DNA of 64,000 bases. Origin: Daucus carota subsp. sativus. Taxonomy: Eukaryota; Streptophyta; Magnoliopsida; Apiales; Apiaceae. The position numbers and the translations under genes were made by a program. The DNA lies in assembly GCF_001625215.2 (NCBI RefSeq), contig NC_030384.2, positions 46,534,390 to 46,598,389 of the forward strand, in the 5' to 3' direction. Positions 1 through 64,000 of the stretch are shown one piece after another; position 1 is the stretch's first letter; the number at the start of each line of letters is the position of its first letter. Under the pieces are notes generated by a model. That model saw only the letters and a list, made by a program, of their open reading frames with translations. It searched no databases and was not told the DNA's origin.

Positions 1-2948
1 CAATGTACAACATGCGCATTTCCAGAACATGACTTCAAGAGTTACGCATCGCCAAATTGCGTATACAATGCTTGTCTCATGAAAAATATTCACACGCATT
101 TATGTGATGCGTATTCATCATACATGTTTTTTTTTACTGATGTTTATTTTGGTCACGTTTAAGTGAAAATCAGTTATAAAAGGCTCTCAACCTCATTCTT
201 TTCACAAAATATTATTTTTTTAAAAAAATAAATATTTCATTTATACAAAATAAAAACTGTTAAACATTTATTAATTATTTAATAAAAAATATCTTCTGTA
301 AATATGAATTTTGTCGGCTCATTAAATTATAAGGTTTAAACATGCCATGTGAAAAAGACTTCCTTTTACCGAACATGTTTTTTAAGTTTTCCTTTCTTTT
401 AGGTACGATAATCTTTTTTCTTAGCTAATCAGGAAACCCAACCGTGGGGACAAAGCCGAGAAGGCGGATGGAGAAAAAGCAACATCAAGCACATGCATGA
501 AGGACTAGTATTTAGTTTCATTACACTGTTACTACTTACTATATCATAGTGCCGGGAAGATGCTCTGATAATGGAACTTAGTAGAGAAAAGCCGGTTTTC
601 GACCAAATGTTTGTGTTTATGAGAGGTTTTTAATATGGAGGCAGAAATTACAAAAAAACTTGTAATTTTTTTTATCTAAAAATCTTTAAATTTTTTTTTC
701 ACTAACAACCCCAATAAATTTTATTTAAAATTATATAGAAATATATATAAAATAAATCAGGGTTAAATTTAAGTATTTTTCCTTATCTGCATCTTTTTAT
801 ACATATATGTGTCACATATTAGTTTTTTCTTTAGTAATTTATAATATTTTAATTTCATAAACCCACGCTAGGGAGAAGATCCAAGGGTTTATATCATGAG
901 TGCCAAAGAATAAAATTATTTTGATCATTTTTATAATTTATTTAAACTTAATTTATATTAATTATTCTGCTTAAGTCTCTAACTTCTACCAACCATATGT
1001 ATATATATTTTACTCAAGAATAATTGACGGATGGTGATTTTATAATATGATATTTGTTAGTTTGATTTATAAAATAGCATGAAAACAAATGAAGATGTGC
1101 TTGTTTGGTGTCTTATTTTTTTTCTTTATTTTTTCTTTTATTATATTAATTTGAATTGTTATAATTTGTCAAGCAAGCTACTTAATCTTGTTAAAACTCA
1201 CGGACACGAAATTTTGTATTAAAGTTATAAGTTGTACTTATTTTAGATCTTGTAATTAAATCTTCACAAAAATAATTTTTTTAGTTATTTTTACTAATTT
1301 TTGATTAGTTTTAGTCATGTTGTCACATAAAATATGTGTTAATCATGGTTAGTACATGTCAGCAATAAGTAATCTGATTAAATTTTTTTATAGATTTAGT
1401 AAAGTTTATTAGGGTTGTTAGTCAAAAAAAAAAAGTTTAAATTTTTTTGAAAAAAACCGGGATTTTTGATTAATAACTTTTTTTTCCCTTTATATTTATG
1501 AACTCTGCGAAGGAAATCACTTGATCTAACAAAAACGTTTGCATTTTAACACTGACCCGTCCCGTAGCAATCTATGCCAAAGACTTGCTATAGACGTCTT
1601 TTTATTCATTTCGACAGAATTTCTATTTAATGTTTATGCTTAAATTTTCTTATAATTTTTTTGACAATAATTTTCCAATTATTTAGTTTAACTAAAAATT
1701 TAGAAAATTTCCGTCATAAAAAATCAAAAATTGGCGGGAGGCATAATTTAATTTATGAACAAAAATGTGGCAAATTTGAGGGTTACAAAGTCGAGAATTA
1801 GTTACCTAGAACATGTCTATAATAGGTATAAAATGATTTTTTACACAGGTTTAAAATGAATTTTGAATTAGTTTGAAGTCAAAAGTCAAGACAAGGAAAA
1901 AAGTAGGAGGGTAACATTTAACAAGGATTAATAACTGACTGTAAGACACTACTAACTTTCAGTTGCTAAGAAAAACCTATAATCAACCTATCTGTGACTT
2001 GGCTAAACGAAATTAGTGTAAATAGAAACATGCATTCAGCGTCATCTATCACGTCTTATAATAGATAAAGAGATCGGACGCTTTTCATGTCATTTTCTTT
2101 CAACCCCATGGAACCGGTGCTGTGGATACGCATGCTAATCAGTAGTTTTCTGGTCATGCTGTTGCTTAAGAAATTTTGCTCACGTTTATACCAATACTTG
2201 CTGGAAATTGTGGTGATGCAAACGGTTTTCACCCAATTCTAATCAACAAACATCATAATTCCTAAAAATGTATGTAAATTTTTAATGGTCGATTTTGAAA
2301 ATAAATATGGAAAAAGAAAAATATATGAGTAAATAGTGATAAAATACGGGTGAATTTAAATTTTTTTTATGAAGAAAATTGTAGAAACATAACGAAAAAG
2401 TGGAATGAATATTGTTTCCGAACACGTGAGTTATATTATGTTTTTGAGGTTTTAGTTTATATTATATTTTCGTGTAAGGGTTATTTGCAATTAAATTTTA
2501 TCGAGTGTAATCTTTATTTTATGTATAATGTATTATTAATTTGAATTAAATAAATTCTTAGGAGTTTTCAATTTTATTATATTTCACAATTAATATATAT
2601 ATATATATATATAACTATATAAGTAAGTGAAAAATATTAAACATAATTTATAACTTCGTAGTTATATTGATAATTAATTAATTAATTATATAAAATTGAA
2701 AAACTAATATTTTATTATTAAAAAAATTTAGACAGCTGAATAGTACCGACCACAAACCTAAATTTTGATGAGATTTAAGTTATTATTGAAAAGATTTAGG
2801 CCGGTGAAATGGTCGCTTGCCTATCCAGAAACTGAAACCAAAATAATAAAATATCAAACAAAATCGTTAAAAACCGAATCAATTAATAATCCAACCAAAT
2901 AAAAACTGAACCCGTAATATGGTTGTGGTAAAATTTTTTAAACGGGAT
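1..2948. other. AT-rich intergenic DNA, no gene recognised
   Basis: I see no coding region I can support. Open frames here are short, lack family features and are broken by AT-rich runs. A TA dinucleotide tract lies near 2595-2612. The part from about 1500 to 2290 recurs around 21960-22870 and is annotated separately. The right edge abuts the hAT element's 8-bp target duplication. Confidence 0.6.
1497..2290 (+). repeat. Segmental duplication, copy A
   Basis: This segment is similar in order and orientation to 21960-22870. Shared landmarks are the 'gcattttaac' plus 'gacccgt' stretch near 1541-1562, the 'gtctttttatt' stretch near 1598, the 'atttgagggttacaaa' stretch near 1775 and the 'cgtttatacca' stretch near 2182. 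Neither copy has a convincing open frame. In the other copy the duplicated block is followed by the intact Elongin-A gene; here it is followed by the Elongin-A pseudogene in the opposite orientation, so the block probably moved with that gene. Confidence 0.65.
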
Positions 2949-2956
2949 GTTGAAAC

Positions 2957-3806
2957 TAGGGGTGTCGATGGATCGGATTTGGATCGGATCACCCTTAATC
3001 CATATCCTGATCCGTCTAATTTTATCGGATTCGGATCCGGATCGGATTATAGGCGGATTTTTTAGAACATGATCCATATCCGGATCCATAGGATTATCGG
3101 ATTTTCGGATCGGAGCTCCGCTCCATGTATATTTTGAAAAATAAAAATTAAAAAGCGAAGTTATATAAAGCACGCATCAATAATTCAGTACACATTAATC
3201 CATTCTCTGAAAAGTTATAACATTACAAATGTTTAAAGGAAACTTAAATTAAAATAAAACAATGGCATGCAGTCTGTAACTTCTGTGGTGAGCAGGATTG
3301 CAGGAAGCCAAGAACCAAGCAACTGGCAAACAGATACTGCAAAAAAAGCAAACAAAAAAAATAATGTTCATTAGTTACCATCAAAGCATATTTCTATCAA
3401 TGATCTAATTATGCCAAAGTTGCAGACAACTAAATAATTTAGTAAACCACCAGACCAGAGCATATATTCAGCAAACTACCTATTCAGCCGCAAATAATAA
3501 GGTGCAAATTAGTGCTCATTTATAATATAAAGATTACTTCATAATGGACAAACCAAAACATATATATCCAAAACAAGAAATAAATATATAAATAATTATA
3601 AATAAATAAATATATAAATATAAAAGTCGGATCGGATTATTTTCGGATCGGATCATATTAAATCCATATCCTATACATATCGGATCGGATTTTTTTCGGA
3701 TCGGATTTTTTTCGGATCGGATTTTATTTTAGCTGATCCATATCCGCTCCGTTAGCTCTTGGATCGGACCGGGTCGGACCGGATATCCGCTCCATTGACA
3801 GCCCTA
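2957..3806. mobile_element. Non-autonomous hAT transposon (850 bp) with 8-bp TSD
   Basis: The left end reads TAGGGGTGTCGATGGA and the right end is its inverse with two mismatches (TCCATTGACAGCCCTA). The element is flanked by a perfect 8-bp direct repeat, GTTGAAAC, at 2949-2956 and 3807-3814. An 8-bp duplication with TAGGG-type ends is the hallmark of the hAT superfamily. Both subterminal regions (about 2970-3120 and 3628-3790) hold many GGATCGGAT or ATCCGGATC motifs in both orientations, as expected of hAT transposase binding regions. There is no transposase ORF, so mobility would need a helper in trans. Confidence 0.92.
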
Positions 3807-3814
3807 GTTGAAAC

Positions 3815-4478
3815 CAGCAAGACACTAGCAGAAGGAAGACACCATTACTACCATTGCGGGTCAGTACTACAGAAGGTTGACAAGTGTGTGAATGAAGCTA
3901 GTTAAGTTTCATATGCAAATAAATTAGTTGGTAGTCTTAGAAAGCATCAGCTTCTTTATCTTGTTTAGTTATAAAATCTTTTGGTGCTGCCTTGTTTACT
4001 GATATCTATTTCAGTGCCACTATTTGCTGCCTTATGTATACTGCATATGAGAAACTAGAAATTTACAAAGGAACTAACAGTCAGAACAACTCCTTCCATA
4101 GCTGGATAGCAATGCTGACTAATAATTGTTTAAAACCAAGTAACTCAAATTTTGCTTTACATATAAATAAAGCAAAAAACTTTGTTTTTTACCCAGGTTT
4201 TTGGAAATTATCAACTATTCGGAAATGGGGATGCATAAAAAAATTTCAACATTTTTGTATCTGTAACACTATTGTATTGCTATGTCTAGAAAAATCCTAA
4301 AAAAGCCTAAAATTTCCCTTGAGAGCATATAATGAGCAGGATGAGCTATATTACAACTTAATACCGGCTTTAAACAGCTGGATTACAGCATATCATGAAG
4401 CCATTGCATTTAAAAATATAGTACTACATATCATAAACACAGACCAAGGAGAAACTGAAATTCTATAGACTGCCGCTT
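3815..4478 (-). other. 3' flank of the Elongin-A pseudogene
   Basis: No gene is seen. The part around 3990-4100 matches, in inverted orientation, the 3' flank of the intact Elongin-A gene near 29940-30050 (shared 'ttgctgcct' / 'actgcatat' / 'aaccaacagtcag'-type stretches). The duplication of the Elongin-A region therefore extends past the stop codons. Confidence 0.55.
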
Positions 4479-7400
4479 TTATCTTCTTTGTAACGCTCTG
4501 CTTCCTTGGGAATTTGAAGAAGAACCATTAGAAGAAAAGCCTCCAGGCTCCCGTATACACAAGGGCCTATAAAATTCAAACAAAAGAATTAACAAATAAT
4601 AAGATTAATGTTGCAGCTTTTAAAAATCTTCGACACTAACAAATACCTGTCATTCTTTTGCACCGCGTTTTGCCTCAAAGCTGTCAAGTTTCTTACTTCT
4701 TGACTAGTATAAATTGACAAAGGAAAGATTAGACACATTATGCTGGAAGCAGGAACAAAAAGTATATGTCGTTCTATAAATAACTTTTATAATTAATCAT
4801 GTTAATTTTATTGTCAACTCGTGTGTTGTTTATTCTTCACAAGTTCTAGCATCTGACTTTGAGAAACTTCAATACACACAAATAGTATGTTTTAACTGGT
4901 ATAACTTATGTACACTGTTCAAAAAGAGACCAGGTTTTACTCAACATAAAATTGATTGAAAATTGGATCACTTCTTTACAACACAGTATACAGCGCAAAG
5001 AACGACCTGAAGAAGCCAAATCCTGTTAAGATGGTGATATTATATTTCACAACCGAACAATGTTCAACTACTTCCTTTATAGAACTAATACCTGTTGACA
5101 AAATCATCTCTGGACTTCTTCATCAAGCTGCCTTTTGAGCTGCCAACAATTCTGCCAGGTCCCCAACCTAATCATATCAGTCAAAAATTTAATTATTAAT
5201 AAGTATTAGAATATTACAATTGGAGGCCATGCTCGTTCATCATTACACGAAAGGTGATGCCATATATATTGATACCTCCATAACAATTTCTTTTGTGGCT
5301 TGAAGGTGGCACTTTTGTACACGGCTTAACTTGTCTGCTCTTTTTTTCTGATCAAGCGAACAACATTCAAAATTTTAAAAAATAATAGTCAAAAGATTAC
5401 ATCGAGTACATGTATTCTAAAATAAAGATATCCATTCCAAACTCTGAAAGTCTAAGAACACAAAATTGTAGTGAAGGATTAATTCAAATCCGCAGGTCTT
5501 GACTTTTGGCCATTAATCATTTCTACATGGACATTTTTGGAGCTATATCCTAAATAAATGATATATACAAAATCAAATTGTTTCCTCAAATCCAAGGTGT
5601 TGACGGACTCTGATTTTTGTATTAATGTTTAAAAGTTATATAGCACCTGTTTAGTATACAAACAATAGGACCAACACGAAGTCACTGAATACTTGAAGTA
5701 CGTTTACTCAGAAACAGAAGGAGGTAGTGATATGCAGGCCGGACAGGTTCGAAAATGTTGGGATTTGTGGGGGGGGGGGGGGGGGGTTGTTTGAGGACAT
5801 ATAAATTGCATTATAAATAATTATGTAATAGTACTTGATTAAATTCATTAACAAAGCTCAGAGTTTCACTCAAATAACACTGAATACTTAAATACATTAA
5901 CCTGTCACCCATTTTAATCACAGAACAAATTAAACATCAATTACCCACTTATATTGCCTGAGATGCCAATCGACGGCCTGAGATGGTAGTAGATGTAGAC
6001 ATGTAGTAGATAGTAATTTTATATTTGACAACACAATTTATCACTATTTCTTATTTTCTAACTTGTCTAATTACCCAACCAAAAAAATCTTATTTACATA
6101 ACATAAAATTAAAGTTAAAGTATGTCAATCTTTTGCGACCAAAATACTTACGAGCATCTTCGTTTTGATACAGTTGCCTCATTCGCTCAATTGATTTTTG
6201 TTCAGCCTCTTCCACGTTCTTTAGCTTTGCCTGCACAATAAAAATTACAGTGATAAAGCATGAAAATGCAAGTTAGCAGTGATAATCATAGTGATTATTG
6301 ACAAAGTCGATTTTCTTTTTGAATTCGTAAATTAATTATAATTTAAATTGCCATATGGTAGCTATTGTCAAATCCTTTTTAGGAATTAACCGATTTCCGT
6401 AATAAATTTATAAATAATGGGGTGTTGAAGGACCCTCGTATTACAGATCTCAGTCGAAAATAATTTCGCCTAATTCCTCACTCTTTATCAGAAAACTCTC
6501 TATTATATACCCTATCTGTCATAATCACACAATATCAATCGCCTCATCATTTAGCCGATCTTCTTCTCTAGCCCTCCCTCGTTTCACGACAATCCTTTTC
6601 AGTTTTCTTAGTCAATTGACTTCTCAACCTGGACCGTAACCCACCTAATCCATTCTTTTCTCTACCCCTCCCCCGTTTAAAGAAGACCATTTCAATTCTC
6701 ACAGTCAATTGATTTTCTGACCCGGTCCGTAACCCACCTTAACCTTTTTGTATAGTACCCCTCCACAATAACTCAACCTCCAAGATCTCCCAACTTGTCC
6801 CAAACATCCAATTTTTAAATGGTAAGCTCATGATTGATTCTCTTGAGAAGCTGTGGCGGGTGTGAGAAGATAAGGAAAGATTACAGGGCATTACAAACTT
6901 GTTGTAGCCAACGCCTGACTTCTAGTGGTGCCAATGATGGCAGCGGTGGATAATTAAAGATAGTCGAGAAATATCTGGATCTTGGTTAAATCACAGTCTT
7001 GATGATGTGGATGCTTATGTTTGTGTAAAGCTAAATCATTGAAAAAGGTATGTATACATTTCTTGAAAGAGATGCACAATTATTTTTTTAGAGGAGGCAG
7101 GTATATATTTAACAAATTCAAACACTGATTTGAAAGATAGCGACACAGAAGAATAAGATTACCTCGTACAAGTCTTTCCATCTGAAGGATACATTTTTAC
7201 TACTGATTTTCTCAACCACTGACTTGAAACTCCTCTGACCAAATCTCTTCTGATAGAAATTTTGCCAGAGATAGTTAGTCAAGTGGCTAAGGTCTATTCC
7301 CTACAAAAGAAATCAAATAACATGTCAGTATCCAGCCACAACTTCTTGTTCAAATCAAATGACTTCTCTTACCTTGTTCCTCTCCTCGATGTTCTTCAAC

Positions 7401-7573
7401 TCCTCAGCGTTGCAGTGAGGTAAAATCCGTTCCAGAAACTAGTCCGGTATTCCCGCAACATTTCCGATGTGTTTAACATTATCAATAACTTTTCGGAAAC
7501 ACATATCCTCCAAGGAAGGAACTTTAACTGTCTCATTTCTTTTTCTGTTTCTGTTGGGTATGGATCTATCCAT
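4479..7573 (-). pseudogene. Elongin-A-like gene copy 1, one in-frame stop in exon 1
   Basis: Minus-strand copy of a plant Elongin-A (RNA polymerase II elongation factor SIII subunit A) gene. Seven exons: 7373-7573, 7163-7300, 6152-6230, 5276-5347, 5092-5167, 4647-4703 and 4479-4566. All splice sites and phases match the intact copy at 26774-29496, and the exons total 711 nt. Recognisable blocks are VPSLEDMC, LERILPHC, the WKDLYE end of exon 2, RQVKPCTKVPPSS and GWGPGRIVGSSK. The defect is TAG at 7439-7441 (codon 45), where the inverted copy has CAG (Gln). It is either a pseudogene or would be translated from a downstream start. A non-coding leader exon near 8400-8470 and a leader intron of about 0.8 kb precede it. 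A sequencing error at that one base is possible. Confidence 0.85.
5769..5787 (+). repeat. Poly-G run
   Basis: A homopolymer of about 18-19 G lies in intron 3 of Elongin-A copy 1. Similar G or C runs lie near 14257-14272 and 34642-34663. Their lengths are likely to be unreliable in any assembly. Confidence 0.8.
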
Positions 7574-8497
7574 TCCTTCTGAAACCTCTGTCATGATAAC
7601 AAAGTAGTTAGTACAAATTAACTTTTCAAACAATCATAAAGCTAAGTGAGTAAGTCTCGCTGCACAAACTACTAATATTAATAGTTACTGATTAGTGATT
7701 CATAGTTCATGTTCATAATACATAATTTCATTTATTCTTGCAATGCTTATCAAAAGATGCATATACAAGTGACTGTATTTGAGTGAAAATAGGTTGAAAT
7801 CTCCAATACATGTAATATTAGCGTTATAAATTTCAATATCTAACATATATCGTTATTTTTGGACCGACAGGCTCTTTATTGATTATAATTAATTAAACTG
7901 AAAGTCTTAAAGGTGAGACCTTTTCACCATGGGCTAAAAACATACTATCTGGCCACATGCACAGAAACAAACCATCGGTCACCCAAAACTTGTTCTTCTC
8001 TTTATAACTAACTACTCACTGAAGTATGTCCTAAGATTTGATTAACTCCTATATAAACACAACAAAAACACATATAAACTCAACTGTATAGCGACAGAAC
8101 CAGAACCAGAAGGACAGACAATTCTTTGTCTTACAAGGTTCAGAAACATCATGAGCAAGCAACGATGAACCGAATCAATAATTCAACAAATCGTGTTTCA
8201 TAGACAAATTCAATATCAACATGAATGTGAAGTTTCAATCTTTATAAAACATGTTCGACACAACTAAGAAAAAACAACAATTTTCGGACCACGAAGTGAA
8301 ATTCAATACAATTACCCATTTCCAATGAACAAGCACTCATAAAAACATATAAACATACTGTGAATACAATGGAAATCAGAGCACGATAACTAAACTCACC
8401 AACAATATCAATCAAGGGGTTGATTAGGCGAAGACGAGAGTGCACCAGTGTTGTGAATGATGAATTGCTGCTGTCTGTATTGTTGTATTTATACTTG

Positions 8498-8560
8498 AAT
8501 TTATATAAGCCCATTCTAACGTGGATGGACCTGTTTCTCGTGCTGGGCCTTTGATAAAGC
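8498..8560 (-). promoter_or_regulatory. TGGGCY (site II) elements upstream of Elongin-A copy 1
   Basis: TGGGCC lies at 8543-8548 and AGCCCA (TGGGCT on the minus strand) at 8508-8513, just upstream of the leader exon. The same motif class clusters upstream of the Elongin-A copies at 24041-24177 and 35132-35187. Site II TGGGCC/T motifs are known promoter elements of plant housekeeping genes. That they act here is inference. Confidence 0.4.
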
Positions 8561-10156
8561 TTGTGGAAAAAAGCCTGTAACATAGGTCTCAAAATCTGGG
8601 CACCCCAATTTTCAAACTCATATAAATATATGCTTTACCTTTATTTTATTTTATTATATGGTGCGAAATAAAATAAAATTTTAATTTATATTTTTATTTA
8701 CCGTCCATCCATTTGCAATAATATTATCATAAATTGGTATTATATATTTTATAGTAATATTTTAATTAATTTGATTATTATTTATTAATTTTTTTATCGA
8801 TTTATTAAATATAATTAGTGATGATTTCAAAAAAAATATTTTTAGTGAATAATTAATATATTTTATTATTGTCAGAATTCACTTATTTTTAATATTTATT
8901 TATTCAGTCACGTCACTTAATTTTATTTATTATAAATAAAATCAAATAAAATATTAATATGAAATATATGATATCAATTTATGATAAATATTATTAAAAA
9001 TGAACGACTGTAAATAAAAAATATAAGTTAAACATTTTATTTAAGATACAATAAAACAAAATAAAAGGCAAGTCAATGTATATGAGTTTGAAAATTGGGC
9101 TAGGCAGATTTTGAGACCTATGGCTACAGGCCTGTTTCCCCAAGCAGCCAAGCTTTATCACCGGCCCATCATGAGAAACAGGTCCGTCCAAGTTAAAATG
9201 AACTTGTACATTCAAAATTCATTCTAAAAGCAGCTCAATATGTTTTTGATTTCTACTCATATTATCATAGTATAGTACAAGTACAACAATATATACAACA
9301 GCAAGTCATCATTGACAACACTCTGCACTCTGCTCTTCGCCTAATCAACTCCTTCATTGATATTGTTGGTGAGTTTAGTTCTTGGGCTCTATTTTTCATT
9401 GAATTTATTGTTTTTTTTAATGTTTTTATGAGGGTTTGTGTGTTGAAAATGGTAATTGTATTGAATTTCACCTCGTGGTCTGAAATTGTTGCTTTTCTTA
9501 GTTGGCTCGAACATCTTTTATAAAGATTGAAAGTTTACATTTATTTTGATATTAAATTTATCTATGAAACACGATTTATTGAAATATTAATTCGGTTCAT
9601 CATTGCTTGCTCTTGTAAGACAAAAAATTGTCTGTCCCTCTGGTTCTTGGGGATAGAGTTGAGTTTATATGTTTTTGTGTCGTGTTTATAAAAGAGTTGA
9701 TCAAATCTTAGGACATGTTTCAGTGAGTAGTTATAAAGAGGAGAACAAGTTTTGGGTTACTGGTTTGTGTTTGTGCCTGTAGCCAGATAGTATAGTATGT
9801 GTTTAGCTCAGGGTGAAAAGGTCTCACCTTTAAAACTTTCAATTCGAGCAATTATAATCAATAAAGAGCATGTCCGTCCAAAAATAACGATATATGTTAG
9901 ATATTGAAATTTATAACACTAATATTACATGAATTGCAGATTTCAACCCATTGTCAGTCAAATATAGTCACTTGCATATGCATCTTTTTATAAGCATTGC
10001 AAGAATAAATGGAATTGTATATTATAAACATGGACTATGAATCACTAATGACTAAGTATCAATAGTAGTAGTTTGTGCAATGAGACTTAGCTTTATGATT
10101 GTTTGAAAAGTTTATTTGTACCAACTACATTGTTATCATGACAGAGGTGTGAAGGA

Positions 10157-10572
10157 ATGGATAGATCCATACCCAACAGAAAAAGAAATAGAAAGGAGAC
10201 ATTTAAAGTTCCTTCCTTGGACGTTTTGTGTCTCCAAAAAGCTATTGATAACGTTAAACACATTGGAAATATTGCGGGAATACCGGACCAGTTTCTGGAA
10301 CGGATTTTACCTCACTGCAACGCTGAGAGTTGAAGAACATTGAGGAGAAGAACAAGGTAAGAGAAGTCATTTGATTTGAAAAAGAAGTTGTGGCTGGATT
10401 TACTGACATGTTGTTTGATTTCTTTTGTAGCTAGGGAACAGACGTTAGCCACTTGACTAACTATCTCTGGCAAAATTTTCATCGGAAGAGATTTGGTCAG
10501 AGGAGTTTCAATTCAGTGGTTGAGAAAATAAGTAGTACAAATGTATCTTTCAGATGGAAAGACTTGTACGAG
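10157..10572 (+). pseudogene. Elongin-A-like gene copy 2, truncated after exon 2
   Basis: Inverted copy of the first two exons of Elongin-A copy 1. Exon 1 (10157-10355) begins with ATG and encodes VPSLDVLC and the LERILPHC block. It keeps Gln where copy 1 has a stop. It then loses one base near 10327 (GAGAGTTGA against GAGGAGTTGAA), which shifts the frame and creates TGA. Exon 2 (10435-10572) starts after CTAG and is otherwise recognisable up to LYE. No later exons follow; the intron runs into a terpene synthase exon at about 10733. It is the right arm of palindrome 1. Confidence 0.88.
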
Positions 10573-10732
10573 GTAATCTTATTCTTTTGTGTCGCTATCT
10601 TTCAAATCAGTGTTTAAATTTGTGAAATATATACCTGCCTCTTCTAAAAATATAATTGTGCATCTCTTACAAGAAATGTATACATACCTTTTCAATGATT
10701 TAGCTTTGAACAAACATATGCATCCACATCAT

Positions 10733-11202
10733 CAGTGAATACCTCGACAGAGCATGGCTCTCAATATCAGGTCCCGTAGGACCCGTACTGTTAACTCATC
10801 TGTACTTTGTGAAACTTAATTCGGTGAAGGAAGAAGACTTACGGTGCTTAATGATTTGTCCAAACATAATGCGTCATTCAGCAACTATTTTGAGGCTTGC
10901 AGATGATATGGCAACTTCATAGGTACTGACTCTTTAATTTTACTCTTCTTGTCAAATGTTATACATCTTATTTATGTACAATATAGTTTGAATGATGTGG
11001 ATTATGCAGTATGAACTATGAAATGGTGAGGGGTGACAAGGGTGTTTTAGAAGACGAAGCCAGAGAACACATTAAGTACTTGATAACTGAGACAAGGAAG
11101 AAGTTAAATGAAGAGTGTGCAGAGTCTCCTTTGTCCAAGCCTTCTATTGAAAATTGCTTAAATCTGGAAAAGATAGCTTCATGTGTTTATTTATATTTGT
11201 AA
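10733..11202 (+). pseudogene. Terpene synthase 3' fragment (exons 6-7), plus strand
   Basis: Only the last two exons of a TPS-b type gene remain. The exon 6 part (about 10735-10920) encodes EYLDRAWLSISG and RHSATILRLADDMATS, then TAG immediately before the intron GT, where the tandem genes have TCG or ACG. It also carries a short in-frame insertion (GPVGPV). The exon 7 part (from about 11011) has MVRGDKGVLEDEAREHIKY but lacks the NPKSIQCYMND segment, and its C-terminal YGDGHG region is deleted. It is oriented against the neighbouring synthases and joined to Elongin-A intron sequence on its left. Exon 6 matches the second tandem synthase (17570-20013) best. Confidence 0.9.
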
Positions 11203-13041
11203 TTTCTGTAATTACAAATATTTCTTACTATTTGTTCATCCCATTCCTCTTGAGCTATGACACGCAATCCTCAGTTCACATTGACAAAATGAAATAAGCT
11301 CAAAACTTCCATTTCTGATGTACCAGCAGGATCCCGTTTGAGCAACTTTGCGCCCAAGCATTTTAGTCCTTAGACATTATGAATAAGCTGAGCTTTAGAG
11401 TGCAGTAATCAGTATCATACAAGTTTTATTATTCACATATAAACTTATAAGCAGGAGACTAATGTGAAAATGTTTGTGCTTGTAATAAATTTGTTTATCT
11501 AGTAAACTTTTTTTTTTCAGGATCTAGTAAACTTCTTAATAGAATATGAATGTGAAACTTCTTTTTGATGGACAGAATATTTTTTCCCCAAAATTTATCA
11601 TTTGACACATATATATGAAAAAAGTAGTCTAGACAACGAAATGTATGAAAATAAAAATTATATAATTAAATTTATAATAGGACAAAAATCTAGAAGAAAT
11701 AATAATTTTTAAGAATATATCAATTTATATTAAAAGAAAATTATAAAATTAATAGTTGATACAAAGTGTAAAACTAAACAAGGAGATCTGTTTACTTTGA
11801 TGGGAAAGTTTGTATGAAATTTTTAGAAAAAAAAGAGCTTATAGCTAGAATTCCTTGAGGAGTGCTTCTGCTGATAATAATAAATAATTATAATAAATAA
11901 TTAACTATGAGCTCTATCTTTATCTAAAATTTTATATAACTTTCCGATTAATTAACGAGATCCTTCTTGTTTAGGTTTACACTTTGTATCAACTACACAT
12001 TTTGCTATAGATTATTTTATTTTTTATTTTTAAAACCATATTAATTCTTCTGGATTTTTGTTTTATCATAAATTTAATGACATGATATTTATTCGACCAT
12101 TTGATTGTCTAGAATACTTTTCATATACTCGGATCAGGTGATTAAAATTTTAAAAAATTACTTCCAAGTTTTATTACACACACAAGCATTATCAGCATAG
12201 TCTGCTGCTTCAAATTTATACAAACATTTTCACCCGAATATCCTATGCGTAAAACTTATACAAATTGCACTGCATCTATGTGCACTGATGCGAAGATTAA
12301 TCTTACAGTAAAGATTAATCGTCATGTGTACTTATATACAGGTTACATGTAAATAATAAAAATTCATCATACTCATTACGGCACTCTAAAGCTCTTATTC
12401 ATAACAGCTAATGACTAAAATGCCTTGGGGGCAGTTTTGAGCTCATCTTATCTTGTCAATGTGAACTGAGGATTGCTTGTCATAACTCAAGAGGAATAGG
12501 ATGAACAAACAGAAACAACAGACGCTCTTTGTCACGAGAACCTGGGACACCATGTCCATCTCCATATAAATAAACACATGAAGCTATCTTTTCCAGATTT
12601 AAGCAATTTTCAATAAAAGGTTTGGACATAGGAGACTCTGCACACTCTTCATTTAACTTCTTCCATGTCTCCGTTATCAAGTACTTAATGTGTTCTCTGG
12701 CTTCGTCTGCCGAAACACCCTTGTCATTCATGTAGCATTGAATCGATTTTGGATTGTCCCCTCTCTCCATTTCATGCTGCAAAATCCACATCATTTATAC
12801 TTATGTACATGAATAAGATGTATAACATTTGACAAGAAGAGTATAATTAAAGAATTTGTACCGTTGAAGTTGCCATATCATCTGCAAGCCTCAAAATAGT
12901 TGCTGAATGACGAAGGACGTTTGGACAAGTCATTAAGCACAGTAAGTCTTCTTCCTTCACCGAATTTGGTTTCAGGAAGTACATATGAGTTAACACTACG
13001 GGGACTGATATTGAGACCCATGCTTTGTCAAGGTATTCACT
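10733..13041. repeat. Palindrome 2 (terpene synthase tails, centre near 11874)
   Basis: The plus-strand synthase fragment and its 3' flank (10733-11847) are an inverted copy of the 3' half of the adjacent synthase and its flank (11905-13041). Paired landmarks: GGAAAGTT near 11803 with AACTTTCC near 11938; 'ttgatacaaagtgta' near 11756 with 'tacactttgtatcaa' near 11978; 'gctttagagtgc' near 11390 with 'gcactctaaagc' near 12382; 'tcctcagttcacattgac' near 11270 with its inverse near 12460. About 60 bp at the centre is unpaired. The region 11203-12479 has no gene of its own. Confidence 0.85.
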
Positions 13042-15428
13042 TAGACTTGGTTTATATCCGCTGTGGTACCACTTGGCCTCCACCAAATAAGCGTCAAAAA
13101 GATCAGTCCACTGCATAATTGTGTCAACTGAGTCAAAAGGAAACTACTTCACGCATAAGTACACAGAAACATTAGCCAGGGTACGTTAAACTTGCCACTT
13201 TTTGGAAGTAAGGAAGGATGGAGACACCATGTTCACGTTGGAAAACATTAGCTACTTCATTGATCTTATTATAGAGATCCGTAAAACAGATCTTCATAAA
13301 ATCTGGGAGTTGGTCCAGCTCTGCCGCATCCCAACTAATCAAGTAACCGCAGACAGTACTATCAGTGTGCCAAGAATAAATCATTATGAACATTAATAAG
13401 TTTTGAGTTTATATAATACATGTGATTAACCTTTTTGTTAATTTTGTTAACAATTCAAGTTCCTCCAAAGTACCATATACGTCATAGATATCGTCAATGG
13501 TAGTTACGAAGGCATTAACAGCAGTAATCACGCTCCTCGCATATTGAAACTGAGGCTCAAAGTTGGAACCCAGGCTCCAGTAGAAACACTCTATTAAACT
13601 TGCCCTCGCAAAGCTTAATTTCTCCGCCCACCCTATGCCCTTCCACCATCTGCACATAGATCACGGTAAGATGCACATTTCCAAAATAAAGAGTTTGCCG
13701 ATTAAGGAAAAATGAGATTAAAATAGCTACTAATTAATACCTTGACATCTCTTTGAGTTCATCTTGATAAGTAGCCTGGAGCATGTTATAGTCCAATTTT
13801 GCAAAACGAAGCAAATCAGAATCTTTTATATCGTCTGCTAGCATTGATGTCTCAAAGTAGTCAATGTACCACCTTGCTTCCATTCTTGACTCCGCCCAAT
13901 GCAGTGGAAGTTCTAAGGCACGGCTAACAAGTTTACTAAGTTCCTCGTCTTTACTGTTCTTATTATTTATGTAATCTGTCATATATTTGGTTGTGAAAAG
14001 TTGAGCCTCGTCCAATATCTTTTCATTCGTTTTTGAATGGTGTGATGCCTCGTACAAGTATAGCATACCCTTCATGTCACTGGTGAGACTGATCTTGAAC
14101 TTACCTGATTCGTTCAAAAATCCACTGAAAGCCTCTGCATTTTACACTCAAAGAAATTCCGATATCAGTTTGTTAGGTACAGGAGCGAATCTAGACACAA
14201 AATCTTAAGGAGTACCAAGCAAATTTTCGAAAAACACCTATATATTTTTAAATTGGGGGGGGGGGGGGCACTTCTATAGTTTTATAAAATTTAGAATGAT
14301 GAAAAAATGTAAAAAAAAATAAATTAGGGGGACACGTGTCTCCCCTGCCTCTTCCTAGACCGTCCCTGGTTAGGTGCCAGCCATTACAATCGTAGTATGA
14401 GCTTGGATGATCCAAAATATATATGGATAAAAATTGTTTGTATGAACAATTATTATAAAAAACATATCTGGTCATAAAGAGAAGCATTGTTAGGTATTAA
14501 GGCGGTACGAATTAGAACCATGTATTTCAGAATTAAATTATGATTTAGTTTAGGAATCGCTTGATAGTGGATACTTGAGTCTTGTTGGGCTTGAGTATCC
14601 AAGTTTGACTAATTGTATTATTAATAAGAGTTTTGATTATTAATACATGTCGGCCCTCAATTTTTCACGTCATGTATTGTTGTGTGTACTTTATATTTTA
14701 TATTAGAAGATTGAATCTCGTATTTTTATTCCTAATACAGTTGTCATCTATTTACATGAATATGACAGTTAAGAACAGCATGCATACTGACTACAGAGTA
14801 GATCATGAACTCACCTTGAGGAACTTTAAAATAATGTTGTCTTAAGAGTCGGAATTTGAGAGATGTGGCATGCAAATTATCTTTTCCGTACCACTTCTCA
14901 TTATTGTACACGGCTTCCAGAATTCTATTAATTTCATTTTTAAAGTGATAACCCACTCCAAGCCTCTGAACTGAATCAACTAACTCAAGCTTCCTGAGGT
15001 TGTCTGTATCTTCTTTGTTGAGCAGCATCCTCACACGTTCCTTCAAGTCCCCTGCATATTTATTGCATATTTCTCCCTGCATGCATGTGTAAACAATATG
15101 AAATTAAAGTTGTAAAAAACAGTTGTCCACTATATTTACACTAAAAAACATATTCTACCTTGAAATCACTGGCAAGAGATTGGACGAAATCATCATCCCA
15201 GATGGGAGGAGGATAATTGCCCGATCGACGAACAATTGATTTGTCATCAACACATGCATCGCCTCTACTGACCAAAGCAGCATCATTACTAGTGCAGCAG
15301 GTACTAGTAGTATGGATAGCCTTTGTGGATGGTGGCTGAAGAAGTGTAAGAGATGCAGCTGGTTTCACCATAAAACGAGTTGCAGAAGAACTCATACCAA
15401 GACTCACAGTGCTAATAATTAGGGCCAT
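12480..15428 (-). CDS. Terpene synthase, TPS-b type, probably plastidial monoterpene synthase
   Basis: Seven exons: 15159-15428, 14815-15076, 13741-14134, 13431-13649, 13199-13334, 12862-13110 and 12480-12776. They total 1827 nt (608 aa), the usual size and exon pattern for this class. Residues 1 to about 60 are Ser/Thr-rich and look like a plastid transit peptide. Residues 67-77 form the RR(x)8W motif (RRSGNYPPPIW) typical of TPS-b enzymes, which ionise geranyl diphosphate to cyclic monoterpenes. DDIYD at 361-365 binds Mg-diphosphate, and DDMATSTHE at 504-512 is the second metal motif, split by the last intron. Intron 2 carries a 567-bp insertion absent from the tandem copy. I chose the ATG at 15428 because the longer frame would need GTG. 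Both metal motifs are complete, so activity is plausible; the product cannot be read from sequence. Confidence 0.92.
14171..14737. mobile_element. Insertion in terpene synthase intron 2 with 5-bp TSD
   Basis: Intron 2 of this synthase is about 680 bp, against about 112 bp in the tandem copy (19255-19366). Aligning the introns places the extra DNA at 14171-14737. It is flanked by CAGTT at 14166-14170 and 14738-14742. It starts TGTTAGG and ends CCTAATA, near-inverse termini as in LTR ends. There is a G-run near 14257-14272 and no ORF. It is probably a solo LTR or a short retroelement derivative; internal TTAGGT repeats near 14369 and 14489 leave a nested structure possible. Confidence 0.7.
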
Positions 15429-17569
15429 CACTATAATACTATTAGTGGTAGTAAACAGTATACTAGCTATAGTACATGCATGCGAACAACGCTTAAGTTA
15501 TGATAGAATTGGAAGTTCGGAACCTGTTTAAATACAGACTTTCGAGCGTAGCTTAATTAACTTTTTCGAATTCCAAAAGTCAATATCTAACAAATACGAT
15601 TCCAAACATGCACATTTAATATAATGTTCGACTACTTTGGACAATTAAGAAAGCGAAGAAGCAGACATGCAAATTAATCGATTTGCACCTGAAATTAATA
15701 GTAAATTCATTGTTGGACTACTAAGATAATGAATTGTTAATTTTTTTTCTAGAAACAAAATCAGTAATTCAGAAAATAGTAATATTTTTTAAAATAATAG
15801 ACTCGTTTTTGTAAATAAAAATTGTTAAAAATTCTTGATTCCAAATTTCACAATTTGAATTGATATTGTTTTTTCATTGATTTCTTCTAAATTGTATCGA
15901 TTGGTTCTCAAGTTTACGCTTCAATTGGAATTTGATTATTATGTACCCAGCATCCAAGAAGATCAGTGCTAAATATTCATAATTGAATAATTAAATCCCG
16001 CAACCCATAATAGCAAATTCATAAATTTAATTTCTACACCGGAGGCACACTAATAGAGACTACAAATTTATTAAAATTGGCTTATATTGTAAGCACGTCA
16101 AGGGAGACTAGCTACAAATTTATTGAAATTGGTCTACACTAGATGAACATCAATCGGCTATCAATTAAATACTTAATAAAAATATACTCCCTCCGTTACG
16201 CTTTACACGCACTTTGTGTTGGGTGATTATTTAATTTAAACATATCTAAATAAAATATAGCCGATATGTGCTATATATTAGAGATATAATTAGTTTTATT
16301 GGAGCGTAGAAATAGGTGTTTTGATAATAGTAGCGCAGTAGAAGTAGGAGTCAGATAGTTACTGATTTATAGCTTGTATTTGTTTTCAGTTTAAATAACT
16401 CTGGACCTTGCAGTTCAGTTCACATACTTCCATTTATACACAGTGCCTGTGTAGGTGTATTAGTGCTTCATTTGGGTTATTATAAAGTATAGTTTAATAA
16501 TATTTTTTTAATTATTTTTCTTAAAATAAAAGTTCAAACATCAAAAAATTTTCCAGAATTATTTTTATATAAACTATTTTATTGATGTACCAATTTTTTT
16601 TTGGATAATTCATATATAATTTTTATTTTATCATCACAAATTATTTATTTTTTTCTATATCATATTTTGATAAAATTAATTATTCAATTTTTCACATAGA
16701 CTTCTAAATTATCGAGTCTTCTCATATCACCTAATTTATTTTCTCAAGAGTGTTACTTAATTATGCACACTTGTTTATCGTGTAAATTTGTGTTAAAAGT
16801 TATTACTTTAAATTACAATACAATTAAAGTAATAAGAGAACTTAAATTTTAAAATGACTTGGTGGGATAAATTGTTAAAATTTTAGGATGATATTGTTTG
16901 GATAATTTAAATTTATAGATATGTAACAATAAAACTAAATTTAATAAATTAATAAGTTAAATGGTGAGGTTAAAATAATTATAATAATTAATGATTAATA
17001 ATTATAATAATAAAATAACTATGAGCTCTTTCTTTTTCTAAAATTTCATATAACTTCCCGACTAACTAAAGAGATCTTCTCGTTTAGATTTACACTTTGT
17101 ATCAACTATTAATATTATAATTTCCCTTGATCTAGATTTTACTATAAATTATTGTTATTTTATATTTTTCAAACAAATTATTTCTTCTGGATTTTTGTCT
17201 TATTATACATCTAGTTACTGTGATTTTTATTTCCGACCATTTGATTGTCTAGAACACTTTTCATATACTTGGGTCAGGCGGTAAATTTTTTTAAAAAATG
17301 TCCATCCATATATCAATATTTCTCCTAAAAAACTTAACCCTAAATTTTAATACACACACAAACATTAGCTAGTCTCCCTGCTCGAAACTTATACAAACAT
17401 TTTCAACATGAGTATCCTGCCTAAAACTTATACAAACTGCATCTCTGTGTAAGAATTGAGACACAGATGCAAAGATTAATCTTACAGTAAAGATTAATCA
17501 TGTGTACATATATATCCACAGGTTACATGAATAATAAAATTTTTGTCAATGTGAACTGAGGATTGCTTG
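15429..17569. other. Intergenic DNA between the tandem terpene synthases
   Basis: No gene is seen. About 15429-15720 is the upstream region of the first synthase and resembles 20050-20250 upstream of the second, including the paired 'gactactttgg/agacaattaagaaag' stretch. About 16975-17300 is the second synthase's 3' flank and aligns with 11880-12140. A lone MITE end (TACTCCCTCCG) lies at 16185-16195. The shared flanks show that the tandem duplication included both upstream and downstream DNA, with a repeat spacing of about 5 kb. Confidence 0.6.
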
Positions 17570-20013
17570 TCATAACTCGAGAGGAATGGGATGAACAAAA
17601 AGAAACAACAGACGCTCTTTGTCACGAGAACCTGGGGCACCATGTCCATCTCCATATAAATAAACACATGAGGCTATCTTTGCTAGATTTAAGCAATTTT
17701 CAATAAAAGGCTTGGACAAAGGAGACTCTGCACACTCTTCATTTAACTTCTTCCATGTCTCCGTTATCAAGTACTTAATGTGTTCTCTGGCTTCGTCTTC
17801 CAAAACACCCTTGTCATTCATGTAGCATTGAATCGATTTTGGATTGTCCCCCCTCTCCATTTCAGGCTGCAAATTCCACATCATTCAAACTTATGTACAT
17901 GTATAAAATAAATGTAACATAGATTTTGAAAAGAAGAGGATAATTAGAGAGTGAGTACCGATGAAGTTGCCATATCATCTGCAAGCCTCAAAATAGTTGC
18001 TGAATGACGAAGTATGTTTGGACAAGCCATTAAGCACTGTAAGTCTTCGTGCTTCAGCGAATTTGGTTTCACGAAGTACAGATGAGTTAACAGTACGGCA
18101 CCTGATATTGAGAGCCATGCTCTGTCGAGGTATTCACTGAGACTTGGTTTATATCCGCTGTGGTACCACTTGGCCTCCACCAAATAAGCGTCAAAAAGAT
18201 CAGTCCACTGCATAATTGTGTCAATTGAGTCAAAAATGAAACTACTTCACACATAATGACACAAGTACACAGAAATGTTAGCGCCGGGGTACGTTAAACT
18301 TGCCACTTTTTGGAAGTAAGGAAGGATGGAGACACCATGTTCACGTTGGAAAACATTAGCTACTTCATTGATATTATTATAGAGATCCGTAAAACAGATC
18401 TTCATAAAGTCTGGGAGTTGGTCCAGCTCTGCCACATCCCAACTAATCAAGTAACCGCAGACAATATATGTATCAGTGTCCCAAAAATAAATCAATAAGA
18501 ATAATAGTATTAAGTGTTCAGTTTATATAATACATGCAATTTGCAATTAACCTTTTTGTTAATTTGGTCAACAGTTCAAGTTCCTCTAAACTACCATATA
18601 CATCATAGATATCGTCAATAGTAGTTATGAAGGCATTAACAGGAGTGAGCACGCTCCTCGCATATTGAAACTCAGGCTCAAAGTTGGAACCCAGGCTCCA
18701 ATAGAAACACTCTATTAACCTTGCCCGCGCAAAGCTTAATTTCTCTGCCCATTGTATGCTTTTCCACCATCTGCACATAAATCACGATAAGATGCACAAT
18801 TCCAAAATAAGGAGTTTGCCGATTAAGGAAAAATGAGATTAAAATAGATACTAATACCTTGACGACTCTTTGAGTTCATCTTGATAAATTGCCTGGAGCA
18901 TGTTATAGTCCAATTTTGCAAAACGGAGCAAATCAGAATAATTTATATCTTCTGCTAGTGCTGATGTCTCAAAGTAGTCAATATACCACCTTGCTTCGTG
19001 CCTTGTCTCCGTCCAATGCAGTGGAAGTTCCAAGGCACGGCTAACAAGTTTACTAAGTTTCTCGTCTTTATTGGTCTTACTATTATTTATGTAATCTGTC
19101 ATATGTTTGGTTGTAAAACGTTGTGCCTCGTCCAATATCTTCTCATTCGTTTTTGAATGGTATGATGCCTCGTACAAGTATAGCATACCCTTCATGTCAC
19201 TGGTGAGACTGATCTTGAACTCCCCTGATTCGTTCAAAAATCCATTGAAAGCCTCTGCACTTTCCAGTCAAAGAAGTTCTAATATCAGTTGTCATCAATT
19301 TGCATGCATGTGTACACTTAAGAACAACATACTACTGAGTACTGACAACAGAGTAGATGAACTCACCTTGAGGAACTTTAAAATAATGTTGTCTTAAGAG
19401 TCGGAATTTGAGAGACGTGGCATGCAAATTATCTTGGCCGTCCCACTTCTCATTATTCTATTAATCTCATTCTTGAAGTGATAACCCACTCCAAGCCTCT
19501 GAACTGAATCAACTAACTCAAGCTTCTTGAGGTTGTCCATGTCCTCTTTGTTGAGCAGCATCCTCACATGTTCCTTCAAGTCCCCTGCATATTTATTGCA
19601 TATTTCTCCCTGTAAAAACAATATCAAAAGTTGTAAAGAACAATTATACTCCCTCCGCCCCTTTCTAGTTGTCGAGTCTTGACTTTCAGTCTCTAATTGA
19701 CGGGGAGCACACTATATTTACACTAAAAACATGATTTAATTACCTTGAAATCACTGGCAAGAGATTGGACGAAATCATCATCCCAGATTGGAGGAGGATA
19801 ATTGCCCGATCGACGAACAATTGATTTGTCATCAACACATGCATCACCTCTACTGAGCAAAGCAGTATCATTACCAGTGCAGCGGATGCTAGTAGTATGG
19901 ATAGCCTTTGTGGATGGTGGCTTAAGATGTGTAAGAGATGATGCTGGTTTCAGCAATATTAAACGAGTTGCAGAAATACTAACACCAAGACTCACAGTGC
20001 TAATTACAGCCAT
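17570..20013 (-). pseudogene. Terpene synthase tandem copy with 19-bp exon deletion
   Basis: Seven exons parallel those of the upstream copy: 19744-20013, 19367-19609, 18858-19254, 18552-18770, 18307-18442, 17959-18207 and 17570-17866. Transit-peptide-like N-terminus, RRSGNYPPPIW, DDIYD and DDMATSSPE are all present. Exon 2 is 243 nt against 262 nt: 19 bases are missing between 19457 and 19458, flanked by ATT in the intact gene. The frame shifts after NEINRI and stops within exon 2 before the catalytic domain. Restoring length would give 610 codons, so this is the only frame lesion I see, and it looks recent. It is either a pseudogene or a null allele. The ATG at 20013 aligns with the tandem copy; the longer frame begins at TTG. 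Confidence 0.9.
19647..19711. mobile_element. Short MITE remnant in intron 1 of the second terpene synthase
   Basis: About 65 bp absent from intron 1 of the tandem gene. It begins TACTCCCTCCGCCCC and ends near GACGGGGAG. This fits an internally deleted Stowaway-type MITE. Both ends are short, so confidence is moderate. Confidence 0.5.
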
Positions 20014-20741
20014 TACTATGATACTCTTAATGGTATTGGAAGTACACAACCAGTTTAAATAGCGACTTGAGTGGCTTCAGACTTGAGTAACAAACATGAT
20101 TGTAAACATGCACATTCAATGTTCGACTACTTTAGACAATTAAGAAAGTGAAGAAGCAGACATGCAAATTAATCTCCACCTGAAAATTTCAAAATAAAAA
20201 TAAAATCTCCACCTGAAATTAATAGTAAATTCAATGTTGGACTACTAAGATAATGAATTGTTAATTTTATTTTTAGATATAAATCATTTTATTTAAGAAA
20301 AAGATATATATTTTTTAAATAATTATATATTCATGTTTGTGAATAAGAAATTCAAAAAATTTCTCGATTCAAAAATTCAGAATTTGAATTAATGTCTTTC
20401 CATTGATTCTTCCTAAATTACATTAATTGATTCTGAAAATTTTGTTTCAATTGTAATTTGGTTATTATTTATTCGTCATATATAAGGATCCCAGCTAAAT
20501 ATTATGACTAAATAGTTCTTTTTTTAAGGAAAGACTGAATAGTTAAAACCCCCATTTATAATTGACGAATTTATAACTTCAATTCTTATTAGATAATTTC
20601 TACACTGACGCACGCCAAGGGACACCATAAATTTTTTGGTATAGGCTATTAAATATTTCATAGGAAAATATAATATGTATGGTCAAAATAGGTCCTTGTT
20701 CCGTAAAATAAGGGTCAAACATGCCTCAAAAAAGGACTTGC

Positions 20742-21741
20742 GGGTTAAATAGCATTTTCGTCACTCAACTGACGCCCAACTTGTGGGTCATCGAACTCAA
20801 AAAATTTTCAAACGAATCATTAAATTCATTATAACTTTCAATCCGGTCACTAAACATTAACAAATTTTCACGGCCGTTAAGTCTCCTTTGACTTTAACAG
20901 AATCTGTTAAATTGTTAAATGACCAGATCCAAATAAGCAACCACCTCAGCAGATACCTAAATAACTTGACCTAATCCACACCATTAAATCAGGTGCCAAA
21001 CTCTAAACCATCAGATACTATAGTCTCATCCGAACTAAAACTATACTGCCTTACTATCCCGATCATAATGAGCCAAACCATATATCATCAAATTCCAAGA
21101 AACAATATACTCAAAAACAATATCCACAAAACCTCAAAAACAATATCCACAAACACAAGATAAAACAAAATAACAAAAGTTAAAGATGATGAACCCCGAA
21201 ACCCCCTTCTTCCCCACCCATCATCCTCGCTCACCCCGAACACCTTCAAAATCTCCGCAATCTTACTCTCATCAAGTACCGTACTTCTCATCTCTAGCAA
21301 CATACAAGTCTTTGTCGATTCACTGAAATTTTTGGGGCCGTGGGATCGGTCTTCATGATCTCAAGCTTCTTGGAGGCTTCACATAGGATGGTTGTACAAA
21401 TTCAAGGCCATTTATTTATAAGTGTGAAGATGATGATGGTGTAGATGTATATTAATTAATTTTAGTTTACTATGTGTTGTTAATTAGAAAAAGGGTTCAT
21501 ATATAAATAATTGGGTTATGGGTCGGGTGAAAATACATAACTGATGTGTACATGACACCTGTACTGATTTGACCAACTCATCATGCCAACTCATCTTTCC
21601 GTCGAGTTTTTAACGTTACTAACGGCAAGTGACCTAATTGAAAGTTTTAAAGAATTTAGTTATTTGACTGAAAGCTTTTTCAGTTGGATGACCCAATTGC
21701 AAGTTCGTGGTCAGTTGAATGACCAAACTGCTATTTAACCC
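20742..21741. mobile_element. Long terminal inverted repeat element, Mutator-like or foldback
   Basis: About 170 bp at each end are inverted copies. The left end starts GGGTTAAATAGCA and includes 'tcactcaactga' and 'ctttcaat'; the right end finishes with TGCTATTTAACCC preceded by matching inverse stretches such as 'tcagttgaatga'. Long TIRs suit a Mutator-like non-autonomous element. I could not find a clean 9-bp target duplication, so the class is uncertain. The interior holds a 71-codon minus-strand open frame (21088-21303) with a hydrophobic C-terminus and no recognisable family. Confidence 0.65.
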
Positions 21742-21959
21742 TTATTACCAAATATGATTTTTAAGTTTTCCTACTTTCAATTATGACAATCATTTTTTTT
21801 ATAATTATGAACTCGGTCATTTAAAAATATGTATTTCACTTCAAATAATGATTTTCAGATTTGTACTAATATTTGAATATTTGGATTTTAAATGAAATTC
21901 AAATCCTAACTACATTCCTAAACAAATTATATGATCAATTTCAGAATTTTAAATGAAAT

Positions 21960-22870
21960 TGAGAGAAAATCACTGGGACTAACAAAAATATATGCATTTT
22001 AACGCCGACCCGTAATCAAAGACTATGACGACAAAGACTTGATATAGATGTCTTTTTATTTAATTCAATGGAATTTTTGTTTAATGTTTATGGTTAAATT
22101 TTCTTATAATTTTCCAATTATTTGGTTTGATTAAAAGGTTAGAAAAATTCTGTCAAAAATAACTAGAAATTGGCCGAGGCATTATGTAATTTATTAACAA
22201 AAATTGTGGCAAATTTGAGAGTTACAAAAAGTCGGAAACTAATTACCTAGAACATGTCAATAATGGGTATAAAATGATTTTTTTTTTTGTCACAAGTCTA
22301 AAATGAATTTAGATCTAGTACAATTGTCAGATTTAAAACAAAAAACTTAATGATGCTCGGAGGAAATTAATTTTTGCTCAAGTACGTTATACTCCCTCTG
22401 TCCCCTGAGTAGTATACATTGGGACTGTGAGTCTGTGACGCGGCACGAACTTTAATACTGGGCAATCTATTTTTAAAATTTTTCATTCCTGAATTAAAGT
22501 TTGGATGTTATATTTTTATACAGAAAAAAAATCTCAAAAATAAGTTACGAAAATTAAAAAGAAACATATAGAATTAAATGAGACAGAACCACTGGCCGAT
22601 TAATATCGATCACGTATTATAATAGATCGAAAGATCGGTTACTTCACATTTTTATGTCACTTTCTCTGAGCCACCGACTTGCTACGTTGCAGGCTTGCAG
22701 CCCCGTGGAAGCGGTGCCGTGGATACGGGGTAATAGTTTCGTGTTGATGCTGCTGTCTCAGAAATTTTGCTCACGTTTATATCAACACTCGCTGGAAATT
22801 GTGATGGTGCAAAATGGTTTTCACCCAGGTGTAATCAATATCATGATTCATAAGAATGTATGTGATTTTT
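21960..22870 (+). repeat. Segmental duplication, copy B
   Basis: Direct copy of 1497-2290. It contains an insertion-like stretch starting at 22391 (TACTCCCTCTGTCCCC) that resembles one end of a Stowaway-type MITE and is absent from copy A. A 75-codon open frame at 22654-22881 is not preserved in copy A, so I do not call it a gene. Confidence 0.65.
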
Positions 22871-24000
22871 TTTCTTTGTAGATTGTCGGTTTTGGAAATC
22901 AGTAACCTAGAACATGTGGTACGAATTTATTAGCAATATACATGGTCCTCACAGGAAAGGAGCAAATTAGGGTTGTTTTGGAAATGAGCAAAAGTGTATA
23001 TAAATAGTCATATGATTGAGTTCAAATTATTTTTTTTGAAAAAAATTGTAAGAAAATATAATGAAAAATGAAATAAGCATTTTTATCAATATATGTGGGT
23101 TATATTTTTAGTTTCCATAATTTGGAATGTAATAAATGCATGGATGAATGAAAATAATATATTTTTTGTTTTATCACCTCTAATTCAAAGTAAAAATTGT
23201 ATTTTAATCGATTTCGAAAGAACCCAACCCAATTTTACTTAGTCATTTATAACAATATTTTTTTTAGTTTCAAAAAAAACAATTTTTTTTTATGTTTTTG
23301 ATTTCATATTTAATCATCTAAATGGTGGTGCAGGTAATTAATTGTTTCCAAAAATATTCCTAATATATAGTGATATTAAGCGTAATTTGGTTCACGTGAG
23401 TAATCGAGGGGAGGGGAGCATGAGATAGAGGGATGAGAATCAATTCCATTGAGAATCAATTTCATTTTGAATTTTTTTTATTTAAGTTATTAAATATTAA
23501 TATTTAATATAAAAATACGAATATATATAATAATAATAATAATAATATTTATATTTATATTTTAATTAACATAAATTAATAACTAATTTTTAAAAATTAA
23601 ATATATTTATTCTCGTTCCAACCATGACTCAGCCGCTGATAAACTCCTGCTAGACAACACACGTCAGATACACATATTTTCATCCATACATTAGTTACCA
23701 GACCGACGACCGAAATCTAGGCAATAGGGAATATTATCCATCCACACAAGTTCTGTCCCTTCCATTTTTATTATTTTATTTATCAACACCTTGTATAATA
23801 AATATAATTTCCTATATTTTAATACTTTATATAAATAAAAAAATTAATATTATAATTTCATAAAAATATATTAAACTAAATTTATACTCACCTTAAAATA
23901 AAAATAAAATAGAATCGTGAGTTGGCAGTCCTTTTTTTTTTTGTCAGGGTGAGTTGGCAGTTTTATACTCACTAAATTTTATACTTTAAGGAAAGCCCAG
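22871..24000. other. AT-rich intergenic DNA
   Basis: I see no gene, RNA or clear element. There is a short AAT trinucleotide run near 23529-23546. Confidence 0.5.
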
Positions 24001-24040
24001 CACCCACGAAATATCAAAAACTTATATACATCCGCCAAGA

Positions 24041-24335
24041 GGCCCACGACTATATATTTGAGTAGCTCAAAAGTTCCTAATGAAACAAGTAAATGCCCAT
24101 AAGTTAGTGGGCTGTACCTGCGACCTTGGGCCATGCCTGCGAGTTGGACTTGGACACCGACAGAGCTTCAAGGCCCAAAAACGGGTTAACGTCTCTCTCG
24201 TCACCGTCTGTAACAATAATAATATTATTATACACTATACTATAGTCTATAGAGTAAATGTATAACATAATCAATTTATCATCGAAAGAACATTCGGGCT
24301 GTCTCATCTAAGCCCTCCTTCTCAATACCCTTGTC
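24041..24335 (+). promoter_or_regulatory. Promoter and leader exon of the intact Elongin-A gene
   Basis: Five TGGGCY or inverse motifs cluster here: GGCCCA 24041-24046, GCCCA near 24095, TGGGCT 24108-24113, TGGGCC 24127-24132 and GGCCCA 24172-24177. A leader exon appears to end with CTTGTCT before GTAAGT at about 24331. The same CTTGTCT/GTAAGTT donor occurs upstream of the copy near 35040 on the minus strand. The pattern fits a housekeeping-type promoter. Function is inferred. Confidence 0.5.
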
Positions 24336-26734
24336 TGTAAGTTCAATTCTCACGCTCTTCTACCTTGCTTCAATCGCTCTCTGTTTTTCATTAGATTTAC
24401 TGTTTATTTATATGTTTTTATTTGTGTTTGTGTGTTGAAAATGAATAATTGAATTGAATTTTACTCTGGGGTCTGAAAAATCCCTGCTTTTCTTGGTTGG
24501 AATTGATCTTCTGTAATAGGATCCATGTTTTTGTATAAAGATCCAGACTTTATATTTATGTACAACCCATTTCATTTTAATTTATCTATGAAACGCTGTT
24601 TCTTGATTGATTATCTGTATAATTGTTGCTTGATCGTAATGTTTTTGAACCTCAAGAACTAGAATTGTTTGTCCCTCTGGTTCTTGCTGAAATTTGAGTC
24701 TGTGTGTGAAGTGGTCAAGGAAGAAAATTAAAGTTGTGGAGGCTAAATTAGGAGAAAAGTTTACAAGTAATATATCATAATTGTGGACGTGCGAAAAACT
24801 TTTAGCACGGGGTTATCAATACGATATTGAATATGATGGTTGATTACGGGGCGAGTTTCATTAATGATGGCACTCGGGCTTCCAAGATTACTTTTACCGT
24901 GGTCTGATAATTAGAATTACTAGATTTGAAGATAACGGTAACATTCTTGAGTAGGCTGGCGGTATAGTCTGTGGTCTTGTAGGTTTAGGCTCTTGTCATC
25001 GACTGCATGTATACAAGTACTAAATGTGTAAAACTTATATGCATATAGTTGCGTAAAACATTTAGCTGACGACTAGAGCCTAATTATAGAAGAAGAATAT
25101 ATTATTTTGTGCTTGAGGAGGCTCATGTCATTTTTTATTTCAGCCACTGTGCTCACTTGATCACGATGGTTGATGATAATGCTCTCTTCCTCTTTGCCCT
25201 AGTAGCTTCCACATGTTCTCTTCCTGCTTGAGTGGATAGCCAATAACTGGTACCTGCAAAACAATGCTGAGCCGGAGGTTGGAGCCGGAAAGCGCCTCTG
25301 GTGCAAGAATCAGTACTGGGGATATTTATTCTAGTGAGGAGTATTTTTCTTAGTTAAGAATCACTTACCTTTTCTTTCTTCCCCCTTCTATATATAGTTG
25401 GCCTTGTTTCGCTTCGCTCACTCACTAGAGGGCCCCTTCATCACGTTCCTGGCGTGCCTTCTTTTTAGCGGGTGTTTGACTATGATGGTAACGGGGCAAT
25501 TCTTTCCGCGGGCTTCAACGGTGACAGGTAGCGGGGTTGTGAGATTTTAATCACCCTGTTTTAATACTTGTGGGCCCGAGATTATCGCTTTGTTGGACCC
25601 AGTGAGTGGTTGACCTATCAGTTGACATGAATCTTGAACATCCGAGTGTTTCAGCTTCTGCGTCATAAATTGCTCTTCATGTGATTAAGAGTAACTCCAA
25701 ATCATTTTGAAAAACTACCATTTTTCTTTTCAAAGTCTGGTGTGTTAGTGTTCCGAAAAATCGTCTCCTTCATAAATTTGAATCATGTTGCCTCCGCAAC
25801 CATTTGCATAACGAAAAGAAAAAAAAATTAGCCTGTACATTGCCCCGGTCTGCTTTATGTTTTTGTATCTCGAACACTGTTCTGATGGCCCCGTCGAAGT
25901 TCAGAATTCCTAATGCACGGTTTCTTTGACTTTTATCGGCTCTGGATTTAGGTACCTTCATATCTGGTGGTCTAATTGTTGAACCACGAAAAATTTATCT
26001 TGGCGGTCGAAGAAGTATCATTAAGGAAACCTGCACTCAAATTACTATTATATCTAATATTGTCTTGATATTCCTATACATAGAAGTTTTTAACATCCAC
26101 TTCTGAGGTCACCCACGGTGCGTTGCTAATTTTGAGGTCTAGATTAATATATTCGGCTTGAGCTAATAGGTTGATTTACGTTGATCGTAAGACACAAGCT
26201 TTTGTTAGGGCTTCCACTGCATTGCACACCTTCTCAGGAACTTGAGTACCTTGTAACACCATTTTTAAGTTTAAGTGCTACATTGGGCTTAGGGTTTTAC
26301 CGATTTCTTCATCTTCTAATATTGTTAGTGTATGTTTTTATAAGAGCAATCAAATCTCAAAAAACTCTTGGTTAACTAGTTACAAATAAAATAACAAGTC
26401 TTGGATGACTCCAGTCTCCAGGTTTGAATGCTTGACCAGACAGTTTGTTTTTAGCCCAAGGTAGAAAGGTGTCATCTTTCAGAAATTCATTTTGATTATT
26501 CATAACCTCCAAAAATAATGATTTGTGTACATATATATTTGGTACTATAACACTAATATTACGGATATTCTAATCATTGTGCATATTTTTGATTAGCACT
26601 GCTTTTAGAAAATGGAAATATAGATATTATAAACCTAAAATACGAACCACTAAGTATCATGCAAGTGGTTCTTGCAATGAGAATTAGCTTTGTGATTGTT
26701 TGAAAAGCTCATATGTGCTCACTATTTTGTTATT
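24336..26734 (+). other. Long leader intron of the Elongin-A gene, with about 1.6 kb of inserted DNA
   Basis: The leader intron runs to TTGTTATTAG at about 26734. In the palindromic copies it is only about 0.8 kb. The homologous parts are about 24360-24715 and 26320-26734, so roughly 24716-26320 is extra. The extra DNA is less AT-rich and has a TATA-like 'tatatatag' near 25392. It may be an LTR fragment, but I found no terminal repeats or target duplication. Confidence 0.5.
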
Positions 26735-26773
26735 AGGACAGAGTCGTTATTCGACAAAAACAAATTAGAAGGA

Positions 26774-29496
26774 ATGGATAGACACATGCCTGACAAAGAT
26801 AGAAAGGAGATGTCGAATGTTCCTTCCTTGGTGGACTTATGTGTACAGACAGCCATTGACAATGTCAGATATCTTGGAGATGTTGGGGGAGTAGGTGAGC
26901 AGTTGTTGGAACGAATCTTACCACACTGCGATGTTGACCAATTAAAGCATATCGAGGACTGCAGTGAAGTAAGAGAGTCAAGGCTGAGGGTTTATTTCTT
27001 TGAACAAGGAAGTTTTGGTTGGATTTATTGTATATTTTCTTTTGCAGGGAACAGACCTTAGCCCGTTGACGGATTATCTGTGGAAAAACTTCTATCACAA
27101 GAAATTCGGCGAGAGAAGTTTCAATACGGTGGTTCAAAAAATGAAAAGTAGAAATGTAACATTCCAATGGAGAAAATTGTATGAGGTGATCTTCTAGCAA
27201 TTTAATATTAAAACTTCTGAAATTTAATATTTGCCTCTTTTAAGAAATAAATGCTGACATCCCTCTTATAAGGATCTTGCTTCGAAAAATTGATGATAAT
27301 AAGCTTCCACAACATCAATACTGTAATTTAACCCACATCCTGATATGTCTCTTCTAAGATGAACCTAGTTTACCTGTTTTGGTCATTGACACTACTTCTT
27401 GTTAGCCCTGAAGTCTATGATATTCCCTATACTTCTCAGCCCCACCACAACTTCTCAAAATCAGTCGTGACCTTACTATCCCAAAATTGCATGAATTTTG
27501 GGATATGAGACAAGGTGGGAGGTAATTTGCCGAGGTTAGGTAGCTGCCACATTCATTTTGAATTGTAACTCTAATTTGTGTATCAACAAGACTCCCGACT
27601 TTTGCAATTATGGTGTAAATTGTGGTCACCAAAATGCATTGACTCGTTCAGATGTTACTACTGACTTGTAGTTTTCTTGCTTCTAATGCATTATCCCATT
27701 GATTTTATTGTATATTATAGGCGAAGGTGAAGGACATGGAAGAGGCTCAACAGAAGTCAATTGAGCGAATGAAGAAACTTTACCAAAATGAAGATGCTCG
27801 TAAGTATATATCAAAAGATTGACCTTCAATAAATTTTATGTTCTATGTAGAAGAATTTTGTCGGGTAATTGGGAAATGTAGGAAATTTGAAATTTTGACC
27901 TGTGATGCCAAATATAAAATTACTTATTGAGGGCGGAAGCAGCAGCGAATCCGGGATGAAATTGTCACTTGTCCAAAAGTCGATCAAGTATTAATTGAAT
28001 CACATAATTTAGAATTTCATATAGACACATAGATACACTTTACTGTGTGAATCCATAATAGTTGTTTAAATTATGTTTTAGTTGGATTGATGAGATCATG
28101 TGATTAATTAGTTGCTTTAAATTGTTCGAAAGTATCTCAGGTTGTCTATTGTCATCTCCAGCAATAAAAGCGATAAAAGTGTGTAAATGTGTAATGGAGA
28201 TGATGTTATCTTTTAGAATAGACAACCTGAGATATTTTTTGAACAATTTAAAGCTGATTAATCCCATCTTATGTTGTAATCAAGCTCATGCTGCTCATTA
28301 TCCTGTTGTAATCAGACTGTTCACACTATGGATTTGAGGAATTGATAATATTAATTTGATGTCGAATATATAATGTATTTAGGATTGAGCTCCAAACATG
28401 TACATTTTGAATCATCGATGACCAAAAGTCAAGGCCGACAGATTTCACTGTCTGGAACTAATATCTCTATTTTAGAATAGATGCACTCAATGTAATCTTT
28501 TAAATATTACTTTTTCTAATTCTAAAAGTTTGCTTGATCAGAAAAAAAGAGCAGACAAGTTAAGCTGTGTACAAAAGTGCCACCTTCAAGCAACAAAAGA
28601 AATTTTTACGGAGGTATCACTAATTTATCATGCCGCCTCTCTTGTAATGATGATCCAGCATGCCTTGAAATTGTGAAATTTTAATTTTAACTGATAATTA
28701 AAATTTTGAACAATCTGATCAGGTTGGGGTCCTGGTAGTATCGTTGGCAGCTCAAAAAGCAACTTGATGAAGAAGTCCAAAGTAGATTTTCTCAAGAGGT
28801 ATTATTTCTATAAATGAAGTTGTCATTATTTTTTGGTTCTGAAATAAATACTGTTAAATTAGAATTGGCTTCTTCAGATCCTCCTTTGTGCTTTCTCCTG
28901 TACTTTAAAGAAATAATCTTGTTTTCATCAGTTTATATTTGAGTAAAACCTGGTCTCTATTTTAACAGAGTTACATGAGTTATACAATACGGATCTAAAA
29001 CATACAGTTTGTGTCTATTGTAGTTTCTCAAAACTAGGCAGATGCTCGAACTTGTGAAGAATACAGAACGTGTTAAACTAGTCAGATGCTCGAACTTGTG
29101 AAGAACACAGAACATGTTAAACATGTTGATAATAAAAAACAATCATGGTCAATCGTGACAAAGTTCATTAAATGAAAACAATAGCCTGAGTTCGGATCCT
29201 TATTGAAACAACAGTCTGTTATTTTTTAATTGTATCTAAACTTTCCTTGTCAATCTTGACTAGCCAAGAGGTGAGGAACTTGACAGCTTTGAGGAAAAAT
29301 GTGGTGCAAAAGGATGACAGGTATGAGACTCTGATTTGCGAGTTTCAAAGACTATTAAGAGCTGCAACATTAGCCTTTTTAGTTAATCCCTTGATATAAA
29401 TTTTGTAGGCCCCTGTGTATAAGGAAGCCTGGAGGCTTTTCTTCCAAAGGTTCCGCTTCAACTTCCCAAAACATCAAACCCTTTCAAAGAAGATAA
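26774..29496 (+). CDS. Elongin-A-like protein (RNA polymerase II elongation factor SIII subunit A family)
   Basis: Seven exons: 26774-26968, 27048-27185, 27721-27799, 28542-28613, 28723-28798, 29264-29320 and 29409-29496. They total 705 nt (234 aa), the normal plant Elongin-A size. The N-terminal half has the conserved Elongin-A domain: VPSLVDLCVQ, LLERILPHC and GTDLSPLTDYLW, then a basic coiled region (MEEAQQKSIERMKKLY). The C-terminal half has QVKLCTKVPPSSNKRNF, GWGPGSIVGSSKSNLMKK, EVRNLTALRK and a basic tail. Elongin A stimulates Pol II elongation and in some systems bridges Elongin B/C to a cullin. A leader intron precedes the ATG. It is the only copy of four with all seven exons and no in-frame stop, so it is the likely working gene. 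Confidence 0.9.
28095..28265. repeat. Inverted-repeat hairpin in intron 3 of the Elongin-A gene
   Basis: The arm at about 28101-28160 pairs with the inverse of about 28194-28262. Both contain ATCTCAGGTTGTCTATT or its complement, the 'tttaaattgttc' stretch and the 'tgattaat' stretch. The loop is about 35 nt. The arms are long and near-perfect in blocks with internal bulges. It could be a MITE, a captured inverted duplication or a small-RNA-producing hairpin. No target duplication was recognised. Confidence 0.65.
28251..28296 (+). repeat. Direct repeat of about 44 bp, intron copy
   Basis: The stretch beginning AGCTGATTAATCCCATC and ending CTCATGCTGCTC is repeated exactly at 29568-29612, downstream of the stop codon. 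It overlaps the right arm of the intron hairpin. Confidence 0.85.
29039..29125 (+). repeat. Tandem repeat of two 44-bp units
   Basis: CAGATGCTCGAACTTGTGAA begins at 29039 and again at 29083, with few differences. It lies in intron 5 of the Elongin-A gene. The related copy 1 intron near 4825-4860 has only one such unit ('cacaagttctagcatctgac' on the plus strand), so the doubling is local to this gene. Confidence 0.75.
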
Positions 29497-29567
29497 AAGT
29501 CGCAGTCAAAAAATTTTCAGTTGATCTGCCATGATGAATCTCCAAAGGCTTCATAGTATGCTAAAAT

Positions 29568-29612
29568 CCAGCTGATTAATCCCATCTTATGTTGTAATCA
29601 AGCTCATGCTGC
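29568..29612 (+). repeat. Direct repeat of about 44 bp, 3'-UTR copy
   Basis: Exact partner of 28251-28296, lying about 70 bp after the Elongin-A stop. It may be the source from which the intron copy was duplicated. Confidence 0.85.
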
Positions 29613-32165
29613 TCTTTTAATACTTCACAACTCAGGATTTCCCGTCCATAAAGAAATCTCAGGTTTTTTAATTAATTTTTCCGGGCTCGCCAATACAATT
29701 GTGTTCAAGTACAGCCTTTTTTGTTGAATCTGTCTGCATATCACCAAAGGTTATAATTTTTGTATATATTCTCTGATCTGATGGGGATATCAGTAATTTT
29801 AAGTTAGTTATATATGCTAGTGCCAGTAGTAACTTGTGTACTGTAACTGATAGGTTTCATTCCAGCAGATGTGAAACCAATGATTTAGTTATAAGCACCA
29901 AGTTTAAGTCCCTAGTTACAAAGTATTTGTTAGCTTGACTGGATCTGACTGTTGGTTCCCCTTTGAGTGCCTAGTTCTGTTGGTTCCCCTTTGAGTACCT
30001 AGTTTTGTATATGCAGTGAACATTAGGAAGCAAAAGATACAAACATAGAAACGACTTGTAGTAATGTATGTATTGTAAACAAGATGAAGCAGCTTATACA
30101 TTATGGAAAAGATAGAAGAGTAAAATTATGACTACTTTATCTGCAACTGAAACTATCTAGCTAGGCATTCCAATTCAGTTGGGGGAACAATGCCTATGAG
30201 TGATCATGAAAGTTTCCGGGTGTCCTTGCATGACAGTCTTACTTTTCAATGGAACTTAACACTTCAGATTTATAGGATGGAAATGTCTAAAAAGTTTCAT
30301 TGACACCCTTGTCTATCTTCTCACGTGGTGCCTGCATTTGTAGTGATGATCTTTTTATGTTGCAGATAGACTTGAGGTTTTCAACAATACTTGATTCAGT
30401 TCGAGTTACCATACTATTTCTTGCACTAAAATACTTTCGGCTGCAATATTCCAGTTTTTCAAACTGATTTTCGGAAATTTTGGCCTAATGATGAATCACA
30501 TGCGGTCCTTGTAGTAACACTCAACACCTAAAACTTAAAACTCAAGATGAGATTTAAGCAAAAACCCCAATATTCCTTTTAGTTTATTTTTTTCATTCTA
30601 AAGATTAATAGTAACAATTTGGCAGAATCTTTTGTTTATCAAAAAGTTAAGCCGACAATTATTTTCAAGAAAGTCTTGAGTTTCTTGACCACCAGGTTTG
30701 ACGCTTATAAATTTATCACTGAGTTTGAACAGTATATATAGTTTTTGTCTGGCTATGATGAATATTAAAAGAATAGAGTTCAAAATGTCTAAATCCCATA
30801 TATTTGTCGAAATCCCAGAATGGAGTAGGTGTTTAGGCTTACATTTGGACGAGAAACTTTTATTTTTTGAATTTTTAGCTTGGCTACCGAGAAGGAACTG
30901 GTCTCATCTTTGAACCTGCTAGTTCTTTTTTCCCTCTGCTAATTTAAAAGTGTTAATTTCAGTGAAAGAAAAATTATACCAATAGTAAAATTAATGCAAA
31001 TATATTCTTTTAAAGTGGGATAGGTCATAATATGTAAACTTATTGATTGAATAACAATATAGTATCAACGTTAGAAGAATTTGTGGATAATCTTCTACAT
31101 ATTTTAATTTTGTTTCCAAATTATTTGTGTTTGGTTGGGGTGATTGGAATGAAATGGAATGGAATGAGCATAAATAATAGAAAATAATAAAGTGTAGGAA
31201 GTAGGACTTTGAAAAAAAATGAGTGAATGCAAATTTTGTATGATATGATTTGGGTATAATATAGGTATGATAAGGAATGGAGCATTTCTTTACAAAATTG
31301 AGGGTTTGAGTTTAATTAAGAGTTGATAGGAATGGAATGATGAAAGAAATGAAATTATTACACATTCAACTATATTATACTTCAAATCTCATTTCATTCC
31401 CTCCGTTTTCATATATTCCAACCAAAAACACAACAAACTTTTCAACATGTTTTGCATCAAAATACATGGACGGTCACAAAACTCGATTCGAACTCTAACC
31501 ACGGTTTTGACCAAAATTAATTGAAAAAAAATCTCATTTATGATTTTAAGAAGATCAAAGTGCATCTAAATATGTAATTTTCCGACGATCACAAAAAGAG
31601 GTTTTTACTTAAGATATAGTTCATTTGAGATTTTTAGTTAATATACAGGTCATTTGAACTTTTTGACATGCACGTTTAAGTCTTTTGACCATATAGTTGA
31701 AATTAATATTATTAATTTATTTTTAGAAAAAATATATAATTAATATTATAATTTTAAAAAAGAATTTTTTGAAAATAATAATTTCATTCATACGATCAAA
31801 AGACTTAGAAACGTGTGTCAAAAAGTCAAGTAACCTATATTTTAAAACAGAGGGAGTAATTTACAATGCGCGGTGTATTTTGTTAACGAGCAAATTTTTA
31901 TTTTATTTTATTATCTATTTGTAAAAAAATGAATTTTGCTATTACCACTTACCAGGCCTGCAAATTGCAATTGCATGCATGATGCACCCATGTTCCAAAT
32001 GTAAAAAAAACTCCATAAATATCTCATAACAAGAGCATACTGGTACAGGTTTATTAACTGCAGGCTTCAAATAGGTTTACAAATGTATACATGTAACATG
32101 AGCTACACTTGAAAAGTTTCCACTGAATGGAGGAACAAAAGACCTGAACAAGCAGTCTGATACGA
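29613..32165. other. Intergenic DNA
   Basis: No gene is seen. A 24-bp-scale tandem repeat ('tggttcccctttgagt') lies at about 29953-30000. The part near 29940-30060 is the inverted counterpart of 3990-4100. A MITE-like inverted repeat is annotated at 31605-31858. The rest is AT-rich without supported features. Confidence 0.5.
31605..31858. mobile_element. Probable Stowaway-type MITE, left end degraded
   Basis: The right end reads ACAGAGGGAGTA at 31847-31858, the inverse of the CTCCCTCTGT terminus. Inward of it, 'gacttagaaacgtgtgtcaaaaagtcaa' pairs with the inverse stretch near 31655-31685 ('ttttgacatgcacgtttaagtc'). The left terminal bases have diverged, so the start is approximate. Confidence 0.5.
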
Positions 32166-32169
32166 AAAG

Positions 32170-32283
32170 TTTCTCTACAAATTGTAGTAGCTGACTATCA
32201 GCTGCCACGGATGAACGAAAGAAACTTAAAGACTGAAGAGTTTGCTGAAAGATATGCCCAACTTTAAGCAGCTCCTGCAGCAA
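32170..32283 (-). pseudogene. Stray copy of the last GatA exon
   Basis: On the minus strand, TTGCTGCAG is followed by codons for [14 protein letters not shown], matching the final exon of the GatA gene ([15 protein letters not shown] at 36298-36381), including its splice acceptor context. The reading frame then diverges and passes the position of the GatA stop. No other GatA exon is nearby, so this is a duplicated 3' fragment. It lies downstream of a truncated Elongin-A gene in the same orientation. Confidence 0.8.
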
Positions 32284-32488
32284 CAATGGACAAACTTAAT
32301 GTTGCATGGATCAAAATTGCTTACGATATGTCGGAGCAATTTTAACAGGTCCACGTATATATATGATTCACAGAATTTTATAGTTAAGTAAATATTTAAA
32401 TCCATAAGAAAATCGTATATCCCATGATTCAATTAATAATTCTTTTGACCTGTGGCAGTTTCATCCTGGATTTGCTGCTGCTTCCACT

Positions 32489-32635
32489 TGTTAAAGTATA
32501 AGATCCATAAAGGGGCCTCCTCTAACACCTTAAGATTTTAGAGGGAATGGTTCTCTACATGGTATCAGAGCTTATAAGATCCATAAAGGGGCCTCCTCTA
32601 ACACCTTAAGATTTTAGAGGGAATGGTTCTCTACA
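32489..32635 (+). mobile_element. TRIM-like LTR retroelement, 147 bp, with 5-bp TSD
   Basis: A 71-bp LTR (32489-32559) starts TGTTAAAGTA and ends TCTCTACA. It is followed immediately by TGGTATCAGAGC (32560-32571), the standard primer binding site complementary to the 3' end of initiator tRNA-Met. A second LTR copy lacking its first ten or so bases runs to 32635. CCACT flanks the unit on both sides (32484-32488 and 32636-32640). There is no coding capacity. It shares its LTR layout (GATCC, CCTCCTC, AACACCTT) with the element at 47118-47311, so both belong to one family. Confidence 0.85.
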
Positions 32636-32804
32636 CCACTATCAATAAGTAATTTTGTATTTGGTAACATAATATACCAATATTTCATATTTCCTACATT
32701 GTCCAATCACCGAACAAAAGTTTTTTTCTAAGTTCTAACGTAGAACATAAAACTTTTAAAGAACGTCGTCAATCAGTCAAACTTTTGAGTCCAAAAATAC
32801 TTAC

Positions 32805-34227
32805 GAGCAGATCCGTTCATATACTGTCGCATAACTCCCTCAATTAACCTCTGCAGAGCCGCTTTCACTTCCTCCAACTTCTCCTACAAAAAAGTAATTA
32901 TCACTCTTATAACACATGAAAATGCAAGAATATACAAATTCGCTAGAAATATCTGAATGAGTCTAATGCATTTTGGTGGCCATAGTTTATAAATTTACTG
33001 TAAATGCTGTATTCTTTGATTTCCAACTTATACTTACAATCTAAATGATAATTTGGCAGCTACCATCAAATGCTTCTTCTGGCCACCAAATTCCGTAAAA
33101 TAATTATTACATGTAATCGATATATTAGGACCCTCATATTAGCGATCCTAGTCAATATTAATTTTGCCAAATTCTTCACTCCTCTTCAAAAACTCTCAAT
33201 TTTCTCTAATATATACCCTATAGGCCTACACGTCATTATCACAATACCAATCGCCTTCTAATTTATAGCTGATCTTCATCCTTCCATCCTTCCCTTGTTT
33301 CACGAACACCCGATCCATTTCAATTTTCACTTTGTCAACTGACTTTTTGACCTAATCTATATGCCACCCTAACCTCTTTGAATTTCCCGTCCACAAGAAA
33401 TCAATTTCCCATTCCCAAGTTGCCTTATATCACAAAGTTTATGTGAGTTTTCGATAGCAAAGTCAAGATTGATTCTGTTGAGAAGCTGTGGTGGTGGTGA
33501 GAAGATCAGGATTAATACAAGGCATCATGGACTCAACTCTGGACAGTGGCTGATTAACAACGGTGCCGATGACAGCACCAGTTGATTAGGGTCGTGATGG
33601 TGGCGCCATATCTTAAGCGGACTTTATTAATGGTCTTGATGTTTTGGATTCTTATTGCCATAATTTGTTTAAACCTAGATCCCGAAAAGAGGAATCTGTG
33701 CATTCTTGAAGGGAGACATGCATTTGTTTCGTAAAAGAGGCAAGCATTAATTCCTCATATAACACCAAATTCCTGAATAGTGAAACAGAAGTAGAAGATT
33801 ACCTCGTACAGTTTTTTCCATGTAAATGTTACATTACTACTGTTCATTCTACGAACCACTTCTTCATAGCTCTCCTCACCGAAATTCATCTGGTAGAAAC
33901 GTTTCCAAATTTTGTCCGTTACTGGACTAAGGTCTCTTCCCTGCAAAGGAAAACCAAAATAAAGATACAAAAGATCCCACAAAAATTTCCTGTTTAAAGA
34001 AGTTGACCAACCCTCAGACTTGACTCTCTTACTTGAGTGGAGTCCTCAACATATTGTAGCTGTTCAACACTACAATGGGGTAATATTCGTTCCAAAAGCT
34101 TTCCGTCGATCTCCCCAACATCTCCTAGACAATCCACGTTGTCGATAGCAATTTGGACACATAAGTCAACCAACGACGGAACATTCCGCGTCCCATCTTC
34201 ATCTTTCTCACACATGTTCTTTTCCAT
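32805..34227 (-). pseudogene. Elongin-A-like gene copy 4, only exons 1-3
   Basis: Exons 34033-34227 (195 nt), 33803-33940 (138 nt) and 32805-32883 (79 nt) have the lengths and phases of the intact gene, with open frames throughout. They encode NVPSLVDLCVQIAIDNV, LLERILPHCSVEQL and GRDLSPVTDKIWKRF. Exon 3 has drifted (LEEVKAALQRLIEGVMRQYM). Exons 4-7 are missing. Homology to intron 3 continues to about 32645 and then meets the TRIM-like element and a GatA exon fragment. If the GatA exon were used as a terminal exon, the frame would stop after about three residues (R-A-A), giving a short Elongin-A N-terminal protein. It has its own leader exon near 35040. It is either a truncated gene or a pseudogene. 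Confidence 0.82.
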
Positions 34228-34641
34228 TCCTGCTAATTCCTGCATATTAAATAACTTCCCCATCAGATTAGTAATAGTAAAGTAGCATGGTACATATGAA
34301 TTTCTCAAACAATCATAAAGATAATTCTCAATTGCCAACTAGTCCTAGTAAAACTTAGTAGTTCATAGTCCATATTTACAACATCTATGTTTCCACTTTC
34401 TTCCAGAAATGCTAAACTGCTAATACAAAAAGTTGTATATGCATGTAACTATATTCGCTAATAAATGACTATGGATTAAATTCTCCGATTTCATGTAATA
34501 TTAGTGCGATCAAGTTTAAAACCAATTATATGTATTAACATACTATCATTGTTTTCAGCCTGACATGCACCTTATCGATTATCACTAATCAAATTAAAAT
34601 TTTGAAAGGTGACAAATTTTCTAGCTCGGGCTAAAAACCTA

Positions 34642-34663
34642 CCCCCCCCCCCCCCCCCCCCCC
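34642..34663 (+). repeat. Poly-C run
   Basis: About 22 consecutive C bases in the leader intron of Elongin-A copy 4. Confidence 0.9.
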
Positions 34664-35035
34664 ACAAAAAAAGGTCATCCCAGACTTGTTCTTTGCTATA
34701 CAACTACTAAATTGAACATGCTCTATGATTTGATCAACTTTCGTAATTACACAACCACATAAAAACTTATTTTTCTTTCAGCAAGAAGCAGAGGCACAAA
34801 GAATATCAAGAAATTGTGTTCAATAGATAGATTTCAAACAAGATACTAAAGGAAGTATAATGAGTAGTACTTATGGATCCTGTTAAAGAAAAATCAATTC
34901 GAACTAAGAAAAGCAAAGATTTTTTCAGACTTCAATGTAAAAATCTATTCAATTATTCATTTCCAACATATGAATATACAGTAAATATAATGAAAACACA
35001 AAGGCAAGCATGGGAGCATGAGAACTCAACTTACA

Positions 35036-35190
35036 GACAAGGGTTTGGTCGCGAAAATGAGACTGCTCGTATGTTTCGGTGATGTTTTTGTGATCAGTGT
35101 TCGAAGCTCTGTCGGTATTTAAAAATGTGCGGCCCACTAGTTTGTGGGCTTATTCCACATTTTAAGCAACTCTATAACATATGGGCTGCG
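35036..35190 (-). promoter_or_regulatory. Promoter and leader region of Elongin-A copy 4
   Basis: GGCCCA at 35132-35137, TGGGCT at 35146-35151 and TGGGCT at 35182-35187 lie upstream of a leader exon whose donor (CTTGTCT/GTAAGTT) is near 35036-35042. The leader intron ends at a CAG acceptor near 34242. The layout is that of the intact copy, so this truncated gene could still be transcribed. Confidence 0.45.
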
Positions 35191-35889
35191 GGGTTTAGCC
35201 AGATTATTTGAAGCGAGTATTGCAATTTACAATGGCCCTGTTTCGGAAGTTTTTTCTAAAAATTTAAAAGTTTATTTTTTTTAGAAAATAAATATATTTA
35301 TTAATTTTTTAAGATATATATATATCAAGAAAATGTTTTATATTTATTATTTAGTGAAAAAATAAGGATTAATTTCAGAATTTAATTTATAGAACATATA
35401 TGTTTTATAAATTTTTTTAGATATACATATCAAGAAGGTATTTTATATTCACTGTATGGCGAAAAAACAAGGATTTATTTCAGGAAAAAATAAAATTATA
35501 TTAACCATTTTCTAGAAATAAACTCTTATTTTTTAAAAATAAATTTAGCCAATCAGACACAAAGGTAGTCTCGAGGCTTTTAAGAAGGAATAATTTTTAT
35601 TTCATTTAAAGATGAGATAATAATATAATTTTAACTTTTCATGCATAAATAAGTCAAATTTTATCGTGATAGAAATTTAGTGCGTCATATTGTAAATAAT
35701 TTCGATAATAAAGTTTAATTGTGGTCTTTCGAGAACAATATTTGAGATAATAATCACTGCGCAGCATGCATCATAGTCCGAAAGTAGAATGTTCTCACAT
35801 GTTGATCTCATTACGAATTTCTACTGGTATAGGTTCACAAATATATTTTTCAAAACTTGTGGGCATCAATTAGCCACTGGAATAAATAA
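35191..35889. other. AT-rich intergenic DNA
   Basis: I see nothing coding. Two related AT-rich stretches near 35270-35350 and 35395-35475 ('tatatatcaagaa' / 'acatatcaagaag' followed by 'tatt' runs) look like an old tandem duplication. Confidence 0.45.
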
Positions 35890-35891
35890 TA

Positions 35892-36148
35892 CTCCCTCCG
35901 TCCCATTTTAGTTGTCACATTTGGTTTTGTGCCGGTCAAATTGACCAAAGTTTGACTGAAATTTATTAATATTTTATCAATTGAAAAAATAAAAAAAATA
36001 TGTCACCGGAAATAACTTTTAATCTACTTTAAGATGTAATTTTTAATTTTTTAAAATAATGAAAGAGTGACTTGTAATCCTTGGTCAAAAATTAGTCAAT
36101 TTGACCAACAAAAAAGGAAATGTGACAACTAAAATGGGACGGAGGGAG
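35892..36148. mobile_element. Stowaway-type MITE (257 bp) with TA target duplication
   Basis: The ends are perfect inverse copies for about 30 bp (CTCCCTCCGTCCCATTTTAG onward) and similar for about 70 bp. TA lies on both sides (35890-35891 and 36149-36150). The ends, the TA duplication and the size are those of Stowaway (Tc1/mariner-derived) MITEs. It sits about 150 bp beyond the GatA stop codon. Confidence 0.93.
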
Positions 36149-36297
36149 TATATTCCATAGTTCTGTACAGAATTGCAAACCCTGCCTATCCATTTTAACC
36201 CTAAAGATGTATACATCAACTACACAGTCTACACTCTAAAGTTCCCCTGAGCCGCGGCTAGTCAATATGAAAAAAGCTTCTCTGCAAACTGTGACTG

Positions 36298-39200
36298 CTA
36301 ATTATCAGCAGCTATCGGAGGAACAAAACAACAATCCTGAAGAGTTTGCTCAAAGATATGCCCGACTTTAAGCAGTTTCTCCTGCAGCAATAATGGAAAA
36401 ACTTAATCTTGCATAGCTCAGTATAGTTTACAGTAGACACTCCTCTTCGGCGTCTCAGTCAATTTCAAACTATCAATAAGTAGTTTCAAAATACCAGAAT
36501 AAATGAAGGTGTTTTAACTTTTTTAAGCAGTTTTCATGCTAATCAATACTAATATAGGTTGATCTCAAAGACGAGCATGTTAAGTTGTTTCTGACCTCAT
36601 CAAATGCTGCGCCAATCATCTGAAGACCAACAGGGAGGCCAGCAGGACCACCTTCAACTAAACCACAAGGCAACACTAGTGCTGGTAGACCTGCTAAATT
36701 GACATTGACCTGATACAGGCATTGCTTGTCAGGTCAGATATTACAGAGTCATAATGGTCCTAAAAGTGAAACCATTACTAATTACTGATATTAATGAAGG
36801 ATACCAATGTAGCTTCAAATAGGTCAGTATTTTCAATATGACCCCAACTTCTTACCAGTACTCGAACGGAAGATGTTAAAACTTGATAAATTTCAGGTTT
36901 CACGAAAAAATATTATCAGAAGCAAGACAAATACTTTAGTCATGGACAGGGTGTAAATGAGCTGAGCTGAATCGAATACTGTCATGCTCAAGCTCGACCA
37001 AAAAGTTCGGGCTCATGCTCATACTTGAGTTCAACCAAACCATATATTTAAGCTCAAAGCTTGGATCGAGTAAAGATCAGGAAACTTGAATTCCGCTTGA
37101 GAGCTCAAACTAACTGTCTAAAGTATTTACAAAATCTTGAATGGATTTCAGCTTGATTTATCATTAAAAATAAATTTTAATTTTTAATATGCATAAAAGT
37201 AGCTTAAAATTTAGAAATAATTAAAAAAATGACAGCTCAATTTGGCTCGTCAGCTATTCCAGCCTATTGATTGGAAGCTTGAGCTTAGCTCAATAATACG
37301 CTAGCATAGCTTGAGCTCCGCTCGACTATTTGTCGTGTTGAATTCAATTCAAGTATTTTACAAGTTCATGAAGCATGTTGGACCTACCAGTTTCAAATGC
37401 AGTATATTTGAATACATGAGTCATGAGGTAGTAATTTGGTTGTAAGCAGTTTTTACCCGGCAATGTAGGTATCCGATGGAAACTGGAAAAATTTCGAAAC
37501 AACAACAAAAAAAGCATCACTTACTGTCATGATGTCACCTGCATACATTGCCAAAGGATCATCTTTCTTTTCACCTGAAATGATGTTAGTGTCAGGTAAC
37601 AAGTTCTCTTCTTATTGCAGGTGGTCAGAAGAATAACACTAAAAGGTAACAATAATCCCTTAATATCATATACAGTAGTAAATTACTAACACAGCTATTT
37701 ATGAAGACAACATACCAATCTTATAAGCTGCAGATGGTGCTGCAGGAGAAATTAGGATATCATTTTCATCCAAAGCTGACTTGAAGCTTTTCCGAACTAG
37801 AGTTCTGACCTAAGACACATGTCAGAATGAATTTTAATCTTGACTTAATAGCATCTAATGCACAAACTTTCTAATATATATCGAACAACATAGTATAAAC
37901 TAATAGGTGATATACTCAGAGTGGCAGGCAATGATGTCAAGTTACCAGCTCTTCTAAAGACACTGAGGTACTAGGACTTGATAGAATCATATAATATATC
38001 TTGGCACTCCTCATCACTCAAAAATCCATGTTTAGTTTAAGAGGGGATCACTAGGAACCCATATCTTTAAGCAATATTTAACCTTTATGTGTGAATTGAA
38101 CCTGTGCGATAATACCATGTTAAGTTAGGAGGACTTTATAGGGACATATATCACATCTTGACAAATGGCAAGAGTCACATGCACAAAAGGCCTCTATTAA
38201 TCAATTTATTTCTGATGGGTAGTCAGTAATTACTAAATTAAAAGACATCAAAGGGGATGTTAACGAAGATCTCATAGATGTAAAATGATATTTATGTGAG
38301 GATACATAACAATGATGTTAGCACCAGAATAAAATTTGCACCAGACTACTACACCAAAAAATTGCAAATTATTATAGGTCGTAGTTTTCACATTGTGACC
38401 CCCAATATAATAAAGCGTTCATCCGAGCCAAAAACAATAGTAAATTACTTTGCAGTAAGTGCTATACCTGCTGAGCACGCTTGTAATAAGCATCATAATA
38501 ACCAGCTGAAAGGGCATATGTTCCCATTAAGATCCTCCTCTTTACCTGTAAAAGATGTGTGATAAGGTATTAAACTACATTTGTACATCCTGCCATCCTG
38601 GTACCCACTTCAAGTTCGTACCAAATTTATTGGAAATCTAAGTAAATGTTTCTGGCAGCAGTTGGAGTCAAACTATTAAACAATATAAGAAAACTGTATG
38701 TAAAGGTCAGATGCTGCATACCTCAGAACCGAAACCATGAGCACGAGTATTCTCATAAAGAGAATTCAACTCCTCAGATTCACATTGGTTGCCATATCTA
38801 GAAAAACATATGTACCACTTAAATTACAAGTTTATAAACATGACAGCTATAATTTTTGATTTTAGCAACTCAAATTTACTAAAAATTGTAAACCAGAATC
38901 AACAAAAAGTAAGACCCATGGCAAATAACTAGCTACTTTATAGCTTAATCATTCTGTACATGCTTGGCGCCAAAGCTTAACAACTGCACCAATTAAAACC
39001 CAGCTCTGGAACCTCATAGATAAGAGAATAAGAAATGGAAGAGGGGGGTGAAATCAAAAAAGATTAATGCTGTAATTCACCTAACACCATCATATCTAGA
39101 TAAGTTTGAAGAAGACTCAGATGAAGCAAGTATGTAGTAAGCTGGCAATCCTAAAGAAAATGATGGCAAGGACACCTGGCAATTACAAGCTGTTAGAGAT

Positions 39201-42028
39201 TCGCCAAATATTTCATCCAAAAAACAGGAAAATACAAGGTAAATGAATAGCTATAATTTAAGGAAGAAAATAGGCTTATAAAAACATGGGGAACAATACC
39301 TCGGTTACAGTACATCCCAGTTCTTCTAGATGAGAAACAGCAGCACGAATGGACATCACTATTTCTGCATCAACTCCTTCATCTAGTGTTTCACGAATCA
39401 CCCCAACACGCAATCCTTTTAATGGCTTGGAGTCTAATATATCTTTAGAGATGAATTGGGACGTGAAATCAGGGACTTCCTGGACAACAAAATATTCATA
39501 AAGACTACGGCAAATTTTTTTCCGATCAGACTGTTTCATATCTTGCTAGATTTTAATTTGATATCCAGTTTGAGAATTTATAATTTTAACAGTTAATTTT
39601 TATCTATTTAAACCAATAAGAAAGGTCTATAGATCATAATTTCAGTTACAAATTGATATTGAATTAAATCTATAATATATTTATTTATTTAAGGTAAGAT
39701 AAGCTCAACCCATAGTAATTAAGTTTTACGAGTGAAAACAGAGCCAATATAAAATATCTGCTTTTAGCTCAATTTTTTTTCTGCAAAATCCCTATAAACT
39801 TTCATAACCTTGTGACATAATATCAAACTTGTAACGGGTTATTAGTTCAAAAATGGAATTATAAGGAATACAAATACCAAACACAAGATTCGGAGCAGAG
39901 AATAAAGATTATTTTGTAATTGATTCATGTTATTATAAAGACTTTCCTAAAAAAGAGGTTTCTATCTTTAGATAGTAGAGTGATAATAGGGTTTGTTGTT
40001 CATCATGGTATTAATTATTATTTAGAAACTAACATGGCTTTAAATAATATAGTTATTATCTTTAGACTTGATATAGTATTGAAATTTGAGACTCATCTCT
40101 TGTTATAGTCTAAGATCCATAGAACTCGTCTATTAGGCGGTTGAGAGATCCAAGGGTATTGGTTCTTCTGCAGCTAATCCAACCAAATTTTTCCGTTTCT
40201 TAATTAGAGTCCTACATTAATAAATAGATTTGTGTGATAAAATCAAATACTACAATTAGATTGCATAAGCGTAAAATCTTACTCGACGGCTACTAGTGGC
40301 ATCATGTCTATCATGACCAGAAATAGCATTAAGGAGAATCCCAGTGTCAGAAACAGATGAACCAAAGCATCCGATAACATCTAATGATGACGCATATGCT
40401 ACGAGCCCATATCTTGAGACACGCCCATATGTTGGCTTCAGACCAACTACACCACAAAATGATGCTGGTTGCCTTACACTTCCACCAGTGTCACTTCCCA
40501 GTGATACTACACATTGTCTGGCAGAGACAGCTGAAGCCGAGCCACCTGAGGACCCTCCAGGAACCCTTGACAGATCCCAAGGATTGGCAGTCACCTAATG
40601 AATTGTAAGATGCATTGGTCAAGTAAATAATGGTTCCTAACAAGAAGGTAATTTGGACTAAAAACTTAGGAGTATTTACTACAATTTAACATTGCAGGGA
40701 AATTAAAAACTATTAAACCACCTTTACTCAATATTGAAAATTCACAACTCCACATTTAGGAGAAAAATTTCCACTCCAAAAGAAAAAAGCATGTAGTACG
40801 GTGACAGCCAATATAAGTAAGCGAAGGCCCAGAACAAGTACTACCAATCGAACATTGCCACCAGCTCAATATTGAAGCACCCCCTTGTGTTTTATAAACA
40901 TCCAAGAAGACAATAATAACTAAAAGACAAATGAGTGTCAAGCTTAAATGAAAGATATGTGATCCACAATCATCAAAGATATACATCAAAGCAGACCATG
41001 TCTGTCTCATAGAAACCATAACAACTTTATTAGTAACCTTTGTTCAGCACAATAATCAAATGAAATTCACATTGTTCACACAACTTGAGTATGAGCAGGA
41101 TTTAGGTTTTACAACTTATACACTTCCTGTTCCTATCACTATTTCTTAAACAAACTTGACAAATGCATTCATTCTGTATTTAACCCCAAATCCAACTAGT
41201 AACCTATATTTAGCATTCTCAACTTCCCAATCACGCACACAAATTACATTAGCACAACACTCAACTAAAGTTCAAAAGTAAGTGAAATTCGTTAAAACCC
41301 AACAAGAACCAACTTGTAGTATTATTAACATAGAACATTAACACTATACTCCACCAAACTTCAGGACTTTGCAATGCAGCAAGTTAAATTATTAAAACTA
41401 ACAAGAACCAACTAACATCAAAACAATACACAACTAATTTCATAACTTTACAATGCGAAAGTAAAAATAGTAAAAACCCGAGAAGCCAAACCTGATAAGC
41501 TGAAGCTTCAGTACTACTCCCCATACCAAACTCATCCATATTAGTCTTCCCCACAACAATAGCCCCACTCTCCCTCATCTTCGACACCGCAGTCGCATCG
41601 TAAGCCGGTTTATAATTCTCCAATATCCTCGACCCAGCAGTGGACGGCATATCAGCCGTACAAATATTATCCTTCACGCCGACATAAACTCCGGCGAGGG
41701 GCCCCACCTCCTCATTCCTCTCAATCTTTCTGTCAAGTTCCTCAGCCTCTCGCAACACAGACTCCTCGGACACATACAGGAAGCTCTTGAGTTTCGGGTC
41801 GGATCTTTGGATCCGGGTCAAGTAGTCTCCAGCGAGTTCTACGGCGGTTTTTTCGCGGGAGAGAAGGGTTTTGCGAATATCGAGGATTTGAGAAGTGGGT
41901 GGGGGAGGGGAAGGGGTTAGGGTTAGGGTTTGAGAGGTGTGGAGAGATGATTTGATGCGGAAATTAAAGTGGGATAAGCGAGATTGGAGGTATAGGAGAC
42001 GTGGGTTTTGTACTGAAGATAGCAGCAT
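36298..42028 (-). CDS. GATA: Glutamyl-tRNA(Gln) amidotransferase subunit A, organellar
   Basis: Ten exons: 41492-42028, 40283-40594, 39300-39479, 39081-39175, 38722-38797, 38468-38545, 37716-37809, 37525-37574, 36596-36709 and 36298-36381. They total 1620 nt (539 aa), the usual plant length. GatA is the amidase-family subunit of GatCAB, which converts Glu-tRNA(Gln) to Gln-tRNA(Gln) in plastids and mitochondria. The amidase signature is complete: Lys119 (GVKDNI), cis-Ser194 ([10 protein letters not shown]) and nucleophile Ser218 ([11 protein letters not shown]). Residues 1 to about 45 are Arg/Ser-rich and acidic-poor, fitting an organellar presequence. The C-terminal [13 protein letters not shown] is typical. 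I chose the ATG at 42028; the longer frame would start at TTG. Intron 8 holds an old repeat. Confidence 0.95.
36946..37345. repeat. Degenerate repeat in GatA intron 8
   Basis: The left side begins CAGGGTGTAAATGAGCTGAG and the region is rich in AGCTCGAGCT-like and GCTTGAGCTC stretches in both orientations. It ends near GCTCGACTATTTGTCG. This resembles an old hAT-type non-autonomous element with a decayed right end. No target duplication was found. Confidence 0.45.
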
Positions 42029-42754
42029 TTCAAGATTTTTGTTCAACAATTTTGCAGAAGAAAGAAAGTGGGATTGGAGATGTGTTTAAATTCAACAGCT
42101 TTCTTCCACTGGTTTGTAATCCGGGAGACAGCCTCAAACTGTCTGTTCCGGTTCGGATTTTCGGGTTTTTAGTTCTCGTCGGGTTCGGATTGAATTTTCA
42201 GATTTTTAATTTTGGTTAGATTTTCGGATTTTTGAGTGCTGGTTGGGTTCGAGTTGAATTCTCAGATTTTCAGTTTCGGTTGGATGTGAGTATAAATTTC
42301 AGGTCGGGTCAATATTAGTTTGATCAAATTGATTAAATTCAAATTTCAGTTTTGTTCGGCACAATAACATTCGCTTCAATATTTTGACAAATTAAGTTTG
42401 AATTTGAATGCTACACAGATTTAATATGAATTCGAAAACTTATACAAATCGAACTGGATTCAACAAAATTCAAAACTATACTTACATAATAAAAATTCGG
42501 CTTAAATTTCTTCTGCAGCACATTTTAGTTTTGAATGGATGAGAAATTATTGTTTCATCCTGGTCTCCGAGCAATTTGAACAGTAACGGTTACGTTTCTA
42601 ATCTTGAAATGGCTTGCGCCACTTCTGTGTACAATGGGAGTCGTACTGGAGATTTTTTTATTTTTATTTTTTTAAAAATGAAGTTGTACTGGAGATATAG
42701 ATATATTCACATTGTGTAAAGATTGTCTAGTTGTTGATATTTACAACCATCTAA
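42029..42754. other. Intergenic DNA between GatA and the receptor kinase
   Basis: About 42140-42320 holds repeated TTCGG and GGTTCGG motifs ('tcggattttcgg', 'ttcggattg'), a common dispersed plant repeat type. There is no gene. The two genes are in the same orientation, the kinase ending at 42755. Confidence 0.5.
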
Positions 42755-45700
42755 TTAATCTAATATGACTGAATCATCTGCTTTATCTACATTAGAAAGA
42801 GATGATGCATCAGCAAGGGGACCTTCAGTCGACATACTTACTGTTTGAGTCGGGTTCTCCCAAAAGTGGTTCCGTATGGCTTTAAGTTTCGGGTTGATAG
42901 TTGAGAATCCAGGATCACTGAGCAACTCTTGAACATTAGTCCGACCTTCCAGCATGCTCACTGCTTGAGACATTGTAGGCCGAAGCGTCGGAGCTGCATT
43001 GGTACACATGAGGGCTACATTTAGGAGTACCATGGCTTCCTCGGATGAATATTCAGACCCTAATGCTGGATCAACCAGCTCCAAGAGGTTCCCTCTTTCT
43101 TGCAGCACATAAGCCTGAAAAAGCAACAGATTACTGAAAGTCCTCGCTTAATATTAATTTTTAATGATAGATACGAAACTTTTAGTTACATGCAACTATG
43201 CAAACGAGGCCTGTCAAACTCTCCTCTCAAGGGAGTGACCACAATATTAAGATTGTACTGGGAATCTTATGACCTATATTAAAATAAGAATGAAGCGGAA
43301 TTACAGAGTTGGAATTATATTTACCCAATCAAGGAGGTAAACAAACTCCTCCGTTGGCCTGTAGTTTGTGTTGCTTTTACCGCTAACAACTTCTAAAGCA
43401 ACAACTCCAAAACTGTAAACGTCTGCTTTGCTGGTCAAGTAACCGCGCATTGCATATTCTGGAGCCATATAACCTCTGCAGCAGCACAGATCAGTATTAG
43501 AAGCTTCAGTATAAGATGTACACACAGTATAGATAGGTGTCCAGAATACATAAACTTGCTGCTTTACACTTAATATGTATTTCAATTTTCAAGAGAGAGG
43601 TCTCTAGAGGCAATGTTGAAGGATAGTAGTGGAAACTTACATAGTTCCTGCAATCCGTGTACTGATATGAGTATTGCCATCTTCATTAAGTTTTGCCAGG
43701 CCAAAATCAGATATCTTAGCATTCAGATCCTTATCAAGAAGCACATTGCTAGTTTTAATGTCTCTATGCACAATTTTTAAACTCGACTCTTCATGGAGGT
43801 AGCACAACCCTCTAGCTATGCCTAGACATATTTTCCACCTTGTAGGCCAATCTAACTTTAACCTAGCTGTTGAGTCTCTTCCTGTTAAAGTATAGAAAAA
43901 GAGCATGAAAAAGTTTTTTAGCAAAGACAAAGCTATATCTTCCGGTGGCTTTTACATGGATTTTGGCATTTTGCACTTGAATAGACAGCTTACCAAATAG
44001 TGCATGCGACAAAGAATTATTTTCCATGTACTCATATATCAATGATAACTGGTTGCCCTCAACACAACAACCATACAACTTTACGAGATTAGGATGCTGC
44101 GATGCAGATATCATGCCTATTTCAGTGATAAATTCATGGTTCCCTTGTCTAGACTTCGCTGAAAGTTGCTTAACTGCGACTACTGTTCCATCCGGCAAAA
44201 AACCCTATAGAAGATAAATAGCAGTAAAATCAACTTGTTGAAAATGAAGTGAGTGAATTCTAGAACCTATTACATAACAATCAAGTACTGGTATAAGCAT
44301 TTTCTTCATCACAAACAAACCAAAGCTTTTAAAAGAAAGCTGAAGTAGAATTCTTAGGTGAGTGGGGGGTCTATTTCTCTAGTTCATTGCTTCCATCTCC
44401 TTTTTTCTTACAAACAAATTAATTTGGAAATATTCTAAGTTAATATATTGCACATATCCCAAGAAAAATAGAAACGTTAGTGTTAAAATTACAATACCTT
44501 GTAAACTGGACCAAAACCCCCTTCACCCAGCTTGTATGCCGGATCGAAGTTTTTGGTTGCAGCTTTGATCTGTCTTAACGTAAATAGCGCAATTTGTAGG
44601 TCTAGGCCTTTGAGTTCTGCATAATATGCAGTCATATAAAAATCAGTGAAACATATGTTGATAGTGAGATGCACTCATAGGGGAACATTCTTCCTCCAAG
44701 AATAACTTGACAAACAAAGGGATTGACCATTTACTATTTTTTAACGTAAACTAAAATTTTTAGAATAGGCCTTTAAGTTTTGCATAAATTGCAGTCATCC
44801 GAAATTAGTAAAATGTATTTTGATATTGAGATACACTCATAGTTGAACATTCTGACTCAAAAGAATAACTTGACAAACAATATATATATCAGTACAATAT
44901 AATATATATATATTAATATATATATTGACTCAAAACAATATTAATATGTTAATATTGTTGGAGTGCCGTGGAGATAGAGCAAGTTGAAAAAGATTTGGCA
45001 CGATATTATAGATCAGTACAATTTTCTATGTTTTGCGAGACATGTCTAATCTTAACGATTTTTAAAAGTATCAGACATATATATAGTGACACCAGTCTCT
45101 AGACATACTAAAATCATGATTGCAGCCATTATGAATTAAAGACTGGACTTAGAGGTGCAGAATTACTATAAAAAAGCTGTTACCACTGTCGGCAGATATC
45201 TTTCCTCCCAGACAACCTTTCCTCCATAAAATACACAGGATGATAAGGCAAAGAGATAATGCTCCCCCAGCAACTTCAAGTACTAGAGCAACATGCTTCT
45301 TTTTTCCATTAACTTTCGGAGGTTTAAAGTCTGGATCGAGTGAAGATTTTGAAAGTGTTAAAGAATTAAAGTGAACTTACTTAACTGACTACATGATAGA
45401 AGAAACTGAAAACGAATAAGATCAGGTCCTCCGCATGTAACATGTATCATTATACAAAATAATTATGTCATCAAATGACAATAGGATGCATGACATGATG
45501 AAAATAGATTTGATACAAAGCTTGGGGCATGGATGAAATTTTTTAATTCCCTTGGCAGAATGTAGATGAAATTCAAACATGTGTCTTCTGACTTAAATAA
45601 CGATGGACAAATTTTCTTATGAACAACATATCATAGAACCTTAGTAGTTATATAAATATCAAAAGACTGTAATAGTTGTATTAATTCTATAAAAATATTA

Positions 45701-48700
45701 ATTTCAATAGACCAGAGTGAAGAATAAAAGGGGAAAAAAGATATTATTAGCTCGATCATATAGATGAGAATGAAACAATATATCCTAACTGCCCAAGTCC
45801 ATAGACCCGAACAGTTATGTTTCAACACGTCAATTAACGTTGTTTCTACTAGTCGTTCAAAATTATCCACAGACTGAGACATAGGCCTGATCCATAGTTA
45901 AGATATACTATATATTGCATGACATAAAAAATTTATATAGTTCCCTGAATAGGACATTTTAATTAAAATTGTATCCTAAAGTTATCTACACAATAAGTAA
46001 GATTGAGATCTCTTATTGTTGAATCATGGCTCGTTAATTTTTGACATGATGGACATTAATGATTGACCAAAGAAGTCAAGAATCATTCCTTTTATAAAAT
46101 TTACTGATAGATCTCATGCATGTTTTAACTTATGAAGGAAGCAGCCAAACAGGAAGAGAAGAACAGCGATGCACTTGACGAATATATAATTAGACTTACT
46201 AGGCTCCACTGCTATGGCTGATATAAGAGGACCATAAACTCCTCTGAGTGGGATTCCAGTAGTGCCTTTCCCAGCCCAGTAAAAGTGAATCTTCAGTGTG
46301 TGGCTTGTTACAGCTACAGTAAAATTCTTAATAATGGGCTTCCCATCCCCACCAGCTTCAGCTTCAATGTTAAAATCCTTGAGCACCAACTTTTCCTGTA
46401 AAAAGAGTACAGTAGATTTAGCAATCACGAAAAATCTCTATTTCTCCCTTTATTTATATTCTCTGCATAAGAATATCTTGATTACCTGAATGTAGACATC
46501 AAAGATACGCTTCCCAAGGCTGTTAAATGATCTGTCATTGGTGAAAACAATTTCTGCAAAATGGAGGCTGACAGTGTAGTTCCCATTCCCAAGACAGAGT
46601 CCATAGTAAGTAAGAGAAACGGGAGATGTACGTGCTGTTTTGTACAAATTTAATAAAGATGCAGAAACATTTTTTAGTGCAGAAGTGTTCGTCGTAATAT
46701 AGGCATCAGCATCAAGATCATTGTCCATAAATATTCCCGTACTGCTGAATGCCCAATTCTGTCTTGAGTAGAACATTGAAGCTCCTCTGAATTCCACATC
46801 AGCTTCGAACCTGGTGTTATTGTTGATTACTACATCCTCCCCTCCACAATTGATGTACAGGAAATACTTGTCTGTTCAAAGTTGATAAACCTCACAGAAT
46901 GTAAACAAAGATATATAATAAAAATAAAGAAGAAGGAAGCATTGCATGGCAAAGATGGGAACTTCCAAGTCAAGCATATAGAACAAACACTTATACTCCA
47001 TTTAGTAGGAAGGGATGGAATAAGGTAGGAATTAAATAAATCCTTGTGACTAAGTTGGAAGATGAGAGAAAATGTAAGAGGGAACAATGGGAGGGAAATA
47101 ATAGTGTGCAAATTTTTTGTTAGAATATAATATGTGATCCTTGGTAAGCCCTCCTCCCAACACCTTGAGGTTGTGGGAGAACTGGTCACTTAACATGGTA
47201 TCAGAGCTCATGCTCACGGGAGTGAGGGGAAATGTTAGAATATAATATGATCCTTGGTAAGCCCTCCTCCTCCCAACACCTTGAGGTTTTGGGAGAACTG
47301 GTTACTTAGCATTTTTGTTCTTAATCAAGTAAATCAACTCCTTAAACTCTTTGTCACGGGATGCGGGTCTCCCTATTTCCAACTCTACATGTATGAACAT
47401 TCAGAACTTGGCTAACACACACTCTATTCTGCACTTTACGATTGCTAGGCAACTTCCTAGAGATTCTTTTAGAATGAATAATCATAAGAAACTGTTTAAC
47501 TGTAAACTATCAATTATAAGTCTTTTCAGGGTACACCAGTAAGCCGGATCAATCTGCTAATATGACTTGCGGTCAAATAGTCACCCCCCAACCTGTACTT
47601 TAATGACTTATCCTAAGACCTTTAAGGTTTTGGGATAGTTTAATTAACATGGTATCAAATTTAGTTTATCCAGATATCTCATTTGACTCCTGGGGACCCC
47701 CATCACTTTCACAGTTTATATTGCACCGCTGTTGTCGATTCGTAAGGATACCAGCTATGTAACTAACTTCCTGATTACCTGAAGAGAACTTTACAATTGT
47801 AGATTTTAGAATTACGAGAAATATACTTTCTGCCTGATTATCTCAAAAAATATTAGTAAGAAAAAAATCTGGCCTAGTAAAATCTGTTATCTGGCCTAGT
47901 AAAATTTGTATCAAGATTTGACTTCACCTTTGGTCATATACTTATATTTCTAAGGCCGGGATACATCACTTACGACCTGTCTATAATTTATTATAGCCTA
48001 CATGAAAATAAATAGGAGGTCCGGGGTCTGATTCTTCTGAATAAGATGATATGTAGGTAGTAATGGCTGGAATATGTTCAGGGCACTTCAGGCTGATAAC
48101 AAAACTGGATTTGTATAGTCACTATCCCCAGTATGTGTACTGGTTTTGTTTTTCATGATGGAACTGCACTGTATACAGAATTCGTGTGTAAAGAAGTGTG
48201 GGTCTGTTTTCTGCTAGGAAACTTGATAGAAGCACTCACTTCATATATTATCTCTATTAAATTTTCTGGAAAATGATTTAGTTATTTGCTCCCAAAAAGC
48301 TCTATCTGCATGCTCTTGCATATGAGAGACTATATTTCATATAATATTACTGTTTCTGTTTGCATACCGTTAAGTGGACTGTAATACAACATTTTAATAA
48401 TCATGCAAAATGTTTAGGCCAACTATGCATACAAGCAACTGTATGAAATATTACATAAATGGTCAGATGCTTAGCAAGAAAATTACTCACAATCACGACT
48501 GGGAGCAGAACAAGGAAAATTTTTCTTCAGGCATGAATGAACTTTATCTCTGTAGGAAAACACACAAAGCAAGCACTATTATTAGTCAGGTTGAAATAAT
48601 CTTATCCCCTAAACTATGTAAGTCAGAGAATTAGATCTTTCATTCAACACAACACTAGGACAAATGATAAAAAATATATATATAATTACTAAAAGTTGAG

Positions 48701-51700
48701 ACCCTAGTACAAGGATTACATTTTATCTGCTGATGAAGAATAGCTTTCCACTAAGTTCCTGGAGGAACAAATGAAGACCTTGTTATTACAATATACATAC
48801 ACTGGAAAGTTTGAAGTACAAATAAGTCTGCACTTACACACTTCCTCTAGGACATTCAAATGGACTTGAGACTTCTGCATTGAAATTGTTGTACGAGATA
48901 TCTCTGCACTCCAATATGCAAAATGAAAACAACAATGGTCATCAAGCCAAGTATAGGCATACAACGACTAAATGATTGTGATATTTTTCAGCTGTGTATG
49001 ACACTCTTCGCTAAAGAATAAAATTATCTTACAAAGAAGATAACTTGTTATGCCTCAAATACATTAATTTATAACTCTAATTAAATATGGCAAAAGTTCA
49101 TACGCATTCTTATTCCGAGATAATATCCATTCAGGTATGGGCCCACTAAGCTTGTTACCTGTCAAATAACTTAAAAACAAGCATAACTTAGTATTTTGAA
49201 AGAAAAAAACTAAAATGTGAGAAATATCAGGAGTGGACATAGACTTACATGTAATCGGCTTTTGCTAAATTGACAAAATTTGATGGAATATCACCAGCCA
49301 AGTTATTAAAACTGATGTCTCTACATAAACAAAGCAATTGAATAAGTTTCTAGTGGACTCTGTAAATTAACTTGTACAAAAAGGAGTAGCTATATTAAAT
49401 ATGAAATAAAATAGTGCTACACCGAGATTGACCGAACATTTCAGAAAACATAACAACTTTGTAGCACCTAGATGCAAACATGTAAAATAATATATGTGTG
49501 TGTGTGTGTTTTATCATTGTTAGTTAAGAACTTTCAGACACAGCATGTGTAAAGTTTCCTTTATTTGAGAAAGTCCCTTCTGTCTAACCATGCTTTCTTG
49601 CAGAAGGGCATTTAGATGTAATATGCTTAGAGGGCACGTATATATAAGGCTGGTTGAGCCAGGTCTTCATTTGAAAAGGCACTTAAACTTATTCTCGGTT
49701 TCAACTTTTAATCACATATTTCATATCACGAGCTTAATTGCAATAACAGGACCTTTAATCTAACATAATTGCACCCATAAGTGATAAATTGACAAACATT
49801 TCTGACTCTTCTTTTTAGATAACAATATATGGATACGAGCCAATGGAATGTTGTCAGTACATACATGATACAACCACAGACCATGACAGATTCTATAGTA
49901 AGAATTAGAAGCTACGTACATCGTTTTCAGATTTTTTGCCTCGCCGATGTATGAAGGAATCTCTCCGCTAATTAAGCAACTTCTTAGTATCCTGCATCGC
50001 ATATTCTAATTTTACCATTGTATTCAAATATTGATGGTGTATTTTCTAAAAATGAAGGAAAACAACTTACAAAGTCTTCATCGACTCCATGCTTAATGTG
50101 GGAAAAGAGAATTCTTTACCTTTTAAGTCACTGATCCTCCTAAAAATTTGGCCAATAAAAGGAAAATGGAAGATACATTATATACTATATGGCATATGCA
50201 ACCAACAAAAAACAAGAGAAGGAGAAACAAGAGTAAAATTGCATACAAATCACTTAAGCTTTTTAAGTTTGAAATACTGTCAGGAATTGGGCCCTCAAGA
50301 GAGCAACCTTGCATGTGCCTGTAATATAATATACAAAAGCGCACAGGATTGTTGAGATCAAATCACTCTTCTCGACTTTGTGCACATGAATTCGGAACAA
50401 GCTTTAGGTGCAGTACTTACAGTTTCTCAATTTGTGACCATCTCTGAATGAAATCAGGTATCTTGCCAGTAAAATTATTGTCACTTATTCTCCTGCAGTT
50501 TTTCAAAGATTTAAATGTCAAAATGAAATTTCCAGCAGAAGTGGAACTGCGATAGAAGCAGTAATTACCTAAAACTGAAAGTTGAATAGAAGAATCCTAT
50601 GATTATATATTGGATTGTAAGAAAGAATGTGTAATTGGTTATAAATACTATCTATTTGGTTGGCCTTTTTTTTCCTGACCAGTAACTTCATGCTCTGAAA
50701 TGATAAAGAGGGTTTTCGATTTTGAGTAAGTGTTCTATACAGATTAAAGCTTTCCGCGTCTTATATTAGTGTTTTTTTTGTTCAGAAACCTCTCACAAGT
50801 GATTATTTAGAAACCGAAAAGTAAGTAGAGGGCTACATTTTTATTTCCTCTTCAAGCTCTTACAAATAATAAATTATATAAACATTTTAACTTGGGGTGA
50901 TTATTAAGAGATGTACATACCAAGTACCAAGCAGGGTAGGCAGCAACAGGCATTCATAAAATATGAAAGGAAATATATACTTACATATCAGTCAAGTTGG
51001 TCAGATTAGAAAGTTCTTCTGGCAACTCTCCTGAGAATGAATTTGATGATAAAACACTGAAAGTGAAAGTGAAGATGCGTTTGTATTAATATTTTAATTA
51101 ATTATGTTAACACGATATTCACATCTCTGAAATTTCTAGTAAAATATGTGTATGACAAGTTCAAAAAAAATTACAGCTTTTGTAATTTGACCAAGTTTCC
51201 TATATCTGTGGGGATTGCTCCAGAGAAAGCATTTCCTTCTAGGCTCCTGCAATATTCAGATGTTAATAATTTGTAGGCAAATTCAGCCTCTCCGTCACAC
51301 CAGCCATAATTTTCATTATGAAGCTAGTATAAGTTATAATTAATACTAATTTATCTATGTATAAAAAGCATAGTGTATGTATTTCTTATATATATGGATA
51401 CTACACATTTTAATCTATTGCCTTGTACATAAAGAGTGCTTTATATGTATTCATTTAACTTAATCTGATATCACCACTACACACAGTTAGGCTGCAGATA
51501 CTTTTTACCTTGAACACATTGTATAACAAAATTTTACATTGTACAAAGTTCTGAGCATACTATATCCACCATTAACAACAAGCTCTAGGAAAAATATCAG
51601 TCATGAAATCTTAAGAAGAGATTCAACATACAGGTTTGATAGAGTAATGATATTGGTAAGCGCCTTTGGAAATGGACCAGATAATCGGTTTCCCATAAAA

Positions 51701-53630
51701 GAACTGCATATTCAATCATCAGTATATTTAATTATGTGATGTTATACAGGAATACAATACTGTAATACTGGTAATGTGGTGCATACAGGCCAGTCAAGTT
51801 CATAGAAGCCCATGTCCGTGGAATTGTGTTATTTAGATAGTTGCGACTTAAATCCCTGGAAAAAAAAAGTGTACAATTAGAAGTGCATTCAAACTGAAAA
51901 AAAAAATTAGTTTCTAAGCTACTACAAGTCTACATTGCTGTTAGCAATAAAAAGTATGCAGGTGATTACTAACATTGCAAGTAAATCTTCTTTAACAGTT
52001 GCATAAACGCAGCTCCTAAATACTGTGCAACAAATATTGTAATAAAAGAAACTTCGGAATATATTGGATTTTTGCTTACAAGTTTTTGAGGTGGTGTAGC
52101 TTGGAGAACTCAGATGGAACACTTCCTGACAAGTTTTGGGATTTTAAGGCTCTGCAAATATTTTCTGCACAATTAAGCACTTGCAAGCAAAAGCACATTG
52201 TTAAACAGATTCTAACATAACTAGATTGATTTAATAAGCTTGATATATTTGCTTCGATTTACATTTTGTCCAAGAAATGTCCAGCGGCCAGCGGGACATG
52301 AAATAAAAGTTTCCGTCCAGACTTAGTAAACTGAGGACTGAGAGGTAGTGTTTCTTGAGGAAAAGAAAATCATAATTAAGCTGCTGATCGAGAATCAGAT
52401 TATCACACTCTTGTCTTCAAATTTCATTATCAGTAGAAAACGTAAGTTCATTGAAATTCACATTTTTCTCTTTTTGATAATATTAGATAAGAGCATTACA
52501 ATTATAACTTCTATATCTGGCATGAATGCTGCACTGCAAGACTGCGGAAAGTATTGCAATGTGTGATCAGGCACCAGCTATATCAGTCTAACAGGAATTT
52601 CGACAGAAGCAAAACAAAGTATAAACAGGTAAACGAGGGATGAGGCCAACTACTACATCCGATACTTAAATTATACATGATCCTGATGATTCGATATTTT
52701 GATTAATATGTTTAATATTTAAAATATACTATGGACCCCATGGCCGACCTAAGTGTGAAGGCATTCAAGTTAGCCTCCATGTACAGCTGGTGTCTGCTGA
52801 TATGGCTACAAGTCATAAGATAGCATCCTGCCCTAGATTTATAGTGGTACTAAGTATTAACATCTTGACTTCGTCAACATTTCACATTTTCTGAAAACTA
52901 CAGCAGTACTATTTATAATATTGAACAATTAAAATCAACTTAATTGTCAAAACTTAAACTACTGTATGCATTATCCATCGTGCAGTTAGGTAAAGGCCAC
53001 CATCAATTCTCAAACTATGAAATGGAAAGAGGGATGGACTAACTTTACCAAAATAGTACAGAGGGAATCAAGCTACAGTGGATTTTAGTAAGATGATGAT
53101 AAGAACAGAGAGGGAGAGGGAGAGAGAAAGGAGGGGGAGGGGGGAGAGAGAGAGAGGGAGGGAGGGAGGGAGGGAGGGAAAGAGAGGGAGAGGGAGAGAG
53201 GGAGAGAGAGGGAGGGAGGGAGGGGGGGGAGAGAGAGAGAGAGAGATGTACATGGCAATAACATGACAGGTGGTATTGGCGTCGAAAGAACAATCACAGG
53301 TAACAGAGCTCTCAAAACCCTTCCTCACAATCGGAATACTCCAATTGCCCTCACCGCTACACGGGTCCTTGCTAAAATCCCAATCATTCTTCCCCAACTT
53401 CTTCCCAATCTCTTTCAAGGCCCTCACTGCAGCATTATCCCAATCAATCAATACATAACTCAACCAAACACTAAACCTCAAAACACATGTAATTTACCTT
53501 CATCTTGGTGGAGCTTGGCAGTAGCCGCTGACACAAAACTAGTCCTACTGAAGATAATTAACACAAAGTAACAAATGACGAACACGTGAAAAAGAAAAAA
53601 CTTGGTACTAAAACCACAAAAGTAGTCCAT
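42755..53630 (-). CDS. LRR-malectin receptor-like serine/threonine kinase (LRR-VIII-2 type)
   Basis: I traced 24 exons totalling 3063 nt (1020 aa). Exon 1 (53498-53630) encodes a hydrophobic signal peptide. Exon 2 (53252-53426) has the [19 protein letters not shown] cap. Exons 3-14 (52151 down to 48838) are mostly 72-nt units each encoding one leucine-rich repeat. Exons 15-16 end in the [12 protein letters not shown] linker. Exons 17-18 (46486-46871, 46200-46395) are the malectin domain ([20 protein letters not shown]). Exon 19 (45184-45330) has the single membrane span near residues 622-645. Exons 20-24 are the kinase: [10 protein letters not shown], Lys712 (VAVKQL), HRD 809-811 and DFG 829-831, an RD kinase with all catalytic residues. 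The protein should sit in the plasma membrane with LRR and malectin domains outside. Relatives act in immunity and development; the ligand is not readable here. Confidence 0.93.
47118..47311 (+). mobile_element. TRIM-like LTR retroelement, 194 bp, two intact LTRs
   Basis: LTR 1 (47118-47195, 78 bp) starts TGTTAGAATATAATATG and ends CACTTAACA. LTR 2 (47233-47311, 79 bp) is nearly identical (TGTTAGAATA... to TTACTTAGCA). Between them are only 37 bp: the primer binding site TGGTATCAGAGC at 47196-47207, a short spacer, and the purine tract GTGAGGGGAAA at 47222-47232 directly before LTR 2. TTTTT lies on both sides (47113-47117 and 47312-47316). Each LTR can fold into a hairpin (CTCCCAACACC with GGTTGTGGGAG). 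It sits in the intron between kinase exons 16 and 17. Confidence 0.88.
47590..47665 (+). mobile_element. Degenerate LTR-PBS remnant of the same TRIM-like family
   Basis: 'tccta-gaccttt-aggttttgggata' followed by 'taattaaca' and then TGGTATCAAAT repeats the LTR tail plus primer-site layout of the element 300 bp upstream, with substitutions. No second LTR or target duplication is clear. Confidence 0.5.
53107..53246 (+). repeat. GA-rich microsatellite in receptor kinase intron 1
   Basis: About 140 bp of (GA)n, (GGGA)n and G-rich purines. On the coding strand it is a CT tract that begins four bases after the donor GTAC at 53251. The open frames through it are artefacts of the repeat. Confidence 0.92.
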
Positions 53631-53922
53631 GTAGTTAGTTGCTGTAAAATCCACCAATATGCATGGAGATTTAAAACTACTTTCTCTACATAGAACTCTA
53701 AAGAGACGCAGCCACTAAATAAATAAGATTTGTGGGGATAGAATGAAGTAAGTAGTTTGGAGCTCAACTGTAAGTAAGTATGTATAATGTATGTAATGTT
53801 GAATGTAGATTGTACAGTTTGTCGCATTATTGCCATTCCTTGGATTTATTACGACTCACATGATCAAGTGGAGGACCACTGCTATTATTTGACGTTATTC
53901 CTTGTAACAGTGAACATGAGTA

Positions 53923-54193
53923 CTCCCTCCGTCCCATCAGGTTCTTTACAGTTTCCTTATTTGGCCGTCCCATCCATTTTTTTATATTACAAAACTTTTC
54001 TAAAATAGTTAATGGGTCCCACCACTTTCCCACTTTTTCTCCTTTTTCACACTACTTTTACTCCACTATCTCTCTTTTATATATTAAAAATCAGTGGGTC
54101 TCACCACTTCAATCACTTTTTTTTCTCTTTTCTACTACTTTATACATATTTCTTAACCTCCGTCATGTAAAGAATTGGGTGGGACGGAGTGAG
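53923..54193. mobile_element. Stowaway-type MITE (271 bp) in the receptor kinase promoter
   Basis: The left end CTCCCTCCGTCCCATCAGG pairs with the inverse right end (CCCACCC...GGGACGGAGTGAG form). TA flanks both ends (53921-53922 and 54194-54195). It lies about 290 bp upstream of the kinase ATG at 53630. Confidence 0.85.
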
Positions 54194-54195
54194 TA

Positions 54196-55111
54196 TCTTT
54201 TTTACTAAATTCATCATTCATGGTTAATAAATAAAATTCTACGGCTCTTTAGACGGACATATCCTCTGCGGGTTTTCTATATGCTTTTAACCTTTATGGT
54301 TAAATTATAAAATAGGGGCTTTTAATCAAATTTTCAAGTTTATAGAATAATTATATATTTATGATTTAATTTATCCTATTTTCTAAAAACCATATCGCAA
54401 TTTTAAAAAATCATGAATTAGATAAATTTATGATTTAATTATCAAATAGGTCATCCAAATGTAGGAAGTGAGTCACTAATTACAAAACTGACTCTCATTA
54501 GTTACTCATTTAAATATTGGTATAAAAGATATCACTCGATTATCAATCGAAATTCTTAAAAATATTATATATTGAGTTTCACACATTTTTTATAAATGTT
54601 ATTACATCCAAATGAAAGGTTCCAAACTCTACTAATTTAGATAATATTGTTAGATTTATAAAATTTAATCAACTATTTATTCTTAATTTTTTTATTGTTT
54701 TATTCAGTTTAAATAAAAAAATAGTAGATAATTTTTTAAAAATTTTAAAAATATTATCTAAAATACTAGAATCGGAATCTTTGATTGAGATGTGATATCA
54801 TTCAATAAAAAAAGTGTGAAACTTAATATATAATATTTTAAGAATTTTAACCAACGATAAGGTGATTATTTTGCTAAAAAATTTATGATCCATATCTCAC
54901 TCAGTTTTGTAATCATCGACTCATTGATACATTTGGACGCACTACTTAATACCGACAAATTTGTGACTCTCAAAAACCGTATCATATGACCTTATTATAT
55001 ATCTCATCAGCATTTTGGTTTAGAAATTCTCATAATATATGATTTTATTAATTCTTTAGAAAATAAGTATTTTTGACATTTTTTCCGGAAAGATAAATAA
55101 TTAAGGCCCTA
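54196..55111. other. AT-rich intergenic DNA
   Basis: No supported gene. Stretches near 54530-54570 and 54795-54850 are partly inverse to each other ('tcgattatcaatcg...ttaaaaatattat' against 'ataatattttaagaatttt...'), suggesting a decayed inverted-repeat element, but I could not define its ends. Confidence 0.4.
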
Positions 55112-55119
55112 CATGTAGC

Positions 55120-55859
55120 TAGGGGTGAGCAAAACCGGATATCCGGTCCGGTTATGAATTATAAACCGGATATCCGGTTTTTCGGATCACTATATTTTTA
55201 TTCCGGTTCCGGTTCCGGTTTAACCGGATATCCGTGAAATTCGGATATCCTCTTAATTCGGATCGGAAAACGGATTATCTGGATCCTTTTTTTTCCTCAA
55301 AGAACATATATTATTTTCTCACGTTAAAGTTTAACTTCACTCTGCAGCTTGCACAAGTATAAAAAGAAAAACAAGCAAGACAAGTACAAATCAGATCCAA
55401 CAGAAAAACAAACAGCCATTCCACTTCTCGAGTGATTAATAAGTATGTCAATTTTATTTGATAACATTTAAATTTCAATGTACCACTAACAAAGTCAAAA
55501 TACTATGTAAAGATACACCAAACAGCTTCAAAAATGAAGTTATGTAACTCTAATGTAGGAAACCTAATGTAAGTATGTAACTCTGTTACTAACAGAATAT
55601 TTGCAAACTTAAATAATTATTAATTACTATCTATAAAAATATTTTTTTAATTAAATATAATAGAACCGGATCGGATCCGGATATCCGCTTTCTTATATAT
55701 ATGTGATCCGGATCCGAATCCGAATTTATAGGAAAAAACCGAATCGGATATCCGGTCCGGTTTATTCGGATCAGATATCCGAATTTCCGGATATTTTAAA
55801 TCGGATACCGGATCGGAAAATCGGATAATCCGGATTTCGGATTTTCATGCTCACCCCTA
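55120..55859. mobile_element. Non-autonomous hAT transposon (740 bp) with 8-bp TSD
   Basis: The left end TAGGGGTGAGCA is matched by TGCTCACCCCTA at the right. A perfect 8-bp duplication CATGTAGC lies at 55112-55119 and 55860-55867. Subterminal regions are dense in CCGGATATCCGG and GGATCCGGAT motifs in both orientations. There is no transposase ORF. It differs in sequence from the hAT element at 2957-3806 but has the same architecture. Confidence 0.93.
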
Positions 55860-55867
55860 CATGTAGC

Positions 55868-57954
55868 CGGGCTATCCTCACGTTTAGCAGGTGGAATGTG
55901 GAAATAGGGAATCAAGAAACAAGATGCAAGAAAACGGAAATCAAACTCCAAGACGCGATCATAAATCTAATAAAAACAAAATAATTAGTTTCAAAAAAAT
56001 TAAATAATACTTTATTTATAAAGCAGTGTTAAGAAAACTTAATAAAATTATAATCATTAATAAATATTCCCTCCCTCCCCTATGTAAAAAGAAAATAAAA
56101 TTGTCCCAAAAAACATGTTTCATTTCACCTTTCAAAATAATTTTTTGAATGTTTTCCCAAAAACTATCTTTTGAATACAAGTTTTCACGTTTGACTACCA
56201 CACATTTACATATAAATCAATTTAATTTAGTGCATTTATTAGGAATACTCAACTAATTTTTCTTAATGTGCATAATTTTTTCAAAAGCAACATGTAAAAT
56301 GCGACGGAGAGATCGACATAATCTATTTAAAATTATAGGATATATAACAGGAATTTTTTTTAATTTATTAAACTATTATATTCGAACATTAATTTTAGAA
56401 CAAGTTAAATTTAATATGGAGATGATAAAAACATGATAAGGGAGTATAATTTATGACAGATACGGAGAGCTGTTTTAAAATGAAAAATATATCAGAGTCA
56501 ACATTACGACATATTTAATTTGACGTGCATACTTTTTGGCTATAAAAGTCATAATGTAACTTTATTTTAATTTTATGTAAGCATCCTTTTCATTCATGCA
56601 TGCAGGGCAAGTTCTACGCGTTTATGTAAACGCGAATAATTTGACCCATTTTTTGGAGTGGATCCTACCGGGCCCGGAGATGTAGATGGAACTTGCATTT
56701 GATTTATCTGGAGAGGAAGAAAGTAATATCACACATGTCACTCTCTAATATTTGTGTCAAAAGTCAAAACGTTAAATAATTAAAAAAATAAAGAGAGTAA
56801 TTATTATAAAAAAAAAGCATTAATTAAGTCGGTTCTGTACTACGAACCTCTGAACACCCTACTTGAGAGTTGAGATGGCTGAAAATGTGAGAGTAATCAA
56901 TGCCCATGCTTGCTTGTTTGCTTCCTCCCGTCCAAGATGAGCGCCCAACCACATCACCGGTTTCCGTAAAAACCCAATTCTGTAAAATGGGTTGTCACAA
57001 AACAAAGTTATGGCATAATCACAGGATTTAATCAAATAAGTATATCATTAAAATAGTTCGGTGGGTGTTTCGATAATTAGAAGGCATATTTTTCTCTTTT
57101 TTATTTGTCAAAATACACATCCTGGAATTGAAAACTAATTATACAGTTATACTGTATACATTTAACATGCTCTAATAATTAAATATCTAGAATTTGTAAT
57201 TTCATAAGCAATCATTGCATAATTAAATGTAGCAAATAGATGGCTCAGTGCTCGGATAAATTTATACAGTATGTCAACTAGTATCTGAACCATAAACAAG
57301 AATTCAATATATTAACGAGACTTATGCTTCAGTTATATTAGAAATGTAGTATAAGGGAGAAGGTATAGTTGATACTAGGACAGCAGTGGAGCCAGCCAGC
57401 CACATTTATGCCAGTCAATATCATACGGTCTAGATAAGCAGGGGAAAAAAAACTCATGATTTATTGTACCAAACGCGTCGAGAGTTTGCCAGCTAGCTGC
57501 AAGCATTCATCAACCCAGTAGTCCATTTCAATTTTGCTTCTGTGGTTTTAATTTTAGACAGCAAATCTGTTTATTAAGATTCAGGAGTAGCCATGTCTGA
57601 GCTCTTTGATTCAGACTTCAACCTTCATTAAAGATTGTAACAAGTGCCGACCTTTTGATTCTAAAATACATTTTTGCTATCGCTATATTCGAATTATTCA
57701 ATCCATTCCAAAATAATAGTCGTTTTGATTTTTCGAATTATCCCATCCATTCCACAATAATAGCCGTCTTGACTTTCTTTTTTTTTTTGCATGTACTTTG
57801 AGTAGTGTGTGATTAAAATTTATGGGGTCTCATAGAAAAATATAGCAGCAACTATAATCAGTAAAATATTCTGCCAACAGGCACCAACGACTTTTTTTTG
57901 GATTGTAAAAGTAAAATTGATCAAGTTTTGGCAAATTTTATTGATGGATGTTGA
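55868..57954. other. Intergenic DNA downstream of the first TBL gene
   Basis: No gene is seen. A two-unit tandem repeat of about 43 bp lies at about 57685-57775 ('ccattccaaaataatagtcgt' / 'ccattccacaataatagccgt', each followed by 'ttgatt' or 'ttgact'). A possible MITE end (ATTCCCTCCCTCCCC) lies near 56067 without a clear partner. Confidence 0.5.
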
Positions 57955-59520
57955 TTAAATTTGAAAGAGATATGTGTAGAGAAGCTGGTTCCAAACATCA
58001 GGGAGTCCAGGCAGACACCAGTGGCTGCAGTCAGGAAACTTGGAGCCTCCAAATCCATAAGCTGATGGGTGTGCATCTATTCTGAGTTCTGATAAGCCTG
58101 TTATGTCCAGCAAATACACTTCCTTGGCTCCACTCAACACTTTTTCTAGCACTGCTTCTGCTGGATGGTTGGTTCCTTTTGGGCTTGGCCCAGGTAATGG
58201 TGCCTCTGCGCCCACACATGTTTTGGGTGGACTGTTCCATCATTTTATAGACCATTCGTCAGTATGTAATATTTATCCATTTTGTAAACACAGTCTTGTT
58301 TTTTTTAAATAATTATTGGTAGAAAACAGAGTTACCTTGCATGATCAGGAGAAACACCTTGAAAGATTAGTCTGTTTTTTGCAGGATCAGCTCTGGAATT
58401 CGCCCATTTGGCCCAGGTGTTGATTGCTTTCTCGTACGCGACTAGACGGTTCATGTCTTTGTATGTTGCATTTCCTTCTCGAATAAAATCCCAACTGCCA
58501 AAACGAAATTAAGAACTCGAAAATTTTTGGATAAATTTGGATACATCGTATTTAGCTTGAGGCATAAATAGGATGGCCTTACAGCTGGTCACTTCCGGTA
58601 TGAGTCCACCAATGCCACGAGTCGAAAATCAAGAAGTCCATTCCCTCCCACAGTCCACGACTATATTCTACGGACTCTATGTACATAACTCGCCCAATTA
58701 TCTCGCTTCTGATGTCAACAAGATAGGCATTCCGAGAGAACAAGAAGGAAACCTTGTAATCCTGCAAGTATTGAACGCATTACGATTCAAGAGCTAGCGA
58801 GATTAACACAAAAGCAGTTGTATAGAGAGTGAAGAGGGATGATGGTCTCACCGGAAATGTAAAATTCGAAAGACCACCGATCTTATTGGAAATATACGGG
58901 GCTTGGGGCAGTGATGTGTGGATCATGCAAGTGAGAGACTGCCACTGGTTCAGACTCAATGAGTCTCCTACAAACATGAGTTGTTTTCCTCTGAATCTCT
59001 GTAGAAAATCATGTGCATCAAACCTACAGAGTGAAAGATAGAGAACAAAATCAACATTAGATACGTAAATCGAGCATGTAAAATGTCATGCATGATGCAA
59101 CCAATTATATGATGATGCAACAGCATTTAAAATAGAGTGCAACTTTATGATTATAAATTGTAATAATCTGTAATAAATAAAAAAGGGACAAAATACAGCT
59201 AACATGGAGTATATGCATACAAAAAAATTGAAAAGCATAAAAACAAAAGCGGTTAGAAAAATGATGAACCTTGGTAAATTGCAACCGGTGGGCTGCCATC
59301 TGTAATGGAGATAGTTTTTATCAGGACGGCCATTTTTCTGGCAATCGAATTCTCTGCTCTCCAGGAAAGGGCAGTCAGCGGGATTGTAAAGTGGATACGA
59401 AGGATCATATATCCAGTTTCCTTCGTATATGTTACATGTTCCTGCACCACCGCCGCCTTCTATTTCTTTTGCAGCTAATATTGTTAGTACCACAATAGCC
59501 GAAATACTAAAGCTGGCCAT
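57955..59520 (-). CDS. Trichome-birefringence-like protein (TBL), putative wall polysaccharide O-acetyltransferase-family enzyme
   Basis: Five exons: 59270-59520, 58852-59023, 58583-58761, 58336-58494 and 57955-58231. They total 1038 nt (345 aa). A hydrophobic N-terminus (residues about 3-20) is a signal peptide or anchor for the secretory pathway. The PMR5N region follows ([36 protein letters not shown]). The GDS motif is at 103-105 ([15 protein letters not shown]) and the DxxH pair at Asp321/His324 ([16 protein letters not shown]). Family members O-acetylate or deacetylate xylan, pectin or other wall glycans in the Golgi or wall; which one applies here is unknown. A long CT tract adjoins the ATG in the leader. 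It is tandem with a similar gene at 60483-63801. Confidence 0.93.
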
Positions 59521-59676
59521 GAGAGAGAGAGAGAGGGGGGGGGGGGGGAGGGGAGAGAGAGAGAGAGGGAGGGAGAGAGAGATAGAGATTGAGAGGGGGG
59601 AGAGAGAGAGTGGGGAGAGGGAGAGAGATAGAGAGGGGGGAGAGAGAGAGGGAGAGAGGGAGGGAGAGAGAGAGAT
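59521..59676 (+). repeat. GA-rich microsatellite in the TBL leader
   Basis: About 155 bp of GAGAGA/GGGGAGA purines lie directly against the ATG of the TBL gene, so on the coding strand the 5' leader would be a CT tract. The tandem paralogue has only about 30 bp of similar purines (63801-63826), so the tract has expanded here. Confidence 0.92.
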
Positions 59677-59687
59677 GTGAGGAAATC

Positions 59688-59800
59688 TGAGTTGAGTACA
59701 AGTATCTGGTTGTCTATAATTATAGTGGCTGCATGAGGAATGAGTTGAGTACAAGTATCTGTTTGTTTGTATATAATTATACTGGCTGCATGTGTCCAGT
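59688..59800 (-). repeat. Tandem duplication in the TBL promoter
   Basis: 'gagttgagtacaagtatctg' begins near 59690 and again near 59742; each unit continues with 'tataattata' and 'tggctgcatg'. The period is about 52-55 bp. It is just upstream of the CT tract and could duplicate promoter elements. Confidence 0.75.
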
Positions 59801-60482
59801 CCCTCCTCGTCAATATAGAGGAATATAATCAGATGCAGTGAATTCGATCAGGTGTATATTAGATATTCCTGCCAGGTGGTAGTTTTTGCATATTCTCATT
59901 TAATTTTATTTATTCTGCTTTGGAATATTTGAGAAGCGATCTGATATCTTCTAAACTATGCTTTTAATGTAAAAGAAAATCAGGCATAGATATTCCTCTT
60001 TTTGGGTATATTATGTTTAAGATATCTGGTATAATTAATATTTTGATTTTTCAGGTAAATTATATGTTGGTAGAATTTATTTTTACCTGAAATATTACAT
60101 GATTATCACGTGCATCCACTAGTATATTACAGGAAGCTTTTTCATTTTTTCCTATTTAAAATTAATGACTGATAAATTGAAAGCGATAATTTTTAAGTTT
60201 GTATGGCTGTGAAACAACGGTTTGCCTTCAATTCTGGCTCCTCATTCATGTAAATGTGCATAGAAAGTGCATTAATCTACTTGTTGTAACCCCTTCTTTA
60301 CAATGAATGTACTTACAAATATTGCAAAATATTGTCAATGTCATAAACAACTTTGGATTAAGAAAAACAATACAGCAAACTATGTGCAATTATGCTGCCA
60401 ATCACAGAGAAGTGATTCTTATTTGTTGTGAAAGAATAATTACTATATTTCTTGGTAAATTTGTATTGATGTATGTCGATTC
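59801..60482. other. Intergenic DNA between the tandem TBL genes
   Basis: It holds the distal upstream region of the first TBL gene and the 3' end of the second. I see no further gene or element. Confidence 0.55.
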
Positions 60483-63400
60483 CTAGGGAAGCAGAGCTGT
60501 GTAGAGAAGTTGGTTCCAGGTATCAGGCAGTCCGGGCAAACACCAGTGGCTACAGTCTGGTATTCTGGAGCCACCAATTCCGTAAGCTGACGGGTGGCCA
60601 TCTATTCTCAGTTGTGACAAGCCTGTTATGTCCAGCAAATACACCTCTTTCCTCATTCCACTCAACACTCTTTGGAGCACTATTTCTGCCGGATTCACAG
60701 TTCCTTGGGGGCTTAGCTCATGTAACGGTACCTTTGCACCCATACAATTACTTCCTTTCGGTCCACTGTTTTATCATTCAAACTCTATATCATCATTTTC
60801 ATCCATTTTGTTGTATAGTATTTGATTAGTACATATAAGAGAGTTACCTGGCATGATCAGGAGAAACACCTTGAAAAATGACTTTAGTTTTTCTAGCATC
60901 GACTCTGGTGTTCACCCATCTGGCCCATGTGTATAATGCTTTCTGATATGCTACTAGGCGATTCATGTCTAGGTATGTGGCATTTCCTTGACGAACAACA
61001 TCCCAACTGCAAAAAAAGAAAAGAAAAGAAAACTAACATCAAAACTTGGAAAATATTCCGCATCATTTTCAGAAAGAGAATCCTTATGTTCCTTGAATAA
61101 TAGGTGGTCTTACGGTTGTTGCCTTCCAGTGTGAAGCCACCAGTGCCACGAGTTAAAGATCAACACGTCCACCCCCTCCCACAGTTTACGACTACCTTCT
61201 ACCGAGTCCAAGTCAAGAACCCTTCCAATATTCTCGCTTTTAATGTCCACAAGAAATGCATTCCGGGAGAAGAGCAACGATACTTTGTAGTCCTGCCAAT
61301 TGTGAAATGAACCAAAAGTGAGCTTATTATTAAGCTAGCATTAGCATTTTATGGTTTAACATTTTCTGTTAAACATGGTAATTCATATTATTAATAGAAA
61401 GTGAGGATTATTGTATAACCGGAAATGTGAAATTCGAAAGACCCCCAATCTTCCTGTTAACATATGAGGCTTGCGGCACTGATGTATGAATCATGCAAGT
61501 CAGAGATTGCCACTGGTTCAGACTCAACGAGTCTCCTACAAACATGATCTGTTGTCCTCTGAATCTCATTAGAAACTCTCTACCGTTGAACCTGAAGAAA
61601 ACAAAACTAATAAATTTTACTCCGTACGAATAGTGACAAAGTCTCAAATAACATATTTTCACTCGTTAGAGGAACACAAACCAAGTAAAATCTGTAAAAT
61701 GAGGTGCAACGAGACAAACTCAATGAATGGGGGAATAGCTTTCTGGTCCTGTTAATTTGGTACTATACACCGTGCAAATTTCCCTTGGCATGTCAGAATC
61801 TTTGACATAGAAACAAGGTAATTTATAGCGTCGGTCCACAACAGGTCAGGATTTTATGAAAAATTCAAAACGTGATTCGAGAAGGAGACGCCACTCCTAC
61901 ACAATTGTTTCTTGCGAAAGACAGAGACACTGTGAAAATGTGCTATCAGAAGAAAACAACTTGCTCAAACTGTGAAATGCTTGTTGCGCATTGTCAATCT
62001 GTTGGGTCTTTTTATTATGTGCCCAACAACAACTTTTTACTTAAGACGAAAGATTTTGATTCATTGAGATTTTTGTGCATGCACGGGATCATAAATAGAA
62101 ATTCACCATCTAACTAAAAAGTGGTTGATAATGAAAAAATTTAAATATATTTATGGGAGAATATTATACCCCTGTCATCTTTGAGCATCTATTGTCATTA
62201 AGGATGTTGTACACCACATAAACGTTTTGACACCGAGATGCAGTGGGAAATATGAAAGAAACGTTGCCAACTAAGATAAGAGCCTAGTGCTGCGAAAATT
62301 ACATGTGGGGCGTCGAAAACTTTACATCACCAAGGCAGTGACATTCAAGATTAGCACAGCCACCATCTAACATTATTAATCATATTTGCAAGTGCAAATA
62401 AACGACAAGTGTTTGTATTCATCGGTTCTTATCTCTAATAATCATAGGCGTTGAAGGATCAAGTTTCTTATCTCTAAATTAAATAGTTTTTTTTTTTTGA
62501 AAAACATTAAAATAGTTCTTGTTCAGCCAACTTACATTATCTACACACTCACGGAACTATAATACTACATGAACGCAACCTTATCCCCGTCCCAATCATG
62601 ATCATGAATTTAATTATGAAATTCGTCTAACTGAATAACACTTGATAAATAGTTTTAATTTTAAAATTTGATGATTTTATGATTACCGGGAAGTTTGATA
62701 TTCTGAGTATATATGCAACAGTAAGATTACATGTTCTATTTATACAGATCTGTGACAAGAATGTAAATAATAATTAAAATAAATTACAACTCAACCAGCA
62801 GTGTCAGTGCTTCAACCAGTTGTCTCCAGCAAGCATCTTAAGATGGCAAACAATAGATCTAGCCTGACCAATAATGCTGAATACTTGGCAATAGTTAGCA
62901 TCTCTCAACCAATTCCGACACCAGTATAGTGTTTTTTTTGTAAATAACATTCATTTTAGTCGTTAAATATGTATTTTCTCTGTTTCCACTTTTTGGCACA
63001 CAATTCTAAAATCACTGAGGGCATATTTAAAATTATTATTTTTCCGAATAAAATTTTTAAATTTATGTTTAAATTCAAAAAAATATTATGTCTAACTATA
63101 GAGTCAATGTACTTAAATAAATGTGTCACGAAAAAATTAAACATCAAATATTTGAAAAATATATTAATTAACCGGGATCAACAGTACTTGGAGTAAAACT
63201 TATGTAATCGTGTATGATGATTGATTTATCATTCATGGTACGAAGCAGCTTAGAACTAGTATTACGTAGTGCCTTATTAAGGTTGCTGTCAACCTAGTTG
63301 ATGTTCGCCTTTAGAAAAACGTAGGACCGGTCTTCGCAATAACAAAGCACAAAGTAATTACGAGTATTAGTGTACGTCAATCACAAACCTATTAAATACA

Positions 63401-63801
63401 CCGACGACGCCTGTTCTTTCTCAGAATGGCACTCTGTATGATGTACGACCCCCAAACTAATATACTCATGCTATTCAACAACTTAAATTATAGTTCATCC
63501 TAAAACCGACCACGAAAAATATGAAGAGACGGAGGGAGTACCTGGGTAAGTTACAGGCAGTGGGCTGCCATCTGAAGTGGAGATAGTATCTATCAGGACG
63601 ACCGTTTCTCTGACAATCGAACTCTCTGCTCTCCAAGAACGGACACTTTGCAGGATCATAGAGTGGATACGAAGGATCATACACCCATTTCCCTTTATAG
63701 ATATCGCACGTACTTCTTGGAACCACAGCTTGTGCTTGTGCTTGTGTTGCTACCACGAATGATATTAGTATTGCTATGCCAGCAATACTAAAGCCACCCA
63801 T
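60483..63801 (-). CDS. Trichome-birefringence-like protein (TBL), tandem paralogue with long intron 1
   Basis: Five exons: 63542-63801, 61420-61591, 61114-61292, 60848-61006 and 60483-60765. They total 1053 nt (350 aa). Exons 2-4 have exactly the lengths of the neighbouring gene. Signal peptide at residues about 3-25, PMR5N block ([32 protein letters not shown]), GDS at 106-108 and DxxH at Asp327/His330 are all present. Intron 1 is about 1.95 kb, against about 0.25 kb in the paralogue. Its donor begins GTACTCCCTCCG, which is the terminus of a Stowaway-type MITE. A probable Helitron end lies 107 bp upstream of the ATG. The protein looks functional by sequence. Confidence 0.92.
61621..63520 (-). 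other. Expanded intron 1 of the second TBL gene
   Basis: Compared with the paralogue's short first intron, about 1.7 kb is extra. The only element signature I recognise is the MITE-type terminus at the donor side (63527-63541). The open frames inside are not conserved and I do not support them. Confidence 0.55.
63527..63541 (-). mobile_element. Single MITE terminus at a splice donor
   Basis: On the plus strand GACGGAGGGAGTA runs into the exon end; on the coding strand the exon is followed by GTACTCCCTCCGTC. The TA in GTA matches the Stowaway target dinucleotide. I could not find the matching other end upstream in the intron. Confidence 0.55.
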
Positions 63802-63907
63802 GAGAGGAGAAAGAGAGGGAGAGATGCGTGAATGATAATATTCGAGGACAAGTTATCTGTTTCTATTTATACTCACGCTTGTGCAATTATAGTAGTATCA
63901 TGTATAA

Positions 63908-64000
63908 CTAGTGAAAAAAGCCGCGCTTCGCGGCGGTGTTATAAATTTTGATATGAATAACATAAAAATTATTTTGAGTCAATCTTCCTGTTAAACATAT
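63908..64000 (-). mobile_element. Probable Helitron 3' terminus
   Basis: On the minus strand a GCCGCG-AAG-CGCGGC hairpin is followed by TTTTTTCACTAG and then T. Helitron 3' ends have a GC-rich hairpin a few bases before CTRR and insert between A and T; CTAG followed by T fits. The body would extend to the right, beyond the window, so the 5' end cannot be checked. Confidence 0.6.

Follow-up and report, generated by a model that had tools for sequence, protein, structure and literature searches.

The window analyzed here is a stretch of 64,000 nucleotides from the carrot genome (Daucus carota subsp. sativus, contig NC_030384.2). Pfam searches place malectin and kinase domains, a terpene synthase, and PMR5N among its genes. 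An open reading frame on the reverse strand (46450–46875) encodes the initial portion of a malectin domain (PF11721, E = 2e-24), and we take it as an exon of a host receptor-kinase-like gene. Directly upstream of this frame on the gene's strand, and antisense to the gene, is a 194-bp element with the anatomy of an LTR retroelement. Further upstream are open frames that look LRR-like by eye (49760–50362), although the one searched against Pfam (50123–50362) had no match. From the malectin frame and these upstream frames, the element is probably intronic. Two other repeats occur in the window. A degenerate LTR end and primer site of a further relative lie about 300 bp from the element (47611–47657). 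Direct repeats about 5.1 kb apart span terpene synthase–like exons at 12453–20314, with inverted partial copies at about 7–13 kb; Pfam was run on one of these exons (18851–19267).

The 194-bp unit occupies positions 47118–47311 on the forward strand, has TG...CA ends, and reads LTR, primer-binding site (PBS), polypurine tract (PPT), LTR, with TTTTT on each side. The 5′ LTR (47118–47195; 78 bp, TGTTAG...TTAACA) contains a hairpin, CTCCCAACACC-TTGA-GGTTGTGGGAG (47154–47179), recognized as an inverted self-match, in the predicted fold, and by pairing across the family. The 12-nt PBS, TGGTATCAGAGC (47196–47207), fits the LTR-PBS junction pattern and is the complement of the initiator tRNA-Met 3′ end. 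After a 10-nt spacer (47208–47217) comes the PPT, GGGAGTGAGGGGAAA (47218–47232), which fits the PPT-LTR junction pattern; it includes one T, and its uninterrupted purine run covers 47224–47232. PBS, 10-nt remnant, and PPT together make up an interior of 37 bp (47196–47232). The 3′ LTR (47233–47311; 79 bp) has the corresponding hairpin, CTCCCAACACC-TTGA-GGTTTTGGGAG (47270–47295), seen as an inverted self-match and in the fold. The target-site duplications (TSDs) lie at 47113–47117 and 47312–47316. The two LTRs differ by three substitutions across 76 aligned bases, plus five gap columns, differences so few that any insertion date is loose. At this size, the element would be non-coding.

A preliminary description of this locus had proposed two LTRs, a 12-base initiator-tRNA primer site, a purine tract, and flanking 5-bp repeats, and this anatomy is present. 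Its spacer of about 14 bp is 10 nt by our delimitation, and the length varies with the position chosen as the start of the purine tract. It had also called the TTTTT duplication weak by itself, and we agree: the duplication is a low-complexity T run. Stronger evidence comes from the host genome, where 35 of 62 TG...CA-bounded loci have perfect 5-bp duplications.

The host assembly that we searched comprises 441 Mb in 11 contigs. A single search with the 194-bp unit found at least 48 matches (40 scored of 605 candidates). At up to three mismatches, the junction of PPT and 3′ LTR start matched 255 genomic places, and the junction of LTR end and PBS matched 488; the reversed control of each matched none. 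Thirty-nine loci were retrieved from the 194-bp-unit search and 60 regions from 100 listed PPT-LTR places among the 255. With the window copy, these two sets gave 102 oriented loci, a sample biased in that 39 came via a query resembling the 194-bp copy, and the remaining 62 were mostly picked for a perfect PPT-LTR junction. A third set comprised 40 regions from 100 listed LTR-PBS places among the 488.

Candidates bounded by TG...CA were found in 62 of the 102 oriented loci. The 35 perfect target duplications among them include 32 distinct sequences; of the remaining 27 bounded loci, 13 match at four of five bases and 14 at fewer. With the 3′ five-mers shuffled, perfect duplications averaged 0.68 and never exceeded 4, and the true chance level is slightly above this, as each locus was scored at the best among a few candidate ends. 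When the third set was combined with earlier loci, 14 of 54 had the duplication immediately behind an LTR end (shuffled, 0.7; maximum, 4), one of which (L119) is doubtful. These 54 are the loci left after removal of L130–L132, which are copies of L129, and of loci without a recognizable TG start. The host genome thus holds the family at hundreds of places, with independent 5-bp duplications at 35 of the 62 bounded loci. The preliminary description had staked its reading on other copies with independent target duplications, and these are abundant. It had also suggested looking for empty sites; the flank of the 194-bp element is single-copy in the host genome, and no paralogous empty site was found.

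We find that the modal element of this family is 304–305 bp long, with LTRs of 72–73 bp and a PBS-to-PPT interior of about 158 bp. This size was seen in 13 of the 35 copies with perfect TSDs, whose whole range is 150–954 bp. Among 62 oriented PPT-based loci, the interior is 157–163 bp in 34, shorter in 10 (two below 50 bp), and longer in 8; 10 have no recognized PBS. LTRs are identical in 8 of 17 measured copies of 300–305 bp, which indicates recent mobility of the family. LTR types A and B have the PBS, the PPT, and a related interior in common. A third type, C, is joined to that interior in one genomic locus (L079) and in a 147-bp copy within the window (32489–32635). The 194-bp copy is closest to type A, but has a longer LTR.

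More complex arrangements also occur. Four loci (L015, L069, L065, and L083) are tandem arrays with at least three LTRs, and another (L051) contains two elements in inverted orientation. At C8:20.72–20.79 Mb, four LTR-PBS fragments (L129–L132) lie inside 70 kb. The first three look identical in the stretch compared, and L132 matches only from the LTR end onward; the group is apparently a segmental duplication.

The LTR hairpin is a property of the whole family and is not special to the 194-bp copy. In an alignment of 65 distinct fuzzy-pattern matches and the 5′ LTR of the 194-bp element, pairing holds in 89.1% of cells. A single pair varies, being U-A in 27 sequences, C-G in 19, U-G in 8, and unpaired in 12. 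None of 500 shuffles, which ignore relatedness among the sequences, attained the covariation score of 0.201, and slid versions of the hairpin scored at most 0.125. A hand-picked alignment of 49 rows (48 of the 65 matches and the window's 5′ copy), from which some in-register rows had been left out, gave 91.4% pairing, with 8 of 500 shuffles reaching the observed value. Neither alignment had more covarying pairs or more pair types than its shuffles. By eye, the type B stem is one base shorter per side. Folded singly, the LTRs are not more stable than expected (z = −0.30 and −0.88), which argues against over-reading the hairpin, while the covariation test counts in its favor. The hairpin is probably functional, perhaps with a role at RNA ends or in strand transfer. 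The hairpin design that had been put forward as a possible mark of an undescribed family is thus present and covarying, but is shared family-wide and does not set the 194-bp form apart. Two hairpin patterns had no matches in viral and prokaryote collections, as expected for a plant element. Copies with inverted LTRs matched microRNA models (MIR5380, MIR7127, and animal miRNAs) below gathering scores, alongside many unrelated models; we read these as generic matches to long hairpins and rejected them.

The 37-bp interior fits the first 24–27 and last 10–13 bases of one full family interior. This prefix and suffix fit yields 32 matches in 37 positions, against a maximum of 19 in 500 shuffles. 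The 194-bp copy thus lacks 123 nt of family interior, and there is a 3-nt microhomology at the junction. At up to three mismatches, the genome has a single match to that junction (control, none). No common junction was found among 30 shortened interiors within the 141 stretches compared; the exclusion is genome-wide for the 194-bp and 147-bp copies and otherwise covers part of the 255 and 488 junction places. Candidate shared junctions were flagged by the comparison for 5 of the 30 loci and rejected: that of L011 and L069 is different sequence, and those of L035, L060r, L091r, and L107 gave no match when retested by hand. The unique junction and the absence of a shared short interior make 194 bp look like a one-off size.

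Thus, the 194-bp unit is very probably an internally shortened copy of a TRIM family of about 305 bp (SMART-sized), with most of its interior lost. The LTRs, PBS, PPT, and 5-bp duplications bear out the earlier assignment to LTR mini-retroelements of TRIM/SMART type. Two further proposals are incorrect or lack support. The 194-bp size does not define an undescribed family, given a family unit of 304–305 bp, a unique junction, and 30 shortened interiors with no short interior in common. Nor does anything show trans copying at 194 bp, as had been suggested in calling it near the smallest element that could be so copied, since none of those shortened interiors have a junction in common. We see no sign that the 194-bp form itself was copied, and it was shortened either before or during integration, or after insertion. 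Such a copy would be transcribed from one LTR, primed by initiator tRNA-Met, reverse transcribed, and integrated at a 5-bp stagger by proteins of a putative Ty1-copia–type partner. The interior would have been lost through either a template jump in reverse transcription or microhomology-mediated deletion after insertion.

Other short or rearranged copies occur in the family. Copies of 150–195 bp with perfect duplications are found at six loci (L018, L056r, L024, L019, L012, and L077r), not all of which have a whole PBS, PPT, and both LTRs, and duplication-flanked copies of 147, 150, and 165 bp are below the size of the 194-bp element. The 147-bp copy (32489–32635), a type C relative, consists of a 71-bp 5′ LTR, a PBS, and a 3′ LTR without its first bases. 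It is flanked by perfect CCACT duplications (32484–32488 and 32636–32640), its LTRs are identical by eye over the stretch in common, and its junction, too, has a single genomic match. In 4 of the 35 perfect-TSD loci (L069, which is a tandem array, L070r, L077r, and L107), the end LTRs come from two subfamilies. In L126r, an A-type LTR or element runs into the final 13 bases of a C-type LTR within the TSD GGCCT, and L032 and L044 terminate at their 3′ side in an inverted piece of LTR, yet the duplications (CTGAC and TAATC) are perfect. Chimeric LTRs, the L126r join, and inverted LTR ends inside perfect duplications are most simply explained by recombination before or at integration. Such recombination happens in members of the family, as the four chimeric loci and L126r attest.

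Shortened forms might therefore be made by template jumping in reverse transcription and integrate already short, with the 194-bp copy as one such product. The chimeric and inverted ends inside perfect duplications, and the identical LTRs of the 147-bp copy, are consistent with this reading, which we nevertheless hold to be somewhat doubtful. Many other LTR-PBS copies continue into host sequence without a visible duplication, and duplications directly behind the PBS are about as frequent as expected by chance: TSDs 8–45 nt from the LTR end were found in 3 of 54 loci, against a shuffled mean of 1.95, a count reached in 102 of 300 shuffles. One-ended LTR and PBS insertions with duplications, striking at L021, L029, and L116r, were accordingly rejected as chance. 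The copies that continue into host sequence and the chance-level duplications favor loss after insertion. The 3-nt microhomology of the 194-bp copy is compatible with either timing, and for this copy both stand: loss before or during integration, and loss after insertion. A broader proposal is that reverse transcription keeps yielding recombinant, interior-less products (copies of 147–195 bp, chimeras, and inverted-LTR ends) able to insert with ordinary 5-bp duplications, that LTR, PBS, and PPT would be enough for final integration, and that the 194-bp element is one terminal product. We offer this as speculation and consider it rather unlikely.

An alternative to the shortened-copy reading is that the 194-bp form belongs to a mobile, ultra-small family copied in trans. 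It keeps both LTRs, the PBS, and the PPT, and the other copies of 150–195 bp with perfect duplications, though not all complete in these parts, count in favor of this reading. However, its junction is single in the genome at up to three mismatches and no two of the 30 shortened interiors have one in common, which makes this explanation very improbable. We reject a claim of a new smallest mobile LTR element.

Another possibility is a Cassandra- or Helenus-type TRIM, whose LTR would carry an RNA polymerase III promoter. The full family interior contains a GTTCGA-type box that we take to resemble the tRNA B box. However, this box lies in the interior, outside the LTR, and Rfam searches (E up to 1) found no match anywhere in 47000–47450, which includes the 194-bp copy, and neither 5S rRNA nor tRNA matches in four fuller copies, so that we give this explanation hardly any weight. 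A tandem duplication of about 115 bp of host sequence, with no retroelement involved, would account for two repeat copies 113–116 bp apart, but is refuted almost beyond doubt by a second copy that ends exactly at the TG...CA end and TTTTT, by the same LTR, PBS, and PPT at hundreds of sites, and by the independent target duplications.

The carrot family resembles several known small LTR elements. SMART (FRetro129), reported from grasses only, is 292 bp long with 85-bp LTRs and a 122-bp non-coding interior, and has solo LTRs of 79–87 bp in O. brachyantha; it has TGT...ACA ends and a 5-bp TSD, is often in or near genes, and has a proposed Ty1-copia partner, according to the portion of that report available to us (PMC3281118). 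The carrot family resembles SMART in its ends, TSD length, and size (304–305 bp), whereas its LTRs are shorter (72–79 bp) and its interior longer (about 158 bp), and the window copy is shortened to 194 bp. This likeness is one of anatomy, and we do not assign the family as a member of SMART. Six LTR sequence strings had no match in literature text.

Helenus, Cassandra, and Ajax are likewise small, non-autonomous LTR elements, and plant Helenus has a 5-bp TSD as seen here (PMC10886601, in part). Unlike Helenus and Cassandra, the window copy and four fuller copies have no tRNA- or 5S-like sequence detectable by Rfam. In pigeon pea, the TRIM CcaRetroS9 is 233 bp long with 52-bp LTRs and 10 complete copies, and is the smallest published TRIM that our literature searches turned up (PMC4717578). 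The window form is similar as a very small TRIM with direct LTRs and is below CcaRetroS9 in size, but its short interior was found once. The printed examples of tandemly arrayed TRIMs in the same portion are maize SMART (PMC4717578); the carrot family has four arrays with three or more LTRs, as well as L051 with its two inverted elements.

By these anatomical comparisons, the carrot family appears to be of the same kind as TRIM/SMART elements, and the 194-bp element is a genuine, ordinary relic of a known kind of element rather than a family of its own. Our results reveal in this host plant a TRIM family of SMART size, divided into several LTR subfamilies. Its deleted and chimeric copies provide a natural sample for studying which parts an LTR element needs and at what point interiors are lost.
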